This document shows positions 1-64,000 of a DNA stretch of 64,000 bases, in pieces (positions within the stretch are counted from its first letter, which is position 1; every line of letters begins with the position of its first letter). The stretch covers positions 372,001 to 436,000 of the forward strand of contig NZ_BMGS01000004.1 in assembly GCF_014640315.1 (NCBI RefSeq). Reading direction: 5' to 3'. The notes under the pieces were generated by a model, which searched no databases, had not been told where the DNA came from, and was given only the letters and a program-made list of their open reading frames with translations. The DNA comes from Hymenobacter glacieicola. Lineage in GTDB: Bacteria; Bacteroidota; Bacteroidia; Cytophagales; Hymenobacteraceae. Made by a program: the position numbers and the translations under genes.

Positions 1-109
1 TTTGGGCACCTCCACGCTGCCCACGGGGCTAAATCAATCATTACTGCAGTTTAAGCGCCACCTGGGGGGCGTGGCCAGCCTCAAGCTGTCGTTTACCAAG
101 GCTCTGTAA
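1..109 (+). CDS. C-terminal end of a FemAB/GNAT-like acyltransferase (partial)
   Basis: Only the last 35 codons are present, read from base 2 to a TAA at 107-109. The visible tail contains GLNQSLLQFKRHLGG. A phenylalanine-lysine-arginine pair followed by LGG close to the C-terminus is what I recall from FemAB-like and BioF2-like GNAT acyltransferases, which add aminoacyl or acyl groups to cell-wall or surface-glycan precursors. It is followed by a flippase and a glycosyltransferase, which suits a surface-polysaccharide role. The assignment rests on a short tail and is tentative; the catalytic part lies outside the window. Confidence 0.4.
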   Translation, partial: LGTSTLPTGLNQSLLQFKRHLGGVASLKLSFTKAL

Positions 110-156
110 TGTAGCGGGCCTCGGCGGCCGGTAGTCGGGCACGCCGTTGCGGCGCG

Positions 157-164
157 TAACTTGC
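157..164 (+). promoter_or_regulatory. -7-like element TAACTTGC five bases before the flippase start
   Basis: TAACTTGC followed by GGGCC and then the ATG at 170. It resembles the Bacteroidota -7 box TAnnTTTG with the last two bases changed. No clear -33 TTTG is seen. If it is the -7 box, transcription would start at or next to the start codon. Confidence 0.4.
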
Positions 165-169
165 GGGCC

Positions 170-1465
170 ATGGCAACTCCCTCTTCCGCCCCAGATTCCC
201 GGCCTGAGCCCCGCGCGGCCGTGCTGGGCCACTTTCTGCGCGGCTCCCTGGGCTCGGGCGTGGCCGTGGGGGCGCGTACGGCGGGAGCCTTGGTGCTGAA
301 CAAGCTGCTGGCCGTGTACGGCGGACCCGGTGGCCTGACGCTGCTGGCCCACTTTCAGAACCTGATGGCCTTGTTTACTACCCTGCCCAACGATGGGGTA
401 CACGTGGGGGTAGTAAAATACCTGGCACCGCTACGCGCCGGCTCGGGCCGCTACCGGGCCTGGCTGGGGGCGGGCTTAGTGCTGAACCTGGCGGCCCTGG
501 CAGTGGCGGCCCTGGCCTTGCTTCTGGTACCCCAGCCCTTAGTGGCCGTGTTCGGGATGGGCCTAGGATGGGTAGCGGGCCTCCTGATGGGGCTGGCTTT
601 GCTTACGGGGCACGCCTTGGTGGTATCGGTGCTGCTGGCGGCGGGACGGCTGCGGGCCTACGTGGGGCTGACGGTGCTGCTGAGCTTGCTGGGACCGGCC
701 GTGGTAGCGGCGGTGCTGGTTGGAGGCGGCTCGATACCGGCGGCCCTGCTGGCCTACTTACTGGCCCAGGGCGCTACCCTGGGGCCCGCGCTGCTGGTAG
801 CGCACCGGGCCGGCCTGCTGCCGCCGTTGCGGGGCCGGGTTAGCTGGGCCGGCCTGCGGGCGTTGGGGCGCTTTCTGCTGATGGCCCTGAGTGTGCTGCT
901 GTTCAGTAAGGCCGTAGATTTCAGCTTGCGCCAGGTGCTGATCCGGCAGTTTGGGCTGGGGCCCACCGATTTGTGGCAGGCCGTGGCCAAGCTCTCCGAC
1001 AACTACACCATGGTGTTTTCGGCCCTGATGAGCAGCGTGTACTACCCCCGCCTGGCGGCCCTGAGCGGTCGGCCCGCCGAGCGGCGGCGGTTGGTGCGCA
1101 CGGTACTGGCCCTGCTGGCTCCCGGGCTGGCTGCGGGGCTGGGGGCGCTGTGGCTGCTGCGCGGGGGGCTGCTTACCGTGCTCTTCGATGCGCGCTTTGT
1201 GGAAGCCAACTTTCTGCTGGGCCCCCAGTTGCTCAGCGACTGGCTGAAGTTTCTGACCTGGGTGCTGCTGTTTCTGCTCACGGCCCAGGCGCGGGTGGGG
1301 CAATATGTGGCCGTGCAGGCAGTTTCGGCCGTGGTGCTGGCCCTGCTGCTGGCGCTGCTCTTGCCCACCTACGGCCTGCTCGGGGCGCCGCTGGCCCAGG
1401 CCGCCCGCTATGGCCTGCTCCTGGCCTGGTGCCTGTGGTTTTTCCGACGGGAGCTGGGCAAGTAG
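170..1465 (+). CDS. Wzx-type polysaccharide (O-antigen) flippase
   Basis: A 431-residue, almost entirely hydrophobic protein with about a dozen predicted membrane segments, the size expected of a MOP/MATE-superfamily polysaccharide flippase. The N-terminal stretch with LNKLLAVYGGPGGLTLLAHF and LPNDGVHVGVVKYLAP matches the pattern of WzxE-like O-antigen translocases, where a Lys-Leu-Leu-Ala segment and a Gly-Val-x-Lys-Tyr segment lie near the first two helices. It would move undecaprenyl-linked oligosaccharide across the inner membrane. The ATG at 170 is preferred over the in-frame TTG at 161, because the TTG lies inside the -7-like element. A GT2 gene follows, in keeping with a surface-glycan locus. 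Which flippase subclass it belongs to is not certain. Confidence 0.8.
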   Translation: MATPSSAPDSRPEPRAAVLGHFLRGSLGSGVAVGARTAGALVLNKLLAVYGGPGGLTLLAHFQNLMALFTTLPNDGVHVGVVKYLAPLRAGSGRYRAWLGAGLVLNLAALAVAALALLLVPQPLVAVFGMGLGWVAGLLMGLALLTGHALVVSVLLAAGRLRAYVGLTVLLSLLGPAVVAAVLVGGGSIPAALLAYLLAQGATLGPALLVAHRAGLLPPLRGRVSWAGLRALGRFLLMALSVLLFSKAVDFSLRQVLIRQFGLGPTDLWQAVAKLSDNYTMVFSALMSSVYYPRLAALSGRPAERRRLVRTVLALLAPGLAAGLGALWLLRGGLLTVLFDARFVEANFLLGPQLLSDWLKFLTWVLLFLLTAQARVGQYVAVQAVSAVVLALLLALLLPTYGLLGAPLAQAARYGLLLAWCLWFFRRELGK

Positions 1466-1477
1466 CATAGGAGAGGT

Positions 1478-1512
1478 CAAGTAGCATTCAACCAGCCGCT
1501 GGCTGCTACTTG
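1478..1512 (+). repeat. Hairpin after the flippase gene
   Basis: Arms CAAGTAGCA (1478-1486) and TGCTACTTG (1504-1512) are perfectly complementary, with an inner CAGC/GCTG pairing. The left arm is also a direct repeat of CAAGTAGCAT at 1459-1468, which contains the flippase stop codon. There is no T-run, so intrinsic termination is doubtful; it may instead stabilise the 3' end of the transcript. Confidence 0.4.
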
Positions 1513-1663
1513 CCCTCTGCTGCCTGTGGCCTCTGCGGCTTGGCAGAATGTCCTGCCGCAGAAGCCGCCTGCTGGTTGTTTTGTTGCCCGCGTAGCGCCC
1601 TGCTGCTAACCTCCGCGCGCTTCCGGGCTATTACCCTGCCCCCGCTTCACGGCTCAAACTTGT

Positions 1664-1671
1664 TAACTTGC
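1664..1671 (+). promoter_or_regulatory. -7-like element TAACTTGC seven bases before the GT2 start
   Basis: The same octamer as at 157-164, here followed by CGGTCCC and the ATG at 1679. No obvious -33 box. It belongs to the set of TA[AC]CTTGC elements that sit next to start codons in this glycan region. Confidence 0.35.
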
Positions 1672-1678
1672 CGGTCCC

Positions 1679-2587
1679 ATGTCAGCTGCTCCCGCCTCGC
1701 TTGTCTCCATTGTGGCTTTGTGCTACAACCACGCCCGGTTTCTGGAAGCGGCCCTCGACTCCATTGCTGCCCAAACGTACCCCAACCTGGAGGTAATTCT
1801 GGTGGATGATGCCAGCACCGACGAGAGTCCGGCCATTCTGCGCCGGTACGCCGCCGCGCACCCTAGCTGGCAGCTATACCTGCTCCCGGAAAACGTGGGC
1901 AACTGCCGGGCTTTCAACCACGGGTTTCGACTATCGAAAGGAGAGTTTTTGCTGGATTTCGCCACCGATGACGTGCTGCTGCCGGAGCGTATCAGTCAGC
2001 AGGTCCGGCAGTTTGCGCAGGTTGGGCCCCGCTGCGGCATGGTGTATTCCGATGCCGAGCTCATTGACGAGGCCGGCCAGCACGTGCGCTACCACTTCCG
2101 CCGCGACGCAAGCGGGCAATTGCACCCGCAGCCCGCTTCCGGCCTGGTCTTCGCCGAGGTGCTGGCCCGCTATTTCATTAGCACTCCCACCATGACCATG
2201 CGCCGCACCGTGCTGGAGGAGCTGGGCGGCTACGACGAGAGCCTGGCCTATGAAGACTTCGATTTCTGGGTTCGGGCCAGCCGCAACTGGGAGTTTCACT
2301 TACTGCTCGAAGTAACCACCCAGAAACGTCTGCACCCGCAGTCCATGTCGCGCAAAGGCTACCGCCCCCACGACCCCTACCTGGCCTCCACCATCCGGGT
2401 GTGCCGCAAGGCGCTGGCCCTGTGCCGCACGGAGCAGGAGCGGGCGGCCCTGGCCGTGCGCGTACGTTGGGAAATGCGCCAGGCTATCCGGCACCGCAAC
2501 CGCCCCGAGGCCCGGGAACTGTACCAACTGCTGCGGGAGCTGCGCGACGTGCGCCCCCTGGACTGGCTGCTGGCCCGGGCCTGCTAA
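1679..2587 (+). CDS. Family 2 glycosyltransferase
   Basis: A 302-residue GT-A-fold transferase. The N-terminus carries the GT2 nucleotide-sugar motif VSIVALCYNHARF followed by LVDDASTDES (Asp43-Asp44). An ATDDVLLPERI segment (residues 95-105) fits the metal/nucleotide-binding acidic motif, and GGYDESLAYEDFDFWVR (183-199) supplies the catalytic-base ED pair common in this family. No membrane segment is apparent, so it is probably cytoplasmic or peripheral, adding a sugar to a lipid-linked glycan. Its stop overlaps that of the convergent gene: TAA at 2585-2587 shares CTAA with the opposite TAG. Donor and acceptor sugars cannot be told from sequence. Confidence 0.88.
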   Translation: MSAAPASLVSIVALCYNHARFLEAALDSIAAQTYPNLEVILVDDASTDESPAILRRYAAAHPSWQLYLLPENVGNCRAFNHGFRLSKGEFLLDFATDDVLLPERISQQVRQFAQVGPRCGMVYSDAELIDEAGQHVRYHFRRDASGQLHPQPASGLVFAEVLARYFISTPTMTMRRTVLEELGGYDESLAYEDFDFWVRASRNWEFHLLLEVTTQKRLHPQSMSRKGYRPHDPYLASTIRVCRKALALCRTEQERAALAVRVRWEMRQAIRHRNRPEARELYQLLRELRDVRPLDWLLARAC

Positions 2588-4269
2588 AACCCGGATACGT
2601 CGAACAACGCTACCGGCCCGTCCTCGGCCACTAGCCGGCGGCGGGGGTACCAGCTCAGCACCGAGTCGGGGGAGTAGCGGATAAGCTTGCGGGTAAGCTC
2701 ATCGTTGCTGAGGGTAGCACGGTTGAGCAAAAGCCAGGCGTGCTGGCCCGGGGCCAGCTGCACTGAGTCGCGGGCCCAGTAGCGGCGGTAGTGCAAGCCA
2801 GCGGGCGGACGGAAACCGTAGTAAAAGTCGTAGTTGCCAATTAGGTAATCATCCACAAAAACCACCCCTTGGGCGGGCGCCTGCAGGTGCTGCCGGATGA
2901 GACGGTCCTGGGCAAAGTGCCCTGAAACGGAAGGCTTGCGCATAAAATACAACGGCCGAATAGCCAAGGCGCCCGCCAGCACGAGCACCGTCAGGGCAGT
3001 TAGCCCGGGGGTGCCGGCCCGGAGGCGGGCGGGCCACCAGGGCCGGCTGGCGCCTACTCCTAGGAGCAACACATACAGGCCGGGAAGGGCGTAAAGAACC
3101 GCAGCGGCATTGCGCAGCCAGGCAGCGGCTAGGAGCCATACTAACCCCGTTGCTATGGCCCACCAGCCGGTCCGCTGCACTACCGTGCGCAACCCGAAGC
3201 CCGCGGCCAGGGCCAGGGGCGGGAGCAGGGGAGTAGTCATGCGCGGGAGCAAGCTGATGGGATTGTACTGGCTAAGTGAGGTGCTCCCTACCCAGTAAAG
3301 CAGCAGCGTACTCAGGGCCAGCAGCAGCCAGAACCGCCGGTCCGGGGCCTCGGCCGGCGGGGCAGCCGGTCCGGTTTCTGCCGCTGCAAGGGGTGTGGGG
3401 CGGCCCACGGCCACGGCGGCTAGCATCAGCATCAGGCCCAGGCCAGCCCCCACGAAAAAGGCCAGGGGCTGCCAGGTTACGCGACTGAGCAGGGCCGCCC
3501 GGTTGCCGGCCAGGTAGTTTCCTTCCTGCAAAAACTGGTTGGTCTGCTCAATCAAATGGATGCGGTAGAGGGCATCGTGCGTGTAATACTGGTAGAAGCC
3601 CAGGTAAGCGGCCAGCAGGCCGGCGCCGGTAGCCAGCGCCACCCCCCAAAACCGCCCGTGCCGGCGCTTATAAGCATCCCAACCTAGCACGCCGAGGTAG
3701 AAGGGCAGGTAGTACACAATGGTTTCCTTGCTCAGCAGGGCCGCGAAGGAAAGCGCGGCAAACCCCGCCCCCCACCGGCCCGCTGCCCGCCCCGGCTCCC
3801 GGCCCCGCAGCAAGGTGCCGGCGCCGGCCAGGCACCAGAACATCAGGATGTTATCGGGGTAGAGGTAGTTGGTTAGGTTGAGGGTGAAGTAGTGCAGCCC
3901 CAGCAGTAGCATGGCTGCGGCCGCCACCAGCGGCTCCCGCCGGCGGTACAGGCGCCAGATGAGCACCGCGCAGCCCAGCGTAGCCAGCAGGGGCCACAGG
4001 GTGGTGCTGAGGATGTTCAGCCCAAACAACGCGTAGCACACAGCCACCGGCCCAAAAATCAGCGGCCGCTCCTTCAGCGGATCGTGCAGGAGCCCCAGCG
4101 GGTCGGGCTCCACCCGGAAGGTGCCCGTGAGCAGTTGGTGGGCGTAGCGAGCGTAGAAATAGTCATCGAGGGCGTAGAGGCCTTCGTGGGTAAGCAGGAA
4201 GTAGGCTACGGTCAGCCCTACCACCAGCAGCAGGGTCCAGTCGGGCAGGCGGGAAGTCAGGCGGTTCAC
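2584..4269 (-). CDS. Multispan GT-C (family 39-like) glycosyltransferase
   Basis: About 561 residues with many hydrophobic helices. Near the N-terminus, after the first helix (WTLLLVVGLTVAYFLL), is HEGLYALDDYFYARYAHQLL, the acidic first periplasmic loop seen in PMT/ArnT-type GT39 enzymes, where an Asp-Asp or Asp-Glu pair is catalytic. Such enzymes transfer sugars from polyprenyl-phosphate donors on the outer face of the inner membrane. The open frame runs upstream to 4497, but those codons are unlike a protein N-terminus; the GTG at 4269 sits four bases after a TACCTTGC element and just before the first helix, so it is chosen. TTG at 4272 is an alternative. Exact substrate unknown. Confidence 0.65.
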   Translation of the reverse strand: MNRLTSRLPDWTLLLVVGLTVAYFLLTHEGLYALDDYFYARYAHQLLTGTFRVEPDPLGLLHDPLKERPLIFGPVAVCYALFGLNILSTTLWPLLATLGCAVLIWRLYRRREPLVAAAAMLLLGLHYFTLNLTNYLYPDNILMFWCLAGAGTLLRGREPGRAAGRWGAGFAALSFAALLSKETIVYYLPFYLGVLGWDAYKRRHGRFWGVALATGAGLLAAYLGFYQYYTHDALYRIHLIEQTNQFLQEGNYLAGNRAALLSRVTWQPLAFFVGAGLGLMLMLAAVAVGRPTPLAAAETGPAAPPAEAPDRRFWLLLALSTLLLYWVGSTSLSQYNPISLLPRMTTPLLPPLALAAGFGLRTVVQRTGWWAIATGLVWLLAAAWLRNAAAVLYALPGLYVLLLGVGASRPWWPARLRAGTPGLTALTVLVLAGALAIRPLYFMRKPSVSGHFAQDRLIRQHLQAPAQGVVFVDDYLIGNYDFYYGFRPPAGLHYRRYWARDSVQLAPGQHAWLLLNRATLSNDELTRKLIRYSPDSVLSWYPRRRLVAEDGPVALFDVSGF

Positions 4270-4273
4270 CAAG

Positions 4274-4281
4274 GCAAGGTA
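4274..4281 (-). promoter_or_regulatory. -7-like element TACCTTGC four bases before a GTG start
   Basis: Reads TACCTTGC, then CTTG, then GTG on the minus strand. It helps decide the start of the GT39-like gene and matches the elements at 157, 1664 and 4538. Confidence 0.35.
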
Positions 4282-4537
4282 GTAGGCTGATGGGGAAGTT
4301 GCAGAGCAGTGAATCTGTGCAGTATTCTGGCGAGGAGCCACGCCGCCGCCCCGTCCTCTCCTCTGGTATAAGCTCAGAAACGTAACCAGCCTCTCGCCTT
4401 GGCAGAGATTAAAGACTGGTTCCATCCTGAGGGGTAGCACGCTGGCCAAGACGGCTGGCGTCGCGCTGCTCGCCCTGACAACGCCCTCAATCACCACTTC
4501 GCAACTTTCTTATTTCCCCACTTCCCCATCTGCCCAC

Positions 4538-4545
4538 TACCTTGC
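4538..4545 (+). promoter_or_regulatory. -7-like element TACCTTGC five bases before a start codon
   Basis: TACCTTGC followed by GGGCC and ATG, nearly identical through the start codon to the sequence before the flippase (TAACTTGCGGGCCATG). The identical 5-base spacer argues that this is not random. Confidence 0.45.
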
Positions 4546-4550
4546 GGGCC

Positions 4551-6290
4551 ATGATGCTGCGCCGTCTTTACGTGCTGGGTTTGCCGCTCCTGCTCTTGTT
4601 GGGTAGTGGCCTGCTGCTGGGCTGCTACTTCGAAACGAATGACGACCTAACGATTATAGAGCTGTTGCGCGGCACTACGGCCGCCACCCCCGTAACCGAT
4701 CTGCACCTGTACTTCCACGGCTACGCCGCCTTGTGGAGCCGCCTGTACGCCGCCGCGCCCTACCAGCCGTGGTACGCCTGTACCTTGTATGGACTGCTGT
4801 ATCTGGCTACTGTGCTGGTGGTTGCGGTGCTGCGCCGGCTGTTGCGGGGGCACGCGGGGCGCTGGTGGGGGCTGGCATTCGTCGTGCTGTTCTGGGGGGT
4901 AGCCTGGCTGGAGCATAGCTTCTGGTTTAACTACGCGCGGGTGCCGGTGCTGCTGGCCGGGGCGGGGTTGTTGTTTGCGGCCCAGCGGGCTCCGGCCCGC
5001 CGGGCGCTGGCGGTGGGGCTGCTGGCCTTCGGGTTGGCTTGGCTGATTCGGCCGAGCGCGGCGCTGCTGGGCGTGGTGGTGGCGTTGCCCGGCGCGTGGT
5101 GGTTGGCGGGCCGCCGAAGTTTGCCGCTGCTGGTGGGGGTAGGGGCCTGGGCCGTGGTAGGCGCCCTCTGGCTGAACCTGACCTGGAGCCCGGCCGCCGC
5201 CACCTTCCGTCGCCTGGATGTGCTCAAGTCCAACCTCAACGATTTTCAGCTTGCCGCCCCGCCGTTGCACCCCTTAGCGCCCCGGGACAGCCTGGGCCTG
5301 GCCGCCGCCCGCCATTGGCTGCTGGCCGACTCCACTCTAATCAACGAAGCGTTTTTTGCCCGCGCCGCGCCCTTTCGGCCCGCGTATTTTCTGCTGCACA
5401 CGGCCCCCGGCAAGCTGGGCAGCGTACTGATTCAACTAGCGCGCGACTATTTCCCGCTGCTGCTGCTCGTGCTGGCTACTTGGGGGCTGGTTTACAAGCA
5501 GAAAGCCGGCGGCTGGCAATTCTGGGCCGCGCAACTGGCGTACCTGGGACTTACCCTGGGCCTAGGCACGGTGCTGAAGCTGCCGCCCCGGCTGGCGCTG
5601 CCCCTGCTGGATTTCTGGGTGCTCAGCAACCTGGTATTTCTGCTTCGCGTGCCGGCGGCCGTACTACCCCGGAGCGCCCCGCAAACGTTGCTGCTGGCGC
5701 TGGTGGTAGCGGCCGTGCCTTATGGCTACAAAACCTGGCACCGCAGCGGCGTGCTGGCCCGGGAGCAGCTGCGCAACCGCCTGGAGCGGCAACCCCTGCT
5801 CGCCGGTTCGGCCATCCTTTCCCCCGATCAGCGCCTGGCCTTGTCGGCCCCGCAACGGGGGCATGAGCTACTGCATGTAAGGCGAACTGGCAGGGCTAAG
5901 GTGGTCGTTACGGATGCGCTGGAGGAAACCTACAAGTCGGAGTCGCCATTTACCGAGGGGCATCCGCCAGCGCGCGAGTATTCTTTTGTGCTGGCTCACG
6001 GGCCCCGAATCATGTCGGTAGCTGGCTGGCAGACCCTGCACCCCGCCCAAACGGTTCTGCTTTACTACCTTACCGGTACGCGCAACTTCACCGAGGCTCT
6101 GCGGCGACTGGGCAGGCGGCCCGATGTGGCCTGGGTGCTCACAATAGAAGGCGCAGCCCTGCTCAATCGGCAGCTTACGCTGGAGCGGCGGCCCGGGCAG
6201 CCCGTTATGCAATTATTTCCTGTGGAGCCGGGTAGCAAGCGCCAGGCAAAAGCTCAGCTTTACGTAATGCGTACAAAATTTTCGCAATAA
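4551..6290 (+). CDS. Multispan membrane protein, probably GT-C-like, function unknown
   Basis: A 579-residue protein, with the N-terminal two thirds made of hydrophobic helices (first helix around residues 5-25) and a more polar C-terminal part. The first extracytoplasmic loop contains ETNDDLTIIELLRG, an acidic Asn-Asp-Asp segment placed where GT-C glycosyltransferases keep catalytic acids, but I do not recognise a named family. It is divergent from the GT39-like gene and shares the glycan neighbourhood, so a role in building or polymerising surface glycan is plausible (inference). The ATG at 4551 is used; the frame could also open at the TTG at 4542, which lies inside the -7-like element. 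Confidence 0.6.
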   Translation: MMLRRLYVLGLPLLLLLGSGLLLGCYFETNDDLTIIELLRGTTAATPVTDLHLYFHGYAALWSRLYAAAPYQPWYACTLYGLLYLATVLVVAVLRRLLRGHAGRWWGLAFVVLFWGVAWLEHSFWFNYARVPVLLAGAGLLFAAQRAPARRALAVGLLAFGLAWLIRPSAALLGVVVALPGAWWLAGRRSLPLLVGVGAWAVVGALWLNLTWSPAAATFRRLDVLKSNLNDFQLAAPPLHPLAPRDSLGLAAARHWLLADSTLINEAFFARAAPFRPAYFLLHTAPGKLGSVLIQLARDYFPLLLLVLATWGLVYKQKAGGWQFWAAQLAYLGLTLGLGTVLKLPPRLALPLLDFWVLSNLVFLLRVPAAVLPRSAPQTLLLALVVAAVPYGYKTWHRSGVLAREQLRNRLERQPLLAGSAILSPDQRLALSAPQRGHELLHVRRTGRAKVVVTDALEETYKSESPFTEGHPPAREYSFVLAHGPRIMSVAGWQTLHPAQTVLLYYLTGTRNFTEALRRLGRRPDVAWVLTIEGAALLNRQLTLERRPGQPVMQLFPVEPGSKRQAKAQLYVMRTKFSQ

Positions 6291-6357
6291 AGCCCCGAAG
6301 CCAAAATTTTATAGGTGCTGCGGGACTTATTCCGACTACGGTGGGGTAGGAGTACTA

Positions 6358-6365
6358 TACCTTTG
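6358..6365 (+). promoter_or_regulatory. -7 box TACCTTTG upstream of the desaturase
   Basis: A perfect Bacteroidota -7 octamer, 34 bases before the ATG at 6400. The -33 region is not a recognisable TTTG. A short leader would result. Confidence 0.5.
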
Positions 6366-6399
6366 ACTTTGCATATTACTCCCTTCACCACCCGTTGCC

Positions 6400-7380
6400 A
6401 TGATTACTGACTCCGTAACCTCCCGAGCGGAAGTGCTCCAGCATATGGAGCCCTATGTAAAAGAAAATATTGGCTCCTTTCTCAAAAGCGTGGAGACCAG
6501 CTGGCAACCTTCGGATTTTCTGCCTGATCCGCGCCAGGAGAACTTTTTCGACGAAGTAAAGCTGCTCCGTGAGCGGGCCAAAGGCCTGAGCTACGACCTG
6601 TTGGCCGTCCTTATCGGCGATACGATTACCGAAGAAGCCCTGCCCAATTACGAGGCTTGGTTTCATCAGCTCGACGACCTGAACCGGGACCATGACAACG
6701 GCTGGGCCCAGTGGATTCGGGGCTGGACGGCCGAGGAAAACCGCCACGGCGACCTGCTCAACCGCTACCTCTACCTCTGTGGCCGCGTGAACATGCGCGA
6801 GTTTGAGGTCAGCACCCAGCACCTGATTGCCGACGGCTTCGACCTGGGCACGGCGCATGACCCCTACCGCGCCTTTGTGTACACCAGCTACCAGGAAGCG
6901 GCTACCAACCTTTCACACCGCCGCGTGGGCACCCTCTCGCGCAAAGCCGGCGACGACCAGCTCTCGAAAATCTGCGGCATGATTGCCGGCGACGAAACCC
7001 GCCACGCTCGCGTGTATCAGGGCTTCGTGGAGAAGATTTTCGAAGTCGACCCCTCCCAGATGATGCTGGCCTTCGAGGACATGATGCGCAAGAAAATTGT
7101 GATGCCGGCCCACTACATGCGCGAAATGGGCGTGGAAATGGGTAAAACCTTCGGTCACTTCACCGATGCCGCGCAGCGCCTGGGCGTGTACACCAGCCAG
7201 GACTACACCGATATTCTCGAAGGGCTGATTGCTACCTGGCGAATTGACCAGATTACCGGCCTGAACGGCGCCGCCGAGAAAGCCCGCGAATACATTATGG
7301 CTCTGCCCAACCGCCTGCGCCGCGTTGCCGACCGCATGCCCATTCCTCGTCTTGAGTACAAGTTCAAGTGGATTGAGTAG
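6400..7380 (+). CDS. Acyl-ACP desaturase (soluble di-iron, fatty acid desaturase type 2)
   Basis: A 326-residue soluble desaturase that introduces a double bond into acyl chains bound to acyl carrier protein, using a ferredoxin-fed di-iron centre. The two iron-binding motifs are visible: EENRHG at residues 112-117 and DETRHA at 198-203, spaced as in stearoyl-ACP desaturases, and an upstream TEEA at 77-80 may supply a further carboxylate ligand. Length fits the bacterial DesA-like members. It likely adjusts membrane fluidity. It is transcribed alone from the TACCTTTG box and ends at a strong hairpin shared with the convergent lipoprotein gene. Positional specificity cannot be deduced. Confidence 0.92.
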   Translation: MITDSVTSRAEVLQHMEPYVKENIGSFLKSVETSWQPSDFLPDPRQENFFDEVKLLRERAKGLSYDLLAVLIGDTITEEALPNYEAWFHQLDDLNRDHDNGWAQWIRGWTAEENRHGDLLNRYLYLCGRVNMREFEVSTQHLIADGFDLGTAHDPYRAFVYTSYQEAATNLSHRRVGTLSRKAGDDQLSKICGMIAGDETRHARVYQGFVEKIFEVDPSQMMLAFEDMMRKKIVMPAHYMREMGVEMGKTFGHFTDAAQRLGVYTSQDYTDILEGLIATWRIDQITGLNGAAEKAREYIMALPNRLRRVADRMPIPRLEYKFKWIE

Positions 7381-7397
7381 GGTAGCGCTACTGCACC

Positions 7398-7433
7398 AAA
7401 AAAGCCTCCGCAAGCAATTGCGGAGGCTTTTTT
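7398..7433. terminator. Bidirectional intrinsic terminator
   Basis: Stem GCCTCCGC/GCGGAGGC (7404-7411 and 7420-7427) flanked by A6 on the left and T6 on the right. It lies between the convergent desaturase and lipoprotein genes and can serve both. Confidence 0.9.
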
Positions 7434-7450
7434 ATGAAGGCTAGAGACGA

Positions 7451-8116
7451 CTACTTGGCGTCCATAGATTGGCCCATCACCAGCTTGCCCGAGTTATCGA
7501 GGGTGTACTCCACGGTGCGCGTGCCGGTGGTAGTGGCGGGAGTCGAGCCGGCCGTAGTGCCTGCCGTGGTACCAGCGGTGGCCGTAGATGTGCTAGCCAC
7601 GGGGAAAGTGCGTACCAGCTTGTTGCCGCTGATTTGGTAAGTGTCCTGACCGGAGTAGCCCATACCGGCGTTGCCGCCCGGCGTGCCAGGAGCCGTGATG
7701 GGCGTGTAGCCGCGCTCGGCAAACTCAAAAGCGTACAGGCCCCCGTTGGCGCGCTTGTTGTCGGTCATCACGTACAGCTCAGGCTTGCCGTTGCCGTTCA
7801 GGTCGGCGGAGGCGACGTTGGTAACAGCGCCATTTACTTCCACGCGCAGCGGGTCAATGGTTTGGGCCGTCCCGCGGTAGGAGCGGATGCTGATAAACCG
7901 GGGCTCCTGCGAGCCGTAGGACTTCACGGTGAAGCGGTAGTCTCCCTGCGTTACTTCGCGGTTAAAGCTTACATCACTTTCATCTACGGTAGGGGAAACC
8001 GGAACTGATTCGGCGGAGGATTCGCTGGCCACGGGGCGCGTCGAGTCGCAAGCCGTCAGGGAAGCCGCTACAACGCCGGTAGCCAGCAGCAAACGAGGGA
8101 AAGAAGAAGTGAGCAT
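7451..8116 (-). CDS. Lipoprotein of unknown function with an FG-GAP-like segment
   Basis: A 221-residue protein with a lipoprotein signal: hydrophobic segment, then SLTAC with the lipidated Cys at residue 23. The mature part starts with a Ser/Thr/Glu-rich linker. In the middle, ASADLNGNGKPELYVMTD resembles an FG-GAP / calcium-loop repeat (DxNxNGxPE). A run of Thr-Ala-Gly repeats then separates this from a short C-terminal beta segment (TRTVEYTLDNSGKLV). It is likely tethered to the periplasmic side of a membrane. I do not recognise a family with a known function. The upstream region holds palindromes and a TACCTTGC element. Confidence 0.75.
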   Translation of the reverse strand: MLTSSFPRLLLATGVVAASLTACDSTRPVASESSAESVPVSPTVDESDVSFNREVTQGDYRFTVKSYGSQEPRFISIRSYRGTAQTIDPLRVEVNGAVTNVASADLNGNGKPELYVMTDNKRANGGLYAFEFAERGYTPITAPGTPGGNAGMGYSGQDTYQISGNKLVRTFPVASTSTATAGTTAGTTAGSTPATTTGTRTVEYTLDNSGKLVMGQSMDAK

Positions 8117-8149
8117 GGTAGAAGAGGTATTAGGGAATAGTCCTGAGGT

Positions 8150-8173
8150 AGCGTACGAGACTTCCCGTACGCT
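8150..8173. promoter_or_regulatory. Palindrome in the lipoprotein 5' leader
   Basis: AGCGTACG and CGTACGCT form perfect 8-base arms (9 with the flanking T/A pair) around an 8-base loop, 34 bases upstream of the lipoprotein ATG. It could be an operator or an mRNA hairpin. Confidence 0.35.
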
Positions 8174-8194
8174 AGGTTCGCCGGGGAGAGTTCA

Positions 8195-8214
8195 GCGTTT
8201 GTAAACGCAAGGTA
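8195..8214 (-). promoter_or_regulatory. TACCTTGC element with adjoining palindrome
   Basis: On the minus strand TACCTTGC (8214-8207) runs directly into GCGTTTACAAACGC (8208-8195), a perfect 6-base-arm palindrome. The octamer is the putative -7 box of the lipoprotein gene and the palindrome would overlap the transcription start, a typical operator position. Confidence 0.35.
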
Positions 8215-8345
8215 AAGATATTGAGTTGTATTTTTTCTATTATATATTGATTAAAGGGCTGCCCACTAAGAATATAGCAACAAATTGATGTTCAGCGATA
8301 CGCCGCCTCAACTGCAGTGGCACTGGTTGAGCTGAAAAAGCGCAA

Positions 8346-8627
8346 CTACAACACCACTTGCACGCCCTTCCAAAAGGCCACACGGCCTTTGATTTGCTCG
8401 GCGGCTTCCTTGGGCTCAGGATAGTACCAGGCGGCGTCTTTGTTCAGCTCCCCATTCACACGCAGGGAATAGTAGCTAGCCCGGCCCTTCCAGGGGCAGG
8501 TAGTACCCGCAATACTGTCCTCGAAAAACTCCCGCTTAATGGATTCCGGTGGGAAGTAATGGTTGTTTTCTACTACTACGGTGTCATTGCTTTCGGCTAC
8601 AACCGTATTGTTCCAGATGGCTCTCAT
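8346..8627 (-). CDS. DUF427 domain protein
   Basis: A compact 93-residue protein that is nearly all one DUF427 domain: MRAIWNNTVVAESNDTVVVENNHYFPPESI at the start, a central TTCPWKGRASYYSL, then AAWYYPEPKEAAEQIKGRVAFWKGV. The Trp-Asn, HYFPPESI, CPWKG and Trp-Tyr-Tyr-Pro motifs are the conserved core of this small beta-rich family, whose biochemical role is not established. The frame stays open upstream to 8750, but the family's conserved start matches the ATG at 8627. A hairpin-prone stretch (CTCAAC/GTTGAG around 8309-8333) lies just beyond the stop and could be a weak terminator. Confidence 0.88.
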   Translation of the reverse strand: MRAIWNNTVVAESNDTVVVENNHYFPPESIKREFFEDSIAGTTCPWKGRASYYSLRVNGELNKDAAWYYPEPKEAAEQIKGRVAFWKGVQVVL

Positions 8628-8792
8628 ACACTCAGCGAATTGTGACTTAGTGAAATAGTGAATATGTGGGCTTGAGAAAGCAGTAAGAGAGTGGCTTCTG
8701 GGCACTTCTCGAACTCCGTAATTTTCAGCCCCGACTGTAGAAACGAACATTGCTACCCCAACGGTTGTTCTGAAAGCTCATTCCCCTTTAAT

Positions 8793-9899
8793 ATGTCCGC
8801 AGGCTTTCGTTTTCGGGACTACGTGCCCGAGGAGTCGACTGAAAAAGGCTTCGACTCCCTTTTCAAGATATTCATGCAGCTTGTCACCATCACTAGCGGC
8901 GACGTGGGCGAGGCCCTCTCGTGGCTAAATGAGCTGGATAAGCAGTACGGCCTTACCGATGACGGCTACGGTATGGGCGACTTTATCGAGGACCTGAAAA
9001 AGAAGGGTTACATCGATGAGGACCCGCAGGAGCCGGGCGCGTTTAACATCACGGCCAAAAGCGAACAGAACATCCGCAAGTCGGCCCTGGAGGAAATCTT
9101 CGGCAAGCTCAAGAAGTCAGGGCAGGGCAACCACCGCACGCCCCACACGGGCCAGGGTGATGAGCAAAGCACCGACATGCGTGAATTCCGCTTCGGCGAC
9201 TCCCTGGACCAGATTTCCATGACGGAGTCTATTCGCAACGCCCAGCTCAACCACGGCATGGAGGGCGACAACTTCATGCTGACGGAAGGCGACCTGGAGG
9301 TGCGCGAGAATGAGCACAAGTCGCAGACTAGCACGGTGCTGATGATCGACATTTCGCACTCCATGATTCTGTACGGCGAGGACCGGATTACGCCCGCCAA
9401 AAAGGTAGCCATGGCTTTGGCCGAGCTGGTAAAGCAAAAGTACCCCAAGGATTTCCTCGACGTCATTGTGTTCGGCAACGACGCCTGGCAGATTGAGGTG
9501 AAAGAGCTGCCGTATCTGCAAGTGGGCCCTTACCACACCAATACGGTGGCTGGCCTGGAGCTGGCTCTGGATCTGCTGCGCAAACGCAAAACGCCTAACA
9601 AGCAGATTTTCATGATTACCGACGGCAAGCCCACCTGTCTGAAGGAATCCAACGGCTATTATAAAAACTCCTTCGGCCTCGACCGGAAAGTGGTCAACAA
9701 AACCTTGAACCTAGCCGCGGCAGCCCGCCGCCTGAAGGTGCCCATTACTACCTTCATGATTGCCTCGGACCCCTACCTGCAGCAGTTCGTGGAGGAGTTT
9801 ACGCAGGTAAACCAGGGCAAAGCTTACTATAGCTCCCTGAAAGGACTAGGTCACCTGATTTTTGAAGACTACAAGCGCAACCGCCGCAAATCGGTGTAA
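8793..9899 (+). CDS. VWA domain protein, likely partner of the MoxR/BchI-like ATPase
   Basis: A 368-residue protein. The first ~180 residues are helical and charged (FRFRDYVPEESTEKGFDSLF at the start); the C-terminal ~185 residues form a von Willebrand A domain with MIDAS motif DISHS at 186-190, a Thr around 249-251, and MITDGKP at 274-280, so metal binding looks intact. Such proteins pair with MoxR- or BchI-type AAA+ ATPases as substrate or metal-insertion adaptors. The ATPase at 15429 is the obvious candidate, about 5.5 kb away rather than adjacent. The ATG at 8793 is preferred because the upstream in-frame codons do not resemble the family. Confidence 0.8.
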   Translation: MSAGFRFRDYVPEESTEKGFDSLFKIFMQLVTITSGDVGEALSWLNELDKQYGLTDDGYGMGDFIEDLKKKGYIDEDPQEPGAFNITAKSEQNIRKSALEEIFGKLKKSGQGNHRTPHTGQGDEQSTDMREFRFGDSLDQISMTESIRNAQLNHGMEGDNFMLTEGDLEVRENEHKSQTSTVLMIDISHSMILYGEDRITPAKKVAMALAELVKQKYPKDFLDVIVFGNDAWQIEVKELPYLQVGPYHTNTVAGLELALDLLRKRKTPNKQIFMITDGKPTCLKESNGYYKNSFGLDRKVVNKTLNLAAAARRLKVPITTFMIASDPYLQQFVEEFTQVNQGKAYYSSLKGLGHLIFEDYKRNRRKSV

Positions 9900-9922
9900 C
9901 TGCCTGAGGCCTCTTACGGATT

Positions 9923-9979
9923 GTATTTCCATGAAAAAGCCGCTAACGTAGCATGTTAGCGGCTTTTTCATGGAAATAC
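9923..9979. terminator. Very long perfect hairpin terminator between convergent genes
   Basis: Two 25-base arms (9923-9947 and 9955-9979) are perfect inverted copies around a 7-base loop GTAGCAT. The inner part (AAAAAGCCGCTAAC / GTTAGCGGCTTTTT) is a classical bidirectional terminator, and the outer arms extend pairing by a further 11 bases. Confidence 0.9.
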
Positions 9980-10007
9980 GGTTGGGTACTGCTGGCAAAA
10001 TAGTGGA

Positions 10008-10421
10008 CTAGGCCGGAAACTCCAGGTTGAAATGCTCCTTCAGCACGTCGTGCACCATTTTCTTGGTTAGGGGTTTATTCATAAATCCGTTGGTGGGCAG
10101 TTGCTGCAGGCGGGCTACGTCGCGGGGGTTAAGAGAGGTAGTCAGCATCACAATAACCACGGACTGCTTGTGGTCAAAGGAAAGGTCCTGGTAAGCATCC
10201 AGAAAGTCAAAGCCATTCATCACAGGCATGTTGATGTCGAGCAGAATCAGGGCGGGGCAGGTTTCCTCGGTGCTGTTCTGCTCAATGAGTCGTAGCGCCT
10301 CCCGGCCGTTTTCTGCCACCAACACCCGGTCGGCTACCCCCAGATTTTCCAGTAACAACCGATTAAGAAAATTGGTGGTTTTGTCGTCGTCCACCAGTAA
10401 GATGCAGGAAAGCTTATCCAT
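10008..10421 (-). CDS. Single-domain CheY-like response regulator
   Basis: A 137-residue receiver domain with no output domain. The acidic pocket DDD is at residues 11-13, the phosphoacceptor Asp at 62 in LILLDINMPVMNG, the switch Thr at about 94 (MLTTS), and the conserved Lys at 116 (MNKPL). The frame opens upstream at 10445, but MDKLSCILLVDDD is the natural start, giving the ATG at 10421. It lies 60 bases downstream of the multi-PAS histidine kinase on the same strand, so the pair likely forms a two-component phosphorelay. Lacking an effector domain, it probably acts by protein contact or by shuttling phosphate. Confidence 0.93.
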   Translation of the reverse strand: MDKLSCILLVDDDKTTNFLNRLLLENLGVADRVLVAENGREALRLIEQNSTEETCPALILLDINMPVMNGFDFLDAYQDLSFDHKQSVVIVMLTTSLNPRDVARLQQLPTNGFMNKPLTKKMVHDVLKEHFNLEFPA

Positions 10422-10481
10422 TCGTACGTATGAATTATGCTGCAAGTAACTACTCCTAGTCCGGAAGCCTAGTGCACCCGG

Positions 10482-12782
10482 TTAATGCCGAAAATAGACC
10501 TGAAAAGTAGAACCTACCCCGGTTTGGCTGGTTACGGAGATTTTCCCGCCGGCATTTTCTACCATTTTCTTGACCATGTACAGCCCAATGCCGCTGCCCT
10601 CAACGTGGTTATGAAACCGGCGGAACATGCTAAAAAGTTGTTCCTGATGCTCCTGCTCAATGCCCAGGCCATTGTCGGCCACAGTCAGGACGTGGTACGC
10701 TGGGGTAAGTTCGCAGGCAATGCGGACCAGCGGCGGCCGATCCGGGGCCCCGTATTTCAAGGAATTGCTCAGCAGATTATAGAGCACGGAACGTAAGTTT
10801 TTTGTCGAAAACCGGATGGCCAGCTCCGCCGGAATTGTGCTGACAAAGCGGCCGGCCGCGCTAGCGCGCAGCGGCTCTAGGTCTAGGCACACGTCCTGCA
10901 GTACGCTGGCCAGCTCCACCATAACGGCTTCCTCGCTATTTTCCTTTTGTAGCTTAACGATGTCCGTAAGGTTGGCGATGGTTTTGGTGAAGCGGTCCAC
11001 AGACTCCTGCATCATGTCGGCGAGGTGCTGCACCTGCCCCGAGTGCCGGGTGTCGGGGGGCAGCGTCTGCAACAGGGCGTGCAGCAATCCCTCAATATTG
11101 TAAATGGGGGCCTTTAAGTCGTGGGAAGCGGTGTATACGAAGTTGTCTAGGTCGTTGTTGGTTTGCACCAACTGCTCGTTCATTTGCTTGAGGTCCGTAA
11201 TATCAATGGCCGAACCCACGTAGCCGTACAGCTCGCCGTTGGGGTAGTAGCTGGGTGCCCCCTGGGCTAGCAACCACCGGTACTGCCCGTCGTGGCGCCG
11301 CATGCGGTGCTCAAATCGGTAGATGGTTTGGCGGCTGATGGCTTCGGTCAGGATATGCTGGGCGTACTCCATCTCCTCAGGGTAGAGGTAGCTGGCCCAG
11401 CCTACCCGCAAGTACTCCTCCAGGCTAACGCCCACAAACTCCAGAAAGGCTCGGTTCACGTAGCGAATAGAAGAATCGGGGTGCACGGCCCAAACCTGGT
11501 TGGGCGCCGCGTCGGCCATAATGCGAAACCGCTCCTCGCTTTCCTGCAGCTCCACGGCGTACTCCTCAATGCGCTGGCGGGCCAGCATCAGGTCCGTCAC
11601 GTCGGCCCCGGTGTTCACGATGCCGTAGACGCTGCCATCGGGGTTGAGCAGAGGCGTGAAGTTATAGTGGTAGTAAAAGGTCTGGGGTGCCCCTGCAATA
11701 ACAACTTCTATCCGTTGATTACGAACGCCGAACGGCTGGCCAGTAGAAAACACTTGGGCCATTTGAGCAAAGACTTCCTGCCCCTCAAATTCGGGCAACA
11801 CCTCGGCAAATGGCCGGCCCAGCACATCGGCACCTTTCCCCCAGGCCTGCAGCATGGCCTGGTTGGCCGACTGTATGCGCAGGTTCTGGCCTACGTGCAC
11901 GCTAATTGGGAAGGGCGCGCTATCTACCAAAGAGCGAACCCGCCGCTCGCTTTCCTCCACCTGCTGCCGCGCCACTACCTGCTTTGTCACGTTGTGCGCC
12001 ACGCAGAAAACGCCAGCCGCCGCTGTGTCAGTGGAGTTTTCGAAGTACGCCTGGTAGGTGAAGTTGTAGTACTGCACCGGCTGCTCGGGCCCCGCAAACT
12101 GCACCGGATACTCGGTGCCGAAGTATGATTGTCCGGTATTGCGCACTTGCTCCAGCAGCTCGGCAAAGCCGTACTCCCGAGCTTGGGGTAGGGCCGTGAA
12201 CAACGGTTGGCCCGTTACGGCCGGGGTAGTGCCCCAGAAACGGTGCATCTCATCGTTGGCCAGCTCAATCGTGTTTTCCGGCCCCGTGAGAATGCAAACG
12301 GCTACCGGAGCCTGCAAAAACAGCCCGTAGGTTTTCTCAATCTTGCGCAGCTCCCGCTGCTGGTCCTGCTCCCGCACCCGTTCGGTAACATCCTGTATGG
12401 TGTGCAGTAGGTGGTGTACCTGTCCGGCGGCATTCAGCAGCGGTTTGGTGAGGCCGGACCAGTAGCGGGTCTCAAGCACCCCCGCCGTATTGCGCACCTT
12501 GTAACGCACAACGGGCATCTGGTCGGGCTGCCGGGTGTGCGCCGCGTTTTGCAGGGACGTTCGCAGTGCTGATAAACCGGCAGCTGTGGGGGCGTCCGGG
12601 GTTTTGGGGTACACCGTAAATACGCTGTGGCCAAGCACTTGCGGCCGGGCCTGGGCCGTCAGCTTAAGTAGGTCACTGCTGATAGCCAGAATTGCATAGT
12701 CAGGAGCGTTAGGCTCTACCAGTACAAAGCTGCCCGGCAGAGCCTCAAAAGCTGCCTGGTAATCCACGGGTTGGTCTGGCAC
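10482..12782 (-). CDS. Multi-PAS sensor histidine kinase
   Basis: A 766-residue soluble kinase without clear membrane helices. Four PAS-like modules can be made out at about residues 8-135, 150-268, 280-400 and 415-532 (each ends in a PAC-like ...D[IV]T.. segment such as TGADVTDLM and GSAIDITDLK). HisKA follows, with the phosphoacceptor His554 in TASHDLKAP, then HATPase: N box LYNLLSNSLKYG (668-679), G1 DNGLGIE (703-709), G2 GSGIGLYMVKK (729-739). It likely senses an intracellular or redox/ligand cue through PAS cofactors (not identifiable here) and phosphorylates the adjacent receiver. The frame begins with GTG at 12782; a TACCTTGC element lies at 12817-12810. Confidence 0.92.
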   Translation of the reverse strand: MPDQPVDYQAAFEALPGSFVLVEPNAPDYAILAISSDLLKLTAQARPQVLGHSVFTVYPKTPDAPTAAGLSALRTSLQNAAHTRQPDQMPVVRYKVRNTAGVLETRYWSGLTKPLLNAAGQVHHLLHTIQDVTERVREQDQQRELRKIEKTYGLFLQAPVAVCILTGPENTIELANDEMHRFWGTTPAVTGQPLFTALPQAREYGFAELLEQVRNTGQSYFGTEYPVQFAGPEQPVQYYNFTYQAYFENSTDTAAAGVFCVAHNVTKQVVARQQVEESERRVRSLVDSAPFPISVHVGQNLRIQSANQAMLQAWGKGADVLGRPFAEVLPEFEGQEVFAQMAQVFSTGQPFGVRNQRIEVVIAGAPQTFYYHYNFTPLLNPDGSVYGIVNTGADVTDLMLARQRIEEYAVELQESEERFRIMADAAPNQVWAVHPDSSIRYVNRAFLEFVGVSLEEYLRVGWASYLYPEEMEYAQHILTEAISRQTIYRFEHRMRRHDGQYRWLLAQGAPSYYPNGELYGYVGSAIDITDLKQMNEQLVQTNNDLDNFVYTASHDLKAPIYNIEGLLHALLQTLPPDTRHSGQVQHLADMMQESVDRFTKTIANLTDIVKLQKENSEEAVMVELASVLQDVCLDLEPLRASAAGRFVSTIPAELAIRFSTKNLRSVLYNLLSNSLKYGAPDRPPLVRIACELTPAYHVLTVADNGLGIEQEHQEQLFSMFRRFHNHVEGSGIGLYMVKKMVENAGGKISVTSQTGVGSTFQVYFRH

Positions 12783-12992
12783 GGAAGGCGAAGGCTGAGA
12801 TGAGGGGAAGCAAGGTAGCAGAAGGCTAAAGATATTACTACCATAGACAACCGCCGCTCCAGGCCTGTGCTCGGGTTAGCGCGGGCTGTGTAAGGTTCAG
12901 TCTAGCGTAAATTAGCAGGCACATCCTCAGTTAGTTAGCCAGCGGTGCGGGGCGCGGTGCTACCTTAACGCCGATTTTGCTATCCTGTCTGT

Positions 12993-14465
12993 ATGAAATA
13001 TCTGATGCCAGTAGTATTCGTGTTAAGCGGCTGTGCTACCCCCCGCACCTTGTTGCCCCTGGCCGCGCCCGTGGCCGTAGCGGCTCCTACTACCGCGGTG
13101 CTGCGCGGCCGGCTTCTCCACGCTGCCCCTTACGATACCGTGCGGATCTGGCGCAAGCTGCCGGGCCCGGCCGAGCGCGGGCAGCAGAAATTTCCGGTAG
13201 CGCCCGATGGCTCGTTTGAAGTCCGTCTGACCGGCCTCACTGGGCCCATCGACGCTCAGCTGGCTATGGGTGATGCGCTGACGGTGTACCTCAGCCCCGG
13301 CGACTCCCTGGAGCTGACCGCCGACCGGCAGCAGCTGCTTGCCACCCTGCGCTTCCGGGGGCGCGGGGCCCACGCCAACAACTACCTCACCCAGGCCCAG
13401 CGCCATTTTGACTACAACTTTGGGGAACTACCCGAAAACGTGCACGCAGCCCTACCCCCCGCCGAGTTCCGGCAGCAGGCCGACGCCTACCATCAGCGCC
13501 AGCTCGATACCCTAGCGGCCTGGCAGGCCCGGCAGCCCCTGCCCGCGGAACTGGTGGCCTTGCGCCGGCAACTGCTGGAATTGCAGCGCGGGCTTTCGGT
13601 GTTGCGCTACGTGGGCCACCGTAAAGGCCTGGCCCAGCGGGAGCCCGAGCTGCCCGCCGGTTACTTCGATTTCCTGCAAACTCTACCCTTACCCGCGCAG
13701 GGCCTGTTTGCCGCCCGCCCCACGTTCGCTCAAACTTTAGCCTTCTTCCACGGGGCCTACAGTTACGTGTTTCTGCTGCCGCCCTCCGATCGGCTGGCCC
13801 TGGCGCCCAACCTCCCGGATCAGCTTTACGCGCCTGCTACAGCCCACCTGGGCGAAACTACCCTGCGCGACCAGGTAATTGGGGAAATGCTGTTGAGGCA
13901 GCTCTACGATTTTCCGACCAGCCGCGCGGCAGTAGGGGCCGTGCTGCCCACTTACCTGGCCCGTACCCATGACTCCACGTACGTGCGCAGTGTGCGCCAC
14001 GCCTGGCGCGTAACGGGCGGCTTACAGGCCGGCCAGCCGGCCCCAGGCTTTGCCTTGCGCGACGCCCGCGGCCAAACCGTGACGCTGGCCGACTTCCGGG
14101 GCAAGGTCATCTACCTCGATTTCTGGTACAGCAGCTGCGCCCCCTGCTTGGCCGAAGCTCCGGCCGCCGTGAAGCTGAAAAAGCAGTTTATGGGTCGCGA
14201 CGTAGTTTTCCTGTATATCTCCGTGGACCGCAAAGCCGCCGACTGGCAGCAGGCCCTAGCCAAGTACCCGCTTACCGGTCCAGGTAGCGTCCACCTGCTC
14301 GACCCCGGTGGGTACCAGGCCTCCTCGGCGTACGGCGTAACGGCCTTCCCGAGCTACTGGATTATCGGGCGCGACGGCCGCATCTGGCGCGGGGCGGCGC
14401 CCCGGCCTTCCGCCGGAACGGAGACAATGCAGGCTCTGGAGCAGGCTTTGGCGCAAAAGCCTTGA
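12993..14465 (+). CDS. TlpA-like thiol-disulfide lipoprotein with N-terminal DUF4369-like region
   Basis: A 490-residue lipoprotein (LSGC, lipidated Cys at residue 14). The N-terminal part (VLRGRLLHAAPYDTVRIW ... SFEVRLTGL ... LSPGDSLELTAD) is a beta-sandwich like the DUF4369 modules of Bacteroidota TlpA proteins; a helical middle follows; the C-terminal ~150 residues are a thioredoxin fold with active site FWYSSCAPC (Cys382 and Cys385), then VFLYISVD and the cis-Pro region AFPSYWIIGRDG. It would act as an oxidoreductase on periplasmic or surface-exposed protein thiols or in cytochrome maturation. It is monocistronic and divergent from the histidine kinase gene across ~210 bases. Confidence 0.85.
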   Translation: MKYLMPVVFVLSGCATPRTLLPLAAPVAVAAPTTAVLRGRLLHAAPYDTVRIWRKLPGPAERGQQKFPVAPDGSFEVRLTGLTGPIDAQLAMGDALTVYLSPGDSLELTADRQQLLATLRFRGRGAHANNYLTQAQRHFDYNFGELPENVHAALPPAEFRQQADAYHQRQLDTLAAWQARQPLPAELVALRRQLLELQRGLSVLRYVGHRKGLAQREPELPAGYFDFLQTLPLPAQGLFAARPTFAQTLAFFHGAYSYVFLLPPSDRLALAPNLPDQLYAPATAHLGETTLRDQVIGEMLLRQLYDFPTSRAAVGAVLPTYLARTHDSTYVRSVRHAWRVTGGLQAGQPAPGFALRDARGQTVTLADFRGKVIYLDFWYSSCAPCLAEAPAAVKLKKQFMGRDVVFLYISVDRKAADWQQALAKYPLTGPGSVHLLDPGGYQASSAYGVTAFPSYWIIGRDGRIWRGAAPRPSAGTETMQALEQALAQKP

Positions 14466-14494
14466 GCTGCGGCAGGAGCCGGACAGGATGGTGG

Positions 14495-15190
14495 CTAAGA
14501 ATAATAGGGTAGGTGGTACTGGCCCAGTGGCACGGTGTTGGCTGCCCGCTGGTACCAATCATTGAACACCAGCTCCAGGGTATCTACTTCAAATGAGCCA
14601 ATAGGTGTTTGCTGTTCCTGCTGCAGTAGGGCTACTAGGTGGGCTGGGTTGCGAAGCGGCGCCGTGAAGCGTACTACCGTGGAGTGGGCCGTGCGCAGGG
14701 CGTAGCGCTGGTCAATGGACTGCAACAAGCCAGAGCGCCGAAACCCTACCCGCAGCTCGTTGCGCAACTCTTCCAGGCTGTCGTCTTCGGGAAAACCCTG
14801 CACCATAATACTGCCCGCAGAAGCCGTCAGGCCGGCGTAGCGGATGCGGAATGGGCCCACCCCGCGCAGAATACTACCGACCAGCTCTCGGTAATCCGCT
14901 GAGTTGATAAGCGCCAGGGAAAACCCGCTGTAGCAGGAGATAATCGAGAGAATGGTAAGGTGAATGTCAGGGGCGGGGTAGTAATACTGATCGGGCTCGG
15001 CGCGCCGCAAATCGGCCAGCACAGCGGCAATGCGGGTTGTAATGCCGGCCGGAGGACGCGCCAGCAGAGTAAGGCCCCGGCGGGCGTCTTGCTCCGGCGC
15101 GTTCAGAAGCTGGTCAAGCGCTGCCCCATCGTGCAGGAGCTGCCCCATGGCGGCCGTACGCATGGCGTTGTAGTGCTCTTCTAAGCTCAT
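14495..15190 (-). CDS. 2H-phosphoesterase-like protein (2'-5' RNA ligase fold)
   Basis: A 231-residue protein with two His-x-Thr/Ser motifs of the 2H phosphoesterase superfamily: IHLTIL (His77, Thr79) and AHSTVVRF (His169, Ser170, Thr171), about 90 residues apart as expected for the two pseudo-symmetric halves. Members hydrolyse or ligate 2',3'-cyclic or 2'-5' phosphodiesters. I cannot say which substrate this one uses. The open frame extends up to 15307, but the ATG at 15190 (MSLEEHYNAM) gives a sensible N-terminus. It stands alone between convergent and divergent genes. Confidence 0.65.
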   Translation of the reverse strand: MSLEEHYNAMRTAAMGQLLHDGAALDQLLNAPEQDARRGLTLLARPPAGITTRIAAVLADLRRAEPDQYYYPAPDIHLTILSIISCYSGFSLALINSADYRELVGSILRGVGPFRIRYAGLTASAGSIMVQGFPEDDSLEELRNELRVGFRRSGLLQSIDQRYALRTAHSTVVRFTAPLRNPAHLVALLQQEQQTPIGSFEVDTLELVFNDWYQRAANTVPLGQYHLPYYS

Positions 15191-15428
15191 AGCAGATAAG
15201 GGTAAGGGAATGATGGAACGGTGCCAAGCGGTTGCCCGCCTTTTCTGCGTAAGCGGGGTAGCCGTTTTTCGCACGCAGCCTACCCCCGAAAATACAGCCG
15301 CACGCATAGCCCATAATTTTCTTCCCGAACCAACCGCCCCGCTTCCTAGTTATACTACTACCTCCGCCACCTGAACCGAACTGCCACTAGTCCGGATTCC
15401 GCAGGGTGGCCGGTAATTCACTCCCCGT

Positions 15429-16955
15429 ATGACGCAACCCGACATCCGCACCCTCGGTGCCCTGAAGAAATCCGGCTATCAGCCCCGCTCCGTGAAGCAG
15501 GAGCTGCGCGACAATCTGATTACTAAACTGCAAAGCAAGGAAGACGTGTTTCCCGGCATTTATGGCTACGAGGAAACGGTCATTCCCGAACTCCAGCGGG
15601 CCATTCTGGCCGGCCACCACATCAACCTGCTGGGCTTGCGCGGCCAGGCCAAAACCCGCATTGCCCGCCTGTTGGTAGGCTTGCTCGACGAGTTTATTCC
15701 CGTAATCGAAGGCTCGGAGCTGAATGACGACCCCTTGCAGCCCCTGTCGGTTTTCGCCAAGAACCTGATTGCCGAACGCGGCGACGATACGCCCGTCACC
15801 TGGCTGCACCGCGACGACCGCTACACCGAGAAGCTGGCAACCCCCGACGTGTCGGTGGCCGACCTGATCGGCGACGCCGACCCCATCAAGGCCGCTACCC
15901 TGAAGCTGCCGTATTCTGATGAGCGAGTGATTCACTTCGGCCTGATTCCCAGGGCCCACCGCGGCATTTTCGTGATTAACGAGCTGCCCGACTTGCAGGC
16001 CCGCATTCAGGTGTCATTGTTCAATATTCTGCAGGAAGGTGACATTCAGATTCGTGGGTTCAAGGTGCGTCTACCCCTGGACCTGCAATTCGTGTTCACG
16101 GCCAACCCCGAGGATTACACCAACCGCGGCTCCATCGTGACGCCCCTCAAGGACCGTATCGACGCCCAGATTATCACCCATTACCCGAAATCCATCGAAA
16201 TCGGCAAGCGCATCACCAAGCAGGAAGCCCGCATTCGGGAGGAGCAGAAGGGCATGGTGACCAGCAACGAAATTGTGCACGATTTGGTGGAGCAGGTAGC
16301 CGTAGAGGCCCGCGGCTCCGAGTTCGTGGATGCTAAGTCGGGCGTGTCGGCCCGCCTCACCATCTCGGCCTACGAGCAGGTAGTGGCCGGGGCCGAGCGC
16401 CGCGCCCTCATCAATGGCGAAAAGAATACCTACGTGCGCGTCGGCGACTTTATTTCGGCCGTGCCCGCCATTACAGGCAAGGTGGAGTTGGTGTACGAAG
16501 GCGAGCAGGAAGGCGCGGGCATCGTGGCCGAAAAGCTTATGGGCAAGGCCGTACGCACCCTGTTCCTGAACTACTTTCCTGACCCCGACAAAGCCAAAAA
16601 GCTGAAAGGCCGCCCCTCGCCCTACAAAACGGTGCAGGAGTGGTTTGGCAGCGGCCACACCGTGGACATGCTCCACGACGCGTCCACCAAAGACTACCGC
16701 GCCGCCCTCGACCAAGTGCCCGGCCTGCGCGACATCGTGAAGGAGTTGCACCCCAACGAGGACGAGGAAACCACTTACTTCCTGATGGAATTCCTGCTCC
16801 ACGGCCTCTCCGAGTACAGCCTGATTTCCAGAAACCGCCTCACCGCCGGGGCCCAGTTCAAGGACCTGCTCAGCAGCATGTTCACCATGCCCAGCTTCGG
16901 CGAGGATGACGACGAGGACGAGGACGAAAAGCCCCAGCGCGGCCGCCGCCGGTAG
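15429..16955 (+). CDS. MoxR/BchI-like AAA+ ATPase
   Basis: A 508-residue AAA+ protein of the Mg-chelatase/MoxR branch. Walker A is GLRGQAKT (69-76); the Walker B position reads GIFVINELPD, with Asn in place of the usual first Asp, followed by LQARIQVSLFNILQEGDIQIRG, the helix-2 insert typical of this branch; sensor 1 is VFTANPEDYTNRG. The C-terminus is a helical region ending in an acidic Asp/Glu tail. Such ATPases work with VWA proteins to remodel or activate targets. The VWA protein at 8793 is the probable partner. It is followed by a bidirectional terminator. Its target is unknown. Confidence 0.85.
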   Translation: MTQPDIRTLGALKKSGYQPRSVKQELRDNLITKLQSKEDVFPGIYGYEETVIPELQRAILAGHHINLLGLRGQAKTRIARLLVGLLDEFIPVIEGSELNDDPLQPLSVFAKNLIAERGDDTPVTWLHRDDRYTEKLATPDVSVADLIGDADPIKAATLKLPYSDERVIHFGLIPRAHRGIFVINELPDLQARIQVSLFNILQEGDIQIRGFKVRLPLDLQFVFTANPEDYTNRGSIVTPLKDRIDAQIITHYPKSIEIGKRITKQEARIREEQKGMVTSNEIVHDLVEQVAVEARGSEFVDAKSGVSARLTISAYEQVVAGAERRALINGEKNTYVRVGDFISAVPAITGKVELVYEGEQEGAGIVAEKLMGKAVRTLFLNYFPDPDKAKKLKGRPSPYKTVQEWFGSGHTVDMLHDASTKDYRAALDQVPGLRDIVKELHPNEDEETTYFLMEFLLHGLSEYSLISRNRLTAGAQFKDLLSSMFTMPSFGEDDDEDEDEKPQRGRRR

Positions 16956-16976
16956 CCTGTTGGGTAGTCCTGACAC

Positions 16977-17014
16977 AAAAAAGCCCCGCGTACCGAAAGG
17001 TGCGCGGGGCTTTT
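16977..17014. terminator. Intrinsic terminator after the AAA+ ATPase gene
   Basis: Stem GCCCCGCG/CGCGGGGC (16983-16990, 17003-17010) extended through ACC/GGT around a GAAA tetraloop, with A-run before and TTTT after. It can serve the plus-strand ATPase gene and the converging small lipoprotein gene. Confidence 0.88.
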
Positions 17015-17092
17015 CGTTTTGGCCAGAAAACCTGACTGCTCGACCCTCTGGCGTGCGTTGGGGCAAGTGGTACGGGCGCGTGCAGGCTAGCG

Positions 17093-17359
17093 TTAGCTCC
17101 CGGCGGCTACTTGGCGGGCCTTGGCTTCGCTCTTCAAGGATTTTAGGCGTAGCTCCCGGGCCTTGAGTTCCTGCTTTTCGCTTTTGGCGCGAAGCTCCGC
17201 TTCCTGAGCAACTCGTTTCTGGTCGGCTACCCGTTGTTCCAACTCCCGAATCTGAGGGTCGGCAGAGCTGGTTTCATTGTTCTTGATTATGGAGCAGCTC
17301 ATGCCCAAAGGCAAAAGCAGCAGAATGGCGTGTAAGCGCAGGTGTTTGGACAGCAACAT
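17093..17359 (-). CDS. Small coiled-coil lipoprotein
   Basis: An 88-residue protein with a signal segment HAILLLLPLGMSC (lipidated Cys at 22). The whole mature part from about residue 33 is a highly charged helix with repeated Glu/Lys/Arg/Ala-Lys heptads (RELEQRVADQKRVAQEAEL...), predicted to form a coiled coil. It resembles small Lpp-like tethering lipoproteins in layout only; there is no sequence evidence for a peptidoglycan link (no C-terminal Lys; the chain ends in AAGS). Function unknown. It is monocistronic. Confidence 0.6.
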   Translation of the reverse strand: MLLSKHLRLHAILLLLPLGMSCSIIKNNETSSADPQIRELEQRVADQKRVAQEAELRAKSEKQELKARELRLKSLKSEAKARQVAAGS

Positions 17360-17543
17360 AGCAGGTAATTAATTACGTGAAAGTTGCTGGTGGTACGAAT
17401 ATGTTTAATAAGTTGTTAAGGATGAGTTATTTATGCTGAGCTTGCTAAGCTGAAGCTTACGACTTTAATGTGGCAGCCAGGACTGCAGAATAATTGCCTG
17501 AAGTTACCGCTTGCGGCTGCGGGTTCCTTAGTAATGGGCTGGC

Positions 17544-18905
17544 TCAAGAATGAGGAGTAGCCGGCTCAGTGGGAACTTCTACCTGAGGTAGCAGAGTAGC
17601 AGCTTCGGGTTCCTGCGCCGCCGGAACGGCCCGGCCTTGCAAGGCCAACTGGTGGCGGTCTTCGTCAAACTCGTTTTCGCTTTTGGCAATGACCAGCGTA
17701 GCTACCCCGTTGCCGATGACGTTGGTAATGGCGCGGGCCTCCGACATAAACCGGTCTACGCCCAGCAATAGGGCCACGCCTTCCACCGGAATAACGCGGG
17801 TGGCCGCTAGGGTAGAAGCCAGCACAATAAAGCCCGAGCCCGTCACGCCGGCCGCGCCTTTGCTGGTCAGCATCAAGATGCCAATCAGGGAAATTTCCTG
17901 GGTAAGGGAGAGGTGGATAGTAAAGGCCTGGGCTAGGAAAATAGCCGCTATAGACAAGTAAATAGACGTGCCATCGAGGTTAAAGGAGTAGCCCGTAGGA
18001 ATTACCAGGCCCGCTACCGAGCGGGAACAGCCGTAACGCTCCAGCTTGTCAATCATGCGCGGCAGGGCTGACTCCGAAGACGACGTGCCCAGCACCAGCA
18101 GGATTTCCTCCTTGATAAAGCCCAGAAAGCGCCACAAGCTCAGCCCGTAAAAGCGCATAATGGCGTTCAGTACCCCGAACACAAACAGGAACATGGTCAG
18201 GTACACCACCAGCATTAGCTTGCCCAGGGGTAGTAGCGCGTGCAGCCCGTACTTGCCAATGGTAAAGGCCATGCCCCCAAACGCGCCAATGGGCGCCAGC
18301 TTCATCACCAGGGCCAGCACCCCGAACAAGACGTGGGAAAGCCGGTCGAAGGTGCGCATGAGCGGCTCCCCGAACTCCCGCGGAATGCGGCTTACGGCCA
18401 GCCCGAACAGCACGGCAATCAGCAATACTTGCAGCACCTCGCCCTCGGCAAACGCCCCAACCAAGCTGTGGGGCACCATGTGCGTAAAGAAGTCAACCCA
18501 GTTCATGCCCCCGTCCGCTGTGGCCTGGGTTGTGTATTTGGAGGCTTCGGCCGCCTGCGCCGCGCTCTGCGTTACTACCGACGCCCGGGCATCGATACCC
18601 ACGCCGGGCCGGGCCAGATTGGCCGCCGTAACCCCGATGATCAGGGCCAGGGTCGTGACAATTTCAAAGTAGAGCAGCGCCTTGCCGCCCACCCGGCCTA
18701 CCTTCTTCAAATCACCCATTCCGCCAATGCCCAGCACCACCGTCAGGAAGATGATGGGGGCAATGAGCATCTTAATCAGGTTGATAAACGTGTCGCCGAC
18801 GGGCTTGAGGGCGGCTCCGAATTGGGGGAACAGCGCCCCCACGAGTACGCCCAGGGCAATGGCCGTGAGTACCTGAAACGTAAGGTTGGATGCGAGTTTT
18901 TTCAT
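17544..18905 (-). CDS. Dicarboxylate/amino acid:cation symporter (DAACS family)
   Basis: A 453-residue GltP/DctA-type secondary transporter taking up dicarboxylates (glutamate, aspartate, succinate and similar) with sodium or protons. Diagnostic segments are visible: the serine-rich re-entrant loop [13 protein letters not shown], the helix-7 signature [16 protein letters not shown] and the second hairpin [14 protein letters not shown]. There is a periplasmic insertion rich in Ala/Thr between early helices. The ATG at 18905 ([11 protein letters not shown]) is preferred over frame extension to 19007. The C-terminal ~45 residues after the last helix are Pro/Glu-rich and dispensable-looking. Substrate cannot be fixed from sequence. 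Confidence 0.93.
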
Positions 18906-19107
18906 AGGGTAAGCAGGCCGGAAGCGGCCTTTTGCTCCGGAATAAGTAAAGCCTAAGCCGGAAGGATAAGCGCCTGATGGTAAGCGGCGGGCTGGGCACC
19001 GTGACACAGTAACTCCCGAGGCAGAGCGGAACCGATGGTTCGGCTCCGGCTCTATAGCAAGGGCTTTGAGTTACTGGTTAACCGCTGCTACAAGCAAAAG
19101 GATAAAG

Positions 19108-19142
19108 AAAAGGGCCACCTATGCACTAGGTGGCCCTTTTTA
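19108..19142 (-). terminator. Intrinsic terminator of the cyclophilin gene
   Basis: Arms GGGCCACCTA/TAGGTGGCCC (19112-19121, 19127-19136) around a 5-base loop; T-rich on the minus-strand side (TTTTCTTTA) and also TTTTTA on the plus side. Confidence 0.85.
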
Positions 19143-19164
19143 GTTACGCGAGCAAGCCAGAGAA

Positions 19165-19623
19165 TTAGGCTTCGTTCACCACAATTTTCTCGATGGTGTC
19201 GTTGGCCTTGATCTGGTCGATGATATCCAGGCCGTCGACCACTTTACCGAACACGGTATGGTTCCGGTCGAGGTGGGCAGTGTTCTGACGGTCGTGCACG
19301 ATGAAGAACTGGGAGCCGCCCGTGTTGCGGCCGGCGTGGGCCATGCTCAGGGCGCCGCGCTCGTGGTACTGGTTGTTGCCAGTCAGCTCGCAGTCAATCT
19401 TGTAGCCGGGGCCACCGGTGCCGGGCGTGCCTTTGGCGCCGTCGCGGGAGTTGGGGCAGCCACCCTGAATCACGAAGTTGGGAATAACGCGGTGGAATTT
19501 CAGGCCGTCATAAAACCCTTTCTGGGCCAGGTCGGTGAAATTTTTCACGGTGTTGGGAGCATCCTGTTCGTAGAACTCCACTTTCATCACGCCTTTGTTG
19601 GTGTGGATTTCGGCAGTTTTCAT
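19165..19623 (-). CDS. Cyclophilin-type peptidyl-prolyl cis-trans isomerase
   Basis: A 152-residue single-domain cyclophilin that speeds proline isomerisation in folding proteins. The active-site arginine lies in [13 protein letters not shown] (Arg45), followed by the other hallmark segments [18 protein letters not shown] and [13 protein letters not shown]. There is no signal peptide when started at the ATG at 19623 ([11 protein letters not shown]), so it is probably cytoplasmic like PpiB. The frame is open further upstream to 19755, overlapping the fasciclin gene's upstream region, but that extension has no family similarity. A TACCTTTA sequence around 19702-19695 may be its -7 box. Confidence 0.93.
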
Positions 19624-19819
19624 CGGGTAAATAGTAGGTGGAATGGGCCCGTATACGCGCCTGGCGGCACGGCGGGTATGGTTTGCGGAAGTAAAGGTAG
19701 CCATTTTGGGGGCGGCTAAGCATCCAGCTACGGCTTTGGTGCGTAAGCATACCACTGGTTGCCTAGCTCAACCAGAACCCGCACTTTCCTACCTCTCCCA
19801 AACTCCTGTTTCGCGTCAT

Positions 19820-20473
19820 ATGAACAAGACTATGCGCCTTGCTACGCTCACCTTACTATCGGCGGGCATGCTGAGCTTCGGCCTCAGCAGCTGCGGCGAC
19901 AACAACCAAACCACCGAAACGACCACCACTACCAACTCCATGGCTACCACCGTCGATTCGGCGGCCATGATGTCTGACTCCGCCCGCATGGGTAAGGCCG
20001 AAGGTGTCCTGGTGGACGGCGTACCGATGACGCCGGACAAAACCATCGTGCAGAATGCCGTGCAGGCCAGCAGCGTGACTACCCTGGTAAAAGCCGTGAA
20101 GGCTGCCGGCCTCGATGAAACCCTGAGCGGCACCGGCCCTTTCACCGTATTCGCGCCTACCAACGCTGCCTTCGACAAGCTGCCCAACGGCGCTTTGGCC
20201 GGCCTGATGAAGCCCGAAAGCAAAGAAAAGCTCAAGGGCGTGCTGACCTACCACGTAATTCAGGGCCGCCTGCTGGCCCAGGACCTGCGCGACGGACAGG
20301 AGCTAACCACGGTGAACGGCGAGAAAATCAAGGTTTCGGTGCAGAACGGCAAAGTAATGATCAGCAACGGCAAGGATGCCCCCGTGAGCGTGCAGACTCC
20401 TGACGTTATTTCCAGCAATGGCGTGACCCACGTCATCGACGGCGTATTGCTGCCCCTGGCCCCGGCCAGCTAG
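19820..20473 (+). CDS. Fasciclin (FAS1) domain lipoprotein
   Basis: A 217-residue lipoprotein (GLSSC, lipidated Cys at 25) followed by a Thr/Ser/Ala-rich linker (residues 28-60) and one FAS1 domain (about 75-215). The FAS1 hallmarks are present: TGPFTVFAPTNAAFDKLP (H1 box), LTYHVIQG (YH motif) and the C-terminal GVTHVIDGVLLP (H2 box). FAS1 domains mediate adhesion or matrix contact; this one would sit on a membrane surface. It is transcribed alone and ends at a strong hairpin. The ATG at 19820 is set by the signal peptide. Confidence 0.92.
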   Translation: MNKTMRLATLTLLSAGMLSFGLSSCGDNNQTTETTTTTNSMATTVDSAAMMSDSARMGKAEGVLVDGVPMTPDKTIVQNAVQASSVTTLVKAVKAAGLDETLSGTGPFTVFAPTNAAFDKLPNGALAGLMKPESKEKLKGVLTYHVIQGRLLAQDLRDGQELTTVNGEKIKVSVQNGKVMISNGKDAPVSVQTPDVISSNGVTHVIDGVLLPLAPAS

Positions 20474-20497
20474 CCACTATTCTTTCCTGATTGGTTA

Positions 20498-20529
20498 AAA
20501 AGGCCCGGCTGCTTCAGCCGGGCTTTTTT
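20498..20529. terminator. Intrinsic terminator after the fasciclin gene
   Basis: Arms GCCCGGCTG/CAGCCGGGC (20503-20511, 20515-20523) with a 3-base apex, preceded by A-run and followed by T6. Bidirectional by appearance. Confidence 0.9.
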
Positions 20530-20580
20530 GCGGATGGTAGTCAAGCGAAGTGATGGTTAAGCCGGTAAAAAAGGAGAACT

Positions 20581-20679
20581 GTCATCCTAAGCTTCACGAA
20601 GAACCTAATCACGCCAGCGTGGCCTCGAACCAACGATTCGTTCCCGCGTGATTAGGTCCTTTGCGTTGCTCAGCATGAC
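20581..20679. repeat. Palindromic intergenic repeat, family R1 copy A
   Basis: An imperfect inverted repeat about 99 bases long. The arms begin GTCATCCTAAGC and end (inverted) GTCATGCTGAGC, both running through AACCTAATCACGC / GACCTAATCACGC to a centre that reads, on the minus strand, CGAATCGTTGGTTCGA. Related copies occur at 55441 and 63234. Lies between convergent fasciclin and dehydrogenase genes. Confidence 0.8.
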
Positions 20680-20704
20680 AACAACTTTCTCACCATCTAC
20701 GACC

Positions 20705-21589
20705 TCATAGCCCTGCGCCCTCGGTTACGCGCTCGGCAAAACCAGCCCAATCGTTTTGCTCGCCCTTGGCAACGCTGGTGGAAAGGTGGTCGTGGATGAT
20801 GTTGGCGAAAGGCATGGGCACGACGCGGGTGCGGGCCTCGTCGAGAACCAGGCGCAGGTCTTTGCGAATGATGGCCGGCGGGGCGCCCACGGGCTGGTAG
20901 TGGCGCTCGGCAATGAGCTTGCCATAGCTTTTGTAGATGGGCGTGTTGAACAGGGTAGAGGTAAAGAACTCGTACACCTGCTGCCGGTCGAGGCCGCTTT
21001 TTTGGGCCAGCGTAAAGGCTTCGGCCATGGCTTCAATGGCCGCGCCCAGCATAAAGTTGCCGCAGAGCTTAACCACGGAGGCCGCGCCAGCGTCATCCCC
21101 AAAATCATGGGTGCCCTGCCCCAAGGCCTCCAGCACCGGCTTAATTTTCTCGCGGGCACTGGCTTCGCCCGCTACGGCCAGCCAGAGTTTGCCGGCCGCC
21201 GCTACATCAGGCTTGCCAAACACGGGCGTGGCTACCAGGTGGCTGCCGTGGCGGGCGTGCTCCTGGGCCAAGCGGCGGTTGGTATCGGGGGCCACGGTGC
21301 TGCACGAGGCGTGAATGGCTCCCTGGGGCAAGGCGGAGAGAAACCCATTCGGGCCGAGGCACAGCTCCTGCAGGGCGGCGTCATCGGTTACCATGGTAAA
21401 CACGAACTCCGCGTCTTGCACGGCTTCAGCCGGGGTAGCCGCTATAGTGGCGCCCTGCTGCCGCAGGGGCTCGGCTTTGCTGGCGGTGCGGTTGTACACG
21501 CGCAGGCGGTGCCCGGCCTTGAGCAGGTTCGCGGCCATGGCCTGGCCCATGCTGCCCAGGCCCAGAAAGGCAATGGTATGTTGTGTCAA
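20705..21589 (-). CDS. NAD(P)-dependent beta-hydroxyacid dehydrogenase (3-hydroxyisobutyrate dehydrogenase family)
   Basis: A 294-residue enzyme with an N-terminal Rossmann fold (IAFLGLGSMGQAMAANLL, glycine motif 10-15) whose beta2 end carries NRT (34-36), typical of NADP users. The substrate helix contains the catalytic Lys174 and Asn178 in GAASVVKLCGNFM. The family includes 3-hydroxyisobutyrate, tartronate semialdehyde and gamma-hydroxybutyrate (GLYR1-like succinic semialdehyde) reductases; sequence alone does not choose among them. The coding frame starts with TTG at 21589, because the first ATG would cut the nucleotide-binding motif. It is monocistronic. Confidence 0.88.
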   Translation of the reverse strand: MTQHTIAFLGLGSMGQAMAANLLKAGHRLRVYNRTASKAEPLRQQGATIAATPAEAVQDAEFVFTMVTDDAALQELCLGPNGFLSALPQGAIHASCSTVAPDTNRRLAQEHARHGSHLVATPVFGKPDVAAAGKLWLAVAGEASAREKIKPVLEALGQGTHDFGDDAGAASVVKLCGNFMLGAAIEAMAEAFTLAQKSGLDRQQVYEFFTSTLFNTPIYKSYGKLIAERHYQPVGAPPAIIRKDLRLVLDEARTRVVPMPFANIIHDHLSTSVAKGEQNDWAGFAERVTEGAGL

Positions 21590-21718
21590 AGGTGTACTAG
21601 TGAAAGGTGGAGTTCTAAACCTAATCAGCCTTCTATAGGCCGAACCAGGATTCTACGCGAAGCAGCACCCCGGAGGAGGAACCCAGCTGCACTACTGCAC
21701 AATTTTGCCTCCCGCCAC

Positions 21719-22645
21719 TTACTTCCGGTTGTCGTCGCCTTCCAGCATGCTCACGTAGCTGTCGTAGCGCGGGAGGGCAATTTTGCCCTTGTCCACGGCC
21801 TCGCGCACGGCGCAACCGGGCTCGTGCAGGTGCTGGCAGTTGTGGTAGCGGCACTGGTTGAGCAGGGCGCGCATTTCGGGGAAGAAGTGGGCCAGCTCGC
21901 CCGGCTTCATATCCACCAGCCCCAGCTCCTTGATGCCGGGCGTGTCGATGAGGTAGGTGCCGGGCCGTACTTCCAGCATTTCGGCGAAGGTAGTAGTGTG
22001 CACACCCTTGTCGGAAAACTCGCTGATTTCGGCTGTTTTTAGGTCCAGGTCCGGCACCAGCACGTTGATCAGCGTGCTTTTTCCTACCCCCGAGTGGCCC
22101 GACAGCAGGGATACTTTGCCGTCCAGCAGCGCGTCAATGGCCGCTACCCCTTCGCCGGTGTGCGCCGAGCAGCGCAGGCCGGGGTAGCCTACCCGCTGGT
22201 ACATCATCAGAATCTGCTCCTGATAATCAGCCAGATCTTCGTCGTAGAGGTCGGTTTTGTTGAACAGCAGCGTCACGGGGATGCTGTAGGCCTCGGCCGT
22301 CACCAGAAATCGGTCGATGAACCCGAAAGAGGTAGCCGGTGAGGCCAGCGTTACCACCAGCAAAGCCTGGTCGAGGTTGGCGGCCACAATGTGGGCGTGC
22401 TCGGCCTTGTGCACCGAGCGGCGGATAATGTAGTTGCGCCGCGGCTCAATATGATGAATCACCCCCGCACCTTCCGTCTGCTCCTCCACCGTAAAATCTA
22501 CCTGGTCACCCACGGCCAGCGGGTTGCTCACTTTCAGGCCCTTGTGCTTGAATTTGCCCCGCAGCCGGCAGCGGTGCAGCTGGCCGGTAGCCGTTTCGCG
22601 CACGATATACCATGAGCCCGTAGATTTAACGATGATTCCGGTCAT
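21719..22645 (-). CDS. rsgA: Ribosome small-subunit-dependent GTPase RsgA
   Basis: A 308-residue circularly permuted GTPase that helps late 30S subunit maturation. Order of motifs is the permuted one: OB-fold (about 1-70), G4 NKTD (129-132), G1 GHSGVGKS (183-190), G3 DTPG (234-237), then a C-terminal zinc site CRYHNCQHLHEPGC (Cys265, Cys270, His272, Cys278). All catalytic motifs are intact and the length is standard. The ATG at 22645 is followed directly by a beta-strand, as in the family. Downstream is the dehydrogenase on the same strand, 129 bases away. Confidence 0.97.
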   Translation of the reverse strand: MTGIIVKSTGSWYIVRETATGQLHRCRLRGKFKHKGLKVSNPLAVGDQVDFTVEEQTEGAGVIHHIEPRRNYIIRRSVHKAEHAHIVAANLDQALLVVTLASPATSFGFIDRFLVTAEAYSIPVTLLFNKTDLYDEDLADYQEQILMMYQRVGYPGLRCSAHTGEGVAAIDALLDGKVSLLSGHSGVGKSTLINVLVPDLDLKTAEISEFSDKGVHTTTFAEMLEVRPGTYLIDTPGIKELGLVDMKPGELAHFFPEMRALLNQCRYHNCQHLHEPGCAVREAVDKGKIALPRYDSYVSMLEGDDNRK

Positions 22646-22684
22646 ATTGCTAGGGTGTGGGGGAAGGAGGGTGTGAGTTTGGGA

Positions 22685-22781
22685 AGTGAGATGGTGAAAT
22701 GGTGAGTTGATGTTTTAGCCGGCAGGTATGGGCTGCCGAACAGTACACTCGCCATTTTACTATCCCACCACTTCACTATCT
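22685..22781. repeat. Nested palindromic repeat, GGTGA family (R4), overlapping the waaA stop
   Basis: Left arm 22685-22706 (AGTGAGATGGTGAAATGG then TGAG) pairs imperfectly with 22747-22781, which read on the minus strand includes AGTAAAATGGCGAGT. Inside is a perfect CGGCAG/CTGCCG hairpin (22720-22725, 22733-22738). The right arm encodes the last waaA codons and its TAG. Similar DNA occurs inside valS at 61073 and at 41110. Confidence 0.6.
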
Positions 22782-24010
22782 AACCAGCTCATGATTTTGC
22801 CGGTGGCGCCGCTGTGGTCGTGCACGTAGTCTAGGCTCAGGTCCTGGACCGTCAGGCGGGCTTCCTCGCGGTGGTAGAGCGGCCCAAAGGCCGTGAGTAA
22901 CTCATCGGCGGAGGAAATTGGGAAGGCGCACCCAAGCTCCACCAAGTCCTGAGCTTCCTGAAACTTGTAGTACGTAGGCCCAAAGAACAGTGGAAGGCCA
23001 AAAGCAGCAGCTTCCAGCGTGTTGTGCAGCCCTTTGCCAAAGGCCCCGCCAATGTAGGCGTAGTGCCCAAACCGGTACAACTGGCTGAGCAGGCCCACGT
23101 TATCCATCAGCAAAACGCGGCTTTCGGCCACGGTAGCGCCCGTAGCCTGGGAGTAGCGCACCACCCGACCGGGCAGGGCGTGCTCCACCAAGCGCAGGTT
23201 GGTTTCGCTGATTTCATGCGGGGCCACGATGAAGCGCAGCTGATCGGCGTACTGGTGCAGCAGGGGCGTAAGCGCGGGCATATCCTCGGGCCAGCTGCTG
23301 CCAATGATAAAGACTGGGGCCCAATCGTCGGTGAAGGCATCCACCAGCGGCAGGGCGCGGGGCGGGGCCGAGGCCGTGCGCACTACCGTATCGAAGCGGG
23401 TGTCGCCGGCCACGCTGGCGTGGGCTATACCGGCCCGGCGCAACAAGTCCACGGAGGCCTGATTCTGGGTAAAGATGTGAGTGAAGCGGCTGAGGATGCG
23501 GCGGAAAAAGCCTCCCCAGGGCTGGAAAAAAGCCTGTTCCGGCCGGAAAATAGCCGAAACGCAAATAGCAGGAATGCCCCGGCGCCGCAGCTCAGTCAGG
23601 AAATAATACCAGAACTCGTACTTCACAAACACGGCCAGCGTAGGGTGCACGGCGTCCAGGAAAGTGCGGGCGTGCTCGGCCGTATCTAGGGGTAGGTAAA
23701 ACACGTAGGCCGCGCCGGGCCAGTTCTTGCGCACCTCGTAGCCTGAGGGCGAAAAGAACGTCAGCACGATTTTGTGGCCGGGGTGACGGGCCACGTAGGC
23801 TTCCATCAGGGGGCGGCCCTGCTCAAACTCACCCAGGGAGGCGCAGTGAAACCAAGCCAGGGGGGCCGTTTCGTGGCGCAGCGCCTCCTGAATATGCGGC
23901 AGCAAGTTGCGCCGGCCCTGCACCCACTGCGCCGCCTTCGGCACGAAGGGGGCTACCAGCCGCAGGAGCAGCGCGTACAAGGGCAGAACAATGGAATAAA
24001 GGAAAAGCAA
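22760..24010 (-). CDS. waaA: 3-deoxy-D-manno-octulosonic acid (KDO) transferase
   Basis: A 416-residue inner-membrane-associated GT-B enzyme that adds KDO from CMP-KDO to lipid IV-A during lipopolysaccharide synthesis. An N-terminal hydrophobic anchor (YSIVLPLYALLLRLVAPF) is followed by FHCASLGEFEQGRPL with the catalytic Glu, KIVLTFFSPSGYE, and the C-terminal donor-site segments HYAYIGGAFGKGLHNTLEAAAFGLPLFFGP. These are the family hallmarks. A stop lies 12 bases upstream, so the TTG at 24010 is the earliest start. The last residues (SEVVG) and stop are encoded by the arm of a palindromic repeat. It shows that the organism makes KDO-containing lipid A. Confidence 0.95.
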   Translation of the reverse strand: MLFLYSIVLPLYALLLRLVAPFVPKAAQWVQGRRNLLPHIQEALRHETAPLAWFHCASLGEFEQGRPLMEAYVARHPGHKIVLTFFSPSGYEVRKNWPGAAYVFYLPLDTAEHARTFLDAVHPTLAVFVKYEFWYYFLTELRRRGIPAICVSAIFRPEQAFFQPWGGFFRRILSRFTHIFTQNQASVDLLRRAGIAHASVAGDTRFDTVVRTASAPPRALPLVDAFTDDWAPVFIIGSSWPEDMPALTPLLHQYADQLRFIVAPHEISETNLRLVEHALPGRVVRYSQATGATVAESRVLLMDNVGLLSQLYRFGHYAYIGGAFGKGLHNTLEAAAFGLPLFFGPTYYKFQEAQDLVELGCAFPISSADELLTAFGPLYHREEARLTVQDLSLDYVHDHSGATGKIMSWLDSEVVG

Positions 24011-24231
24011 CGTCGAAAGTCAGGTGTCAAGTGAAACAGCCCCAAAATACCACAAGGAAGCTGGACAGCTCCCGCCCCGAAAAAGCAGCCAGCACTTTCT
24101 CTAAGGCCGAAACTACGGCGCCGAACTAAAAACCGCGCGCAACCTACCATACGCTAGCCGCTGCCGCGGGCTGCTGGGCGCAACCGCGCCGCAAAAGTAC
24201 GGGGTTCCGGTCCGGCCGCCGCACCATAACC

Positions 24232-24268
24232 AAAAAAGCCCCGGCCAACGGGCCGGGGCTTTTGTTTT
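24232..24268 (-). terminator. Intrinsic terminator of the peroxiredoxin gene
   Basis: Arms GCCCCGGCC/GGCCGGGGC (24238-24246, 24251-24259) with a 4-base loop and, on the minus strand, a T6 tail. Also T-rich on the plus side. Confidence 0.9.
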
Positions 24269-24284
24269 AACAGGGTCCGAAAAC

Positions 24285-24923
24285 TTAGTGAGCAGACTGC
24301 TTACCAAGGTAGTTCGCCACGCCTTCGCGGGTAGCAGACATGGCTTCTTTGCCTTCTTCCCAGTTAGCAGGGCATACTTCGCCTTTTACTTCAAAGTATT
24401 GCAGGGCGTCCACCATGCGCATGGCTTCGTCGATGCTGCGGCCCAGCGGCCCATCGTTTACTACCTGGTGGCGCACAATGCCATCCTTGTCAATCAGGAA
24501 CAAGCCGCGGTAGGCGAGGGGCGAGCCAACGAAGGTCATTTCGCCGGCCTCGTTGTAGTCGTAATGGCCCCCGAGCACGTCGTAGTTAGCGGCAATGGTT
24601 TTGGTAGCGTCGGCTACCAGCGGGTAGGTAACACCCTGAATGCCGCCGTTGTCGCGGGGCGTTTGCAGCCAGGCGAAGTGGGAGAAATGGGTATCGGTGG
24701 AGCAGCCTACGATGGCAACCCCCTTAGCCTCGAAATCTGCCAGGCGGTCCTGGAAGGCAATGATTTCGGTGGGGCACACGAACGTAAAGTCGGCGGGGTA
24801 GAAGTAGAAGATAACGTGCTTCTTGCCCAGGTAACGGTCGAGAGAGAAATCCTCCTCGAATTCGCCGTCAATAACGGCGGTGGCTTTGAAAGAAGGAGCG
24901 CGCTTACCTACGAGAACTGCCAT
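24285..24923 (-). CDS. 2-Cys peroxiredoxin (AhpC/Prx1 type)
   Basis: A 212-residue typical 2-Cys peroxiredoxin that reduces hydrogen peroxide and organic peroxides. The peroxidatic Cys50 is in YPADFTFVCPTE and the resolving Cys184 in GEVCPANW, matching eukaryote-like Prx1 and many Bacteroidota AhpC proteins; the GG(I)QG-type loop is present as DNGGIQGVTYPL. It needs a thioredoxin or AhpF/D-type reductant, none of which is adjacent. The upstream neighbour on the same strand is a Fur/PerR-family regulator, 111 bases away, which suggests peroxide-responsive control. Confidence 0.95.
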   Translation of the reverse strand: MAVLVGKRAPSFKATAVIDGEFEEDFSLDRYLGKKHVIFYFYPADFTFVCPTEIIAFQDRLADFEAKGVAIVGCSTDTHFSHFAWLQTPRDNGGIQGVTYPLVADATKTIAANYDVLGGHYDYNEAGEMTFVGSPLAYRGLFLIDKDGIVRHQVVNDGPLGRSIDEAMRMVDALQYFEVKGEVCPANWEEGKEAMSATREGVANYLGKQSAH

Positions 24924-25034
24924 GAGTTTGGTAATGAAGTGAAAAAGGGACTAGGAACTAAGAAGGGGTAGCCAAAAGCCGGAAACGAGCAGAAAAGCGC
25001 GGTAAACAGGGCGGAAAGGCTAGCTGCCGGCCAC

Positions 25035-25493
25035 CTATTTGTTGGCCAGCTTGCTACCCGTAATGTGCAGGGAGAAGGAGTGGGGCTGAAAGTTCTGCAG
25101 GCCTTTGGCGGCGAAGAACTCACGAATCAGGGTGTCGAGCTGCGGGTCGCAGTAGTCGATAATCTCCTGCGTATCGGTACAGAACAGGTGATGATGTTCC
25201 GTGCAGTCGGCATCGTAGCGGCGGGAGGTGCCTTCGGCGGCCGCTACGCGCCGGGTCAGGCCCGCGGCCACAAAGGAATCGAGGGCTTTGTACACCGTGC
25301 CTAAGGAAATGCTCGGCTCCTGGCGCACTACCTGCCGGTGCACCTGCTCGGCGGTGGGATGGCCCGGCAGCGTAAGTAGGCTTTCCAGAATCACGAGGCG
25401 CTGGCGGGTAGCCCGCAGGCCAGCCTGGGACAGTCGGGCCCGGAGGTGTGCCGCGTCGGGAGAAGGGGAAAAATGATCAGTAGAGAGAGCCAC
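25035..25493 (-). CDS. Fur/PerR-family transcriptional regulator
   Basis: A 152-residue metalloregulator. The winged-helix half spans about 15-95 (LRATRQRLVILESLL ... SISLGTVYKALDSFVAAGL). The dimerisation half begins with the His-rich metal site TEHHHLFCTDTQEIIDY (His100-102, Cys105). The usual CxxC structural-zinc pair is reduced to Cys105-x-x-Thr and no C-terminal CxxC exists. Placement beside the peroxiredoxin suggests a PerR-like role. The open frame extends to 25580, but a consensus promoter (25546-25514) lies inside that extension, so the GTG at 25493 is the start, with a leader of roughly 15 bases. Confidence 0.9.
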   Translation of the reverse strand: MALSTDHFSPSPDAAHLRARLSQAGLRATRQRLVILESLLTLPGHPTAEQVHRQVVRQEPSISLGTVYKALDSFVAAGLTRRVAAAEGTSRRYDADCTEHHHLFCTDTQEIIDYCDPQLDTLIREFFAAKGLQNFQPHSFSLHITGSKLANK

Positions 25494-25513
25494 CAGACAA
25501 GAATAATTCTCCG

Positions 25514-25546
25514 CAAAGATACGCGTATAAGGTGCAGCAGGACAAA
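25514..25546 (-). promoter_or_regulatory. Consensus Bacteroidota promoter of the Fur-family gene
   Basis: On the minus strand TTTG (25546-25543), 21-base spacer, TATCTTTG (25521-25514): full matches to both the -33 and -7 boxes. A 10-base palindrome ATACGCGTAT (25519-25528) overlaps the upstream edge of the -7 box and is a possible operator, perhaps for autoregulation. Confidence 0.75.
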
Positions 25547-25723
25547 ATTGTTTCCAGCGGGCAAGGTTTCCCTGGCCCATTGTGAGGTAGGCGGCTTATG
25601 GAGGGTTTCTAAATCAGCGCTCTAGAAACGAGCAGGTCAGCCTTTTTCAGTGTGCCAGCACGTGCCGCCGGCAGCGGCCCGCTAGCATGCTGCCGCTTAT
25701 TACCAGGCAACAAGTCAGACTTG

Positions 25724-27025
25724 CTAGAGCAGCCGATCCGGCACGTTTTCGGGTGCCCGGCACACAAACTGAAAGGTTTGGCGGGTGCGCTGCTCCAGCA
25801 GTAGCTCCTGCCCTTCCGTGAGGCGCCGGATACTGGCCGCATCGTAGTTCTTGATGGTGTAAAGCTCCAGCCCGGTGTTATAGTGAATGGTAAATTGCCC
25901 GCGTAGGGTTTCCAGCAGCTTTTCCAGCCGGTAAGCCGAGAAATCGGTGCATACAGAAAAGCTGATGGCCGAGTTCTGCATCAGGTGAATTTTAAGCCGC
26001 ACGTGGGCCAGGGCCCCAAAAATTACCTCCAGGTTTTCCTCGGAAATGAAGGTCAGATCCTTCGACTCAAAGGAAATCAGGCACTGGCTGGTTTTGCGGA
26101 TAAAGGCCGGGGCCAGCAGTCCGTGGCGGCAGTCATGAATGCGCGTACCCTCGGCCGCTGGGTCCAGAAACGACTTTACCAGCAGCGGAATCCTGCGCAC
26201 GGCCAGGGGCTTAATGGTTTTGGGGTGAATGACGGAAGCCCCGTAGTACGCCATTTCAATGGTTTCCTGGTAGCTAACCTCGGGGTAGCGTACCGTATCG
26301 GCGAAGATTTTCGGGTCGGCGTTAAGCAAACCAGCCACATCCTTCCAAATCGTCACCGACTCGGCCCCGAGGCAATACGCGAAGATGGCGGCCGTGTAGT
26401 CGGAGCCTTCCCGGCCCAGAGTGGTAGTGTAGCCGCTGGCCGTGCCGCCCAAAAAACCCTGCGTTACTACCGGTCCGCGGCTTAGCGCCTCGGGTAGGGT
26501 GGCCCGCAGGTTGCGCTCCGTGGTCGGCCAGTCAACGCGGCCTTCCCGCCAAGTGTGGTCCGTGCGCAACAGGGGGCGGCAGTCGAGCCAATGCGCGCCC
26601 AAGGCCTGGGCTACAATCAGCGTCGCCAGCAACTCTCCAAAGCTCACTATCTGGTCGTACTGCTTGTCGAATTCCCCTGCAGTAAGGGTCGACAGCTTAT
26701 CCTGCACTTGTTCCAGTAAGTTAGTTAGGGTAGGCGGGCCTTCAAGCGGATCATCTGCCCCCCCGGTTACCGCCAGTTCCTGCGCTACCCGCTGATGAAA
26801 GTCGCAGATGGCGGCCAGTGGCTCGGAGTAGTCCTGCCCGGCCTGCGCCAATTGATACACTTCTTCCAGAGCATTAGTGGTTTTGCCCATGGCCGAAACC
26901 ACGATGAGCAGTTGGCTGCTGCTGCCGTGTTCCTGCACGATGCGGACCAGGTTGCGAATGGCCGCGGCATCCTTCACGGAGGCGCCGCCGAACTTGAAAA
27001 TCCGAAGAGGAAGCGGGTACTGCAT
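25724..27025 (-). CDS. Aspartate kinase (monofunctional, with ACT domains)
   Basis: A 433-residue aspartokinase catalysing the first step towards lysine, threonine and methionine. KFGGASVKDA at 11-20 is the family's N-terminal signature (KFGGxSV), LGREGSDYTAAIFAYCLGAESVTIWKDV the second, and the C-terminal ~140 residues look like tandem ACT regulatory folds (LTFISEENLEVIFGAL...). There is no homoserine dehydrogenase domain. The ATG at 27025 is used because TACATTTG, a good -7 box, lies four bases upstream of it inside the longer open frame. The gene is divergent from fbp and monocistronic. Confidence 0.95.
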   Translation of the reverse strand: MQYPLPLRIFKFGGASVKDAAAIRNLVRIVQEHGSSSQLLIVVSAMGKTTNALEEVYQLAQAGQDYSEPLAAICDFHQRVAQELAVTGGADDPLEGPPTLTNLLEQVQDKLSTLTAGEFDKQYDQIVSFGELLATLIVAQALGAHWLDCRPLLRTDHTWREGRVDWPTTERNLRATLPEALSRGPVVTQGFLGGTASGYTTTLGREGSDYTAAIFAYCLGAESVTIWKDVAGLLNADPKIFADTVRYPEVSYQETIEMAYYGASVIHPKTIKPLAVRRIPLLVKSFLDPAAEGTRIHDCRHGLLAPAFIRKTSQCLISFESKDLTFISEENLEVIFGALAHVRLKIHLMQNSAISFSVCTDFSAYRLEKLLETLRGQFTIHYNTGLELYTIKNYDAASIRRLTEGQELLLEQRTRQTFQFVCRAPENVPDRLL

Positions 27026-27029
27026 GAGC

Positions 27030-27037
27030 CAAATGTA
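27030..27037 (-). promoter_or_regulatory. -7 box TACATTTG four bases before the aspartokinase start
   Basis: A full match to TAnnTTTG on the minus strand, followed by GCTC and the ATG at 27025. No -33 TTTG is evident at the normal distance. It implies a near-leaderless transcript. Confidence 0.5.
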
Positions 27038-27141
27038 GGGCCAAGCGTCGTTTTGCCTAGTAAAACCAGAAAATTGCACGTGGAGAAGGGGCGCGAAAAC
27101 CTGGTAGCGAAATTTCGCTCAGGCTACTTCGGCAAATTGGT

Positions 27142-27149
27142 TAATTTTG
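27142..27149 (+). promoter_or_regulatory. -7 box TAATTTTG upstream of fbp
   Basis: A full -7 octamer 31 bases before the fbp ATG. The best -33 candidate (TTCG near 27114) is weak and slightly too far. Confidence 0.45.
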
Positions 27150-27180
27150 GCCTTTCCCACCCGCATCCTTTTTCCACCCC

Positions 27181-28209
27181 ATGACAAACCACGACAAGCT
27201 GGCCCTGCCCGTTGGCACCACCCTGGACCGCTTCATCATGCGCAAGCAGGAAGATTTTCCGTATGCCACCGGCGAGCTTTCCCAGCTGCTGCGCGATATA
27301 GCCCTGGCCGCGAAGATTGTAAACCGGGAAATCAACCGCTCGGGCCTGATTGATATAGCCGGGGCCTATGGTAACCGCAACGTGCAAGGCGAAGACCAGC
27401 AAAAGCTCGACGTTATTGCCAATATCCGCTTTATCCGGGCTCTGCGCAACGGCGGCGAGGTGTGCACCATCATTTCGGAGGAAGACGATGAGATGATTCA
27501 GACCGGCAACATGCAGGGTAAGTACGTGGTAGCCATTGACCCCCTGGACGGTTCCTCGAATATTGATGTCAACGTATCCATCGGTACCATCTTCAGCATT
27601 TACCGCCGCGTGTCACCCACCGGCAACGACGGAACGCACCAGGACTGCCTCCAAACTGGCACCCACCAGGTAGCGGCCGGCTACGTGATTTACGGCTCCA
27701 GTACCATGCTCGTGTACACCACCGGCAACGGCGTAAACGGCTTCACCTATGAGCCTTCCCTGGGCGAGTTCTTCCTCTCGCACCCCAACATTCAGACGCC
27801 TAAATCGGGGGCCATCTACTCCGTTAACGAAGGAGTATCCGAGTCGTTTTCGGAGGGTATGAAGGGCTTTGTAGCCTACTGCAAGGATCAGAATTACTCG
27901 GCCCGCTACATTGGCTCCCTGGTGGCTGACTTTCACCGGAATCTGCTGAAGGGTGGCATTTACATGTATCCTACCTCCAAGAAAGCCCCTAATGGTAAGT
28001 TGCGCCTCATGTATGAGTGTAACCCCTTGGCCTTCATTGTGGAGCAGGCCGGCGGTAAGTCCAGCAACGGCCGCCGCCGAACCCTGGAGATTGAGCCCCA
28101 CGACCTACACGAGCGGTGCCCTTTGTTTATTGGCTCCTCAGAAATGGTAGAGAAAGTAGAGGAGTTTCTGGCCCCCGAATTCGCCAACGATGCCGTTCTT
28201 AAGGCGTAG
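27181..28209 (+). CDS. fbp: Fructose-1,6-bisphosphatase, class I
   Basis: A 342-residue metal-dependent phosphatase that makes fructose 6-phosphate in gluconeogenesis. Metal- and substrate-binding motifs are intact: SEEDDE around 99-104 and the lithium-sensitive phosphatase signature [10 protein letters not shown] (120-129); later [35 protein letters not shown] carries the sugar-phosphate contacts. Length and motif order are those of class I enzymes. It is monocistronic, with a TAATTTTG box upstream and a perfect 20-base-arm hairpin downstream. Confidence 0.97.
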
Positions 28210-28226
28210 CCGGTCATAAACCAACT

Positions 28227-28270
28227 ACATAGAAAAGGCCGCTCAGCTTCCTGAGCGGCCTTTTCTATGT
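28227..28270. terminator. Bidirectional terminator between fbp and the DUF5606 gene
   Basis: Perfect 20-base arms (28227-28246 and 28251-28270) around CTTC; core GGCCGCTCAG/CTGAGCGGCC flanked by AGAAAA and TTTTCT. It serves two converging genes. Confidence 0.92.
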
Positions 28271-28284
28271 AATCAACAAAAAAG

Positions 28285-28899
28285 CTATTCGGCTTTCTTC
28301 TTGCTGGTCTTTTTGGCGGGCTTGGTTTCACCGGCTTCCGGGTTGCCAGCCGCGTTGGTTTCTTCGGCGGCTGGGATAATACCGGCCGTGCTCATGGCCT
28401 CGTCAGCAGTGGGCTCAGCCTCGGTCTTTTTAGTAGCCTTCTGAGCTGGTGTGGGCTGCTCGGCAGTGGTTGCCTCCAGGGCTGCGGTTTCTTCCTCAGC
28501 AGGCGCTTGGTACTCAAGGCGCTTACTAATGGTGTTGTACCACTGCACCAGCTTCTTGATGTCCGACATGTACACCCGGTCCCGGTCGTAGTCAGGAATA
28601 ATCTCGCCCATGAAGGCCGTCAGGTCCCGGTCGTCCGACTTATGGGTCAGGGCCAGCTCGGCGCCGTGCTTCTGGTGGATGCGGTCAAACACCTCCGACA
28701 GGGGCACCGTCTGGTCGTAGTCCTGGGTATAAATGGAAATTTCCTGGAGCAGCGACACCTTGTTGCGGGCGGAGGCCACCGAGCGGGTGCCTTTCTCGTC
28801 GAGGGCTTCAATGATAACGCCTGCGCGGGTTGGTTTCACGAGGCGGTACAGACCGGGCATTCCGCTGATGGCGGCAACTTCCTTCAGGTCGTAGGGCAT
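28285..28899 (-). CDS. DUF5606 domain protein
   Basis: A 204-residue protein. The N-terminal ~135 residues form the DUF5606 module of Bacteroidota: MPYDLKEVAAISGMPGLYRLVKPTRAGVIIEALD, then RVYMSDIKKLVQWYNTI. The pattern resembles a small beta-barrel followed by a helical region; its function is unknown. The C-terminal ~65 residues are a low-complexity, disordered Ala/Glu/Thr/Lys tail ending in a cluster of lysines, which might contact nucleic acid or membrane. It shares a strand with a TonB-domain gene 30 bases upstream and may be co-transcribed with it. Confidence 0.85.
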   Translation of the reverse strand: MPYDLKEVAAISGMPGLYRLVKPTRAGVIIEALDEKGTRSVASARNKVSLLQEISIYTQDYDQTVPLSEVFDRIHQKHGAELALTHKSDDRDLTAFMGEIIPDYDRDRVYMSDIKKLVQWYNTISKRLEYQAPAEEETAALEATTAEQPTPAQKATKKTEAEPTADEAMSTAGIIPAAEETNAAGNPEAGETKPAKKTSKKKAE

Positions 28900-28929
28900 A
28901 AGAAAAAGCAGTTATTGGAAAGTGCGAAG

Positions 28930-29406
28930 TTACTCAGTTGCGGCAGCTTGGCCGGGCGCGGGCAGCTTAAAGGTGATAGGCAGGCTGGTCAGAATGGCGT
29001 AATCGGGCTTGTTGAACTTCAGCAGGCGTACCACCCGTAGGGCTTCTTCCCCGCAGCCACCACCAATGTTCTTCACTAGCTTAATCCCCGACATGGTGCC
29101 GTCGGTATTCAGCGTGAAGCTCACAATGCACTGGCCCTGAATGCGGTTACGCCGGGCCATGATGGGGTATTTCAACTCCTTTTCGATGAAGGCATACATG
29201 GCCTCCTGTCCGCCCTGGTAGTACTCCGCTACCGGAATGGCCTTAGGCGCATGTGCCGGGGCTGTTTGAGCAGGCGCGTCGGTGGGAGCGGCGGCAGCCT
29301 CAGGAACCGGGCCATCGGTTTTGATCTTTACTTTGGTTTTCTGAGCCACAGCCGCGGTAGAACAAGCCAGCAGGCCCATACCCAGCAGGATGGTGAATTT
29401 TTTCAT
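28930..29406 (-). CDS. Periplasmic TonB C-terminal domain protein
   Basis: A 158-residue protein with a cleavable-looking signal (MKKFTILLGMGLLACSTAAVAQ) rather than a TonB-type anchor, a short Ala/Pro-rich linker, then a TonB C-terminal fold: YPIMARRNRIQGQCIVSFTLNTDGTMSGIKLVKNIGGGCGEEALRVVRLL. The YP..AR...QG.v.v.f.i..dG....kv motif order is diagnostic. Without an N-terminal helix coupled to ExbB/D it is unlikely to be a true energy transducer and may have an accessory role at outer-membrane receptors. It precedes the DUF5606 gene on the same strand. Confidence 0.85.
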   Translation of the reverse strand: MKKFTILLGMGLLACSTAAVAQKTKVKIKTDGPVPEAAAAPTDAPAQTAPAHAPKAIPVAEYYQGGQEAMYAFIEKELKYPIMARRNRIQGQCIVSFTLNTDGTMSGIKLVKNIGGGCGEEALRVVRLLKFNKPDYAILTSLPITFKLPAPGQAAATE

Positions 29407-29478
29407 GGAATAAGCGAAGAAAGACAGAAAATGCCCAGTGGTAGAGCCCGGCCGCAACCAGGCAATTACGGGGCCAAT

Positions 29479-30096
29479 TTACGCATTATCGGCCTCTTGC
29501 GCGAGCTGTTGATTTACGTCGGCAATAAACTGTAGAATCTCTTCCCGCCCCGTCTTATCCTCGGCTGAGGTGATAAAATGCCGGGGTACTTCATCCCAGC
29601 TTTGCTGCATAGTCTGCAGGTAGGTTACGACGTTTTGCTGCGTGCGCGAGCCGGATTGTTTGTCGGCCTTCGTAAATACCATCACGAAGGGGATTCCCTC
29701 GGCTCCGAGCTGCTCCATAAATTCCAGATCAACTGCCTGAGGAGAATGGCGGGAGTCTAGCAGCACAAATACGCAGGCCAGATTTTCTCTTTTGCGTAAA
29801 TAATAATTAATCATTCGGCCCCATTTCACCCGCGAATCTTTGCTTACGCGAGCGTAACCATAGCCGGGTAAATCAACCAAATACCAATTATTATTTATAA
29901 GAAAGTGATTGATTAATTGCGTCTTGCCTGGTAGCGAAGACGTTTTTGCCAAACCTTTCTGCCCCGTCAGCATATTAATCAGGGAAGACTTGCCCACGTT
30001 GGAGCGGCCAATAAAGGCATACTCCGGGAGCGTAGGGGGCGGACAATCCTCAAGACGAGAATTGCTCATCAGAAATTTTGCTTCCTGGATATTCAT
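29479..30096 (-). CDS. engB: Ribosome biogenesis GTPase EngB (YihA/YsxC)
   Basis: A 205-residue single-domain Era-like GTPase required for 50S subunit assembly. G1 is GRSNVGKSS (30-38), G2 includes the conserved Thr in KTSSLPGKTQLINHF, G3 is DLPGYGYA, G4 is TKADK, and a G5-like SAED follows. Length is that expected. The ATG at 30096 follows a perfect TACCTTTG -7 box by 22 bases. Confidence 0.96.
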   Translation of the reverse strand: MNIQEAKFLMSNSRLEDCPPPTLPEYAFIGRSNVGKSSLINMLTGQKGLAKTSSLPGKTQLINHFLINNNWYLVDLPGYGYARVSKDSRVKWGRMINYYLRKRENLACVFVLLDSRHSPQAVDLEFMEQLGAEGIPFVMVFTKADKQSGSRTQQNVVTYLQTMQQSWDEVPRHFITSAEDKTGREEILQFIADVNQQLAQEADNA

Positions 30097-30118
30097 AGGT
30101 AAATGGTCAGCAGAAATA

Positions 30119-30126
30119 CAAAGGTA
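30119..30126 (-). promoter_or_regulatory. -7 box TACCTTTG upstream of engB
   Basis: A full match to the Bacteroidota -7 octamer on the minus strand, 22 bases before the engB ATG; the -33 region lacks an obvious TTTG. Confidence 0.5.
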
Positions 30127-30173
30127 GATATTCAGCGGGTACCGGATGAATTCATAATTTTTTGGAGAAAAAC

Positions 30174-30203
30174 CTTGTAGTTTAAGTAGTCAGACTATAT
30201 TTG
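30174..30203 (+). promoter_or_regulatory. Promoter facing the leader of the PorE-like gene
   Basis: CTTG (30174-30177), 18-base spacer, TATATTTG (30196-30203). The -7 box is a full match and the -33 box is one base off. A transcript from here would start near 30208, about 340 bases before the PorE-like ATG. Confidence 0.6.
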
Positions 30204-30545
30204 TGCGGTCAGTAGCGACCAAAGGTGAAGTATGGAATTAGGATTCTTTACCTCTTTTAGCCTTCATTTTCAAGTATTTTGAAGAATTGGATGCGGCTAA
30301 GGTCGTATTATAAAATTTCTATCTTTGCCCGCCGTTTGTCAAGCGCAAAGGCAATATGTCCGGGTAAATTGGCAAGACTGATGGTGCTTATCTCACATCA
30401 GTCGCGCTTTTTTGCCGCACCTGCCTCAACCCTAAGGCAGGTTTTCAGTATAAGAGGCAACTCTTGAAAAACTGCCTGCACAGCCGGTGTATGGCATTTC
30501 TCAACTCCTCCTTTGCAACTCCTTATTTCCCTAAACCCTCCAACA
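30204..30545 (+). other. Long untranslated leader or small-RNA region before the PorE-like gene
   Basis: The only gene-free stretch over 300 bases. It contains a 16-codon ORF (30232-30282, MELGFFTSFSLHFQVF) just after the promoter; a second full -7 box TATCTTTG at 30320-30327 without a -33; a hairpin GACTGATG/CATCAGTC (30377-30384, 30396-30403) followed by GCGCTTTTTTG, which looks like an intrinsic terminator; and a second hairpin CTGCCT/AGGCAG (30421-30426, 30435-30440). A small RNA ending near 30413, or an attenuated leader, would fit. I recognise no known RNA family. Confidence 0.4.
30377..30413 (+). terminator. Terminator-like hairpin within the leader
   Basis: GACTGATG and CATCAGTC form a perfect 8-base stem with an 11-base loop, and GCGCTTTTTTG follows. 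It lies upstream of, not after, a long gene, so it suggests attenuation or the end of a small RNA. Confidence 0.5.
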
Positions 30546-32825
30546 ATGGACAATTTAGTCAGAAGGTTATTGAAAGCCTCGTGCGCCTTCGCGCTTACGG
30601 CTGCTATGGCCCAGCCTGCCCTGGCTCAAAGCACACGCAAGCAACTGAAGACTGCTAACAAGTTCTTTTCACAAGAGAACTATCGGGCCTCCATTCCTTA
30701 CTATGAGCAGGTGTTGGCCAAAGAGCCTAATAATGCACAGGCTTTGTTCCGGGCGGGTATTGCCTATATGTCCTTCGACAAAGAAAAAGCCAGCGATTAT
30801 ATCTATAAGGCGCAGCGTCTAAAGAAGAACGTATCAAAAGATGTAGAGTACTGGTTGGGCCGGGTAGATCACCTGAACTACAATTTTGATGAGGCCATTG
30901 CCCACTTCCAGGCGTACAACGCGACGCTGAAAAGCAAGGATACCCGCAAGAAGGAGCTAGCCCAGCTGATTCAGCACAGCAAGAATGCCAAAGTGCAATT
31001 CAACAGCCCTAAGGATATTTTTGTAAAAAATCTGGGCCCTACTATCAACACTCCCTACTCGGAGCACAGCCCTGTAATATCCGGTGATGATAAGCTGTTG
31101 CTTTTCACCTCGCGCGGTGAAAACGTAACGGGAGCTGGCAACGCCGAAGGTAAAAAAGGTGGTAATCTGGCTTCAGATGGCGAATATTTCGAAGACATCT
31201 TTGAAGCCAAGCGGGTTGACGACGAGAACTGGGAAAAGCCCCGTTCGTTGAGCGGTGTACTGAACGGCAAGGGCCACGATGCCTCTATCCAGGTGTTCGA
31301 CAACGACACCAAAATGCTTATGTACCGGCAGGATGAAAATGGGGACATTTTCTACACGGAGAAGGCCGGTGGTGATTGGACAGCTCCTAAGAAGCTGAAC
31401 AACAATATCAACTCTAAAGCTTTTGAATCAGACGCCTTCATTACTCCAGATGGCTTAACAATCTACTTCTCTACCAGCAAATTCTCTGAAGAAGGGACGC
31501 TGGATATCTACTACGCTACTCGTCAGCCAGGTGGCGATTGGGGCCCAGCTAAAACGCTCGGTAACGCCGTTAACACGGTATATGACGATGACAGCCCTTA
31601 CTTGAGCAAGGACGGCAAGACGTTGTACTTCTCATCGCGTGGTCACAACACCATGGGTGGCTACGATATCTTCAAGTCGGATTGGGATTCAGTGGGCAAT
31701 AAGTGGGGCCGTCCCGAGAACATGGGCTACCCCGTCAACACGCCTGATGATGATACCTATTACCGCTTGAGCCCCGACGGTAGCTACGCTTACTTGTCCT
31801 CGTACCGCATTGGTGGCTACGGTGAGAAGGACATTTATACTATTAACTACATCAAGAATGCCATTATCCGGGGTCGGGTACTGTCCTCACGCGACAGCAC
31901 CATTATTCCCGGTGTAGAATTGGTGTTCAGCGGCACCCAGGCTGATAAAACTGCACTGAGCTACCGTGATGTAACCAAGCCAGAAACTGGTGACTATCAG
32001 GTCAATGTGCTTTCGGGTCGTACCTATCAGGTAGCTGTATCGAAAGATGGAAAGAACATCGAGACGCAAGAATTTGCTGTTCCGATTTCTACCAACGATT
32101 CAACTGTTGTTGAGAAAGATTTCTACGTGAACTACGTGGATACCACGGGCAGAGAGTTTGTGCAGTTCCAGAAGATTTACTTCGACACAGACAAGTACAA
32201 ACTGCGTCCGGAGTCGATTACGGAGCTGAACAATATCAGCAGCATCCTGAAGGCCAACCCGGGAGTGAATATCTCCATTGAGGGCCACTGTGACTCACGT
32301 AACACCGACGAGTACAACATTGTACTGGGCCAGAACCGTGCTGATGCTGCTTATAACTACCTGAAGAAGTCAGGTATTGCTGAAACGCGCATGGTAACGG
32401 TAAGCTACGGTGAGCGTCGCCCGGCGGCGGCTAACGATTCGCCGGAAAACATGCAGCTTAACCGTCGCGTGGAGTTCCGCGTGATTGTGAAAGAAGGTGA
32501 CACTGCTCCACGCCTGAATAATCCTTCGGCTGGTGCTGGCACGGGTACTGGCGCAGGAGCCGGCACTACCAACGCTTCTTCATCTTCCTCATCTACCACG
32601 GGTACGGCCACTTCGGTGCCCCTGCAGCCCGGCAAGAGCAAGGCTAAGCTGCCCGACGGCACCAAGGTAAAAACCAAGGTGGACGAGGACAGCGACAAAG
32701 TGAAAGTAAAAACCAAAGGCGCCAACGACGAGAAGAGCAAGACCGTCACCAAAGACGGTACCATCGACTCGAAAGCCAAGGAAGCTGATGGTTCGAAAAC
32801 CAAAGTGAAGACGGACAACGACTAA
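30546..32825 (+). CDS. PorE-like outer-membrane protein: TPR, PD40 propeller, carboxypeptidase-regulatory-like and OmpA domains
   Basis: A 759-residue exported protein (signal to about residue 28, AQPALAQ). Domains in order: TPR-like helices (~30-140, SQENYRASIPYYEQVLAKEPNNAQALFRAGIAY); PD40/WD40-like propeller (~185-430) with repeated DGLTIYFSTS / DGKTLYFSSRG blades; a carboxypeptidase-regulatory-like beta-sandwich (~440-530, IRGRVLSSRDSTIIPGVEL); an OmpA peptidoglycan-binding domain (~540-660, IYFDTDKYKLRPES... with IEGHCDSRNTDEYN); and a Gly/Thr/Ser then Lys/Asp-rich tail. This order is that of the type IX secretion protein PorE, though Bacteroidota have many paralogues and no lipobox is seen here. 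It follows an unusual leader and is followed by ubiE and porT. Confidence 0.85.
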   Translation: MDNLVRRLLKASCAFALTAAMAQPALAQSTRKQLKTANKFFSQENYRASIPYYEQVLAKEPNNAQALFRAGIAYMSFDKEKASDYIYKAQRLKKNVSKDVEYWLGRVDHLNYNFDEAIAHFQAYNATLKSKDTRKKELAQLIQHSKNAKVQFNSPKDIFVKNLGPTINTPYSEHSPVISGDDKLLLFTSRGENVTGAGNAEGKKGGNLASDGEYFEDIFEAKRVDDENWEKPRSLSGVLNGKGHDASIQVFDNDTKMLMYRQDENGDIFYTEKAGGDWTAPKKLNNNINSKAFESDAFITPDGLTIYFSTSKFSEEGTLDIYYATRQPGGDWGPAKTLGNAVNTVYDDDSPYLSKDGKTLYFSSRGHNTMGGYDIFKSDWDSVGNKWGRPENMGYPVNTPDDDTYYRLSPDGSYAYLSSYRIGGYGEKDIYTINYIKNAIIRGRVLSSRDSTIIPGVELVFSGTQADKTALSYRDVTKPETGDYQVNVLSGRTYQVAVSKDGKNIETQEFAVPISTNDSTVVEKDFYVNYVDTTGREFVQFQKIYFDTDKYKLRPESITELNNISSILKANPGVNISIEGHCDSRNTDEYNIVLGQNRADAAYNYLKKSGIAETRMVTVSYGERRPAAANDSPENMQLNRRVEFRVIVKEGDTAPRLNNPSAGAGTGTGAGAGTTNASSSSSSTTGTATSVPLQPGKSKAKLPDGTKVKTKVDEDSDKVKVKTKGANDEKSKTVTKDGTIDSKAKEADGSKTKVKTDND

Positions 32826-32847
32826 TCGTTTGTTTTCAGAATGCAAA

Positions 32848-32881
32848 ACGGGTCGGGCTAATAGTCCGACCCGTTTTTTTT
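32848..32881 (+). terminator. Intrinsic terminator of the PorE-like gene
   Basis: Arms ACGGGTCGG/CCGACCCGT (32848-32856, 32866-32874) followed by a run of seven or more T. Confidence 0.9.
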
Positions 32882-32954
32882 CAACATAATGCAGGCGGGC
32901 CCGTTGTATTTGGGCAATTTCGCCCCCGTTTCCTCGTTCATCGCCCTGAGAAAT

Positions 32955-33683
32955 ATGTCCGTAGTACCCTACAAAGATGACGCCGCCGGTAAAAAATCGC
33001 AGGTGGCCCAGATGTTCAACAGCATTGCTGGCAAGTATGACTTCCTGAACCACTTCTTGAGCGTGGGTACGGATATCTACTGGCGCCGCAAGGCCGTGGA
33101 TGAGCTCAAGCAGCTGCGGCCCGCCCGGATTCTGGATATTGCCACCGGCACGGCCGATTTTGCCATCGAAACTCTGCGGGCTGCTACCCCCGATGCCCAG
33201 ATTACGGGTGTAGATATTTCGGAAGGGATGCTGGAGGTAGGGAGGCGCAAATTGCAGCAGAAGGGCCTGACCCAACGGATTCAGTTGGAACTGGGTGATT
33301 CGGAAAACCTGCCGTTCCCGGACAATCACTTCGATGCAGTGACGGCATCCTTTGGGGTGCGCAACTTTGAGAACCTGGAAAAGGGGCTAGCCGAAATGTA
33401 TCGGGTATTGCGGCCGGGCGGCAAAATGGTGGTGCTGGAGTTCTCCAAACCCACGGCCTTTCCCATGAAGCAGGCCTACAACTTCTACTTTAAGAATATT
33501 TTGCCGGTGTTTGGAAAGCTGATTTCCAAGGACCGCGCCGCCTACACCTACCTGCCTGAGTCAGTGCAGGCATTTCCGGATGGCCAGGACTTTCTGGCTA
33601 TTCTGCGTAAAATCGGCTTTAACTCTCCCGCATGGCAACCCCTCACGTTCGGCATCAGCTCCATTTACACGGCTCAAAAGTAA
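32955..33683 (+). CDS. ubiE: Demethylmenaquinone/ubiquinone methyltransferase
   Basis: A 242-residue class I SAM methyltransferase that methylates demethylmenaquinone in the last step of menaquinone synthesis. Signatures include [28 protein letters not shown] near the start, the SAM motif [12 protein letters not shown] (59-70) and the family motif [38 protein letters not shown]. The ATG at 32955 matches the family start; the frame opens at 32889 without conserved residues. In this phylum menaquinone is the likely quinone, so menG would be an equivalent name. The porT gene begins inside its 3' end. Confidence 0.96.
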
Positions 33684-34444
33684 CCCGACTAGCCCTGCTA
33701 GCGCTGGCCTTAGGAGCGTTGCCCTTCGGTGCCCAGGCCCAACGTAAAAGCCGCAGCTCCGCCAGCCGGGGCAGTAACGGGCAAGTAAAGTCTGTGACTG
33801 TCGACAACTTGCCCGGCTACGACAGCCGCTGGCTGCACCTAGGCATGTACGTGGCGCCCCATTTTTCCCGCTACAAGATTGAGCAGGCCCCCGGCTACCC
33901 CAGCCAGGGCGTATCGGCTAATTCCATCATCAGTCCCGGTTTTTCGGTGGGCTTCCTCGGCGACCTGCGGATTGGCGACTACGGGGCCCTGAACTTCTCG
34001 CCCGGCGTGAGCTTCCTGACGCGCCGAATTGAGTTTAATAGCTACGGCTACGCGCCTAGTAGTCCTAACGATCCGGAGGAAATAGCGGATCAGGAAATTG
34101 GCAGCACGCAGATTGACCTACCGATTCTGTTTAAGCTGAAGTCACAGCGGCGGCGCAACTCCCGGGTGTACATCATCGGGGGCGTGAAACCGAGCTTTAA
34201 CATCGGAAACCGTCGCAAAGACCCGGAGGTAAACCTGCTGCAGGCCCAAAGCAGCGACGTGGCCCTGGAGTACGGCGTTGGTATGGACCTGTTCTATCCG
34301 TTCTTTAAGTTCTCGCCGGAGCTTCGGTTTTCCCACGGCCTCACCAACCTCTACAAGCCCGGCACCGATGTGTACAGCCGCAGCCTGCAGAGCATGAAAA
34401 GCAACACGGTGACCCTATACCTGAATATTTGGTCGGGGCGTTAA
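33632..34444 (+). CDS. porT: Type IX secretion outer-membrane protein PorT
   Basis: A 270-residue beta-barrel protein. The N-terminus has a basic/His-rich region, a hydrophobic segment ([17 protein letters not shown]) and a cleavage-like AQA. The mature chain shows outer-membrane barrel alternation with [64 protein letters not shown] and [24 protein letters not shown], typical of PorT, needed for the T9SS in Porphyromonas and gliding bacteria. It starts at the ATG at 33632, so it overlaps ubiE by 52 bases and is translationally linked to it. The ubiE-porT order is a known Bacteroidota arrangement. Confidence 0.88.
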
Positions 34445-34455
34445 ACTTTCTTCAC

Positions 34456-35208
34456 ATGACGAAAACTGCATTTATCACCGGGGCTTCCTCGGGCATTGGG
34501 CGGGCTACGGCCGTAGCGTTGGGCAAGGCGGGCTTTCGGCTGGTGCTAACGGGCCGCCGACTAGAGCGCCTGGAGGAACTGGCACAGGAGCTAGCGGGAG
34601 CCCCTACCCACCTGCTGACGTTTGACGTGCGCGACCGGGCAGCGGTGGACGCTGCCGTGCAGAGCTTGCCCGCCGCGTTTCAGGACGTGGATGTGCTCAT
34701 TAACAATGCCGGCAATGCCCATGGGTTGGCACCCATTCAGGAGGGTAGCCCCCAGGACTGGGATGATATGCTGGATGGCAACGTGAAGGGCCTGCTTTAC
34801 GTGAGTCGGGCGGTGCTACCTGCCATGATCCGGCGTAACTCGGGCCATATCATCAACATCGGCTCCATTGCGGGCCACGAGACGTACGCCAACGGCAACG
34901 TGTACTGCGCCTCGAAGGCTGCCGTAGCCGCCCTAACGAAAGGCATGCGGCTTGACTTACTGCCTCACCATATTCGGGTGGCGGAAGTAAACCCGGGGGC
35001 CGTAGAAACGGAATTTTCGGAGGTTCGCTTTAAAGGCGACACCGAGCGGGCCGCTAGCGTGTACAAAGGGTTTGAACCGCTTCGGGCCGAAGACGTCGCT
35101 GACCTGATTCAGTTCATGGTCACGCGGCCCGCCCACGTCAACATTGCGGAAGTCCTGATTTTGCCCGCCGCGCAGGGAGCTGCCGCTACAATCCGCAAGG
35201 AGAGTTAA
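34456..35208 (+). CDS. Short-chain dehydrogenase/reductase (classical SDR, YdfG-like)
   Basis: A 250-residue classical SDR. Cofactor motif TGASSGIG (8-15) with an Arg pair after beta2 (TGRRLERLE) suggesting NADP; structural NNAG at 83-86; catalytic Ser137, Tyr150 and Lys154 in YCASK. The C-terminal ...FKGDTERAASVYKGFEPLRAEDVADLIQF resembles YdfG/serine-3-hydroxypropionate dehydrogenases. It starts 11 bases after the porT stop, so it likely ends the ubiE-porT-SDR operon, before a strong terminator. The true substrate is not determined. Confidence 0.92.
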   Translation: MTKTAFITGASSGIGRATAVALGKAGFRLVLTGRRLERLEELAQELAGAPTHLLTFDVRDRAAVDAAVQSLPAAFQDVDVLINNAGNAHGLAPIQEGSPQDWDDMLDGNVKGLLYVSRAVLPAMIRRNSGHIINIGSIAGHETYANGNVYCASKAAVAALTKGMRLDLLPHHIRVAEVNPGAVETEFSEVRFKGDTERAASVYKGFEPLRAEDVADLIQFMVTRPAHVNIAEVLILPAAQGAAATIRKES

Positions 35209-35233
35209 ACAGACCACTACTTATCAACCAACG

Positions 35234-35262
35234 AAAAAGGCCGCTTTCAAAGCGGCCTTTTT
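35234..35262. terminator. Bidirectional terminator
   Basis: AAAAAGGCCGCTTT/AAAGCGGCCTTTTT hairpin between the converging SDR and esterase genes. Confidence 0.9.
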
Positions 35263-35280
35263 CAGTGGTTGGCAGCTGAG

Positions 35281-35955
35281 CTACCGTCGAAAAGCTATTT
35301 CAGCTTCGTTCAGCTCTGCCAGCACAGCGGCGTTTAGCGTATGCTTGCCGACAAAACGACGGATGGTAGGCTCGACGCCGACGCGGCGGAAAAAACTGCG
35401 TTGCTGCTCCAGTGCTTCCTCTGTTACATATTCATCTTCGGTCCCGCAAACAAGGGTTACGGGCAGTTCTCGTAAAAGGTGAGCGGCCACGGCGAAATCC
35501 ATGTCGGGCGGAAAGGCGCCGGCCCACAGCACTAACTGCACCGGGCGAAACCGGGCCTGGGTTAGCCAGCGGCTTACTGTAGCGGCACCCTGCGAAAAGC
35601 CCAGCACCGTCACGGTTACCTCGGGTGCCGCCTGGGGTAGCACCACGGCCAGCAGTTGATTGAGGTAGGCCACATAGTCATTGATTTCTACGAGGCGGTC
35701 CTCGCGGGTCATCCAGGTAGCGCCAACGCGGCCACCCGTGCCCTGCAAGTAAAAGCGCGACAGACCCTCGGGAGCTAGCACTACCAGGGTCGGGTCGGCG
35801 TCAACTAAGGGCGCGAAGTGCCGGACAAAGTAGGCCGCCAACTGCCCGTAACCGTGTGCCACTACCCACACGCGACGGGTAGCCGTTGAAAGCTCACCCA
35901 GTTGGTAGTAACGGGCCGTGCGTACAACAGGCAGGTGATGCTCCTGAGCAGTCAT
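35281..35955 (-). CDS. Alpha/beta hydrolase (phospholipase/carboxylesterase family)
   Basis: A 224-residue serine hydrolase. The nucleophile elbow is GFSQG (Ser121), with Asp174 in CGTEDEYV and His205 in GKHTLN completing the triad. The small size, GFSQG (rather than GxSxG in lipases of other type) and the layout VWVVAHGYGQLAAYFVRHF match the bacterial carboxylesterase/thioesterase group. No signal peptide is seen with the ATG at 35955. Substrate unknown; small acyl esters or acylated proteins are possible. Monocistronic, converging on the SDR gene. Confidence 0.88.
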   Translation of the reverse strand: MTAQEHHLPVVRTARYYQLGELSTATRRVWVVAHGYGQLAAYFVRHFAPLVDADPTLVVLAPEGLSRFYLQGTGGRVGATWMTREDRLVEINDYVAYLNQLLAVVLPQAAPEVTVTVLGFSQGAATVSRWLTQARFRPVQLVLWAGAFPPDMDFAVAAHLLRELPVTLVCGTEDEYVTEEALEQQRSFFRRVGVEPTIRRFVGKHTLNAAVLAELNEAEIAFRR

Positions 35956-36049
35956 AAAAGGCAAGTACAGGCAAGGGCTAAGCAATGCACTCAGAATCTA
36001 ACCCGCGCCATTTCAGGCGAGGCCGGACTTGGGCACCGTCTGCTGGCGC

Positions 36050-36544
36050 TTATTTGATGGGAGGGAGGTCGTCAGAGGTAAAGCCGAAGGGCAATAGGTC
36101 CGACAGGGAGTTGAAGCGATAGATGCTGCCATTCGGGCCGGGCAGCAACAGCGGAATTGCCTGGTGCTGCCGGTGCTCATACTCGGCCATTACCTGGCGG
36201 CAGGCGCCGCAGGAAGTAACTGGTACAAACTCGCCCTGGGCCGGGCGGGCGGCCACGGCCATGCCCAGAATGCGCCGCTCGGGTTGGGTAGCAGCTAGCC
36301 CGAATAAGGCCGTGCGCTCGGCGCACAAGCCCGAGGGAAAGGCGGCGTTTTCCTGATTGGTACCCCGGAAAATAGTGCCATCATCCAGCAGCAAGGCCGT
36401 TCCTACGTGAAAGTGGGAGTAGGGAGCGTAGGCGTGGTCAGTGGCAGCTCGGGCGGCCTGCCAGGTGGCGGCTTCGGCAGGGGTGAGGTCGGCTTCGGAA
36501 GCCACCACGTCAACGGTAATGGTCAGGTGGAGAGGTTGGGCCAT
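36050..36544 (-). CDS. cdd: Cytidine deaminase
   Basis: A 164-residue zinc enzyme converting cytidine and deoxycytidine to uridine forms in pyrimidine salvage. The zinc site is CAE (Cys74, Glu76 as proton shuttle) and CGAC (Cys112, Cys115), with the substrate motif AYAPYSHFHVGTALLLDDG upstream and NQENAAFPSGLCAERTAL around it. It is slightly longer than the ~130-residue tetrameric enzymes, with an extra ~20-residue N-terminus. The ATG at 36544 is preferred to an upstream frame extension to 36679. Only the N-terminal extension looks unusual. Confidence 0.94.
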   Translation of the reverse strand: MAQPLHLTITVDVVASEADLTPAEAATWQAARAATDHAYAPYSHFHVGTALLLDDGTIFRGTNQENAAFPSGLCAERTALFGLAATQPERRILGMAVAARPAQGEFVPVTSCGACRQVMAEYEHRQHQAIPLLLPGPNGSIYRFNSLSDLLPFGFTSDDLPPIK

Positions 36545-36829
36545 CGGGCGCAAGGGAAGAACGGCCCGGTACCGACGCGCGGCCCCGGGGAGTGAAAAGG
36601 GGCGGTGAATGTACGAATTTTTGACTTGCCGACGGAGGCCCCAGGAAAAATACCAGATTTGCTCATCCGCGGCTTCCAACCGAGGTTGCCGATGCTACCC
36701 CAGACGGTTGGCCTTGCCTTCAGCGTACTGCCAGCTGCTGCCGCGCAAATTTCTAATATTGGCCCTTGCTTCCCGGCCTTGCGTCGGTAGGCGGCTTCTT
36801 GCTACTCCCTCGCCCATCCATTTCATCCT

Positions 36830-38197
36830 ATGACCCGTATTCTGCTGCTTGGTGCCGGCCGCTCGGCCTCCTCTCTTCTGCAGTACCTGCTGCAGCACGC
36901 TCCCCAGGAAAACTGGCAGCTGACCGTGGCCGATATGCAGCCAGCGCATCTGGCGCCCGTGTTGCACGCTCACGCGGCGTACGCCCAGGCCGTCCCGTTC
37001 GATATGCAGGACGAAACGGCTTTGCTGGAGCGGGTGCAGGGCGCCGACATTGTGGTTTCCATGCTGCCAGCCTTGCTCCACGGCCCCGTAGCCCGGGCCT
37101 GCGTGCAGCTGGCCCGTCACTTGGTTACGGCCAGCTACGTGAGCGAGGAAATCGGGGCCCTGGATGAAGAAGCCCGGGCCGCTGGCATCACCATCCTGAT
37201 GGAGTGCGGCCTGGACCCCGGCCTCGACCACATGTCGGCCATGCGGCTGCTGGCCGACATCCGCCGGCGGGGTGGGCAGATTACCGCGTTTAAATCGTAC
37301 TGCGGCGGGCTGCTGGCTCCCAGCGCGGAGGGCGACAACCCCTGGAAATATAAATTCACCTGGAACCCCCGGAACGTAGTGCTGGCGGGCCAGAGCACGG
37401 CCAAGTATGTGGAGGCCGGCCGGCTGCGCTTCATTCCCTACCAGCAGCTGTTTGCCCGCACCCAAGCGGTGGTAGTGCCTGGCGTGGGCGAGTTTGAAGG
37501 CTACGCCAACCGGGATTCGCTCAGCTACCGGGCTCCGTACGGCTTGCACGAGGTGCCGACCATGCTGCGCGGAACCCTGCGCCGCCCCGGCTACTGCGCC
37601 GCCTGGCACGCCCTGGTCCGCCTGGGCCTCACCGACGACTCCGTGCACCTGGGCAACGCAGCGGATCTGACGTGGGCAGAGCTACTTGAAGCCTATTTAC
37701 CAACTGCAATGCCTGGCTTGGCCCTGCCGGCGCGGGTAGCCGCCTACCTCGGGCTGGCGCCCGAAGGGGCGGAAATACAGCGTTTGGCTTGGCTGGGCCT
37801 GTTCACGGCTCGTCCTGTTGGGGTGCCCAATGCCACTCCGGCCCAGCTGCTGGAGCGTCTGCTGACGGAAAAATGGGCCCTGCAACCCACTGACCACGAC
37901 ATGATTGTGATGCAGCATCTGGTGGAGTTTACTCTGGATGGTCAAGCTCACGTTGCTACTTCCTCGCTGGTGGTAGTAGGCGATGATACCGTGCACACGG
38001 CCATGGCCAAAACGGTGGGCTTGCCGGTGGCAATGGCCGTGCGGCGGCTGGCCCAGGGGCAGCTGACGCAGCGGGGCGTGGTCATTCCCACCTTGCCCGA
38101 GCTGTACGAGCCCATCCTGGCGGAGCTGGCCCAGGACTACGCTATTCAGTTTGTGGAGGAGGAGCGTGTGCTACCCGTTCAGAAGCCAGACTGCTAA
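36830..38197 (+). CDS. Saccharopine dehydrogenase-like (LYS9-type) oxidoreductase
   Basis: A 455-residue enzyme with an N-terminal Rossmann fold: ILLLGAGRSASSLLQYLL, then TVADMQPAHLA at the end of beta2, and the catalytic-domain segments DIVVSMLPALLHGPVARAC, YVSEEIGALDEEARAAGITILMECGLDPGLDHMSAMRLL. These match the saccharopine reductase/lysine-forming family that oxidises or forms N-substituted amino acids such as saccharopine or carboxynorspermidine. The lysine breakdown pathway is a reasonable guess; no neighbouring gene confirms it. The upstream 285-base region between cdd and this gene has a near -7 box TAATATTG at 36754-36761. Confidence 0.87.
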   Translation: MTRILLLGAGRSASSLLQYLLQHAPQENWQLTVADMQPAHLAPVLHAHAAYAQAVPFDMQDETALLERVQGADIVVSMLPALLHGPVARACVQLARHLVTASYVSEEIGALDEEARAAGITILMECGLDPGLDHMSAMRLLADIRRRGGQITAFKSYCGGLLAPSAEGDNPWKYKFTWNPRNVVLAGQSTAKYVEAGRLRFIPYQQLFARTQAVVVPGVGEFEGYANRDSLSYRAPYGLHEVPTMLRGTLRRPGYCAAWHALVRLGLTDDSVHLGNAADLTWAELLEAYLPTAMPGLALPARVAAYLGLAPEGAEIQRLAWLGLFTARPVGVPNATPAQLLERLLTEKWALQPTDHDMIVMQHLVEFTLDGQAHVATSSLVVVGDDTVHTAMAKTVGLPVAMAVRRLAQGQLTQRGVVIPTLPELYEPILAELAQDYAIQFVEEERVLPVQKPDC

Positions 38198-38233
38198 AAT
38201 TGGGGAGCACCTCAAACGGGTACCTTAAAATAG

Positions 38234-39207
38234 ATGGCGGCTGGCAGCGTTGATGAGCCCATGCGAAACTACCTCTTCCTGCGGGTCAGGGTGCTGGGCC
38301 GCTTGCTGCGCGAGTTGGGCTGGTGGCGGCTGCTGGTCCTGGGAGCCTTGCTGACGTTGGCCGGGGCGCGGGCGCTGGTGGTAGCTGCCAGTAGCCCGTT
38401 TCTGGCCTGGGGAGTGCCGCTGGTGGTAGCGGCTATGGTTCTGGGCCTGCACCGCCCCCGCCCCGACCTAACGTTTCTGCAGCTCACGGCGCCGAACTTT
38501 CGGCGCTGGCTGGCCACCGAATATGCTTTGCTGAGCGTGTTGCCGGCTTTGTTCCTGCTGGTGTGGGGCCGTTTGGCGCCCGCTGCGCTGACCGTGGTCC
38601 TGGCGGCTGCCGTGGCGCTGGTGCCACCTGCCACCGCCCGCGCCAGCCGAACTCACCAACCCAGCTTGTTTCGCAGCACTGCCTTTGAATGGGTGAGTGG
38701 CGGCCGGCGCGTGGGCCTGGGGCTGGCGTGGCTAGGGCTGCTGGCCGTAGCGGCTACCACCCGGCACACAGCCACCGGCCCCGCGCTGGCCGTGGTAGGC
38801 TGGCTGCTGCTCCTGCTGGATATTTACGGCCCCGCTGAGCCCCAGACCTGGCTGCTGCCCGTGTTGCGCACTCCCGGCCAGTGGCTGCGCAACCGGATAG
38901 GGGGGGGCTGCTGTACTTCGGGCTGACGGTGGCACCGCTGGCTGGTATTATGGCCCAGGGCCCGGCTGGGGTAGGAGGCAGCGCCGGCCTGCTGCTCTGG
39001 TGCGGGCTCGTGGTTACCATGGTACTTATGGCTAAGTATGCTTTCTACCCTCACGTTACCTTGGCTCGCCTCACCCAGGCCGGGGCCGTAGTGGTAGGCT
39101 TTTGTATCCTTGGCAGTAACCCGGCCTACCTGGCCCTGCTGGCAGCCTGTTTGCTGGGCTTGCTGCTCCAAAGCCGCCGCCGCTTAGCTTTCTACCGCTA
39201 TGATTGA
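38234..39207 (+). pseudogene. ABC exporter permease-like membrane protein, frameshifted at a G8 tract
   Basis: Two adjacent frames together encode one hydrophobic protein. The first (38234-38926, 230 codons) has several helices and ends shortly after NRIGGGCCTSG; the second frame carries on with LLYFGLTVAPLAGIMAQ and more helices to the stop at 39207. The switch is at eight consecutive G (38900-38907). One extra G (nine) or two fewer (six) would give a continuous 322-324 residue protein. It precedes an ABC ATPase with which it overlaps by 8 bases, and starts like Bacteroidota exporter subunits (MRNYLFLRVRVLGRLLREL, ATG 38261; the first ATG is 38234). Frameshift, phase variation or sequencing error cannot be told apart here. 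Confidence 0.7.
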
Positions 39208-39898
39208 AATACGCGGCCTGCGCAAGAGCTTCGGCGAGCAACTGGTCCTGGAGCACATCGACCTGACCTTGCAGCCTGGTAGCCTGCACGGCCTAGTGGG
39301 GACCAACGGCGCCGGCAAAACCACCCTGCTGCACTGCCTCTATGGCTTGCATCCCGACTACTCCGGTACCATTCGCGAAACGGCGGGCTTGTCCATTCGC
39401 CAGCACACGGGGCTACTACCCTACGAGCCGTATTTCTACCCGCGCATCACGGGGCGCGAGTACCTGGAGTTTTGCCTGCAAGCCCGGGGGCGCCCGGTGC
39501 CCGATCTGGCCGCCTGGAACTACCTGCTGGAGCTACCCCTGGATCAGTATGCGGAGGAATACTCAGCCGGAATGAAAAAGAAGCTGGCCCTGCTGGCTTT
39601 GCTGGTACAGAATTTCCGCTACCTCATTCTCGATGAGCCCTTCAACGGCCTCGACCTGAGCACCAACCTGCTGGTGATGGAGCTGCTCCGGCGCCTGCGT
39701 AGCCAGGGGGTAGGCATTCTGCTGACTTCCCATCTGCTAGGTTCTCTAACCGAGCTTTGCGACGAAATAACCGTGCTGGCTGACGGGCAAGTATTACGGC
39801 ATTATCCGGCTACTGAGTTTGCCCACCTGCGCACCGACCTTCTCGACCGCCTGCACCAGCAGAAGCTGGCCCACCTGCGGGAGCTACTACCCGACTAG
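39200..39898 (+). CDS. ABC transporter ATP-binding protein
   Basis: A 232-residue ABC ATPase with all motifs: Walker A GTNGAGKTT (34-42), signature YSAGMKKKLAL (121-131, with SAGMK in place of LSGGQ, as in many CcmA/Nod-type exporters), Walker B YLILDEP (141-147), D-loop GLDLS and switch His178 in LLTSHLL. Overlapping the permease-like gene by 8 bases, it probably forms an exporter with it. Substrate unknown; the short membrane component and SAGMK signature fit a multidrug- or heme-type exporter of the DrrA/NatA style. If the permease is dead, this ATPase has no obvious partner here. Confidence 0.9.
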   Translation: MIEIRGLRKSFGEQLVLEHIDLTLQPGSLHGLVGTNGAGKTTLLHCLYGLHPDYSGTIRETAGLSIRQHTGLLPYEPYFYPRITGREYLEFCLQARGRPVPDLAAWNYLLELPLDQYAEEYSAGMKKKLALLALLVQNFRYLILDEPFNGLDLSTNLLVMELLRRLRSQGVGILLTSHLLGSLTELCDEITVLADGQVLRHYPATEFAHLRTDLLDRLHQQKLAHLRELLPD

Positions 39899-39910
39899 CG
39901 ACCTCCGGCC

Positions 39911-40633
39911 CTACAAACCCAGGTAAAACGGGGCCAATAACTTCTGAAACCGGCTAGAATACACCGTGTCATCGGCCTCGTGCAACAGTAGTTGCTGCTC
40001 CAGTACCGGCCCAGCTAGGCGCCCGAAGCTGGTAATATGCCGTAACGCCTTGCTCCCCGGGCGGTGGTGCACGACCAGCCGGGTAATCGGGTGCAGCCCC
40101 GCCCTGGCCGCATCCTGTGCGAAGTGCTGCATTTCGGGTGGGGGTAGAAGCACGGTCAGCTGGCCGGCCGGCGTGAGGTAGGTTGCGGCAAACTCGGCTA
40201 GCTCGGCAAACGTCAGGGAGTCAGCGGCTGTATGCCGGGCCGTGGTGCGGCCGGCATCCGGGGAGCGGAGCGAGTTGCGGAAAAACGGCGGGTTGCAGAG
40301 AATATGGTCGAAGGGTGCCGGAGCCGTGGCCGCGAAATGGGCCAGGGGTTGGGCATGCACCACCAGCCGGTCAGGCCAGGGGCTGGACCGGAAGTTGGCG
40401 GCCGCCTGGGCCGCGGCGGCCGCATCCAGTTCCACGGCTTCCACGAAAGCTGCCTGATTGCGCTGGGCGGCCATCAGGGCCAGCAGGCCGGTGCCGGTGC
40501 CAACGTCCAGCAGACGGTGCGCGCCTTCCACGGCCGCCACCGCGCCCAGCACGCAGGCATCGGTACTCACCTTCATGGCGCAGGCACCCTGCTCCACCCG
40601 AAACTGCTTGAACTGAAAGTAGGCGTTGGGCAT
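39911..40633 (-). CDS. tRNA1(Val) (adenine37-N6)-methyltransferase TrmN6-like
   Basis: A 240-residue class I N6-adenine methyltransferase. The SAM motif is LLDVGTGTGLLALMAA (41-56) and the catalytic motif NPPF (114-117, ILCNPPFF), which flips an adenine for N6 methylation. The start MPNAYFQFKQFRVEQGACAMKVSTDACVLG is the typical YfiC/TrmN6 N-terminus (F.FK.F.V.Q...MKV.TD..LLG). It likely modifies A37 of a tRNA. The ATG at 40633 follows the rnhA stop by one base, so the two are one transcription unit. Confidence 0.88.
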   Translation of the reverse strand: MPNAYFQFKQFRVEQGACAMKVSTDACVLGAVAAVEGAHRLLDVGTGTGLLALMAAQRNQAAFVEAVELDAAAAAQAAANFRSSPWPDRLVVHAQPLAHFAATAPAPFDHILCNPPFFRNSLRSPDAGRTTARHTAADSLTFAELAEFAATYLTPAGQLTVLLPPPEMQHFAQDAARAGLHPITRLVVHHRPGSKALRHITSFGRLAGPVLEQQLLLHEADDTVYSSRFQKLLAPFYLGL

Positions 40634-40634
40634 G

Positions 40635-41102
40635 CTACCCGCGCTTGGCTTCAATCAGCTCGTAGCCTTCATCCGTGAGCAAGGGGCCCTTGGTAGCGCT
40701 CCACACGGCCAGTTGGTCGCACCGCTCATTTTCGGGGTGGCCATTGTGGCCGCGCACCCAGCGGAACTGCACGCTGCGCTGCTTGTATACTTTTAGGAAG
40801 CGCCGCCAGAGGTCCTCGTTGGCCTTCTTGCCAAAATCCGGCTTCGCGGCCCAGCCGAATACCCATTTTTTCTCTACCGCATCCACCACGTAGCGCGAGT
40901 CCGTGACGACGGTAATGGGCAGCTCAGGGCGGTTAATGGCCTCCAGGCCCACAATGACGGCCAGCAGCTCCATGCGGTTGTTGGTGGTCAGGCGGAAACC
41001 CTGGGTCAGCTCTTTCTCGTGCTGGCCAAAACGCAGAATGGCCCCGTAGCCGCCCGGCCCCGGGTTGCCCCGCGAGGAGCCATCGGTAAATAAGTGAATC
41101 AA
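40635..41102 (-). CDS. rnhA: Ribonuclease HI
   Basis: A 155-residue RNase HI that cuts RNA in RNA-DNA hybrids. All four DEDD-type acidic residues are present: Asp7 (FTDGSSRGNPG), Glu45 (NNRMELLAV), Asp68 (TDSRYV) and Asp129 (RCDQLA), with His119 in VRGHNGHPENERCD. The basic protrusion of the E. coli enzyme is represented around KKANEDLWRRFLKVYK. Length is canonical. It lies directly before trmN6. Upstream is a G/A-rich imperfect palindrome. Confidence 0.97.
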   Translation of the reverse strand: MIHLFTDGSSRGNPGPGGYGAILRFGQHEKELTQGFRLTTNNRMELLAVIVGLEAINRPELPITVVTDSRYVVDAVEKKWVFGWAAKPDFGKKANEDLWRRFLKVYKQRSVQFRWVRGHNGHPENERCDQLAVWSATKGPLLTDEGYELIEAKRG

Positions 41103-41109
41103 TGGCGAA

Positions 41110-41217
41110 AACGGGAAGAATGTGGCGAATGGGAAGAATGAGGAAGGGAAATGGCCCTGCTAGGTAGGAAGCAGATTGTTTTCTCCCTCCCCACACTTCC
41201 CACCTTCTCCACATCAA
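41110..41217. repeat. G/A-rich imperfect palindrome (R4-like) between rnhA and marC
   Basis: Left arm roughly 41116-41151 (GAATGTGG...GAATGAGGAAGGG) pairs imperfectly with 41181-41213, which on the minus strand reads GATGTGGAGAAGGTGGGAAG. Same flavour as the repeats at 22685 and in valS, but more diverged. Confidence 0.4.
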
Positions 41218-41778
41218 TTAAAAATTACTTTTAAACAGCTTGATGGCAATAGCCAGCAGAATTACGCCGAACACGCGGCGCAGAATGTCCTCGCCGGCTT
41301 TTCCCAGCTTACGCTCAATCCAGGCCGAGCTTTTCAGCACCAGGTACACGAACACCAGGTTCACCAGCACCCCAGCCAGCACGTTGGGTAGTTGGTAGGC
41401 GGCGCGCAAGGAAAGCAGCGTAGTCATGGTGCCAGCGCCCACAATCAGCGGAAACGCCAGCGGCACGATGGAACCCGTGGCGCTGAGCGGATTGTGCTTG
41501 AACAGCTCTACCCCCAGAATCATCTCCATCCCAATCAGGAAGATGATAATGGCACCCGCCAGCGCAAACGACTGAAAGTCAACCCCGAACAAGGATAAAA
41601 TGCTCTGGCCCAGAAACAGGAAGGCAATCATCAGGACCCCGGCTACCAGCGTGGCCTTTTCCGAGTGAATCTTGCCCTCGCGCTGCCGGATCTGGATGAT
41701 AATCGGGATGGAACCCAGAATATCGATGATGGCAAACAGCGTCAGCGTGACGGAAGCAATTTCCTTAAAGCTGAACAT
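41218..41778 (-). CDS. MarC family (UPF0056) inner-membrane protein
   Basis: A 186-residue protein with six predicted helices, from MFSFKEIASVTLTLFAIIDILGSIPIIIQI onwards. The conserved MarC features are the D/N-P-x-G-like IIDILGSIPI region in helix 1, AGAIIIFLIGMEMILG, and the re-entrant IVPLAFPLIVGAGTMTTLLSL. The family's transport role is unknown; despite the name it does not control multiple antibiotic resistance. The ATG at 41778 is used. It ends in ...KSNF just inside the palindrome-bearing gap before rnhA, and may be in the same run of minus-strand genes. Confidence 0.92.
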   Translation of the reverse strand: MFSFKEIASVTLTLFAIIDILGSIPIIIQIRQREGKIHSEKATLVAGVLMIAFLFLGQSILSLFGVDFQSFALAGAIIIFLIGMEMILGVELFKHNPLSATGSIVPLAFPLIVGAGTMTTLLSLRAAYQLPNVLAGVLVNLVFVYLVLKSSAWIERKLGKAGEDILRRVFGVILLAIAIKLFKSNF

Positions 41779-41870
41779 AGGGGAAAGGTGAGGTGGTAAG
41801 AGGTACAATTGCGAAAACCGGCTGGTGCGCGTCTGGGCGCAACTTCACCTGTCGCAACTTCGCCTTTGCC

Positions 41871-42938
41871 TTACGCAAACTCGCGGGCGAAAAACTGCAC
41901 CAGCTGCTCGAAGGCCGCGTCGGGAATGGCCGGGAAGTTGGCGATGCGCAGGCTGGTAGGCTTCCAGGGGCCGTAGCCGCTGCCCAGCTGCAGGCCCTGG
42001 GCCAGGGCCCGGCGCTTTACTTCCTCAATCAGGGCCGCAGGGCCCTGCAGGCCGATAACGGTGGTAGAACGAGCCTCGGGGTTGGTAATCAGGGGTGAAA
42101 GCTGGGTAGCCTGGTCGAAGTAGTCGTAGAGCTTATTGGCCCGGTCCTGCAGGTGCTGGTGCACCGCCTTGATGGCGGGGCGGTCGGTGAGGGTGCGGCT
42201 TAACAGGTAGATATCCAGCACGTTGGGGGTGTGGGTAGTCTGGTAGTTGAGCATCTTTTCGTACTGGGCCATCAGCGAGTTGTAGTGGCGGCGCTCATTG
42301 ATTTTGCGCACCCGCTCAATGGCCCGCGGCGAGAGCAGCATGATGGACAAGCCCGCCGGCAAGCCAAAGCACTTCTGCACCGAGGCGTACCAGATATCGG
42401 CCTTGATGTACTTGAGCTGAATGCCGCCCAACGAGGAGGTAGCATCCACGGCCAGCAGGGCGTTGCCGGGCAGGCGGTTGTACATGTTCAGCACTACCCC
42501 GTCGCGCAGCTGGGTGGCGTTGCTGGTTTCGTTTTGGGTGATGCAGACCAGGTCCGTCTTCTCATCGAGGCCGGGCAGGTTGTACACATCCGGCACCTCA
42601 TCAACGCCGAACTTCAGGCCCGCCGACTCGGGGCGTAGCGCTTGGGCGTACTCAAACCACTTCTCCCCGAAGGCGCCGTTGTAGAGGTGGAAGCTTTTGG
42701 TAGGCGTCAGGCTCTGGGCCAGCACTTCCCAGCACTCGGTGGCCGAGCTCATAAAGAACACGGTGTAGTCCTGGGGTACGTTGAGCTTGTTTTTCAGCTC
42801 CTGCACGGTTTGGCGCATAAGCTGCACAAACCGCTCGCCGCGGTGCTGGGCCGAGAGCCAGCCTTCGTCGAAGGCATCCTGAAGGTACTGACGCACCTGG
42901 GGGTACACTTGCGAAGGGCCGGGATTGAAGGTATACAT
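41871..42938 (-). CDS. Class V aminotransferase, phosphoserine aminotransferase-like
   Basis: A 355-residue PLP enzyme. The N-terminal FNPGPSQV and HRGERFVQLMRQT match phosphoserine aminotransferases, and the Schiff-base lysine is Lys189 in WYASVQKCFGLPAGL, with Asp165 (LLAVDATSSLGG) positioned to hold the PLP ring nitrogen. The serC activity (3-phosphohydroxypyruvate to phosphoserine) is likely; alanine:glyoxylate-type activity is an alternative, because the family is broad. Starts at the ATG at 42938, near a weak TAGTCTTTC sequence upstream. No serA is in the window, so serine biosynthesis context is lacking. Confidence 0.85.
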   Translation of the reverse strand: MYTFNPGPSQVYPQVRQYLQDAFDEGWLSAQHRGERFVQLMRQTVQELKNKLNVPQDYTVFFMSSATECWEVLAQSLTPTKSFHLYNGAFGEKWFEYAQALRPESAGLKFGVDEVPDVYNLPGLDEKTDLVCITQNETSNATQLRDGVVLNMYNRLPGNALLAVDATSSLGGIQLKYIKADIWYASVQKCFGLPAGLSIMLLSPRAIERVRKINERRHYNSLMAQYEKMLNYQTTHTPNVLDIYLLSRTLTDRPAIKAVHQHLQDRANKLYDYFDQATQLSPLITNPEARSTTVIGLQGPAALIEEVKRRALAQGLQLGSGYGPWKPTSLRIANFPAIPDAAFEQLVQFFAREFA

Positions 42939-43081
42939 AGGAAGGAAAGACTAAGGGAATGGAAAGGCAAAGGACGGTGAAATACCGGGATGGAAAACTG
43001 GCCAGAGGATGAGTTTGCTGGGCAGACGGCGCGGTTTTGCGCAAGTTGCCCCCCGACTCACCCGTTCACCATCTCCGTGTT

Positions 43082-43528
43082 TTACACTTTAAACCCTACC
43101 CGCCTGGGGCGCTGACCGTCGAAATAGTGCAGGGCCAGCTTGTAGCTTTCAAGCTTAAAGCCGCTGATGCTGCCTACGCAGTTACGGCCGATAAGGCTTT
43201 TCTGGCGGAACTCCTCGCGGGCGTGCAGGTTACTCAGGTGCACTTCCACTACGGGCGTGCCAATGGCAGCAATGGCATCGGCCAGGGCCACGCTGGTGTG
43301 CGTGTACCCGCCGGCATTCAGCACAATGCCGTGATACGTGAAGCCTACCTCGTGCAGCTTGTCGATCAGGGCGCCTTCGTGGTTGCTTTGAAAATATTCC
43401 AGCGTGAACTGCGGAAATGCCTCGCGCAGCTCCGGCAGATAGTCCTCGAAGGAGCGGGCGCCGTAGATGCCGGGCTCGCGCTGGCCAAGCAGGTTGAGGT
43501 TGGGGCCGTTGAGCAGCAGAATGTGCAT
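43082..43528 (-). CDS. aroQ: 3-dehydroquinate dehydratase, type II
   Basis: A 148-residue type II dehydroquinase (third step of the shikimate pathway). The flexible lid and catalytic Tyr22 lie in NLLGQREPGIYG, preceded by ILLLNGPNLN; later FQSNHEGALID, NAGGYTHTSVALADA and VEVHLSN give the substrate and catalytic His residues. Length and motif order are canonical for the dodecameric enzyme. The ATG at 43528 is used, not the longer open frame to 43669. A full TACCTTTG -7 box lies at 43598-43591 on the minus strand. Confidence 0.96.
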   Translation of the reverse strand: MHILLLNGPNLNLLGQREPGIYGARSFEDYLPELREAFPQFTLEYFQSNHEGALIDKLHEVGFTYHGIVLNAGGYTHTSVALADAIAAIGTPVVEVHLSNLHAREEFRQKSLIGRNCVGSISGFKLESYKLALHYFDGQRPRRVGFKV

Positions 43529-43590
43529 AGGAGAGAAGGGGAGAAGACGCGAAGTAAGAGCTGGGCCGCCGGCCAAGCCTACCCGCGCCG

Positions 43591-43598
43591 CAAAGGTA
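43591..43598 (-). promoter_or_regulatory. -7 box TACCTTTG upstream of aroQ
   Basis: Full octamer match on the minus strand, 62 bases before the aroQ ATG; -33 TTTG not seen at the usual spacing. Confidence 0.45.
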
Positions 43599-43742
43599 GT
43601 AGCCTGTCGGAGCCGACCGAAGGGTAACGCTGATTTGCGCTGATAACGTCGAAACAGTCCGGTTAGCATGCAAGTGCTGGCACCGGGGCTGCCGACATCG
43701 TTACCTTTACCCCACCTATTTCCTTACCCACCCACGCTGCCC

Positions 43743-44645
43743 ATGTCCACCTGGTCCATTGCGCTCAAACAGTTTGAAGGCTACCTGCAGCTGGAAAAGT
43801 CCCTTTCGGCTAACTCCGTGGAAGCCTACGTGCGCGACGTGCACAAGCTGCGGCAGTACCTGGAGCTGGAAAACCTGCCGGCCACGCCCCAGCAGGTGAC
43901 TACCCGCATTCTGCGCGACTTCCTGACCTGGCTGGGTGGCCTGGGCATGACGGCTACTTCGCAGGCGCGCACGCTCTCGGGCATCAAGGCCTTCTACCGC
44001 TTCCTGATTATGGAAGATATGCTCACGCTGGACCCCACCGACACGCTGGACGCCCCCAAAACGGGCCGCAAGCTCCCCGACACGCTCAGCTACCCCGAAA
44101 TTGAGCAGGTACTCAGTGGCATCGACCTGAGCACGCCCGAGGGCACCCGCAACCGCGCCATGCTGGAAGTTCTTTACAGCTCCGGCCTGCGCGTAAGCGA
44201 GCTGACCGGCCTGCGCCTCTCGAATCTGTACGCCGACCAAGGGTTTGTGCGCGTAACGGGCAAGGGCAATAAGGAGCGGCTAGTACCCATCGGGCGCGAC
44301 GCGCTAAAGCACCTGGGCTTCTACCTGCAAGGCATCCGGGCCCACCTCGACATCAAGCCCGGCCACGAGGATACGGTGTTTCTGAACAAGCGCGGTAGCG
44401 GCCTTTCGCGGGTGATGGTGTTCAACATCATCAAGGACGCCGCGGTAAAAGCCGGCATTCAGAAAAGCATCAGCCCCCACACGTTCCGGCACAGCTTTGC
44501 TACCCACCTGATTGAGGGCGGGGCCGACCTGCGGGCCGTGCAGGAAATGCTGGGCCACGAAAGCATCACGACCACCGAAATCTACACCCACCTCGACCGG
44601 GACTACCTCCGCCAGGTGATTACGGAGTTTCATCCGCGCAGCTAG
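43743..44645 (+). CDS. xerD: Tyrosine recombinase XerD
   Basis: A 300-residue tyrosine recombinase for resolving chromosome dimers. An N-terminal SAM-like core-binding domain (QFEGYLQLEKSLSANSVEAYVRDV) is followed by the catalytic domain with Arg150 (SSGLRVSEL), Lys174 (GKGNKER), HTFRH (His246, Arg249), His272 (GHESITTTEIYTHLD) and the nucleophile Tyr281. All catalytic residues are intact. It is of housekeeping length and there are no mobile-element genes near it. XerD is preferred over XerC on overall feel only. FtsK at 47060, on the same strand 2.4 kb on, is its known functional activator at dif. Confidence 0.93.
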   Translation: MSTWSIALKQFEGYLQLEKSLSANSVEAYVRDVHKLRQYLELENLPATPQQVTTRILRDFLTWLGGLGMTATSQARTLSGIKAFYRFLIMEDMLTLDPTDTLDAPKTGRKLPDTLSYPEIEQVLSGIDLSTPEGTRNRAMLEVLYSSGLRVSELTGLRLSNLYADQGFVRVTGKGNKERLVPIGRDALKHLGFYLQGIRAHLDIKPGHEDTVFLNKRGSGLSRVMVFNIIKDAAVKAGIQKSISPHTFRHSFATHLIEGGADLRAVQEMLGHESITTTEIYTHLDRDYLRQVITEFHPRS

Positions 44646-44671
44646 CCTACCCAATGCCCCCGGGCGTTGGC

Positions 44672-45094
44672 TTATCTTACCTGGCGCTGGCAGCTGCTCA
44701 GCCACTCTACGGCCTCGTACTCATGGTCGAAAATCTGGATTTCAAACTGCGACAGGAGCCGCCTGCTGTCAGCCGCCGACCAGGTATTCACGAAGGCATC
44801 GGGTTGGGCAATGTGCGCTACGTAGCGCAGGCCGGCCTCGGCTGCTGGCGGGCCCCAGGTAGTAGCCAGCCACTCCAACGAGTCAAACCAGAGCCCTTGC
44901 AGGCGACTATTGTCATTGAGCAGGTAGGGGCAGTTCAGTTGCTTCAGCATGTCCAACCCCAGGGTAGCTCCCTGCTGGGCGTGCTCAGGGCCCACAAGCC
45001 CCGTCCAAGTTGCCCGAAGCCAATCATGCGCTTCGTCATAGTATATCTGACAAAAATCAGGGCTGCCGGGGGCAGAGAGTAAACGGTGGTACAT
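44672..45094 (-). CDS. Hypothetical STAS/SEC14-like protein
   Basis: A 140-residue protein starting MYHRLLSAPGSPDFCQIYYDEAHDWLRATWTGL. The arrangement (short beta strands, then a helix, then LLNDNSRLQGLWFDSLEWLATTW and a late AGLRYVAHI... strand) resembles small STAS or SEC14-like proteins common in Hymenobacter, in which a conserved Asn-Asp lies near a strand end. This resemblance is from recall and unchecked. It has no signal peptide. Function unknown. The ATG at 45094 is chosen; the frame extends to 45151 without sense. Confidence 0.6.
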   Translation of the reverse strand: MYHRLLSAPGSPDFCQIYYDEAHDWLRATWTGLVGPEHAQQGATLGLDMLKQLNCPYLLNDNSRLQGLWFDSLEWLATTWGPPAAEAGLRYVAHIAQPDAFVNTWSAADSRRLLSQFEIQIFDHEYEAVEWLSSCQRQVR

Positions 45095-45170
45095 AGGAAG
45101 GGGAAAATAGGGAGAAGCATATATAACGCAGCTAGAGAATCGTAAGGCCAAGGCTTAAAAAAGGAAATTT

Positions 45171-45178
45171 TAGTTTTG
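45171..45178 (+). promoter_or_regulatory. -7 box TAGTTTTG upstream of the DUF6044 gene
   Basis: Full match to TAnnTTTG, followed by CGCCGCC and 25 bases to the ATG at 45204. The -33 region has no clear TTTG. Confidence 0.45.
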
Positions 45179-45203
45179 CGCCGCCGGCACGGCCTACTGC
45201 TCT

Positions 45204-46940
45204 ATGTCTGAATATACTAGGAAATCAGGGTTTCGAATCTGGTCGGATAGTCCGCTGTTGTGGGCCGTGGTCGGGGTTCTGCTCCTGAGCTTGGTGTACG
45301 TGGCCCCGCGGGGCGCTACCTACATTCTTATCGACGATAACCTCGACACGGAGCTGGCGCCGCCCTTTGCGCTGCTGCAAGAAGGCAAAGCGCTGGATTA
45401 CCGATCGGCTACCGTGGTAGAGCGGCTCATGAACGGGTTGCCGCGCAACGCCCTGCGCCCAGGTTTGCAGCCCCTGGTAGGCCTGATGGCGCTGCTGGAC
45501 CCTTTGCCGGCCTACCTGCTGCACGAGCTGCTCGTGCGGCTGGCGGGCCTGGTAGGCATGTACCTGCTGCTGCGCCGCTACGGGTTGCCCGGGGCCGGCC
45601 GGGCCACGCTATGTGCCGCGCTGGCGCTGGCCTGGGCCGTGCTGCCTACCTACACGGCCTACGGAGTTTCCGTGTTGGGCCAGCCCTGGGTGGTGCTGGC
45701 CCTGCTGAACCTGCGCCGGGGCCGGGGCCACTGGTCTGACTGGCTGATGCTGGTAGGGTTTGCACTCTGGTCGAGCCTGGTGCTGACGGGCCTGTTCGTG
45801 CTGGCCGTGGCGGCCTTAGTGCTGATCTGGGACGCCGTTCGGTACGGCCAGGTAGCGTGGCGGCCGGTGTTGGGAGTAGGACTGCTGGCCCTGAGCTACT
45901 TGCTGGTAGAGTATCCGCTGGTGTACTCCCTGCTGATTGAGCGGCAGTTCGTCTCGCACCGGGTTGAGTTTGACTACGCCCGGCTGGCACCCGGTGGGGT
46001 AGGGGCGGGGCTAAGTGGGGCGGCCCGCTACTTCGGGCTGGGCCAGTACCACGCCGGCCTGTTTCCGCGCGCCGCACCCCTGCTGGCGGCGGGGCTGGCG
46101 TTGGCTTACCGGCCCGCCAGCCCCGCCCGGCAGCAGCTTGCTCAGCGGTTGATGCTTAGCTTGAGTATCTTGGTGGTAGTGGCTTTGTTCTGTGGTTTTT
46201 ATCCGCAGCTAATAGGGGTAGCGCAGCGGGTAGTGCCGCTGCTGCGGGCGTTTAACCTGTCTCGTATCCACTTCCTTACGCCCCTGCTGTGGTTTGGCGT
46301 GCTCGTGCTGAGTTTACGCTACCTGCCGCCTGGCCGCCTGCCCCTGGTGCTGGTGGGGCTGCAGCTGCTAATCGGGCTGGGCATGAACCCGGAGTGGACC
46401 CTGAACGTGCGCCGCCTGCTGGGCCGCCTGCCTGCCACCGAGCCTACCTACGCCGCCTACGTGGCCCCCGCGTTGTTTGCCCGCATTCAACAGGACATCC
46501 AGGCCCGTACTGGCCAACGGCCGGCGCAGTACCGGGTAGCCTGCCTGGGCTTTGCGCCGGCCGTAGCCACGCTCAACGGCTTTTACACGCTGGATGCCTA
46601 CCAGAACAACTACCCCCTACGGTACAAGCGGCAATTCCGCCCCCTGATTGCCGCCGAACTGGCCAAAAGTCCCGCCCTTCAAACCTATTTCGACGCCTGG
46701 GGTAACCGCTGTTACTTATTTTCGGCCGAGTTGGGCAAGAACTTTCGCGTAGGCGCGTTTCCGGCCCGGGTAGTAAACGAGTGGGCTTTCGATGCCCGGG
46801 CATTTCACCGGCTGGGCGGGCGCTACGTACTGTCGGCGGCCAAGCTGCGGCACCCGGCGCGCAGTGGGTTACAACTCCTGGAAAGCCGGACGGCCCCGGG
46901 GGCTTACTGGCGAATTTGGGTGTACCAAGTCCGGAACTGA
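45204..46940 (+). CDS. DUF6044 family multispan membrane protein
   Basis: A 578-residue polytopic protein with about ten helices in its first 400 residues and a soluble C-terminal part. The first extracytoplasmic loop after helix 1 is RGATYILIDDNLDTELAPPFALLQEGK, an acidic loop like those of GT-C glycosyltransferases, followed by LLHELLVRLAGLVGMYLLLRRYGLPG. The layout matches Bacteroidota DUF6044 membrane proteins. A role in surface glycan or lipid-linked sugar transfer is inferred from fold-like features only. It has a good -7 box and no close operon partner. Confidence 0.75.
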   Translation: MSEYTRKSGFRIWSDSPLLWAVVGVLLLSLVYVAPRGATYILIDDNLDTELAPPFALLQEGKALDYRSATVVERLMNGLPRNALRPGLQPLVGLMALLDPLPAYLLHELLVRLAGLVGMYLLLRRYGLPGAGRATLCAALALAWAVLPTYTAYGVSVLGQPWVVLALLNLRRGRGHWSDWLMLVGFALWSSLVLTGLFVLAVAALVLIWDAVRYGQVAWRPVLGVGLLALSYLLVEYPLVYSLLIERQFVSHRVEFDYARLAPGGVGAGLSGAARYFGLGQYHAGLFPRAAPLLAAGLALAYRPASPARQQLAQRLMLSLSILVVVALFCGFYPQLIGVAQRVVPLLRAFNLSRIHFLTPLLWFGVLVLSLRYLPPGRLPLVLVGLQLLIGLGMNPEWTLNVRRLLGRLPATEPTYAAYVAPALFARIQQDIQARTGQRPAQYRVACLGFAPAVATLNGFYTLDAYQNNYPLRYKRQFRPLIAAELAKSPALQTYFDAWGNRCYLFSAELGKNFRVGAFPARVVNEWAFDARAFHRLGGRYVLSAAKLRHPARSGLQLLESRTAPGAYWRIWVYQVRN

Positions 46941-47033
46941 CTAGCTGAGCACCTGCCTCTTGCCTGGTGTAAAGCCCATTTAATGCCGGAATTACTTCAT
47001 TGGCCGGCTACTCGGTTACTCACCGGAATTGTC

Positions 47034-47041
47034 TAGATTTG
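47034..47041 (+). promoter_or_regulatory. -7 box TAGATTTG upstream of ftsK
   Basis: Full match, 18 bases before the ftsK ATG at 47060; the -33 region has no clear TTTG at the normal distance. Confidence 0.5.
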
Positions 47042-47059
47042 GTCTTTGGCGTGTCTCTA

Positions 47060-50000
47060 ATGGCTAAAAATACCTACAAGCAATCCTCCTCCGCGGCTCC
47101 GGGCCGTACCAACGAGCCCCGGCCCGTGAGCGAGCCGCGCGCGGCCCGCAACCCGTCTTCCCGCCCTGCTGAACCCGAGCCTTCGCGTCGGAACGAGCCC
47201 GCTGCCCGCTCACCTCGGCCAGCGGCTCCCAAAGCGCCACGCAAACCCCTGAAGCTGCCCGTCGTGAACCTGAGCGGGCTGTTTGGCTTTCTGCGCGACC
47301 GGCGGTTTCAGCTGTTCCTGGGCTTTTTCTTCCTGATCGGGTCCATCTACCTGACCATTGCCTTTATTTCCTTCCTGTTTACGGGCCACGCCGATCAGAG
47401 CGTGACGGAAACCGTGGGCCGCACCCCACTTAAGGAAGCGGGTCAGGAAACGGGCAACTGGCTGGGCCTGATTGGGGCGCTGCTGGCGCAATTCCTGATT
47501 CAGAAGGGCTTTGGCGTGGCGGCCTTCGCGGCCATTCCCATCGTTTTTTTCATCGGCTACAAAATTGTGTTCCGCCGCGCCGGGGTTTCCTTTACCTATG
47601 TTCTGGCGCTGTGCCTGTTTACCATGCTCTGGCTCAGTGTATTGCTGGGCTACGTGGTGCTCACCATTCAGAGTCCCGATGTAGACCCCAACTTGGCGCA
47701 CAGCCTCGACTTTTTGTGCGGGGGCGTGGGCTACGAAACGGCCTACTGGCTCGATAGCCTCATTGGCTGGGGTACGGTGCTACTGCTGGCTTTCCTGCTG
47801 ATTTCCTTCGTGGTGTTCTTCTTTAACGTAACCAGCCTGAACCTAAACCTGCGCCGGAGCGCCGGTGAGGAAGAGGACGAGGCCGAAGATGAGGAGCCCG
47901 CGTACGCCCCGGCCCGTCGGGCCCCGGCTTCTGCTTTTGCCAGTGCCGTTGAACCGCAGGATGAGGAGGAAAAGGATGACTCGCTGGGCATTACCCTTAA
48001 GCGGGTGGGGCCGTTGGCTGCCGCAGCACCCACTGAGGATGAGCTGGACGAGGAAGACGAACTCCCAACCCAGCCCCTGCGCACCGGCCCGGTAGCGGCT
48101 CCGGTAATGAGCCCACCCACCAGCATGGCGGCCAGCACCGCCGCCACAGTAGGTGCTGGTGGCTTAGCGGCCGCTACGGCCCTGCCCCTTAGCGTAACTA
48201 CCGGCGCTGGCTCGTCCCTGACGGGGGCTGCCGCGGCCGCTTTGACCACTGCCGCCCCAGCTAGTGGCCCCAGCTTCTCGGTTGAGATACCCACAGCGGA
48301 AGTGGCGCCCCAGCCGGCGCCGACAGTGGTGTCCTCTGTGCCTACCCCGCTCTCCCTGGCCGACTTGGTGGACGACGATACGCCGCTGCCGGCTCCCTCG
48401 GCCCCGGCTGCGCCCTTGGTTGCCGCAGCCCCTGTAGTGTCCGCTGGCTTGTCGTTTGAGGTGGAAGATGCTACTACCTCTTCCCACGAGCTGGACCCCT
48501 CCGCCGGCGCCGACATGGCCACCATTGCCGAGGAAAATGAGGCAGAGGAGGTCATGCCCACCGGCGAATACGACCCTACCCTCGACCTGCCCCGCTACCA
48601 GTATCCTACCCTTGAACTACTGAATGACTACGGAGTAGCTAAAGCTCAGGTAACTAAGGAGGAACTGGAAGCCAACAAGGACCGGATTGTAGAAACGCTG
48701 GGCCATTACGGCATTAACATCGCCAGCATCAAGGCCACCATCGGACCCACCGTTACGCTCTATGAAATTGTGCCCGACGCCGGGGTGCGCATCTCCAAAA
48801 TCAAGAGCCTGGAGGACGATATTGCCCTGAGCCTCGCGGCCCTGGGTATCCGCATTATTGCCCCGATTCCGGGTAAGGGTACCATTGGTATTGAGGTGCC
48901 GAACGCCAAAAAGGAAATGGTGAGCATCCGTTCGGTATTCAACACCGACAAGTTCATCGGCACCGAAATGGACTTGCCCATTGCCTTCGGGCGCACCATC
49001 ACCAACGAAGTGTTCGTGGTGGATTTGGCCAAGATGCCCCACCTGCTGATGGCCGGTGCTACGGGCCAGGGCAAGTCGGTGGGCCTGAACGTGATTCTGG
49101 CTTCCCTGCTCTACAAGCGCCACCCCAGCCAGCTCAAGTTCGTGCTCGTCGACCCCAAGAAGGTGGAACTGAGCATCTTCAACAAGATTGAGCGTCACTT
49201 CCTAGCCAAGCTGCCCGACACCGAGGAGCCCATCATCACCGACACCAAGAAAGTAGTAAACACGCTCAACTCTTTGTGCATGGAAATGGATCGGCGCTAC
49301 GACCTGCTCAAGGACGCCGGCTGCCGCAACCTCAAGGAGTACAACCGCAAGTTTGTGGAGCGCCGCCTCAACCCCAAGAAGGGCCACCGCTACATGCCCT
49401 TCATTGTGCTGGTGATTGACGAGCTGGCCGACCTGATGATGACGGCCGGCAAGGAGGTAGAAACCCCCATTGCCCGCCTGGCCCAGCTGGCCCGCGCCAT
49501 TGGTATTCACCTGATTGTGGCTACCCAGCGCCCCTCCGTGAACGTTATTACGGGTATCATTAAGGCCAACTTCCCCTGCCGAATTTCTTTCAAGGTGACC
49601 AGCAAAATCGACTCCCGCACCATTCTAGACGCCGGCGGGGCCGATCAGTTGATCGGGCAGGGCGACATGCTCATTTCCCAGGGCTCCGACATCATTCGGG
49701 TGCAGTGCGCCTTTATTGACACGCCCGAGGTGGACCGCCTCTGCGACTTTGTGGGCGAGCAGCAGGGCTACCCCGATGCTTATCACCTGCCGGAAGTGGT
49801 AGGGGAAAGCGGGGGCGGCAACGATGCCGAGGACTTCGACCCGGCCCAGCGCGACTCCATGTTCGAGGAAGCGGCCCGTGTTATCGTCACGCACCAACAG
49901 GGTAGCACCTCCCTATTGCAGCGCCGCCTGAAGCTGGGCTACAACCGCGCCGGCCGATTAATCGACCAATTGGAACACGCCGGCATCGTCGGACCGTTTG

Positions 50001-50077
50001 AAGGCAGTAAGGCCCGCGAGGTTCTGATTCCGGACGAATACAGTTTGGAACAGTTGTTGAATACCCTGCCCCGGTAG
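47060..50077 (+). CDS. ftsK: DNA translocase FtsK/SpoIIIE
   Basis: A 1005-residue septum-located DNA pump that moves chromosome DNA during division and activates XerCD at dif. The N-terminus is a Pro/Ser/Ala-rich linker, then four or five membrane helices (~95-260), a long acidic Ala/Pro-rich linker (~275-520), the FtsK alpha/beta motor with Walker A GATGQGKS (666-673) and Walker B FIVLVIDELADLMM (around Asp787), and a C-terminal winged-helix gamma domain (VTHQQGSTSLLQRRLKLGYNRAGRLIDQLE) that reads KOPS-type sites. The ATG at 47060 (MAKNTYKQ) is preferred to the longer frame from 47000, and a -7 box lies just before it. Confidence 0.97.
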   Translation: MAKNTYKQSSSAAPGRTNEPRPVSEPRAARNPSSRPAEPEPSRRNEPAARSPRPAAPKAPRKPLKLPVVNLSGLFGFLRDRRFQLFLGFFFLIGSIYLTIAFISFLFTGHADQSVTETVGRTPLKEAGQETGNWLGLIGALLAQFLIQKGFGVAAFAAIPIVFFIGYKIVFRRAGVSFTYVLALCLFTMLWLSVLLGYVVLTIQSPDVDPNLAHSLDFLCGGVGYETAYWLDSLIGWGTVLLLAFLLISFVVFFFNVTSLNLNLRRSAGEEEDEAEDEEPAYAPARRAPASAFASAVEPQDEEEKDDSLGITLKRVGPLAAAAPTEDELDEEDELPTQPLRTGPVAAPVMSPPTSMAASTAATVGAGGLAAATALPLSVTTGAGSSLTGAAAAALTTAAPASGPSFSVEIPTAEVAPQPAPTVVSSVPTPLSLADLVDDDTPLPAPSAPAAPLVAAAPVVSAGLSFEVEDATTSSHELDPSAGADMATIAEENEAEEVMPTGEYDPTLDLPRYQYPTLELLNDYGVAKAQVTKEELEANKDRIVETLGHYGINIASIKATIGPTVTLYEIVPDAGVRISKIKSLEDDIALSLAALGIRIIAPIPGKGTIGIEVPNAKKEMVSIRSVFNTDKFIGTEMDLPIAFGRTITNEVFVVDLAKMPHLLMAGATGQGKSVGLNVILASLLYKRHPSQLKFVLVDPKKVELSIFNKIERHFLAKLPDTEEPIITDTKKVVNTLNSLCMEMDRRYDLLKDAGCRNLKEYNRKFVERRLNPKKGHRYMPFIVLVIDELADLMMTAGKEVETPIARLAQLARAIGIHLIVATQRPSVNVITGIIKANFPCRISFKVTSKIDSRTILDAGGADQLIGQGDMLISQGSDIIRVQCAFIDTPEVDRLCDFVGEQQGYPDAYHLPEVVGESGGGNDAEDFDPAQRDSMFEEAARVIVTHQQGSTSLLQRRLKLGYNRAGRLIDQLEHAGIVGPFEGSKAREVLIPDEYSLEQLLNTLPR

Positions 50078-50196
50078 GAGTTCATCCTCGAAACCCGGCG
50101 CGTGAACTTTGTTTTATACTTTTATGCGCTGCGGTTAAACTTTATCGGAGTTCTGCGCTCTTACAGTACGCTCTCCACCACCACCTCTCTTTTGCA

Positions 50197-50841
50197 ATGA
50201 AAAAATATCTCGCCCTGCTCGCCCTGTCCGTGTCGCTGACTTCTGTCGCCACGGCGCAGCAGGACCCCAAAGCGGGTAAGATCCTGGATCAGATGAGCGC
50301 CAAGTACCAGGCCATGAAGGCCTTCAAGGCGACGTTTACCCAAACCCTCGAAAACGACGCGGCCAAGGTAAAGGAAAACCTAAGCGGCGACATCACCGTG
50401 AGCGGTCAGAAGTTTCGGCTGAAAATGAGCGGCCAGGAGGTCATCAACAACGGCCAGACCATGTGGACCTACATGAAGGCTGAAAACGAGGTGAACATCT
50501 CGGACTACGAGCCCGAAGACCAGGAAATCTCGCCCTCCCAGATCTACACCCTCTACAAAAAAGGCTACAAGTACGCCTACGTGCAGGAAGCCAAGGAAGG
50601 TGGCGAGCTGGTTGATGTTATCGAACTCTCGCCCGAGGACCGGAACAACCCCGTGTACAAGGTGCGCCTGAAAGTAGGTAAGACGGATAAGGCCGTGAAA
50701 AGCTGGCAGATGTTCAAGAAGAACGGCAACCGCTACACCTACAAAATCAGCAAGTTCCAGCCCAACGTACCGGTAGATGCTACCACCTTCAACTTCGACA
50801 AAGCCAAGTACAAAGGCGTGAAGGTGATTGACCTACGCTAA
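50197..50841 (+). CDS. LolA-like outer-membrane lipoprotein carrier protein
   Basis: A 214-residue periplasmic protein (signal MKKYLALLALSVSLTSVATAQ) of the LolA fold, which carries lipoproteins from the inner to the outer membrane. Features: AGKILDQMSAKYQAMKAFKATFTQTLEN at the start, then GDITVSGQKFRLKMSGQEVINNGQTMWTYMKAENEVNISDYEP, the beta-half-barrel pattern with the conserved Gln-Thr-x-Trp segment. Bacteroidota LolA proteins look like this. It is followed by a good hairpin terminator and lies 119 bases after ftsK, with which it may or may not be co-transcribed; the order FtsK-LolA is seen in other genomes too. Confidence 0.88.
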   Translation: MKKYLALLALSVSLTSVATAQQDPKAGKILDQMSAKYQAMKAFKATFTQTLENDAAKVKENLSGDITVSGQKFRLKMSGQEVINNGQTMWTYMKAENEVNISDYEPEDQEISPSQIYTLYKKGYKYAYVQEAKEGGELVDVIELSPEDRNNPVYKVRLKVGKTDKAVKSWQMFKKNGNRYTYKISKFQPNVPVDATTFNFDKAKYKGVKVIDLR

Positions 50842-50859
50842 CGCCAGCCCAATTGTACA

Positions 50860-50904
50860 ACCGGCCCGCTTCTGCGCTCTGCAGAGGCGGGTCGGTTTAT
50901 TTTT
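50860..50904 (+). terminator. Intrinsic terminator of lolA
   Basis: ACCGGCCCGC pairs with GCGGGTCGGT (one G-U pair) around an inner TCTGC/GCAGA hairpin, then TTTATTTTT. Confidence 0.85.
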
Positions 50905-50986
50905 ATGTTTTGGCTCTCATGCGCGTCCCGCTTTGCCTATCTTCCCTGCTTTAGTAATATTTTCTATATACTCTGGTAGAACTGCT

Positions 50987-52270
50987 ATGCAGGAAGACTT
51001 TCTCCACTACGTGTGGCAACATCAATACTTTAGCAAAACAGACTTACGAACGGAAGACGGGCAGCCCGTAACTGTGCTCCGGCCTGGGCAGCGCAACTCC
51101 GATGCCGGCCCTGATTTTTTGAATGCCCGCGTGCAGCTCGGAGAGGTAGAGTGGAACGGGGCGGTTGAAATTCACATCCGGGCTTCCGACTGGCACCGCC
51201 ACCAGCACCAAACGGACCAGAAGTATGATCAGGTAGTGTTGCACGTCGTGTACGCGGCCGACGCGCCGGTGGAGCGAACCAACGGCTCCGTGGTGCCGGC
51301 CCTGGCGCTGGCCCCGCGCCTGGAGCCTGGCCTGCTGGCGGCTTACGAACGGCTGCGCGACCAGCCCCACGAGGTGGTGCTGCCCTGCGCCCCTTTGCTG
51401 CCACAGGTAATGGAGCTGACCCGCACCATGATGACCAGCCGCACCCTGCTGGAGCGGATAGAACAAAAGGCGGAAGCTTTGCTGAGTGTCTTTCAGCAGC
51501 AGGGGCAAGATTGGGAAGCTACTGTCTGGCATGGGCTAGCCGCGGCCTTTGGCTTCCAGAAAAACACGGAGCCCATGGCCCGCCTGGCTAAAGCTCTGCC
51601 CCTGGCCGTGATTCGCCGCCACCGCCACGATGCGCGGCAACTGGCGGCGCTGGTGTTCGGGCAGGCCGGGTTTCTGGAGGAGGAAATGCAAGGCGATGCG
51701 TATGCCCGGGAGCTGCAGCAGGAGTTTGCGTTTCTGCGCCACAAGTACAACCTGAGCGGCACCGCCCTGGCTTCCCACGACTGGAATTTCCTGCGCTTGC
51801 GCCCCGCTAACTTTCCTACCGTGCGCCTGGCCCAGCTCGTGAGCCTGCTGCATGCCCGTCCTACCGTATTTGACGCCCTGCAAACGGCCCGGAGCGTGCG
51901 GGCATTAGAAGATTTTTTTACAACCCCACTGCCCGAGTACTGGCAAAACCATTCGCGGCCCGGGCGCCCCGGTAAGGTAGCCGCGCTGGGGCGCAGCAGC
52001 ATTCATTTGTTAATCACGAACTTGGTAGTGCCCCTGCGGGTCGCATTTGCCCAGTACGTGGGCAACCCGGAACTGGTTGAAGCAGCCGTGTCGTTGTTGG
52101 AAGAGCTGCCCGCCGAGCACAACCATCTGACCGACGCCTACGCGGCCGCTACCTTCCGCAATGCTACGGCCGCTGATTCTCAGGGGTTGCTGGCCTTGCA
52201 CCGGGGCTACTGCGCCCCGCGCCGCTGCGTGGAGTGTGCCATTGGGGCTAGTATCTTGCGGCGGCGCTAG
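50987..52270 (+). CDS. DUF2851 family protein
   Basis: A 427-residue soluble protein of the DUF2851 family. MQEDFLHYVWQHQYFSKTDLRTEDGQPVTVLRPGQRNSDAGPDFLNARVQL is the family's hallmark start, followed by EWNGAVEIHIRASDWHRHQHQTDQKYDQVVLHVVY with clustered Asp, His and Glu residues that look like a nuclease-like active site. The C-terminus carries a Cys-rich CAPRRCVECAIG motif that may bind a metal. I infer but cannot show a DNA/RNA-processing role. The ATG at 50987 is used; the frame extends back to 50828 without similarity. Confidence 0.87.
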   Translation: MQEDFLHYVWQHQYFSKTDLRTEDGQPVTVLRPGQRNSDAGPDFLNARVQLGEVEWNGAVEIHIRASDWHRHQHQTDQKYDQVVLHVVYAADAPVERTNGSVVPALALAPRLEPGLLAAYERLRDQPHEVVLPCAPLLPQVMELTRTMMTSRTLLERIEQKAEALLSVFQQQGQDWEATVWHGLAAAFGFQKNTEPMARLAKALPLAVIRRHRHDARQLAALVFGQAGFLEEEMQGDAYARELQQEFAFLRHKYNLSGTALASHDWNFLRLRPANFPTVRLAQLVSLLHARPTVFDALQTARSVRALEDFFTTPLPEYWQNHSRPGRPGKVAALGRSSIHLLITNLVVPLRVAFAQYVGNPELVEAAVSLLEELPAEHNHLTDAYAAATFRNATAADSQGLLALHRGYCAPRRCVECAIGASILRRR

Positions 52271-52310
52271 CACTGCTGTTAGCGGCTTACCCGTTTGCTT
52301 TTAACCCTTC

Positions 52311-53588
52311 GTGCTGGTGCTGCTCAAGCTGCTGGTTGCCTTCTTGCTCAATGCGTTGCTGCTGCTGGCCTTTCTGCGCTGGCTGCCGCGCGTACGGCAA
52401 CTCCCCGGGCTGGGGCGCTGGGTGCTGCCTACGCTGGGCCTGAAGCTGGTTGCTACCGGTATATCAGTGGTGCTGCTGAGCGAGGACGCCCGCTTCTTTC
52501 TGGTCTGGGCCGAACGGATGACGGAGCTGCTCTGGCGGAGCCCGGGCCAGTGGCTGCACATGCTGACTACCGATGAGTTTCACTTGGGACCCTGGCACTT
52601 GGTATTCCACGGGTTTTCGAATACGCTGTTCATTACCAAGGTATTATCCGTAGCAAATCTGGCCAGCCTGGGCAACCCGCTGCTCAACGCCAGCTACTTG
52701 TCCCTGAGCAGCTTTATGGGTAGCTGGGAGCTGGTGCGCCAGCTTCATCGGCGCTTTCCGGCCGCCAACGCCGGGGCCGCCGTGGTCGGCTTCCTGCTCT
52801 GGCCCACGGTGGTGTACTGGACCGCCGGCCTCACCAAGGAAAGCCTGCTGGTAAGCAGCGGCGCGCTGGTGGTAGCCCTGGTCGTGCGCCTCTTGTATGG
52901 TGAAATGCCCCTCCGGTGGCCCTTGATAGGTGGCCTGCTGCTGGCGGTCTGGCTGCATTTTAAGATGCGGTACTTCTTTGCGGTAGTACTGTTCGGGACT
53001 TTGGCCGGACTGGGACTCGTGCGGCTGGTGCAGCAGCTAGGAGTGGGCCGCAGCCGCCTGGTGCAGCTGGGCCTGATGGTAGGGCTGCTGGGGGCGGGGG
53101 CCTGGGCGGCCAGTGAGGTAAGCCCCGTCTTTCGGGCCAATAAATTCACTTCTCAGCTGCAGCGCAACTATACCCAGCTGCTGGCCTCCTCCGGCAACCG
53201 CCCGCACCTGACCTACCCTGACCTTCGCCCCACAACCGAAAGCGTAGTTCGACATGCCCCGCAAGCCCTCGTTAATACGCTCGTGCGGCCCTGGCCCTGG
53301 GAAGGTCGCAGCATCCTCTACACCATTGCGGGGGCGGAAAATCTGGTGCTGCTGCTGGCCCTCGTGCTGGCTTTAGGCGCGGTGGCGCGCCGGCAGCCCG
53401 GCTACTTGCCATTTGCCGTGGCGGCGGCCTTGCTACTGTACTGCTGCCTGGTAGCGGTGCTGCTCGGCCTGACTACGCCCAACCTGGGTACCCTGAACCG
53501 CTACCGCGTGACGTTTCTGCCGTTTCTGCTGGTGTTGGGGCTGCAAAACGCCTGGGCCACTCGCGTGCTTCGCTACTTCAGGTTGTAG
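52311..53588 (+). CDS. Multispan membrane protein, function unknown
   Basis: A 425-residue hydrophobic protein starting with GTG at 52311 (LVLLKLLVAFLLNALLLLAFLRWL); the GTG at 52317 is an alternative. About ten helices. Recognisable stretches include LGPWHLVFHGFSNTLFITKVLSVANLASLGNPLLNASYLSLSSFMGSWELVRQL and VYWTAGLTKESLLVSSGALVVALVVRLL. I do not know a named family for it, but the style resembles polysaccharide- or GT-C-type membrane proteins of Hymenobacter. It follows the DUF2851 stop by 40 bases and precedes a NeuD-like gene. It may be part of a surface-glycan set (inference). Confidence 0.5.
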   Translation: MLVLLKLLVAFLLNALLLLAFLRWLPRVRQLPGLGRWVLPTLGLKLVATGISVVLLSEDARFFLVWAERMTELLWRSPGQWLHMLTTDEFHLGPWHLVFHGFSNTLFITKVLSVANLASLGNPLLNASYLSLSSFMGSWELVRQLHRRFPAANAGAAVVGFLLWPTVVYWTAGLTKESLLVSSGALVVALVVRLLYGEMPLRWPLIGGLLLAVWLHFKMRYFFAVVLFGTLAGLGLVRLVQQLGVGRSRLVQLGLMVGLLGAGAWAASEVSPVFRANKFTSQLQRNYTQLLASSGNRPHLTYPDLRPTTESVVRHAPQALVNTLVRPWPWEGRSILYTIAGAENLVLLLALVLALGAVARRQPGYLPFAVAAALLLYCCLVAVLLGLTTPNLGTLNRYRVTFLPFLLVLGLQNAWATRVLRYFRL

Positions 53589-53640
53589 CCGGCACTTTTG
53601 TTGGTTACTCGGGGAGGCTGCGCCACCCCAGTAGTCCGGC

Positions 53641-53672
53641 TGTGGGCAAGGGCCTAAGAAGTCGTATCTTTG
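53641..53672 (+). promoter_or_regulatory. Promoter of the NeuD-like gene
   Basis: -7 box TATCTTTG (53665-53672) is a full match; the best -33 candidate is TGTG (53641-53644) at a 20-base spacing, one base off TTTG. Confidence 0.5.
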
Positions 53673-53727
53673 CCCTCCGAAAATAAACTTTCCGGCCGCC
53701 ATACGGTCGTTTCTGATCCGCTGATCC

Positions 53728-54366
53728 ATGGAAAATCCCGTAATCATTTTGGGTGCGCAAGCCGTCGGCACGGCCGCCCTCGACGCCTTTCAAAGCAATG
53801 ACGTCGTTGTGTATTGCCTGCTCGATGATGACGCCGCCCTGCAGAATACTGAACTGAACGACGTGCCGGTAATGGGCAACACCGACGACAAGGAGCTGCT
53901 GAAACTACTGGGCAAAAAGTGCGAAGTTTTCGTGGCTACCGAGGATACGGCCAGCCGCCGCAGTCTTACGGGCATGTTGCGCCAGGAATACGAAGTAGCG
54001 CCCGTCAATGCCATTCACCAGCGCGCCAGCGTGTCGCCGCACGCGTGGCTGGGGCACGGCAATTTGGTGGGAGCCAATGCCGTGGTAGCGGGCACGGCCA
54101 AGATTGGTGACGGCTGCATTCTGGGCGCCAACGCCATTGTGGACGTGAAAGCCGAACTCGGCGACTACGCCCAGCTCGGGGCCGGGGCCATTCTCAATGC
54201 CGACGTGAAAGTGGGCGAGCTGGCATTTATCGGGGCGGGGGCCGTGGTTGTAGCCGGCGTGAAAATCGGGGCCAAAGCCCGCGTGGGCGCCGGCTCCGTA
54301 GTGGTGGCTGATGTACCCGCCGGCCAGACGGTGTTCGGCAACCCAGCTCAGCTAATTAAGAATTAA
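53728..54366 (+). CDS. NeuD/PglD-like sugar acyltransferase (left-handed beta-helix)
   Basis: A 212-residue enzyme. The N-terminal ~75 residues form a Rossmann-like PglD_N domain (NPVIILGAQAVGTAALDAF ... VVYCLLDDD); the rest is a left-handed parallel beta-helix of hexapeptide repeats ([LIV]G..[ACV]...), e.g. GHGNLVGANAVVAGTAKIGDGCILGANAIVDVKAELGDYAQLGAGAIL. The family O- or N-acetylates nucleotide sugars such as sialic acid or bacillosamine for surface glycans. The final codons AAG AAT TAA lie inside the left arm of a palindromic AATTAAG repeat. Acetyl-CoA is the expected donor; the acceptor sugar is unknown. Confidence 0.85.
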   Translation: MENPVIILGAQAVGTAALDAFQSNDVVVYCLLDDDAALQNTELNDVPVMGNTDDKELLKLLGKKCEVFVATEDTASRRSLTGMLRQEYEVAPVNAIHQRASVSPHAWLGHGNLVGANAVVAGTAKIGDGCILGANAIVDVKAELGDYAQLGAGAILNADVKVGELAFIGAGAVVVAGVKIGAKARVGAGSVVVADVPAGQTVFGNPAQLIKN

Positions 54367-54454
54367 GAATGAACAATTAAGAATTGGGTAGTGCCACTGC
54401 TGGGCGAATACTCCTGATTCCTGATAGTCAATTCTTAATTCCTGATTCTTAATT
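54354..54454. repeat. AATTAAG inverted repeat (R3) containing the NeuD-like stop
   Basis: Left arm (54354-54385) holds AATTAAGAATTAAGAAT and AATTAAGAATT; right arm (54430-54454) on the minus strand reads AATTAAGAATCAGGAATTAAGAATT in two parts. The gene stop TAA (54364-54366) lies inside the left arm. The right end reaches 11 bases from the trhO start. Confidence 0.6.
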
Positions 54455-54465
54455 TTTACTTGAAA

Positions 54466-55419
54466 ATGGACTACCTCGTTCTGCTGTACTACTGCTACAC
54501 GCCTATCGAGAATCCGGAGCAGTTTCGGGAGGAACACCACCGCCTGTGCCTGAGCCTGAACCTGCTCGGGCGCATTATTGTGGCCTCCGAAGGGCTGAAC
54601 GGTACCGTGTCGGGCCGCCGCGCCGATTGTGAGCAGTACATGCGCCTGGTAAAGGCCGACCCGCGTTTTGCTACCCTGGAGTTTAAGGTTGAAGAAGCCC
54701 CGGCCCATACCTTCCAGAAGCTGCACGTGCGCGTGAAGCCCGAAATCGTGCACGTTGGCCTTCCGCACATCAAGCCCTACGAGCGCACGGGCATTCACCT
54801 CTCGCCCACGGAATTCCGCGACCTGAAAGACCAGGAAGACGTCGTGGTGCTCGACGTGCGCTCCGACTACGAGCACAACCTGGGCCGCTTCAAGAATGCC
54901 ATTACCCTCGACATTGAGAACTTCCGCGAGTTTCCGGAGAAGGTGCAGGAGCTAGAGCAGTTCAAGGGCAAGAAAGTGCTGACCTACTGCACCGGCGGCA
55001 TCAAGTGCGAAAAGGCCTCGGCTTTCCTGCTGGAACAGGGTTTCGAGAACGTGTACCAGCTCCACGGCGGCATCATTAAGTACGGCCTGGAAGCCGGCGG
55101 CGAAGATTTCGAGGGCAAGTGCTACGTGTTCGATGGACGCGTAGCCGTGGATGTGAACAGCGTCAACCCCAGCGTCATCAGCCAGTGCCACCACTGCCAT
55201 ACCCCCTCCGACCGGATGGTAAACTGCGCTAACCCGCACTGCAACGCCCATATTCCGCTCTGCGAAGCCTGCGGGCAGCAACTTGACGGCGCATGCTCCC
55301 CAGCCTGCCAGGAGCACCCCGACAAGCGTCCCTACGACGGCACCGGCGCCTACCCCAAAAACAGCAACAACTACAACCCCGAGCAGGGTCTGCTTTCCTA
55401 CCGCGCCCCGGCGCGGTAG
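54466..55419 (+). CDS. trhO: tRNA uridine hydroxylase / rhodanese TrhO-like
   Basis: A 317-residue protein of the YceA/TrhO family, which hydroxylates U34 of certain tRNAs. An N-terminal acylphosphatase-like domain (LLYYCYTPIENPEQFREEH ... SEGLNGTVSG) is followed by a rhodanese domain with active-site loop CTGGIKC (Cys175, Cys181) and YQLHGGIIKYGLEAGGEDFEGKCYVFDGR. The last ~80 residues have a Cys-rich zinc-like cluster (CHHC, CANPHC, CEACG, ACSPAC, from Cys241). All family features are intact. The ATG at 54466 is preferred to the TTG at 54460. Confidence 0.92.
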   Translation: MDYLVLLYYCYTPIENPEQFREEHHRLCLSLNLLGRIIVASEGLNGTVSGRRADCEQYMRLVKADPRFATLEFKVEEAPAHTFQKLHVRVKPEIVHVGLPHIKPYERTGIHLSPTEFRDLKDQEDVVVLDVRSDYEHNLGRFKNAITLDIENFREFPEKVQELEQFKGKKVLTYCTGGIKCEKASAFLLEQGFENVYQLHGGIIKYGLEAGGEDFEGKCYVFDGRVAVDVNSVNPSVISQCHHCHTPSDRMVNCANPHCNAHIPLCEACGQQLDGACSPACQEHPDKRPYDGTGAYPKNSNNYNPEQGLLSYRAPAR

Positions 55420-55440
55420 GGAAAATGGCTATTTTCAGCT

Positions 55441-55540
55441 GTTACCCTGAACGCAGCGAAGGACTTTATCAGGCGAGAACGAATCGGTAAGACGATGGTT
55501 GCTCTCGCCTGACAAAGTCCTTCGCTGCGTTCAGGTTGAC
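55441..55540. repeat. Palindromic intergenic repeat, family R1 copy B
   Basis: A 100-base nearly perfect inverted repeat. The left arm starts GTTACCCTGAACGCAGCG; the right arm, inverted, starts GTCAACCTGAACGCAGCG. Centre GAACGAATCGGTAAG is akin to copies A and C. It begins 22 bases after the trhO stop. Confidence 0.8.
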
Positions 55541-55634
55541 GTGCTTTTTGCGCGCGTGTTATTATTACGGAGCGAACCCAAACTGCGGTTTTTGCCGTAC
55601 CATTGCACCTTCCTTTTCTAAAAATCCCCCCGTT

Positions 55635-56507
55635 ATGCCCATCGCCGAATCGGAGCTGATCCTCAACAAGGATGGCAGCATCTATCACCTGAACCTGCTA
55701 CCCGACCACCTTTCTGAAACCATCATCACGGTTGGCGACCCGGAGCGTGTACCCACCGTCAGCCAGCACTTCGACTCTATTGAGACGATAATTCAGAAGC
55801 GTGAGTTTGTAACCCACGTGGGTTACTACCGCGGCAAGCGCCTCACCGTCATCAGCACGGGCATGGGCACCGACAACATCGACATCCTGATGAATGAGCT
55901 GGACGCGCTGGTGAACATTGACTTCGTGACCCGCGAGCCACGCCCGTTGGAGGAGCGCATCAACCTGCGCATTGTGCGGATAGGTACCAGCGGTTCCCTG
56001 CAGGCCGATATTCCCGTGGGCTCCCTGCTGGTATCAGAGCACGCCGTGGGGTTGGATTCCTTGATGCAGTTCTATCCGCTGGTAGAAACTGGTCTGGAAG
56101 TAGAGGTAGCGCGCGGCATACAGCAAAGCCTGCAGCTTGACTACCGCCCGTATTGCGTCCGTGGCTCTGATTTGCTGCGCGAGCAGCTAGGCGCGGGCAT
56201 GATTACCGGCAATACGCTCACCTGCCCCGGCTTCTACGGTCCCCAGGGCCGGGTGCTGCGCCTCGACCTGCGCCTGCCCACTCTGATTCAGCAATTCCAG
56301 CAGTTCCGCCACCACAGCGCCGAGGGCGAGTTCCGCCTCACCAACTTCGAGATGGAGACGGCCGGCTACTACTCCCTGGGCCGCATGCTGGGCCACGAGG
56401 TAGTATCCTTGAACGCCATTGTAGCCAACCGCGCTACCGGTGAATTCGCCACCAACTCCGAAGAGGTCATCAACCAACTGATTGCCACCACCCTGGAACG
56501 CCTCTAA
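55635..56507 (+). CDS. Nucleoside phosphorylase (uridine-phosphorylase-like)
   Basis: A 290-residue PNP/UDP-family enzyme that phosphorolyses nucleosides to free base and ribose 1-phosphate. Motifs: ETIITVGDPERV (phosphate site), VISTGMGTDNIDILMNELDALV (phosphate and ribose site), IRIGTSGSLQADIPVGSLLV (ribose/base loop), and FEMETAGYYSLGRML (EMET, ribose contact). It is Udp-like in overall feel, but the base specificity is not determined. The ATG at 55635 is used, since the frame extension to 55536 lies in the repeat. The gene ends exactly at the edge of an ACGGATT palindrome. Confidence 0.9.
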   Translation: MPIAESELILNKDGSIYHLNLLPDHLSETIITVGDPERVPTVSQHFDSIETIIQKREFVTHVGYYRGKRLTVISTGMGTDNIDILMNELDALVNIDFVTREPRPLEERINLRIVRIGTSGSLQADIPVGSLLVSEHAVGLDSLMQFYPLVETGLEVEVARGIQQSLQLDYRPYCVRGSDLLREQLGAGMITGNTLTCPGFYGPQGRVLRLDLRLPTLIQQFQQFRHHSAEGEFRLTNFEMETAGYYSLGRMLGHEVVSLNAIVANRATGEFATNSEEVINQLIATTLERL

Positions 56508-56768
56508 ATCACGGATTTAGATGGATTTTTTGGATTACACGGATTCGTTGTCTGGCTGGTTTGCGCACTCACTAGGCGTTCTGGCAGTTCTGCAAAACAC
56601 TGACGTTAGGAGGCCGTGACCTGCCCCAGTAGCTTCCTGCTACCGCCAAAAAAGCCCGCTTGACGTCTTGTCAAGCGGGCTTTTTATTTCGTGCAACGAA
56701 CATTCTTGTGGAGGTGGACTACCTGAAAAAATCCGTGTAATCCGAAAAATCCGTCTCAATCCGTGATT
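56507..56768. repeat. ACGGATT-type inverted repeat (R2) flanking a terminator and bounding two genes
   Basis: Left arm (56507-56545) contains AATCACGGATTTAGATGG and GGATTACACGGATT. The right arm (56730-56768), inverted, contains AATCACGGATTGAGACGG and GGATTACACGGATT, about 85-90% identical by eye. A normal terminator sits between the arms. Each arm touches the stop codon of its neighbouring gene. Confidence 0.75.
56648..56686. terminator. Bidirectional terminator inside the R2 repeat
   Basis: GCCCGCTTGAC/GTCAAGCGGGC (56654-56664, 56670-56680) with A6 before and T5 after. Confidence 0.92.
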
Positions 56769-57078
56769 AGTAGAAGTCGAAGCTGAGCACCGAGTGCAGG
56801 GGTAGTGAGATGCCTGATTTAAGCGTGAGGTACTCCTCGTGGGTGGCCCACACGGTGGTGTACACTCGTTTTACGCTGCCATCGGCGGTTTGGAAATAGA
56901 TGTCGAGTTTGCCGTGGTAGGCATTGCCCAGGGTGGCGGCGCGCTCGGCATCGTGGCGGCGGCGCTGAATGGCGGCCTTATCCGTCAGCGCATCCTCGGC
57001 GGCAAAGCGCAGGCCGGGAATGGCCTCTTTTTCAACGGTTTCTATAGTTGGGTCGGTGGTCTTTAGTTCGGGAATCAT
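56767..57078 (-). CDS. Hypothetical protein
   Basis: A 103-residue protein with an acidic, helical N-terminus (MIPELKTTDPTIETVEKEAIPGL) and a beta-rich C-terminus (GKLDIYFQTADGSVKRVYTTVWATHEEYLTLKSGISLPLHSVLSFDFY). No signal or membrane segment. Proteins of this appearance are common as uncharacterised Hymenobacter genes; I do not recognise a named domain. It converges with the nucleoside phosphorylase gene. Codon use and composition resemble the neighbours, so it is likely a real gene. Confidence 0.6.
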   Translation of the reverse strand: MIPELKTTDPTIETVEKEAIPGLRFAAEDALTDKAAIQRRRHDAERAATLGNAYHGKLDIYFQTADGSVKRVYTTVWATHEEYLTLKSGISLPLHSVLSFDFY

Positions 57079-57199
57079 GGCAATGCAGGAATAGAGCGTT
57101 TAAGAAGTACAGGGGAAGGCAAGGAAAGTGCCGAATCGGGCGTGAGGAACGCCTGAAGGGCGCCAGGCAGGTAGTTGCCTTCCGTCCTGTTCTGCTTTT

Positions 57200-58225
57200 T
57201 TACGCCAATTCCGCCAAAAAGGCCATGGTATCTACGCCATCGGCGTAATCGGCTACCCCCGGCTCCTGGGCCCGCCCGAACGGGAAGCTGCCCGCAAACA
57301 GCCCGCCCGAGGAGACAATGCACTGGGTTTGAGGCGCTACGTCGGCCAGGCGTACCACCAGGTCTACCTCGTTGCTGTACGTTTCATAGTGCAGCACCGA
57401 AATGGGCGACACCAGCTGCGTGCTTTGGGTAAGCAGCAGAAAACCGGAGTCGAGGTGGGGCACGCGGTTCACCAGCAGGATGCTCTTGTTATAGTCGTAG
57501 TTGTTCTGGTAGCGGTTGTGCTCCAGCACGCGGTGCCAGGGCTGCAAGGAGTCGAGCAGAGGCGTGAAATCGTACTTTTCCGGCACGTAGAGCTTGCTCA
57601 CATTGCGGCAGCCCAGGCCGTAGTAGCGGAAAATGTCCTCGCCCAGCAGGCCCAGGTCGTGGTCGGTTTCGCGGCCCGTCAGTACGGCCAGGCTGGTGCG
57701 GTTGCGGCGGATGATGTTGGGCTTCTTGCCGAAGTAGTACTCAAAGTAGCGGGCCGTGTTGTCGGAGCCGGTGGCAATAAAGGCATCGGCCGCGTTCAGG
57801 CGCGGTACCAGCTGAATGTGCTCCGCGAAGCGGGGTTCCAGTTGGGTGAGCTCCTCCAGAATCCACGTCATCAGTGCCGTATCATCGGAGCTGAGCTTGG
57901 CCAGCAGAAGGTGGCCCGAAAGCAGCACGCACAAGGCATCATGAAAGCCAACGAGCGGAATGTTGCCGGCCATGACTACCCCAATCTTGCGCGGGGTAGT
58001 GGGCTCCGGGCGGTAGCGGCCCGCCCACTGCCGCAAGGGCTCCTCCTCGAGCAGATGCCCAATGCCCCGGATAGCGGAAGCAACATTGGGCAGATCAAAC
58101 CAATTGTTTTGATTACGAGCCCGGGCAGCCAGGCTGGCCAGCTCATCGGCGTGGGCGGGGGTAGTGAGTGCAGTAAGGCGCTGGCCCAGGGCCACAAATG
58201 CAGCCAGGCGGTCGGCGTGCGTCAT
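57200..58225 (-). CDS. LuxC-type acyl-CoA reductase
   Basis: A 341-residue aldehyde-dehydrogenase-like enzyme of the LuxC/acyl-CoA reductase family, which forms a thioester on an active Cys and reduces it to aldehyde with NAD(P)H. The catalytic Cys206 lies in GLGCRNVSKLYVP, and IGVVMAGNIPLVGFHDALCVLLSGH is the nucleotide-binding segment, followed by AFIATGSDNTARYFEYYF. No lux genes are here, so luminescence is not implied. The start at the ATG at 58225 is chosen. It is divergent from a two-cluster ferredoxin, a pairing I recall from Bacteroidota genomes. Confidence 0.85.
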   Translation of the reverse strand: MTHADRLAAFVALGQRLTALTTPAHADELASLAARARNQNNWFDLPNVASAIRGIGHLLEEEPLRQWAGRYRPEPTTPRKIGVVMAGNIPLVGFHDALCVLLSGHLLLAKLSSDDTALMTWILEELTQLEPRFAEHIQLVPRLNAADAFIATGSDNTARYFEYYFGKKPNIIRRNRTSLAVLTGRETDHDLGLLGEDIFRYYGLGCRNVSKLYVPEKYDFTPLLDSLQPWHRVLEHNRYQNNYDYNKSILLVNRVPHLDSGFLLLTQSTQLVSPISVLHYETYSNEVDLVVRLADVAPQTQCIVSSGGLFAGSFPFGRAQEPGVADYADGVDTMAFLAELA

Positions 58226-58353
58226 ATGTAAAACGGAAAACGAGGCGAAGAAAAAGGCAGGAGCAGGTAGTGCCTCCGGTGAGTAGCTAGGTAAACCCCC
58301 GCAAGCTACGTTTGGATTCCTGGCGGACATTCGGAATTCAGGAGGCAAAATTC

Positions 58354-58382
58354 TTGTTGAGTACGGCTAATTCCTAATTTTG
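58354..58382 (+). promoter_or_regulatory. Promoter of the ferredoxin gene
   Basis: TTG (58354-58356), 18-base spacer, TAATTTTG (58375-58382), followed by CCCGTCGG. The -7 is a full match and the -33 nearly so. It lies 78 bases before the ATG. Confidence 0.6.
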
Positions 58383-58460
58383 CCCGTCGGCATCCTGCCC
58401 GGGGCAGGTTGCGTACTAGCAAAGCATCCCTTTTCCTACCTTTTTAAGATACCCGAGGCT

Positions 58461-58811
58461 ATGGCCATCATGATAACCGACGAGTGCATCAACTGTGGTG
58501 CCTGCGAACCGGAATGCCCCAATACTGCCATTTACGAAGGCGGCGCCCAGTGGCGCTGGGCCGATGGCACCAGCTTGAAAGAAGTGCAAGTAGACGGGGG
58601 CGCTACCGTTTCGGGCGTGTCGCCCCAAACCCCGATTTCTGACGAGTACTACTACATCGTGTCCGATAAATGCACCGAATGCGTGGGCTTCCACGAGGAG
58701 CCCCAGTGCGCCGCCGTGTGCCCCGTGGACTGCTGCGTAGACGACCCCGACTACCGCGAAACGCAGGAGAAGCTGCTGAGCAAAAAGCAGTGGCTGCACC
58801 AGGAAGCCTAG
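58461..58811 (+). CDS. 4Fe-4S dicluster ferredoxin
   Basis: A 116-residue electron carrier. The first cluster motif is [13 protein letters not shown]; the second is [22 protein letters not shown], with an insertion typical of Bacteroidota and Alvin-type ferredoxins, in which the second Cys set is CxxC-x8-CxxxCP. Starting at the ATG at 58461 gives [13 protein letters not shown], the standard ferredoxin N-terminus. It probably carries electrons to an oxidoreductase; the divergent LuxC-type enzyme is a neighbour but a direct link is only inferred. Confidence 0.93.
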
Positions 58812-58855
58812 GCTTTTCGGAAGAAACGTCCCGCTAGTTTACAGTAATAGCCGGC

Positions 58856-58912
58856 AAATGGCTCGTGTCCAAAAGCTCTGCTACCCGGAGCGCGCTGGGC
58901 GCGAGCCATTTT
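58856..58912 (+). terminator. Possible terminator of the ferredoxin gene
   Basis: AAATGGCTCG (58856-58865) pairs with CGAGCCATTT (58902-58911), with a long 36-base loop that can form an inner stem, then TTG. Weak T-tail. Confidence 0.35.
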
Positions 58913-59047
58913 GTTGATTGCGAGGTAGGCGTAGCTTATAAAGCAGCGCTCCAGCAGTACCAAGACAACGAAGAGCATAGAGCTGCAGTCACTTTAGCCG
59001 CCTATGCTTTTCCTGCTACTTTACTTCCACTATTCACTTGAATTATT

Positions 59048-60361
59048 ATGCTAAAACACCTACTTACCTTCTGCTTCTTAGGGTTGCTAGCAGGGCACCA
59101 GGTTCTGGGCCAGCAAACAAAGCAACGCGTTTTTACCTCGGATATCGACCGGTTCTGGGTGGCCTATGATAGCATGCGTACTACCACCGACAGCCTGCGT
59201 CAACTCAGTTACCTCAACCGGATATACATTGAGCCCGGTACCCCAGGCTTGCGGGCCCTGATGGAAGCCAAGGATTACACGCCCGGGGAGTGGGTGAGTG
59301 CGGTGCGGCGGTATCCGCGGTTCTGGAACTCCATTCGGCCGCGCACGCTACTAGCCAAATCCGGTGTCGAGGGTTTGGAAGATTACCTGCTGAAATTTAA
59401 AGCGTTGTATCCGGCTCTGCGCCCAGCTACCATCTATTTCACCATCGGGGCCCTGCGCTCTGGCGGTACCACTCAGGATAGCCTGGTACTGATTGGCGCC
59501 GAGGTGTCAACCGGAACCCCAGCCGTGGATATTTCCGAATTCTCGAAGGCTACCCAAATCTTTTTGGCAAACAACTACCGAACGGACCCAATTAAACACA
59601 TCATCCCGCTTAATGTGCACGAATACGTGCACACTCAGATTCGTCACTACGGGCAGAATGTGCTAGGGCAAGCCATATACGAAGGAATCTGCGACTTAAT
59701 TACGCAGCTGGTAACCGGCAAAACTATGCCCTATGCCTACACGAGCTATGGCCCGCAGCATGAAGCTGCATTGAAAGAACGGTTCAAGACGGAAATGTTT
59801 GTTCCGAGTTTTCGGAACTGGTTTTACAACAATAGCTCCGAAGACCCGAACCATATAGGCGACTTGGGCTACTACATGGGCTATGCCATTTGCAAAGCTT
59901 ATTATCAGCGGGCCACCAACAAGCAGCAGGCTATCCGGGAAATGATTGAACTGGACTATACCAGTAACCTGGCGGTAGAAGCTTTTCTGACGAAGTCTCG
60001 GTATTTCAGCGGTAGTTCAGTTGCAGCCTTAAGAGTAGCCTACGAGAGAAAGCGGCCCTATGTGACCCAGATTCGACCTTTAGTCAGCAGCCAGGCAGTA
60101 GATGCTTCCCTCAAGGAGTTGATTATTGAATTCTCGCAGCCAATGAGTCCCTATACGAGCATTGATTACGGGGCAGGCGGCAAGACTACTTGGCCTAACT
60201 TAAAAAAAGTTGGTTTCGCGACCGACAAACGGTCCATCACATTTAAAGTAGATCTGCTGCCGGAACACGACTACGAATTTGTGGTCACGGACGGCGGCTT
60301 CCAGTCCGAGGACGGCTACCCGCTCAAGCCGTATTCGGTAAGATTTCGAACGGGGAAGTAG
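59048..60361 (+). CDS. Exported zinc-metallopeptidase-like (gluzincin) protein
   Basis: A 437-residue exported protein (signal MLKHLLTFCFLGLLAGHQVLGQ). The middle carries HEYVH (191-195), an HExxH zinc motif, followed about 17 residues later by YEGICD (Glu212), the position of the third ligand in gluzincins such as DUF2268-like peptidases. The C-terminal ~100 residues (VTQIRPLVSSQAVDASLKELIIEFSQPMSPYTSID ... YEFVVTDGGFQSEDGYPLKPYSVRFRTG) look like a Big_5/SbsA-type Ig fold. No T9SS tail is obvious. It is a stand-alone gene, less GC-rich at third positions than its neighbours by eye. Confidence 0.7.
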   Translation: MLKHLLTFCFLGLLAGHQVLGQQTKQRVFTSDIDRFWVAYDSMRTTTDSLRQLSYLNRIYIEPGTPGLRALMEAKDYTPGEWVSAVRRYPRFWNSIRPRTLLAKSGVEGLEDYLLKFKALYPALRPATIYFTIGALRSGGTTQDSLVLIGAEVSTGTPAVDISEFSKATQIFLANNYRTDPIKHIIPLNVHEYVHTQIRHYGQNVLGQAIYEGICDLITQLVTGKTMPYAYTSYGPQHEAALKERFKTEMFVPSFRNWFYNNSSEDPNHIGDLGYYMGYAICKAYYQRATNKQQAIREMIELDYTSNLAVEAFLTKSRYFSGSSVAALRVAYERKRPYVTQIRPLVSSQAVDASLKELIIEFSQPMSPYTSIDYGAGGKTTWPNLKKVGFATDKRSITFKVDLLPEHDYEFVVTDGGFQSEDGYPLKPYSVRFRTGK

Positions 60362-60381
60362 AACGGGCGCTTGGCGACGCT

Positions 60382-60426
60382 GACATTTCGGGCGGAACCA
60401 TATTTCCCGGCCCCGCCCGAAATGTC
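60382..60426. promoter_or_regulatory. 14-base inverted repeat overlapping the valS promoter
   Basis: GACATTTCGGGCGG (60382-60395) and CCGCCCGAAATGTC (60413-60426) are perfect inverted copies with a 17-base centre. The right arm ends exactly where the -7 box begins, and the -33 candidate TTTC (60403-60406) lies in the loop. It could be an operator or a terminator-like hairpin after the peptidase gene. Confidence 0.5.
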
Positions 60427-60434
60427 TACTTTTG
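60403..60434 (+). promoter_or_regulatory. valS promoter
   Basis: TTTC (60403-60406), 20-base spacer, TACTTTTG (60427-60434): full -7 and near-full -33 match. The valS ATG is at 60464, about 30 bases on. Confidence 0.6.
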
Positions 60435-60463
60435 CCCGTATTCTGACCTGATTCCCTTCGACG

Positions 60464-63154
60464 ATGTCCATCGCCAAAACCTATACTCCCGCCGACGTTG
60501 AAGCCAAATGGTACCAGCGCTGGCAGGAGCAGGGCTTCTTTAAAGCCAAAGCCAACCCCCGCAAACAGCCCTACTCAGTGGTTATTCCGCCGCCCAACGT
60601 AACGGGCGTGCTGCACATGGGCCACATGCTCAACAATACCATTCAGGATGTGCTGGTGCGCCGGGCCCGCATGCAGGGCAAGGAAGCCTGCTGGGTGCCC
60701 GGCACCGACCACGCCAGTATTGCCACCGAAGCCAAGGTAGTAGCGTTACTCAAGGAGCAGGGCATCGAAAAGAAGGATCTGACCCGGGAGCAGTTCCTGG
60801 AGCACGCTTTTGCCTGGAAGGAGAAGTACGGCGGCATTATTCTGGAGCAGCTTAAGCAGCTGGGCGCTTCCTGCGACTGGGACCGGACGCGCTTCACCAT
60901 GGAGCCGGAACTGACCGATGCCGTCCTGCGCGTGTTCGTGGACTTGTTTCAGAAAGGCCTGATTTACCGCGGGGTACGCATGGTAAACTGGGACCCCCTG
61001 GGCCAAACGGCGCTCAGCGACGAAGAGGTAATTCCCAAGGACGTGATGGCCAAGATGTACCACCTGCGTTACGAGGTGGTGAAAGGTGATGAGGTGAAAG
61101 GTGAGGGGGTGAATGGGGCAGAGCAACCGCCTCACTCCATCACCTCTTCACCTCATTACTTGACGGTGGCTACCTCCCGGCCCGAAACCATCATGGCCGA
61201 CGTGGCCGTGGCCGTAAACCCGAACGACCCGCGCTATACCCATTTGCACGGCGCTAAGGTGCGCATTCCGCTGCTGGGTCGCGAGATTCCGGTGATTCTG
61301 GACGAGTACGTGAGCATCGACTTCGGGACGGGCGCGCTGAAAGTGACGCCGGCCCACGATTTGAACGACTACGAGCTGGGCGTCAAGCACAACCTGCCCG
61401 TCATCGACATTCTCCACAACGACGGCACCCTCAACGACAAGGCCGTGCTGTACGTGGGACAGGACCGCTTTGCCGCCCGCCGCAACATTGTTAAGGACCT
61501 GGAGGAAGCCGGCCACCTGATGAAGGTGGAGGAGTACGCCAGCATCGTCCAGACCTCGGAGCGGACCAAGGCCGTCATTGAGCCCCGCCTGAGCATGCAG
61601 TGGTTCCTGAAAATGGAGCACCTGGCCAAGCCCGCCCTGGAGGTAGTAGAAAACGATACTGTGAAGCTGCACCCGGCCAAGTTCAAGAACACCTACCGGG
61701 TGTGGATGGAAAACGTGCGCGACTGGTGCATTTCGCGGCAGCTGTGGTGGGGCCAGCAGATTCCGGCCTACTACCTGCCCGATGGCACCTTCGTGGTGGC
61801 CCTCAATCCCGAGGAGGCCCTCCGGCTGGCTCGGGTGCAAAGCGGCAACGACGAGCTGCAGCTAACTGACCTGCGCCAGGATGAGGACGTGCTGGATACC
61901 TGGTTTTCCTCGTGGCTGTGGCCCATTTCGGTGTTCGACGGCTTCAAGGACCCCGACAACGCCGACGTTAACTATTTCTACCCCACCAACGACCTGGTAA
62001 CGGGCCCCGACATTCTGTTCTTCTGGGTGGCCCGCATGATTATGGCTGGCCTGGAGTACCGCCGGGAAATTCCGTTCCGCAACGTGTACCTCACGGGCAT
62101 TGTGCGCGACGCCCAGGGCCGCAAGATGAGCAAGCAGCTCGGCAACTCGCCCGACCCGCTGGACCTGATCAAGCAGTTTGGGGCCGATGGCGTCCGGACG
62201 GGCATGCTGTTCTCGGCCCCGGCCGGCAACGACTTGCTCTACGATGAGAAGCTGGTGGAGCAGGGCCGCAACTTCTGCAACAAGCTCTGGAACGCCTTCC
62301 GCCTAACTCAGGGCTGGGAGGTAGGCGCGGAGCTGCCGTTCGTGAATGCCAAGGCGGTGGAGTGGTTCTCGGCCAAGCTGCACACCACGCTCACGGAGCT
62401 GGACGAGCACTTCGAGAAGTTTCGGATGTCGGATGCGCTGATGACCGTGTACAAGCTGGTGTGGGACGATTTCTGCTCCGTGTACCTGGAGATGATCAAG
62501 CCCGCCTACCAGGCGCCCATCGACCCCGAAACCCTGCGGCTGACGACGGGCTTCCTCGAAACCCTGCTCAAGCTGCTGCACCCGTTCATGCCCTTCATCA
62601 CGGAGGAAATCTGGCACGAGCTGGCTGCGCGCGGCCCCAAGGACTACGTGTGCGTAGCCGCCTGGCCCAAAGCTCAGCCGGTGGCCGGCAGCGCCGAGCT
62701 GCTAACCCGCATGGACCGCGCCCTCGACATTGTGGCCGGTGTGCGCAACATCCGCAACCAGAAGGGTTTGGGCCCCAACAAGCCCCTGACTCTGGCCGCC
62801 AAAACCGACGATGTAGCCCTACTCCAGGACTACGACGCCATCATCCGCAAGCTGGCTTCCCTCACCGAAATCAGTGTAGTTGATGCTGCTCCCGCCGCGG
62901 CGGTAGGGTTCGTGTCGGGTGGGGCGGAGTTCTTCGTGCCCCTGGAAGGCCAGATTGACCTTGGGGCCGAAAAGGAGCGCCTGACCAAGGAAATTGAGTA
63001 CGCCCAGGGCTTCCGCGACTCGGTGCTGAAAAAGCTCGCCAACGAGAAATTCGTGCAGAATGCCAAACCCGACCTGGTGGAGCGCGAGCGGCAGAAGCTG
63101 GCCGATGCCGAAGCCAAGATTGCCGCCCTGGAACAAAGCCTGGCCGCGTTGTAG
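60464..63154 (+). CDS. valS: Valyl-tRNA synthetase
   Basis: An 896-residue class I synthetase that charges tRNA-Val and edits mis-charged Thr. HIGH motif is HMGH (51-54) and KMSKS-like motif KMSKQ (554-558). The CP1 editing domain (about 150-440) includes TVATSRPETIMADVAVAVNP, the editing-site motif. The C-terminal anticodon-binding and coiled-coil domain (DLGAEKERLTKEIEYAQGFRD ... DAEAKIAALEQSL) is normal. Residues ~206-231 (VKGDEVKGEGVNGAEQPPHSITSSPH) look like an extra insertion in CP1 encoded by a palindromic repeat. Reading frame intact; the protein is probably active. Confidence 0.97.
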   Translation: MSIAKTYTPADVEAKWYQRWQEQGFFKAKANPRKQPYSVVIPPPNVTGVLHMGHMLNNTIQDVLVRRARMQGKEACWVPGTDHASIATEAKVVALLKEQGIEKKDLTREQFLEHAFAWKEKYGGIILEQLKQLGASCDWDRTRFTMEPELTDAVLRVFVDLFQKGLIYRGVRMVNWDPLGQTALSDEEVIPKDVMAKMYHLRYEVVKGDEVKGEGVNGAEQPPHSITSSPHYLTVATSRPETIMADVAVAVNPNDPRYTHLHGAKVRIPLLGREIPVILDEYVSIDFGTGALKVTPAHDLNDYELGVKHNLPVIDILHNDGTLNDKAVLYVGQDRFAARRNIVKDLEEAGHLMKVEEYASIVQTSERTKAVIEPRLSMQWFLKMEHLAKPALEVVENDTVKLHPAKFKNTYRVWMENVRDWCISRQLWWGQQIPAYYLPDGTFVVALNPEEALRLARVQSGNDELQLTDLRQDEDVLDTWFSSWLWPISVFDGFKDPDNADVNYFYPTNDLVTGPDILFFWVARMIMAGLEYRREIPFRNVYLTGIVRDAQGRKMSKQLGNSPDPLDLIKQFGADGVRTGMLFSAPAGNDLLYDEKLVEQGRNFCNKLWNAFRLTQGWEVGAELPFVNAKAVEWFSAKLHTTLTELDEHFEKFRMSDALMTVYKLVWDDFCSVYLEMIKPAYQAPIDPETLRLTTGFLETLLKLLHPFMPFITEEIWHELAARGPKDYVCVAAWPKAQPVAGSAELLTRMDRALDIVAGVRNIRNQKGLGPNKPLTLAAKTDDVALLQDYDAIIRKLASLTEISVVDAAPAAAVGFVSGGAEFFVPLEGQIDLGAEKERLTKEIEYAQGFRDSVLKKLANEKFVQNAKPDLVERERQKLADAEAKIAALEQSLAAL
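61073..61156. repeat. In-frame palindromic insertion inside valS (R4-like)
   Basis: A G/A-rich left arm (61076-61117) made of GGTGAAAGGTGATGAGG-type repeats pairs imperfectly with a C/T-rich right arm (61130-61155, ctcactccatcacctcttc). Its codons give VKGDEVKGEGVNG and PPHSITSSPH. The core looks like the repeat at 22685. Inserted between EV and YLTVA in the editing domain. Confidence 0.6.
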
Positions 63155-63173
63155 AGCCAGGTAAGAACCTGCC

Positions 63174-63207
63174 AAAAAGGCCGCTACGGTAACGTGGCGG
63201 CCTTTTT
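63174..63207 (+). terminator. Intrinsic terminator of valS
   Basis: GGCCGC/GCGGCC stem (63179-63184, 63197-63202) extended through TACG/CGTG around GTAA, with A5 before and T5 after. Confidence 0.9.
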
Positions 63208-63233
63208 GTTTGTGCTGCCTTCCGCGTAAAGAT

Positions 63234-63385
63234 GCCGCATCCACCCGCCTGTCGTCCTGAGCCTAGCGTAGGTCCTTATCTCACGCCAGAGCGAATCGTT
63301 GGTACGAAACCGCGCTAACTTGAGAAGGTCCTTCCTCGCTGCTTGATGCGCGGAATGCTCAGGACGACAGGCGGGTGGATGCGGC
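63234..63385. repeat. Palindromic intergenic repeat, family R1 copy C
   Basis: Perfect 29-base terminal inverted arms (63234-63262 and 63357-63385; outer end GCCGCATCCACCCGCC, inner end GTCGTCCTGAGC). The inside holds GGTCCTTATCTCACGCC and CGAATCGTTGGTACGA, shared with copy A. Its outer ten to fifteen bases (GCCGCATCCACCCGCCT) are not seen in A or B. Confidence 0.85.
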
Positions 63386-63444
63386 TACTTTGTAGCGAAA
63401 ATTCTGTTTCCTTTAGCGCAGAAGTTCACCTCACTTCCTTCGCT

Positions 63445-64000
63445 ATGAAACCATTACCTACCCTGCTATTGGGCCTGGGCCTGCTGCTAAACGGCGTGGC
63501 CCAGGCCCAGTCAACTAAGCCTTCTTCCATGCAGAAACCACCCGTAGCGGCTATTAAGCCCAAAGAACTCACCTCACCCTTCGGCACCCGCACCGATAAC
63601 TATTACTGGCTGAATGAGCGCGAAAACCCGGAAGTTATCAGCTACTTGAACGCCGAAAATGCCTACACCCAGCAGCAGCTGGCCCCCGTGAAGGGGCTGG
63701 AGGAAAAGCTGTTCCAGGAAATCAAGGGCCGCATCAAGGAGCAGGACGAGTCGGTGCCCTACCGCGACAACGGCTATTACTACTACACCCGCTTCGAGGC
63801 CGGCGCGGAGTACCCGATTTACTGCCGCAAGAAAGGCAGCCTAAGCGCGCCCGAGGAAATCCTGCTTAACGCCAACGAGCTGGGCAAGGGCAAAGCCTAC
63901 TACCAGATCGGCGACTTTGAAGTTAGTGACGATAATCAGGTGCTGGCCTACTCCGAGGACGTGGTGAGCCGCCGCCTCTACACCCTGCGCTTTCGCAACC
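63445..64000 (+). CDS. Prolyl oligopeptidase family protein, oligopeptidase B-like (5' part)
   Basis: Partial; 185 codons lie in the window and the reading frame is open at the end. A signal peptide (MKPLPTLLLGLGLLLNGVAQAQ) precedes a chain typical of S9A oligopeptidases: ELTSPFGTRTDNYYWLNERENPEVISYLNAENAYT (the Y-W-L-N/R-e-r..NPeVi.YL..EN.Y motif), then IKGRIKEQDESVPYRDNGYYYYTRFEAGAEYPIYCRKKG. The catalytic Ser/Asp/His are beyond the window. Oligopeptidase B (cleaving after Lys/Arg) is the closest match by these motifs; export suggests digestion of peptides in the periplasm. Confidence 0.9.
   Translation, partial: MKPLPTLLLGLGLLLNGVAQAQSTKPSSMQKPPVAAIKPKELTSPFGTRTDNYYWLNERENPEVISYLNAENAYTQQQLAPVKGLEEKLFQEIKGRIKEQDESVPYRDNGYYYYTRFEAGAEYPIYCRKKGSLSAPEEILLNANELGKGKAYYQIGDFEVSDDNQVLAYSEDVVSRRLYTLRFRN

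Follow-up and report, generated by a model that had tools for sequence, protein, structure and literature searches.

How does a palindromic repeat come to stand in frame within an essential gene, and what does it do there? The question is raised by the valyl-tRNA synthetase gene (valS) of Hymenobacter glacieicola, located in a 64,000-nucleotide stretch of DNA that is hereafter called the window. A sequence-only reading had proposed that an interspersed palindrome entered this essential gene in frame, and our analysis supports the proposal in part: an interspersed palindrome stands there in frame, and the phenomenon recurs genus-wide, with different repeat families at one site.

Palindromic segment in the valS gene

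The features considered here are the following.

60464-63154, plus strand: valS, valyl-tRNA synthetase, 896 aa (open reading frame; best PDB match 1gax; TIGR00422)
61082-61159, plus strand: palindrome-derived segment K207-Y232, 26 codons, against 6 in uninserted relatives (ValS comparison; AlphaFold2)
61084-61112 (about), plus strand: 5′ arm, GGTGA-type units (RNA fold; stop count)
61132-61161 (about), plus strand: 3′ arm, TCACC-type units pairing with those of the 5′ arm (RNA fold)
22685-22781, no strand assigned: dispersed E-type palindrome (start at G000:C4:394685), between the minus-strand ORFs 22763-24019 and 21722-22714

The encoded protein scored 925 bits against TIGR00422 (cut-off 612) and above the cut-off of NF004349, and its fold matched 1gax with a Z-score of 40.0 and an rmsd of 2.7 over 787 aligned residues, identifying it as a valyl-tRNA synthetase by both sequence and fold. 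The segment K207-Y232 sits between RYEVV and LTVATSRPET, where uninserted relatives carry six residues, GQEGQF or alike. The 26 residues first described as extra are thus real as a segment, but they replace six, so that the net gain is 20. Similarly, the imperfect palindrome reported at 61073-61156 exists but lies at about 61084-61161. The reading frame is kept across it, as had been noted, and the 896-aa ORF is intact; the spacing of the units in the 5′ arm keeps TGA out of the valS frame (no stops, against four and three in the other two forward frames). As RNA, the palindrome was predicted to fold with −56 kcal/mol (z = −5.99), a stability equalled in none of 200 shuffles. An Rfam search at E-values up to 1 returned only miRNA-precursor families, all far below their gathering scores.

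The likeness to the intergenic palindrome at 22685-22781 holds in so far as both contain GGTGA-type units; it is loose, however, with arm matches little above those of shuffled sequences. Searched against the window, 1.0 Mb from elsewhere in this genome and 30 repeat loci, the two ValS arms reached ungapped matches of at best 25/34 and 28/40, against 22-23 (34-nt arm) and 25-27 (40-nt arm) for ten shuffled queries each. Such weak best matches suggest that in this genome the kinship is one of type rather than that of a close copy. The search for the palindrome that had been suggested showed that the E-type arm is dispersed: a three-unit arm with up to two mismatches gave 100 and 86 matches on the two strands of this genome and 3 and 3 for the reversed control, counts in which overlapping matches of one element are scored apart.

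Genus-wide survey of ValS

Among 120 same-genus genomes, 119 gave ValS at E-values up to 1e-80 and all 119 sequences were extracted; the exception, G028, is an 82% complete genome with only the C-terminal part of ValS. Rather than being conserved in the wider family under different codons, the segment is missing, within the genus, from 76 of the 119 ValS, which have a short loop (72 by a script pattern and four more by eye). A longer segment occurs at the same point in the other 43 (42 by the pattern, plus G127). Assigned by eye on the DNA, 38 of these 43 have clear palindromic arms, built of short tandem units, and form seven families:

Family A, GTTGTCA units: 10 ValS
Family C, AGCTGTT units: 9 ValS
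Family D, GCAAGC units: 7 ValS
Family F, AGAACTC units: 6 ValS
Family B, AGTAGTG units: 3 ValS
Family E, GGTGA units: 2 ValS, including that of the window genome (G000)
Family H, GAAGTGA units: 1 ValS
Longer segment, arms not clear: 5 ValS

The 38 clear inserts taken together contain not a single stop codon when read in the ValS frame; the other forward frames have 88 and 147, and the three frames of the opposite strand 83, 47 and 85. The residues added number 17-28 in 36 of the 38 inserts, and 12 and 36 in the other two. Separately, valS appears to be frameshifted at loci L166 (G114) and L186 (G067).

Dispersed palindromes and their association with ValS inserts

Genome-wide patterns covered families A, C, E and F; they were made after the ValS inserts had been seen, but they fix only the arms. 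Of the 120 genomes, strict patterns detected dispersed palindromes with ValS-type arms in 20 for family A, 28 for C, 41 for E and 10 for F, and the reversed patterns gave none. The F figure comes from a looser pattern, the first one having matched 0 of 120 genomes. A few of the matches are ValS or Ddl-like copies: in family A the match of G070 falls in ValS, and in family C some fall in ValS (G008) or in the Ddl-like gene described below (G016). Outside long ORFs lay 56 of the 58 A and E match loci; the two exceptions are in G070 (ValS) and in G030 (a radical SAM gene). In this genome, 30 E loci, several of them neighbouring matches of one element, comprised 17 between genes of the same direction, 10 between convergent and 2 between divergent genes, with one undecided. 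In four single palindromes (L216:10230-10324, L217:10011-10115, L217:14426-14524 and L225:12264-12339) the arms are 98-100% complementary while the copies differ mutually, suggesting that one arm is corrected by the other.

The family of the ValS insert is associated with the repeats resident in the same genome for A, C and F. Family A was found elsewhere in 6 of the 10 genomes with A in ValS and in 13 of the 110 others (Fisher’s exact test: p = 0.001), family C in 8 of 9 versus 20 of 111 (p = 3e-5), and family F in 4 of 6 versus 6 of 114 (p = 4e-4). For family E the association (2 of 2 versus 39 of 118, p = 0.11) was not significant, the sample being too small. No strict match turned up elsewhere in 4 of the 10 genomes with A in ValS, in 1 of the 9 with C and in 2 of the 6 with F. 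Inserts were also aligned locally to dispersed loci outside long ORFs, 18 for family A, 33 for E, 5 for C and 4 for F. Mean best scores to copies of the same family were 38 for A, 38 for C, 29 for F and 17 for E; scores to the other dispersed families were 9.5-20, and those to random DNA 11-12.

Distribution of inserts over the ValS and RpoB trees

On a FastTree phylogeny of ValS (segment removed, 116 same-genus tips), insert presence required at least 22 changes against 34.5 in shuffles, and family state 31 changes against 41, indicating phylogenetic signal. If losses that exactly restore the loop are barred, the inserts form 31 separate groups, also with weak nodes collapsed. This number is an upper reading, because transfer of empty alleles would lower it.

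An IQ-TREE phylogeny of RpoB covered 29 genomes picked for differing insert state (30 queried; G011 gave no match). There, G110 (family D) joins a pair formed by G118 (A) and G006 (no insert) with supports of 100 and 97. Sister pairs of unlike state include G134 (none) and G135 (E), G013 (none) and G093 (B), both at a support of 100, and G030 (C) and G004 (none) at 93; the window genome (E) pairs with G136 (F) at a support of 86 in IQ-TREE and 0.69 in FastTree. The empty allele of G004, with ordinary GQEGQF codons, is nested within an inserted clade. Since these 29 genomes were chosen for contrast, the count of insert presence on the RpoB tree (8 changes, 7.9 in shuffles) does not constitute a test. 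G094 and G013 are placed differently by the ValS and RpoB trees, so either valS is also transferred as a whole gene or the trees lack precision; part of the scatter may stem from such transfer of complete ValS alleles.

Similarity of inserts and their flanks

Inserts of the same family were on average 82% identical (114 pairs) and those of different families 58% (551 pairs), the latter serving as a baseline; gapped alignment inflates the identity of repetitive DNA. When the 114 same-family pairs were ranked by distance, the 25 farthest apart had insert DNA that was 65-87% identical and fourfold sites that were 55-67% identical, the insert being higher in each pair. The insert peptides of these pairs were only 47-75% identical against 78-82% for the enzymes, and over all 114 pairs the means were 68% and 87%, which argues against selection on the peptide.

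Short-tract recombination carrying the inserts was considered and set aside, as flanks of same-family pairs were not clearly raised. Local minus gene-wide flank identity was about the same in 115 same-family and 746 different-insert pairs at all three flank widths. For 120-nt flanks, the values for same-family and different-insert pairs were −0.003 and +0.003 at a gene identity of 0.70-0.82, −0.001 and −0.019 at 0.82-0.87, and −0.013 and −0.024 at 0.87-0.95. The higher same-family values in two of the three bands are a weak sign of some exchange. Inserts that are more alike than fourfold sites, within flanks that are not clearly raised, favour repeated or recent entry, or rewriting, over one old insertion.

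Predicted loop structure and effect on the enzyme

An AlphaFold2 model of ValS built with 40 sequences (mean pLDDT 88.1, pTM 0.80) predicted strands at 189-205 and 232-237 and gave pLDDT values below 50 at 209-229. In this model the segment is the disordered tip of a β-hairpin of the CP1 domain; 1gax has a short EGGG stretch at the same place. K293, T295, D299 and D302 of ValS align to K270, T272, D276 and D279 of 1gax, which we take to be the editing residues, and are invariant in the 40 sequences. Among 80 ValS sequences, of which 63 were readable by script, the loop has 10-12 residues in 43 and 15-35 in 20, so the hairpin tip is naturally variable in length. Several Bacteroidales ValS have an unrelated longer segment at the insert place; those of L085, L086, L091, L103 and L108 share a mutually similar longer loop of their own at this hairpin tip.

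Consequences for editing or for mRNA structure had been suggested at the outset. With the editing residues kept and the tip variable and, by prediction, disordered, the segment is expected to have little effect on editing. As for the mRNA, an alignment of family C (8 sequences, 21 pairs) had 89% of its cells paired, and its covariation did not clearly exceed that of shuffles: 58 of 500 shuffles equalled it, and sliding the pairing by +1, −2 or −3 raised it. On the basis of this family, an RNA structure kept by selection was rejected.

In-frame palindromes in other genes

ValS is not the only enzyme concerned. A fused D-Ala-D-Ala-ligase-like (Ddl-like) gene of this genome (L217:11443-14367) contains a decayed palindrome in frame. 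Read by eye, the arms at this place were GTTGCCA/GTTGTCA in 10 loci, AGCTGTT in 7, GTTTC in 3, GAATGAAG in 1 and GAAGTGA in 1, counts that refer to the 22 loci read by script among the 30 best same-genus loci (L313-L342); the other 8 were unreadable in that count, although G066 and G009 could be read separately. Among the matches listed, the query halves lie nearly flush, with at most 15 bases between them, in 30 other genomes, which lack the insert. The Ddl-like gene is thus a second hot spot, where palindromes of five or more arm types occupy a single place without breaking the frame. A third case is the radical SAM gene of G030, with an A-type palindrome in frame. Its ortholog in this genome, 80% identical, carries there a segment of comparable length but unrelated sequence, so the place is a tolerant one; no clean empty allele was seen in this comparison of G030 with the ortholog.

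A strict scan of 1.06 of the 5.04 Mb of this genome detected 173 palindromes, of which the 4 located in long ORFs were not convincing; it also missed the ValS and Ddl-like inserts, the arms of which are gapped or mismatched. A folding scan of this genome was swamped by GC-rich hairpins. In another scan, which left out the window and L032-L110, 40 of 277 palindromes lay in long ORFs; 24 of these were the ValS site (some genomes counted twice) and the rest include L217 and L233. A palindrome of the GTCATCCTGAGC type was also seen in Hymenobacter sp. IS2118 (L031:16927-17013); the frame in which it lies is open for 68 codons ahead of it and for 153 codons beyond it.

Origin of the ValS inserts

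We consider it probable (roughly 0.7) that the ValS segment is a protein-coding palindromic element at a genus-wide hot spot, which several families have entered, probably replacing each other, many times. The observations point to independent entry or replacement rather than descent, and to an insert near neutrality. The source would be a copy or derivative of the dispersed Hymenobacter palindromes, whose arms are built of tandem units of 7-8 nt; members of several resident families would repeatedly enter the tip of the CP1 hairpin, probably replacing one another. The survivors would be those whose length is divisible by three and which lack a stop in the frame, the filter being an open frame and a tolerant loop, and the product a floppy, near-neutral loop. 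The act of entry may be template switching or a hairpin-driven exchange, a guess made because the search of this genome for a Y1 transposase came up empty. The empty allele contains a small quasi-palindrome, and insert arms often resemble the codons at the flanking junctions (by eye, without a statistic); both features would suit such a process. Several points weigh against the main reading: the ValS copy of this genome resembles dispersed E copies only loosely and the E association is not significant, some A, C and F genomes gave no strict match elsewhere, family state carries phylogenetic signal, same-family flanks are slightly more alike in two of three identity bands, few of the dispersed matches lie in long ORFs, and families were assigned by eye, with patterns designed after the inserts had been seen. 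More tentatively, and with well below even odds in our estimation, an active, transposase-independent process in Hymenobacter may swap palindromic cassettes at fixed sites in essential genes, repeatedly rewriting an occupied site from the resident family. If so, the ValS loop of a cell would be a record of its current repeat population.

Descent from a single ancient insertion, present in the ancestor of the genus and later split into the families, with empty alleles regained by horizontal replacement of valS, would account for the GAACGA-type loop core common to several families, for the phase and position that same-family inserts hold across distant genomes, and for the disagreement of the ValS and RpoB trees on G094 and G013. 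A like view was favoured for the Rickettsia palindromic elements (RPEs) of groups RPE-4/6/7 (PMC3767692). We regard this history as unlikely, however, since cross-family inserts are much less alike than same-family ones (58% against 82%), the ValS family tracks the resident families for A, C and F, an ordinary empty allele (G004) stands inside an inserted clade, same-family flanks are not clearly raised, and the core is also present in dispersed copies.

Less probable again is that the segment is kept as useful, be it as a ribosome-slowing RNA hairpin or as a functional protein loop. The very stable predicted hairpin and the narrow range of added residues (17-28 in 36 of 38) agree with this, but 76 of the 119 ValS do without the segment and seven unlike sequences serve in the remainder; the peptides are less conserved than the enzymes, family C covariation is matched by shuffles, and the loop is disordered in the AlphaFold2 model. 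We give marginally less credence still to palindromes made on the spot by local slippage and template switching, with the likeness to dispersed repeats a convergence of tandem heptads. The quasi-palindrome of the empty allele, the short tandem units of the arms and the flank-like junctions mentioned above would fit such an origin, whereas the family-specific likeness to dispersed copies and the association by genome do not.

Comparison with known palindromic repeats

RPEs, the closest known counterpart, are short dispersed palindromes found both between genes and in frame in conserved genes, where they are solvent-exposed in models, according to two reports (PMC2229807, PMC3767692); in the former, a guanylate kinase bearing an RPE was active with a changed substrate affinity (PMC2229807). 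The latter describes Wolbachia palindromic elements (WPEs) as protein-coding palindromes too and notes different RPE groups near one another in orthologs, weighing hot spots against a common origin; for RPE-4/6/7, every Rickettsia ortholog is reported to carry the insert at the same sites and a common origin is favoured (PMC3767692). Like RPEs and WPEs, the Hymenobacter palindromes are dispersed in many copies, some of them in frame in conserved genes (ValS, Ddl-like and radical SAM). Their host, however, belongs to the Bacteroidota and not to the Rickettsiales, and their arms consist of 7-8 nt tandem units. Empty orthologs are mixed with filled ones and seven families share one site, in contrast to WPEs and to RPE-4/6/7 as reported. 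Compared thus by description, the Hymenobacter element appears to work like an RPE, and it is not filed as one because the host differs.

The Hymenobacter palindromes also resemble the REP/RAYT system in being dispersed, mostly intergenic and present in many copies; REPs are reported to measure 20-40 bp (PMC3733652). A profile search for Y1_Tnp (PF01797) gave no match in this genome (G000), while the control search was positive in 5 of 14 genomes; a RAYT is therefore unlikely here. The target-site duplication of a MITE is unreadable, because the insert stands in place of six codons. No paper on palindromic repeats in Hymenobacter genes was found in a search by title and the start of the abstract, with subscription literature mostly outside it. 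The STRR sequences (short tandemly repeated heptanucleotides) of cyanobacteria are built of heptanucleotide units, as are Hymenobacter arms; to our knowledge they are neither palindromic nor protein-coding.

Whether different palindromes at one site reflect hot spots or one diverged old insertion is a question left open for RPEs (PMC3767692). In Hymenobacter, filled and empty orthologs occur in close species, with putative donors in the same genomes, so that entry and descent can be tested against each other. Several palindrome families at one ValS loop and at one place in another enzyme offer a direct look at the entry of repeats into genes, and the ValS inserts amount to a naturally occurring set of loop variants of an essential enzyme with a proofreading function.

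Other repeats in the window

The palindrome at 22685-22781 overlaps the end of the minus-strand ORF 22763-24019 and may supply its last codons or its stop. Further long inverted repeats lie at 20580-20680, 54357-54458, 55446-55535 and 56507-56768 of the window, and are of the GTCATCCT/CCTGAACG, AATTAAG and AATCCGTG types.
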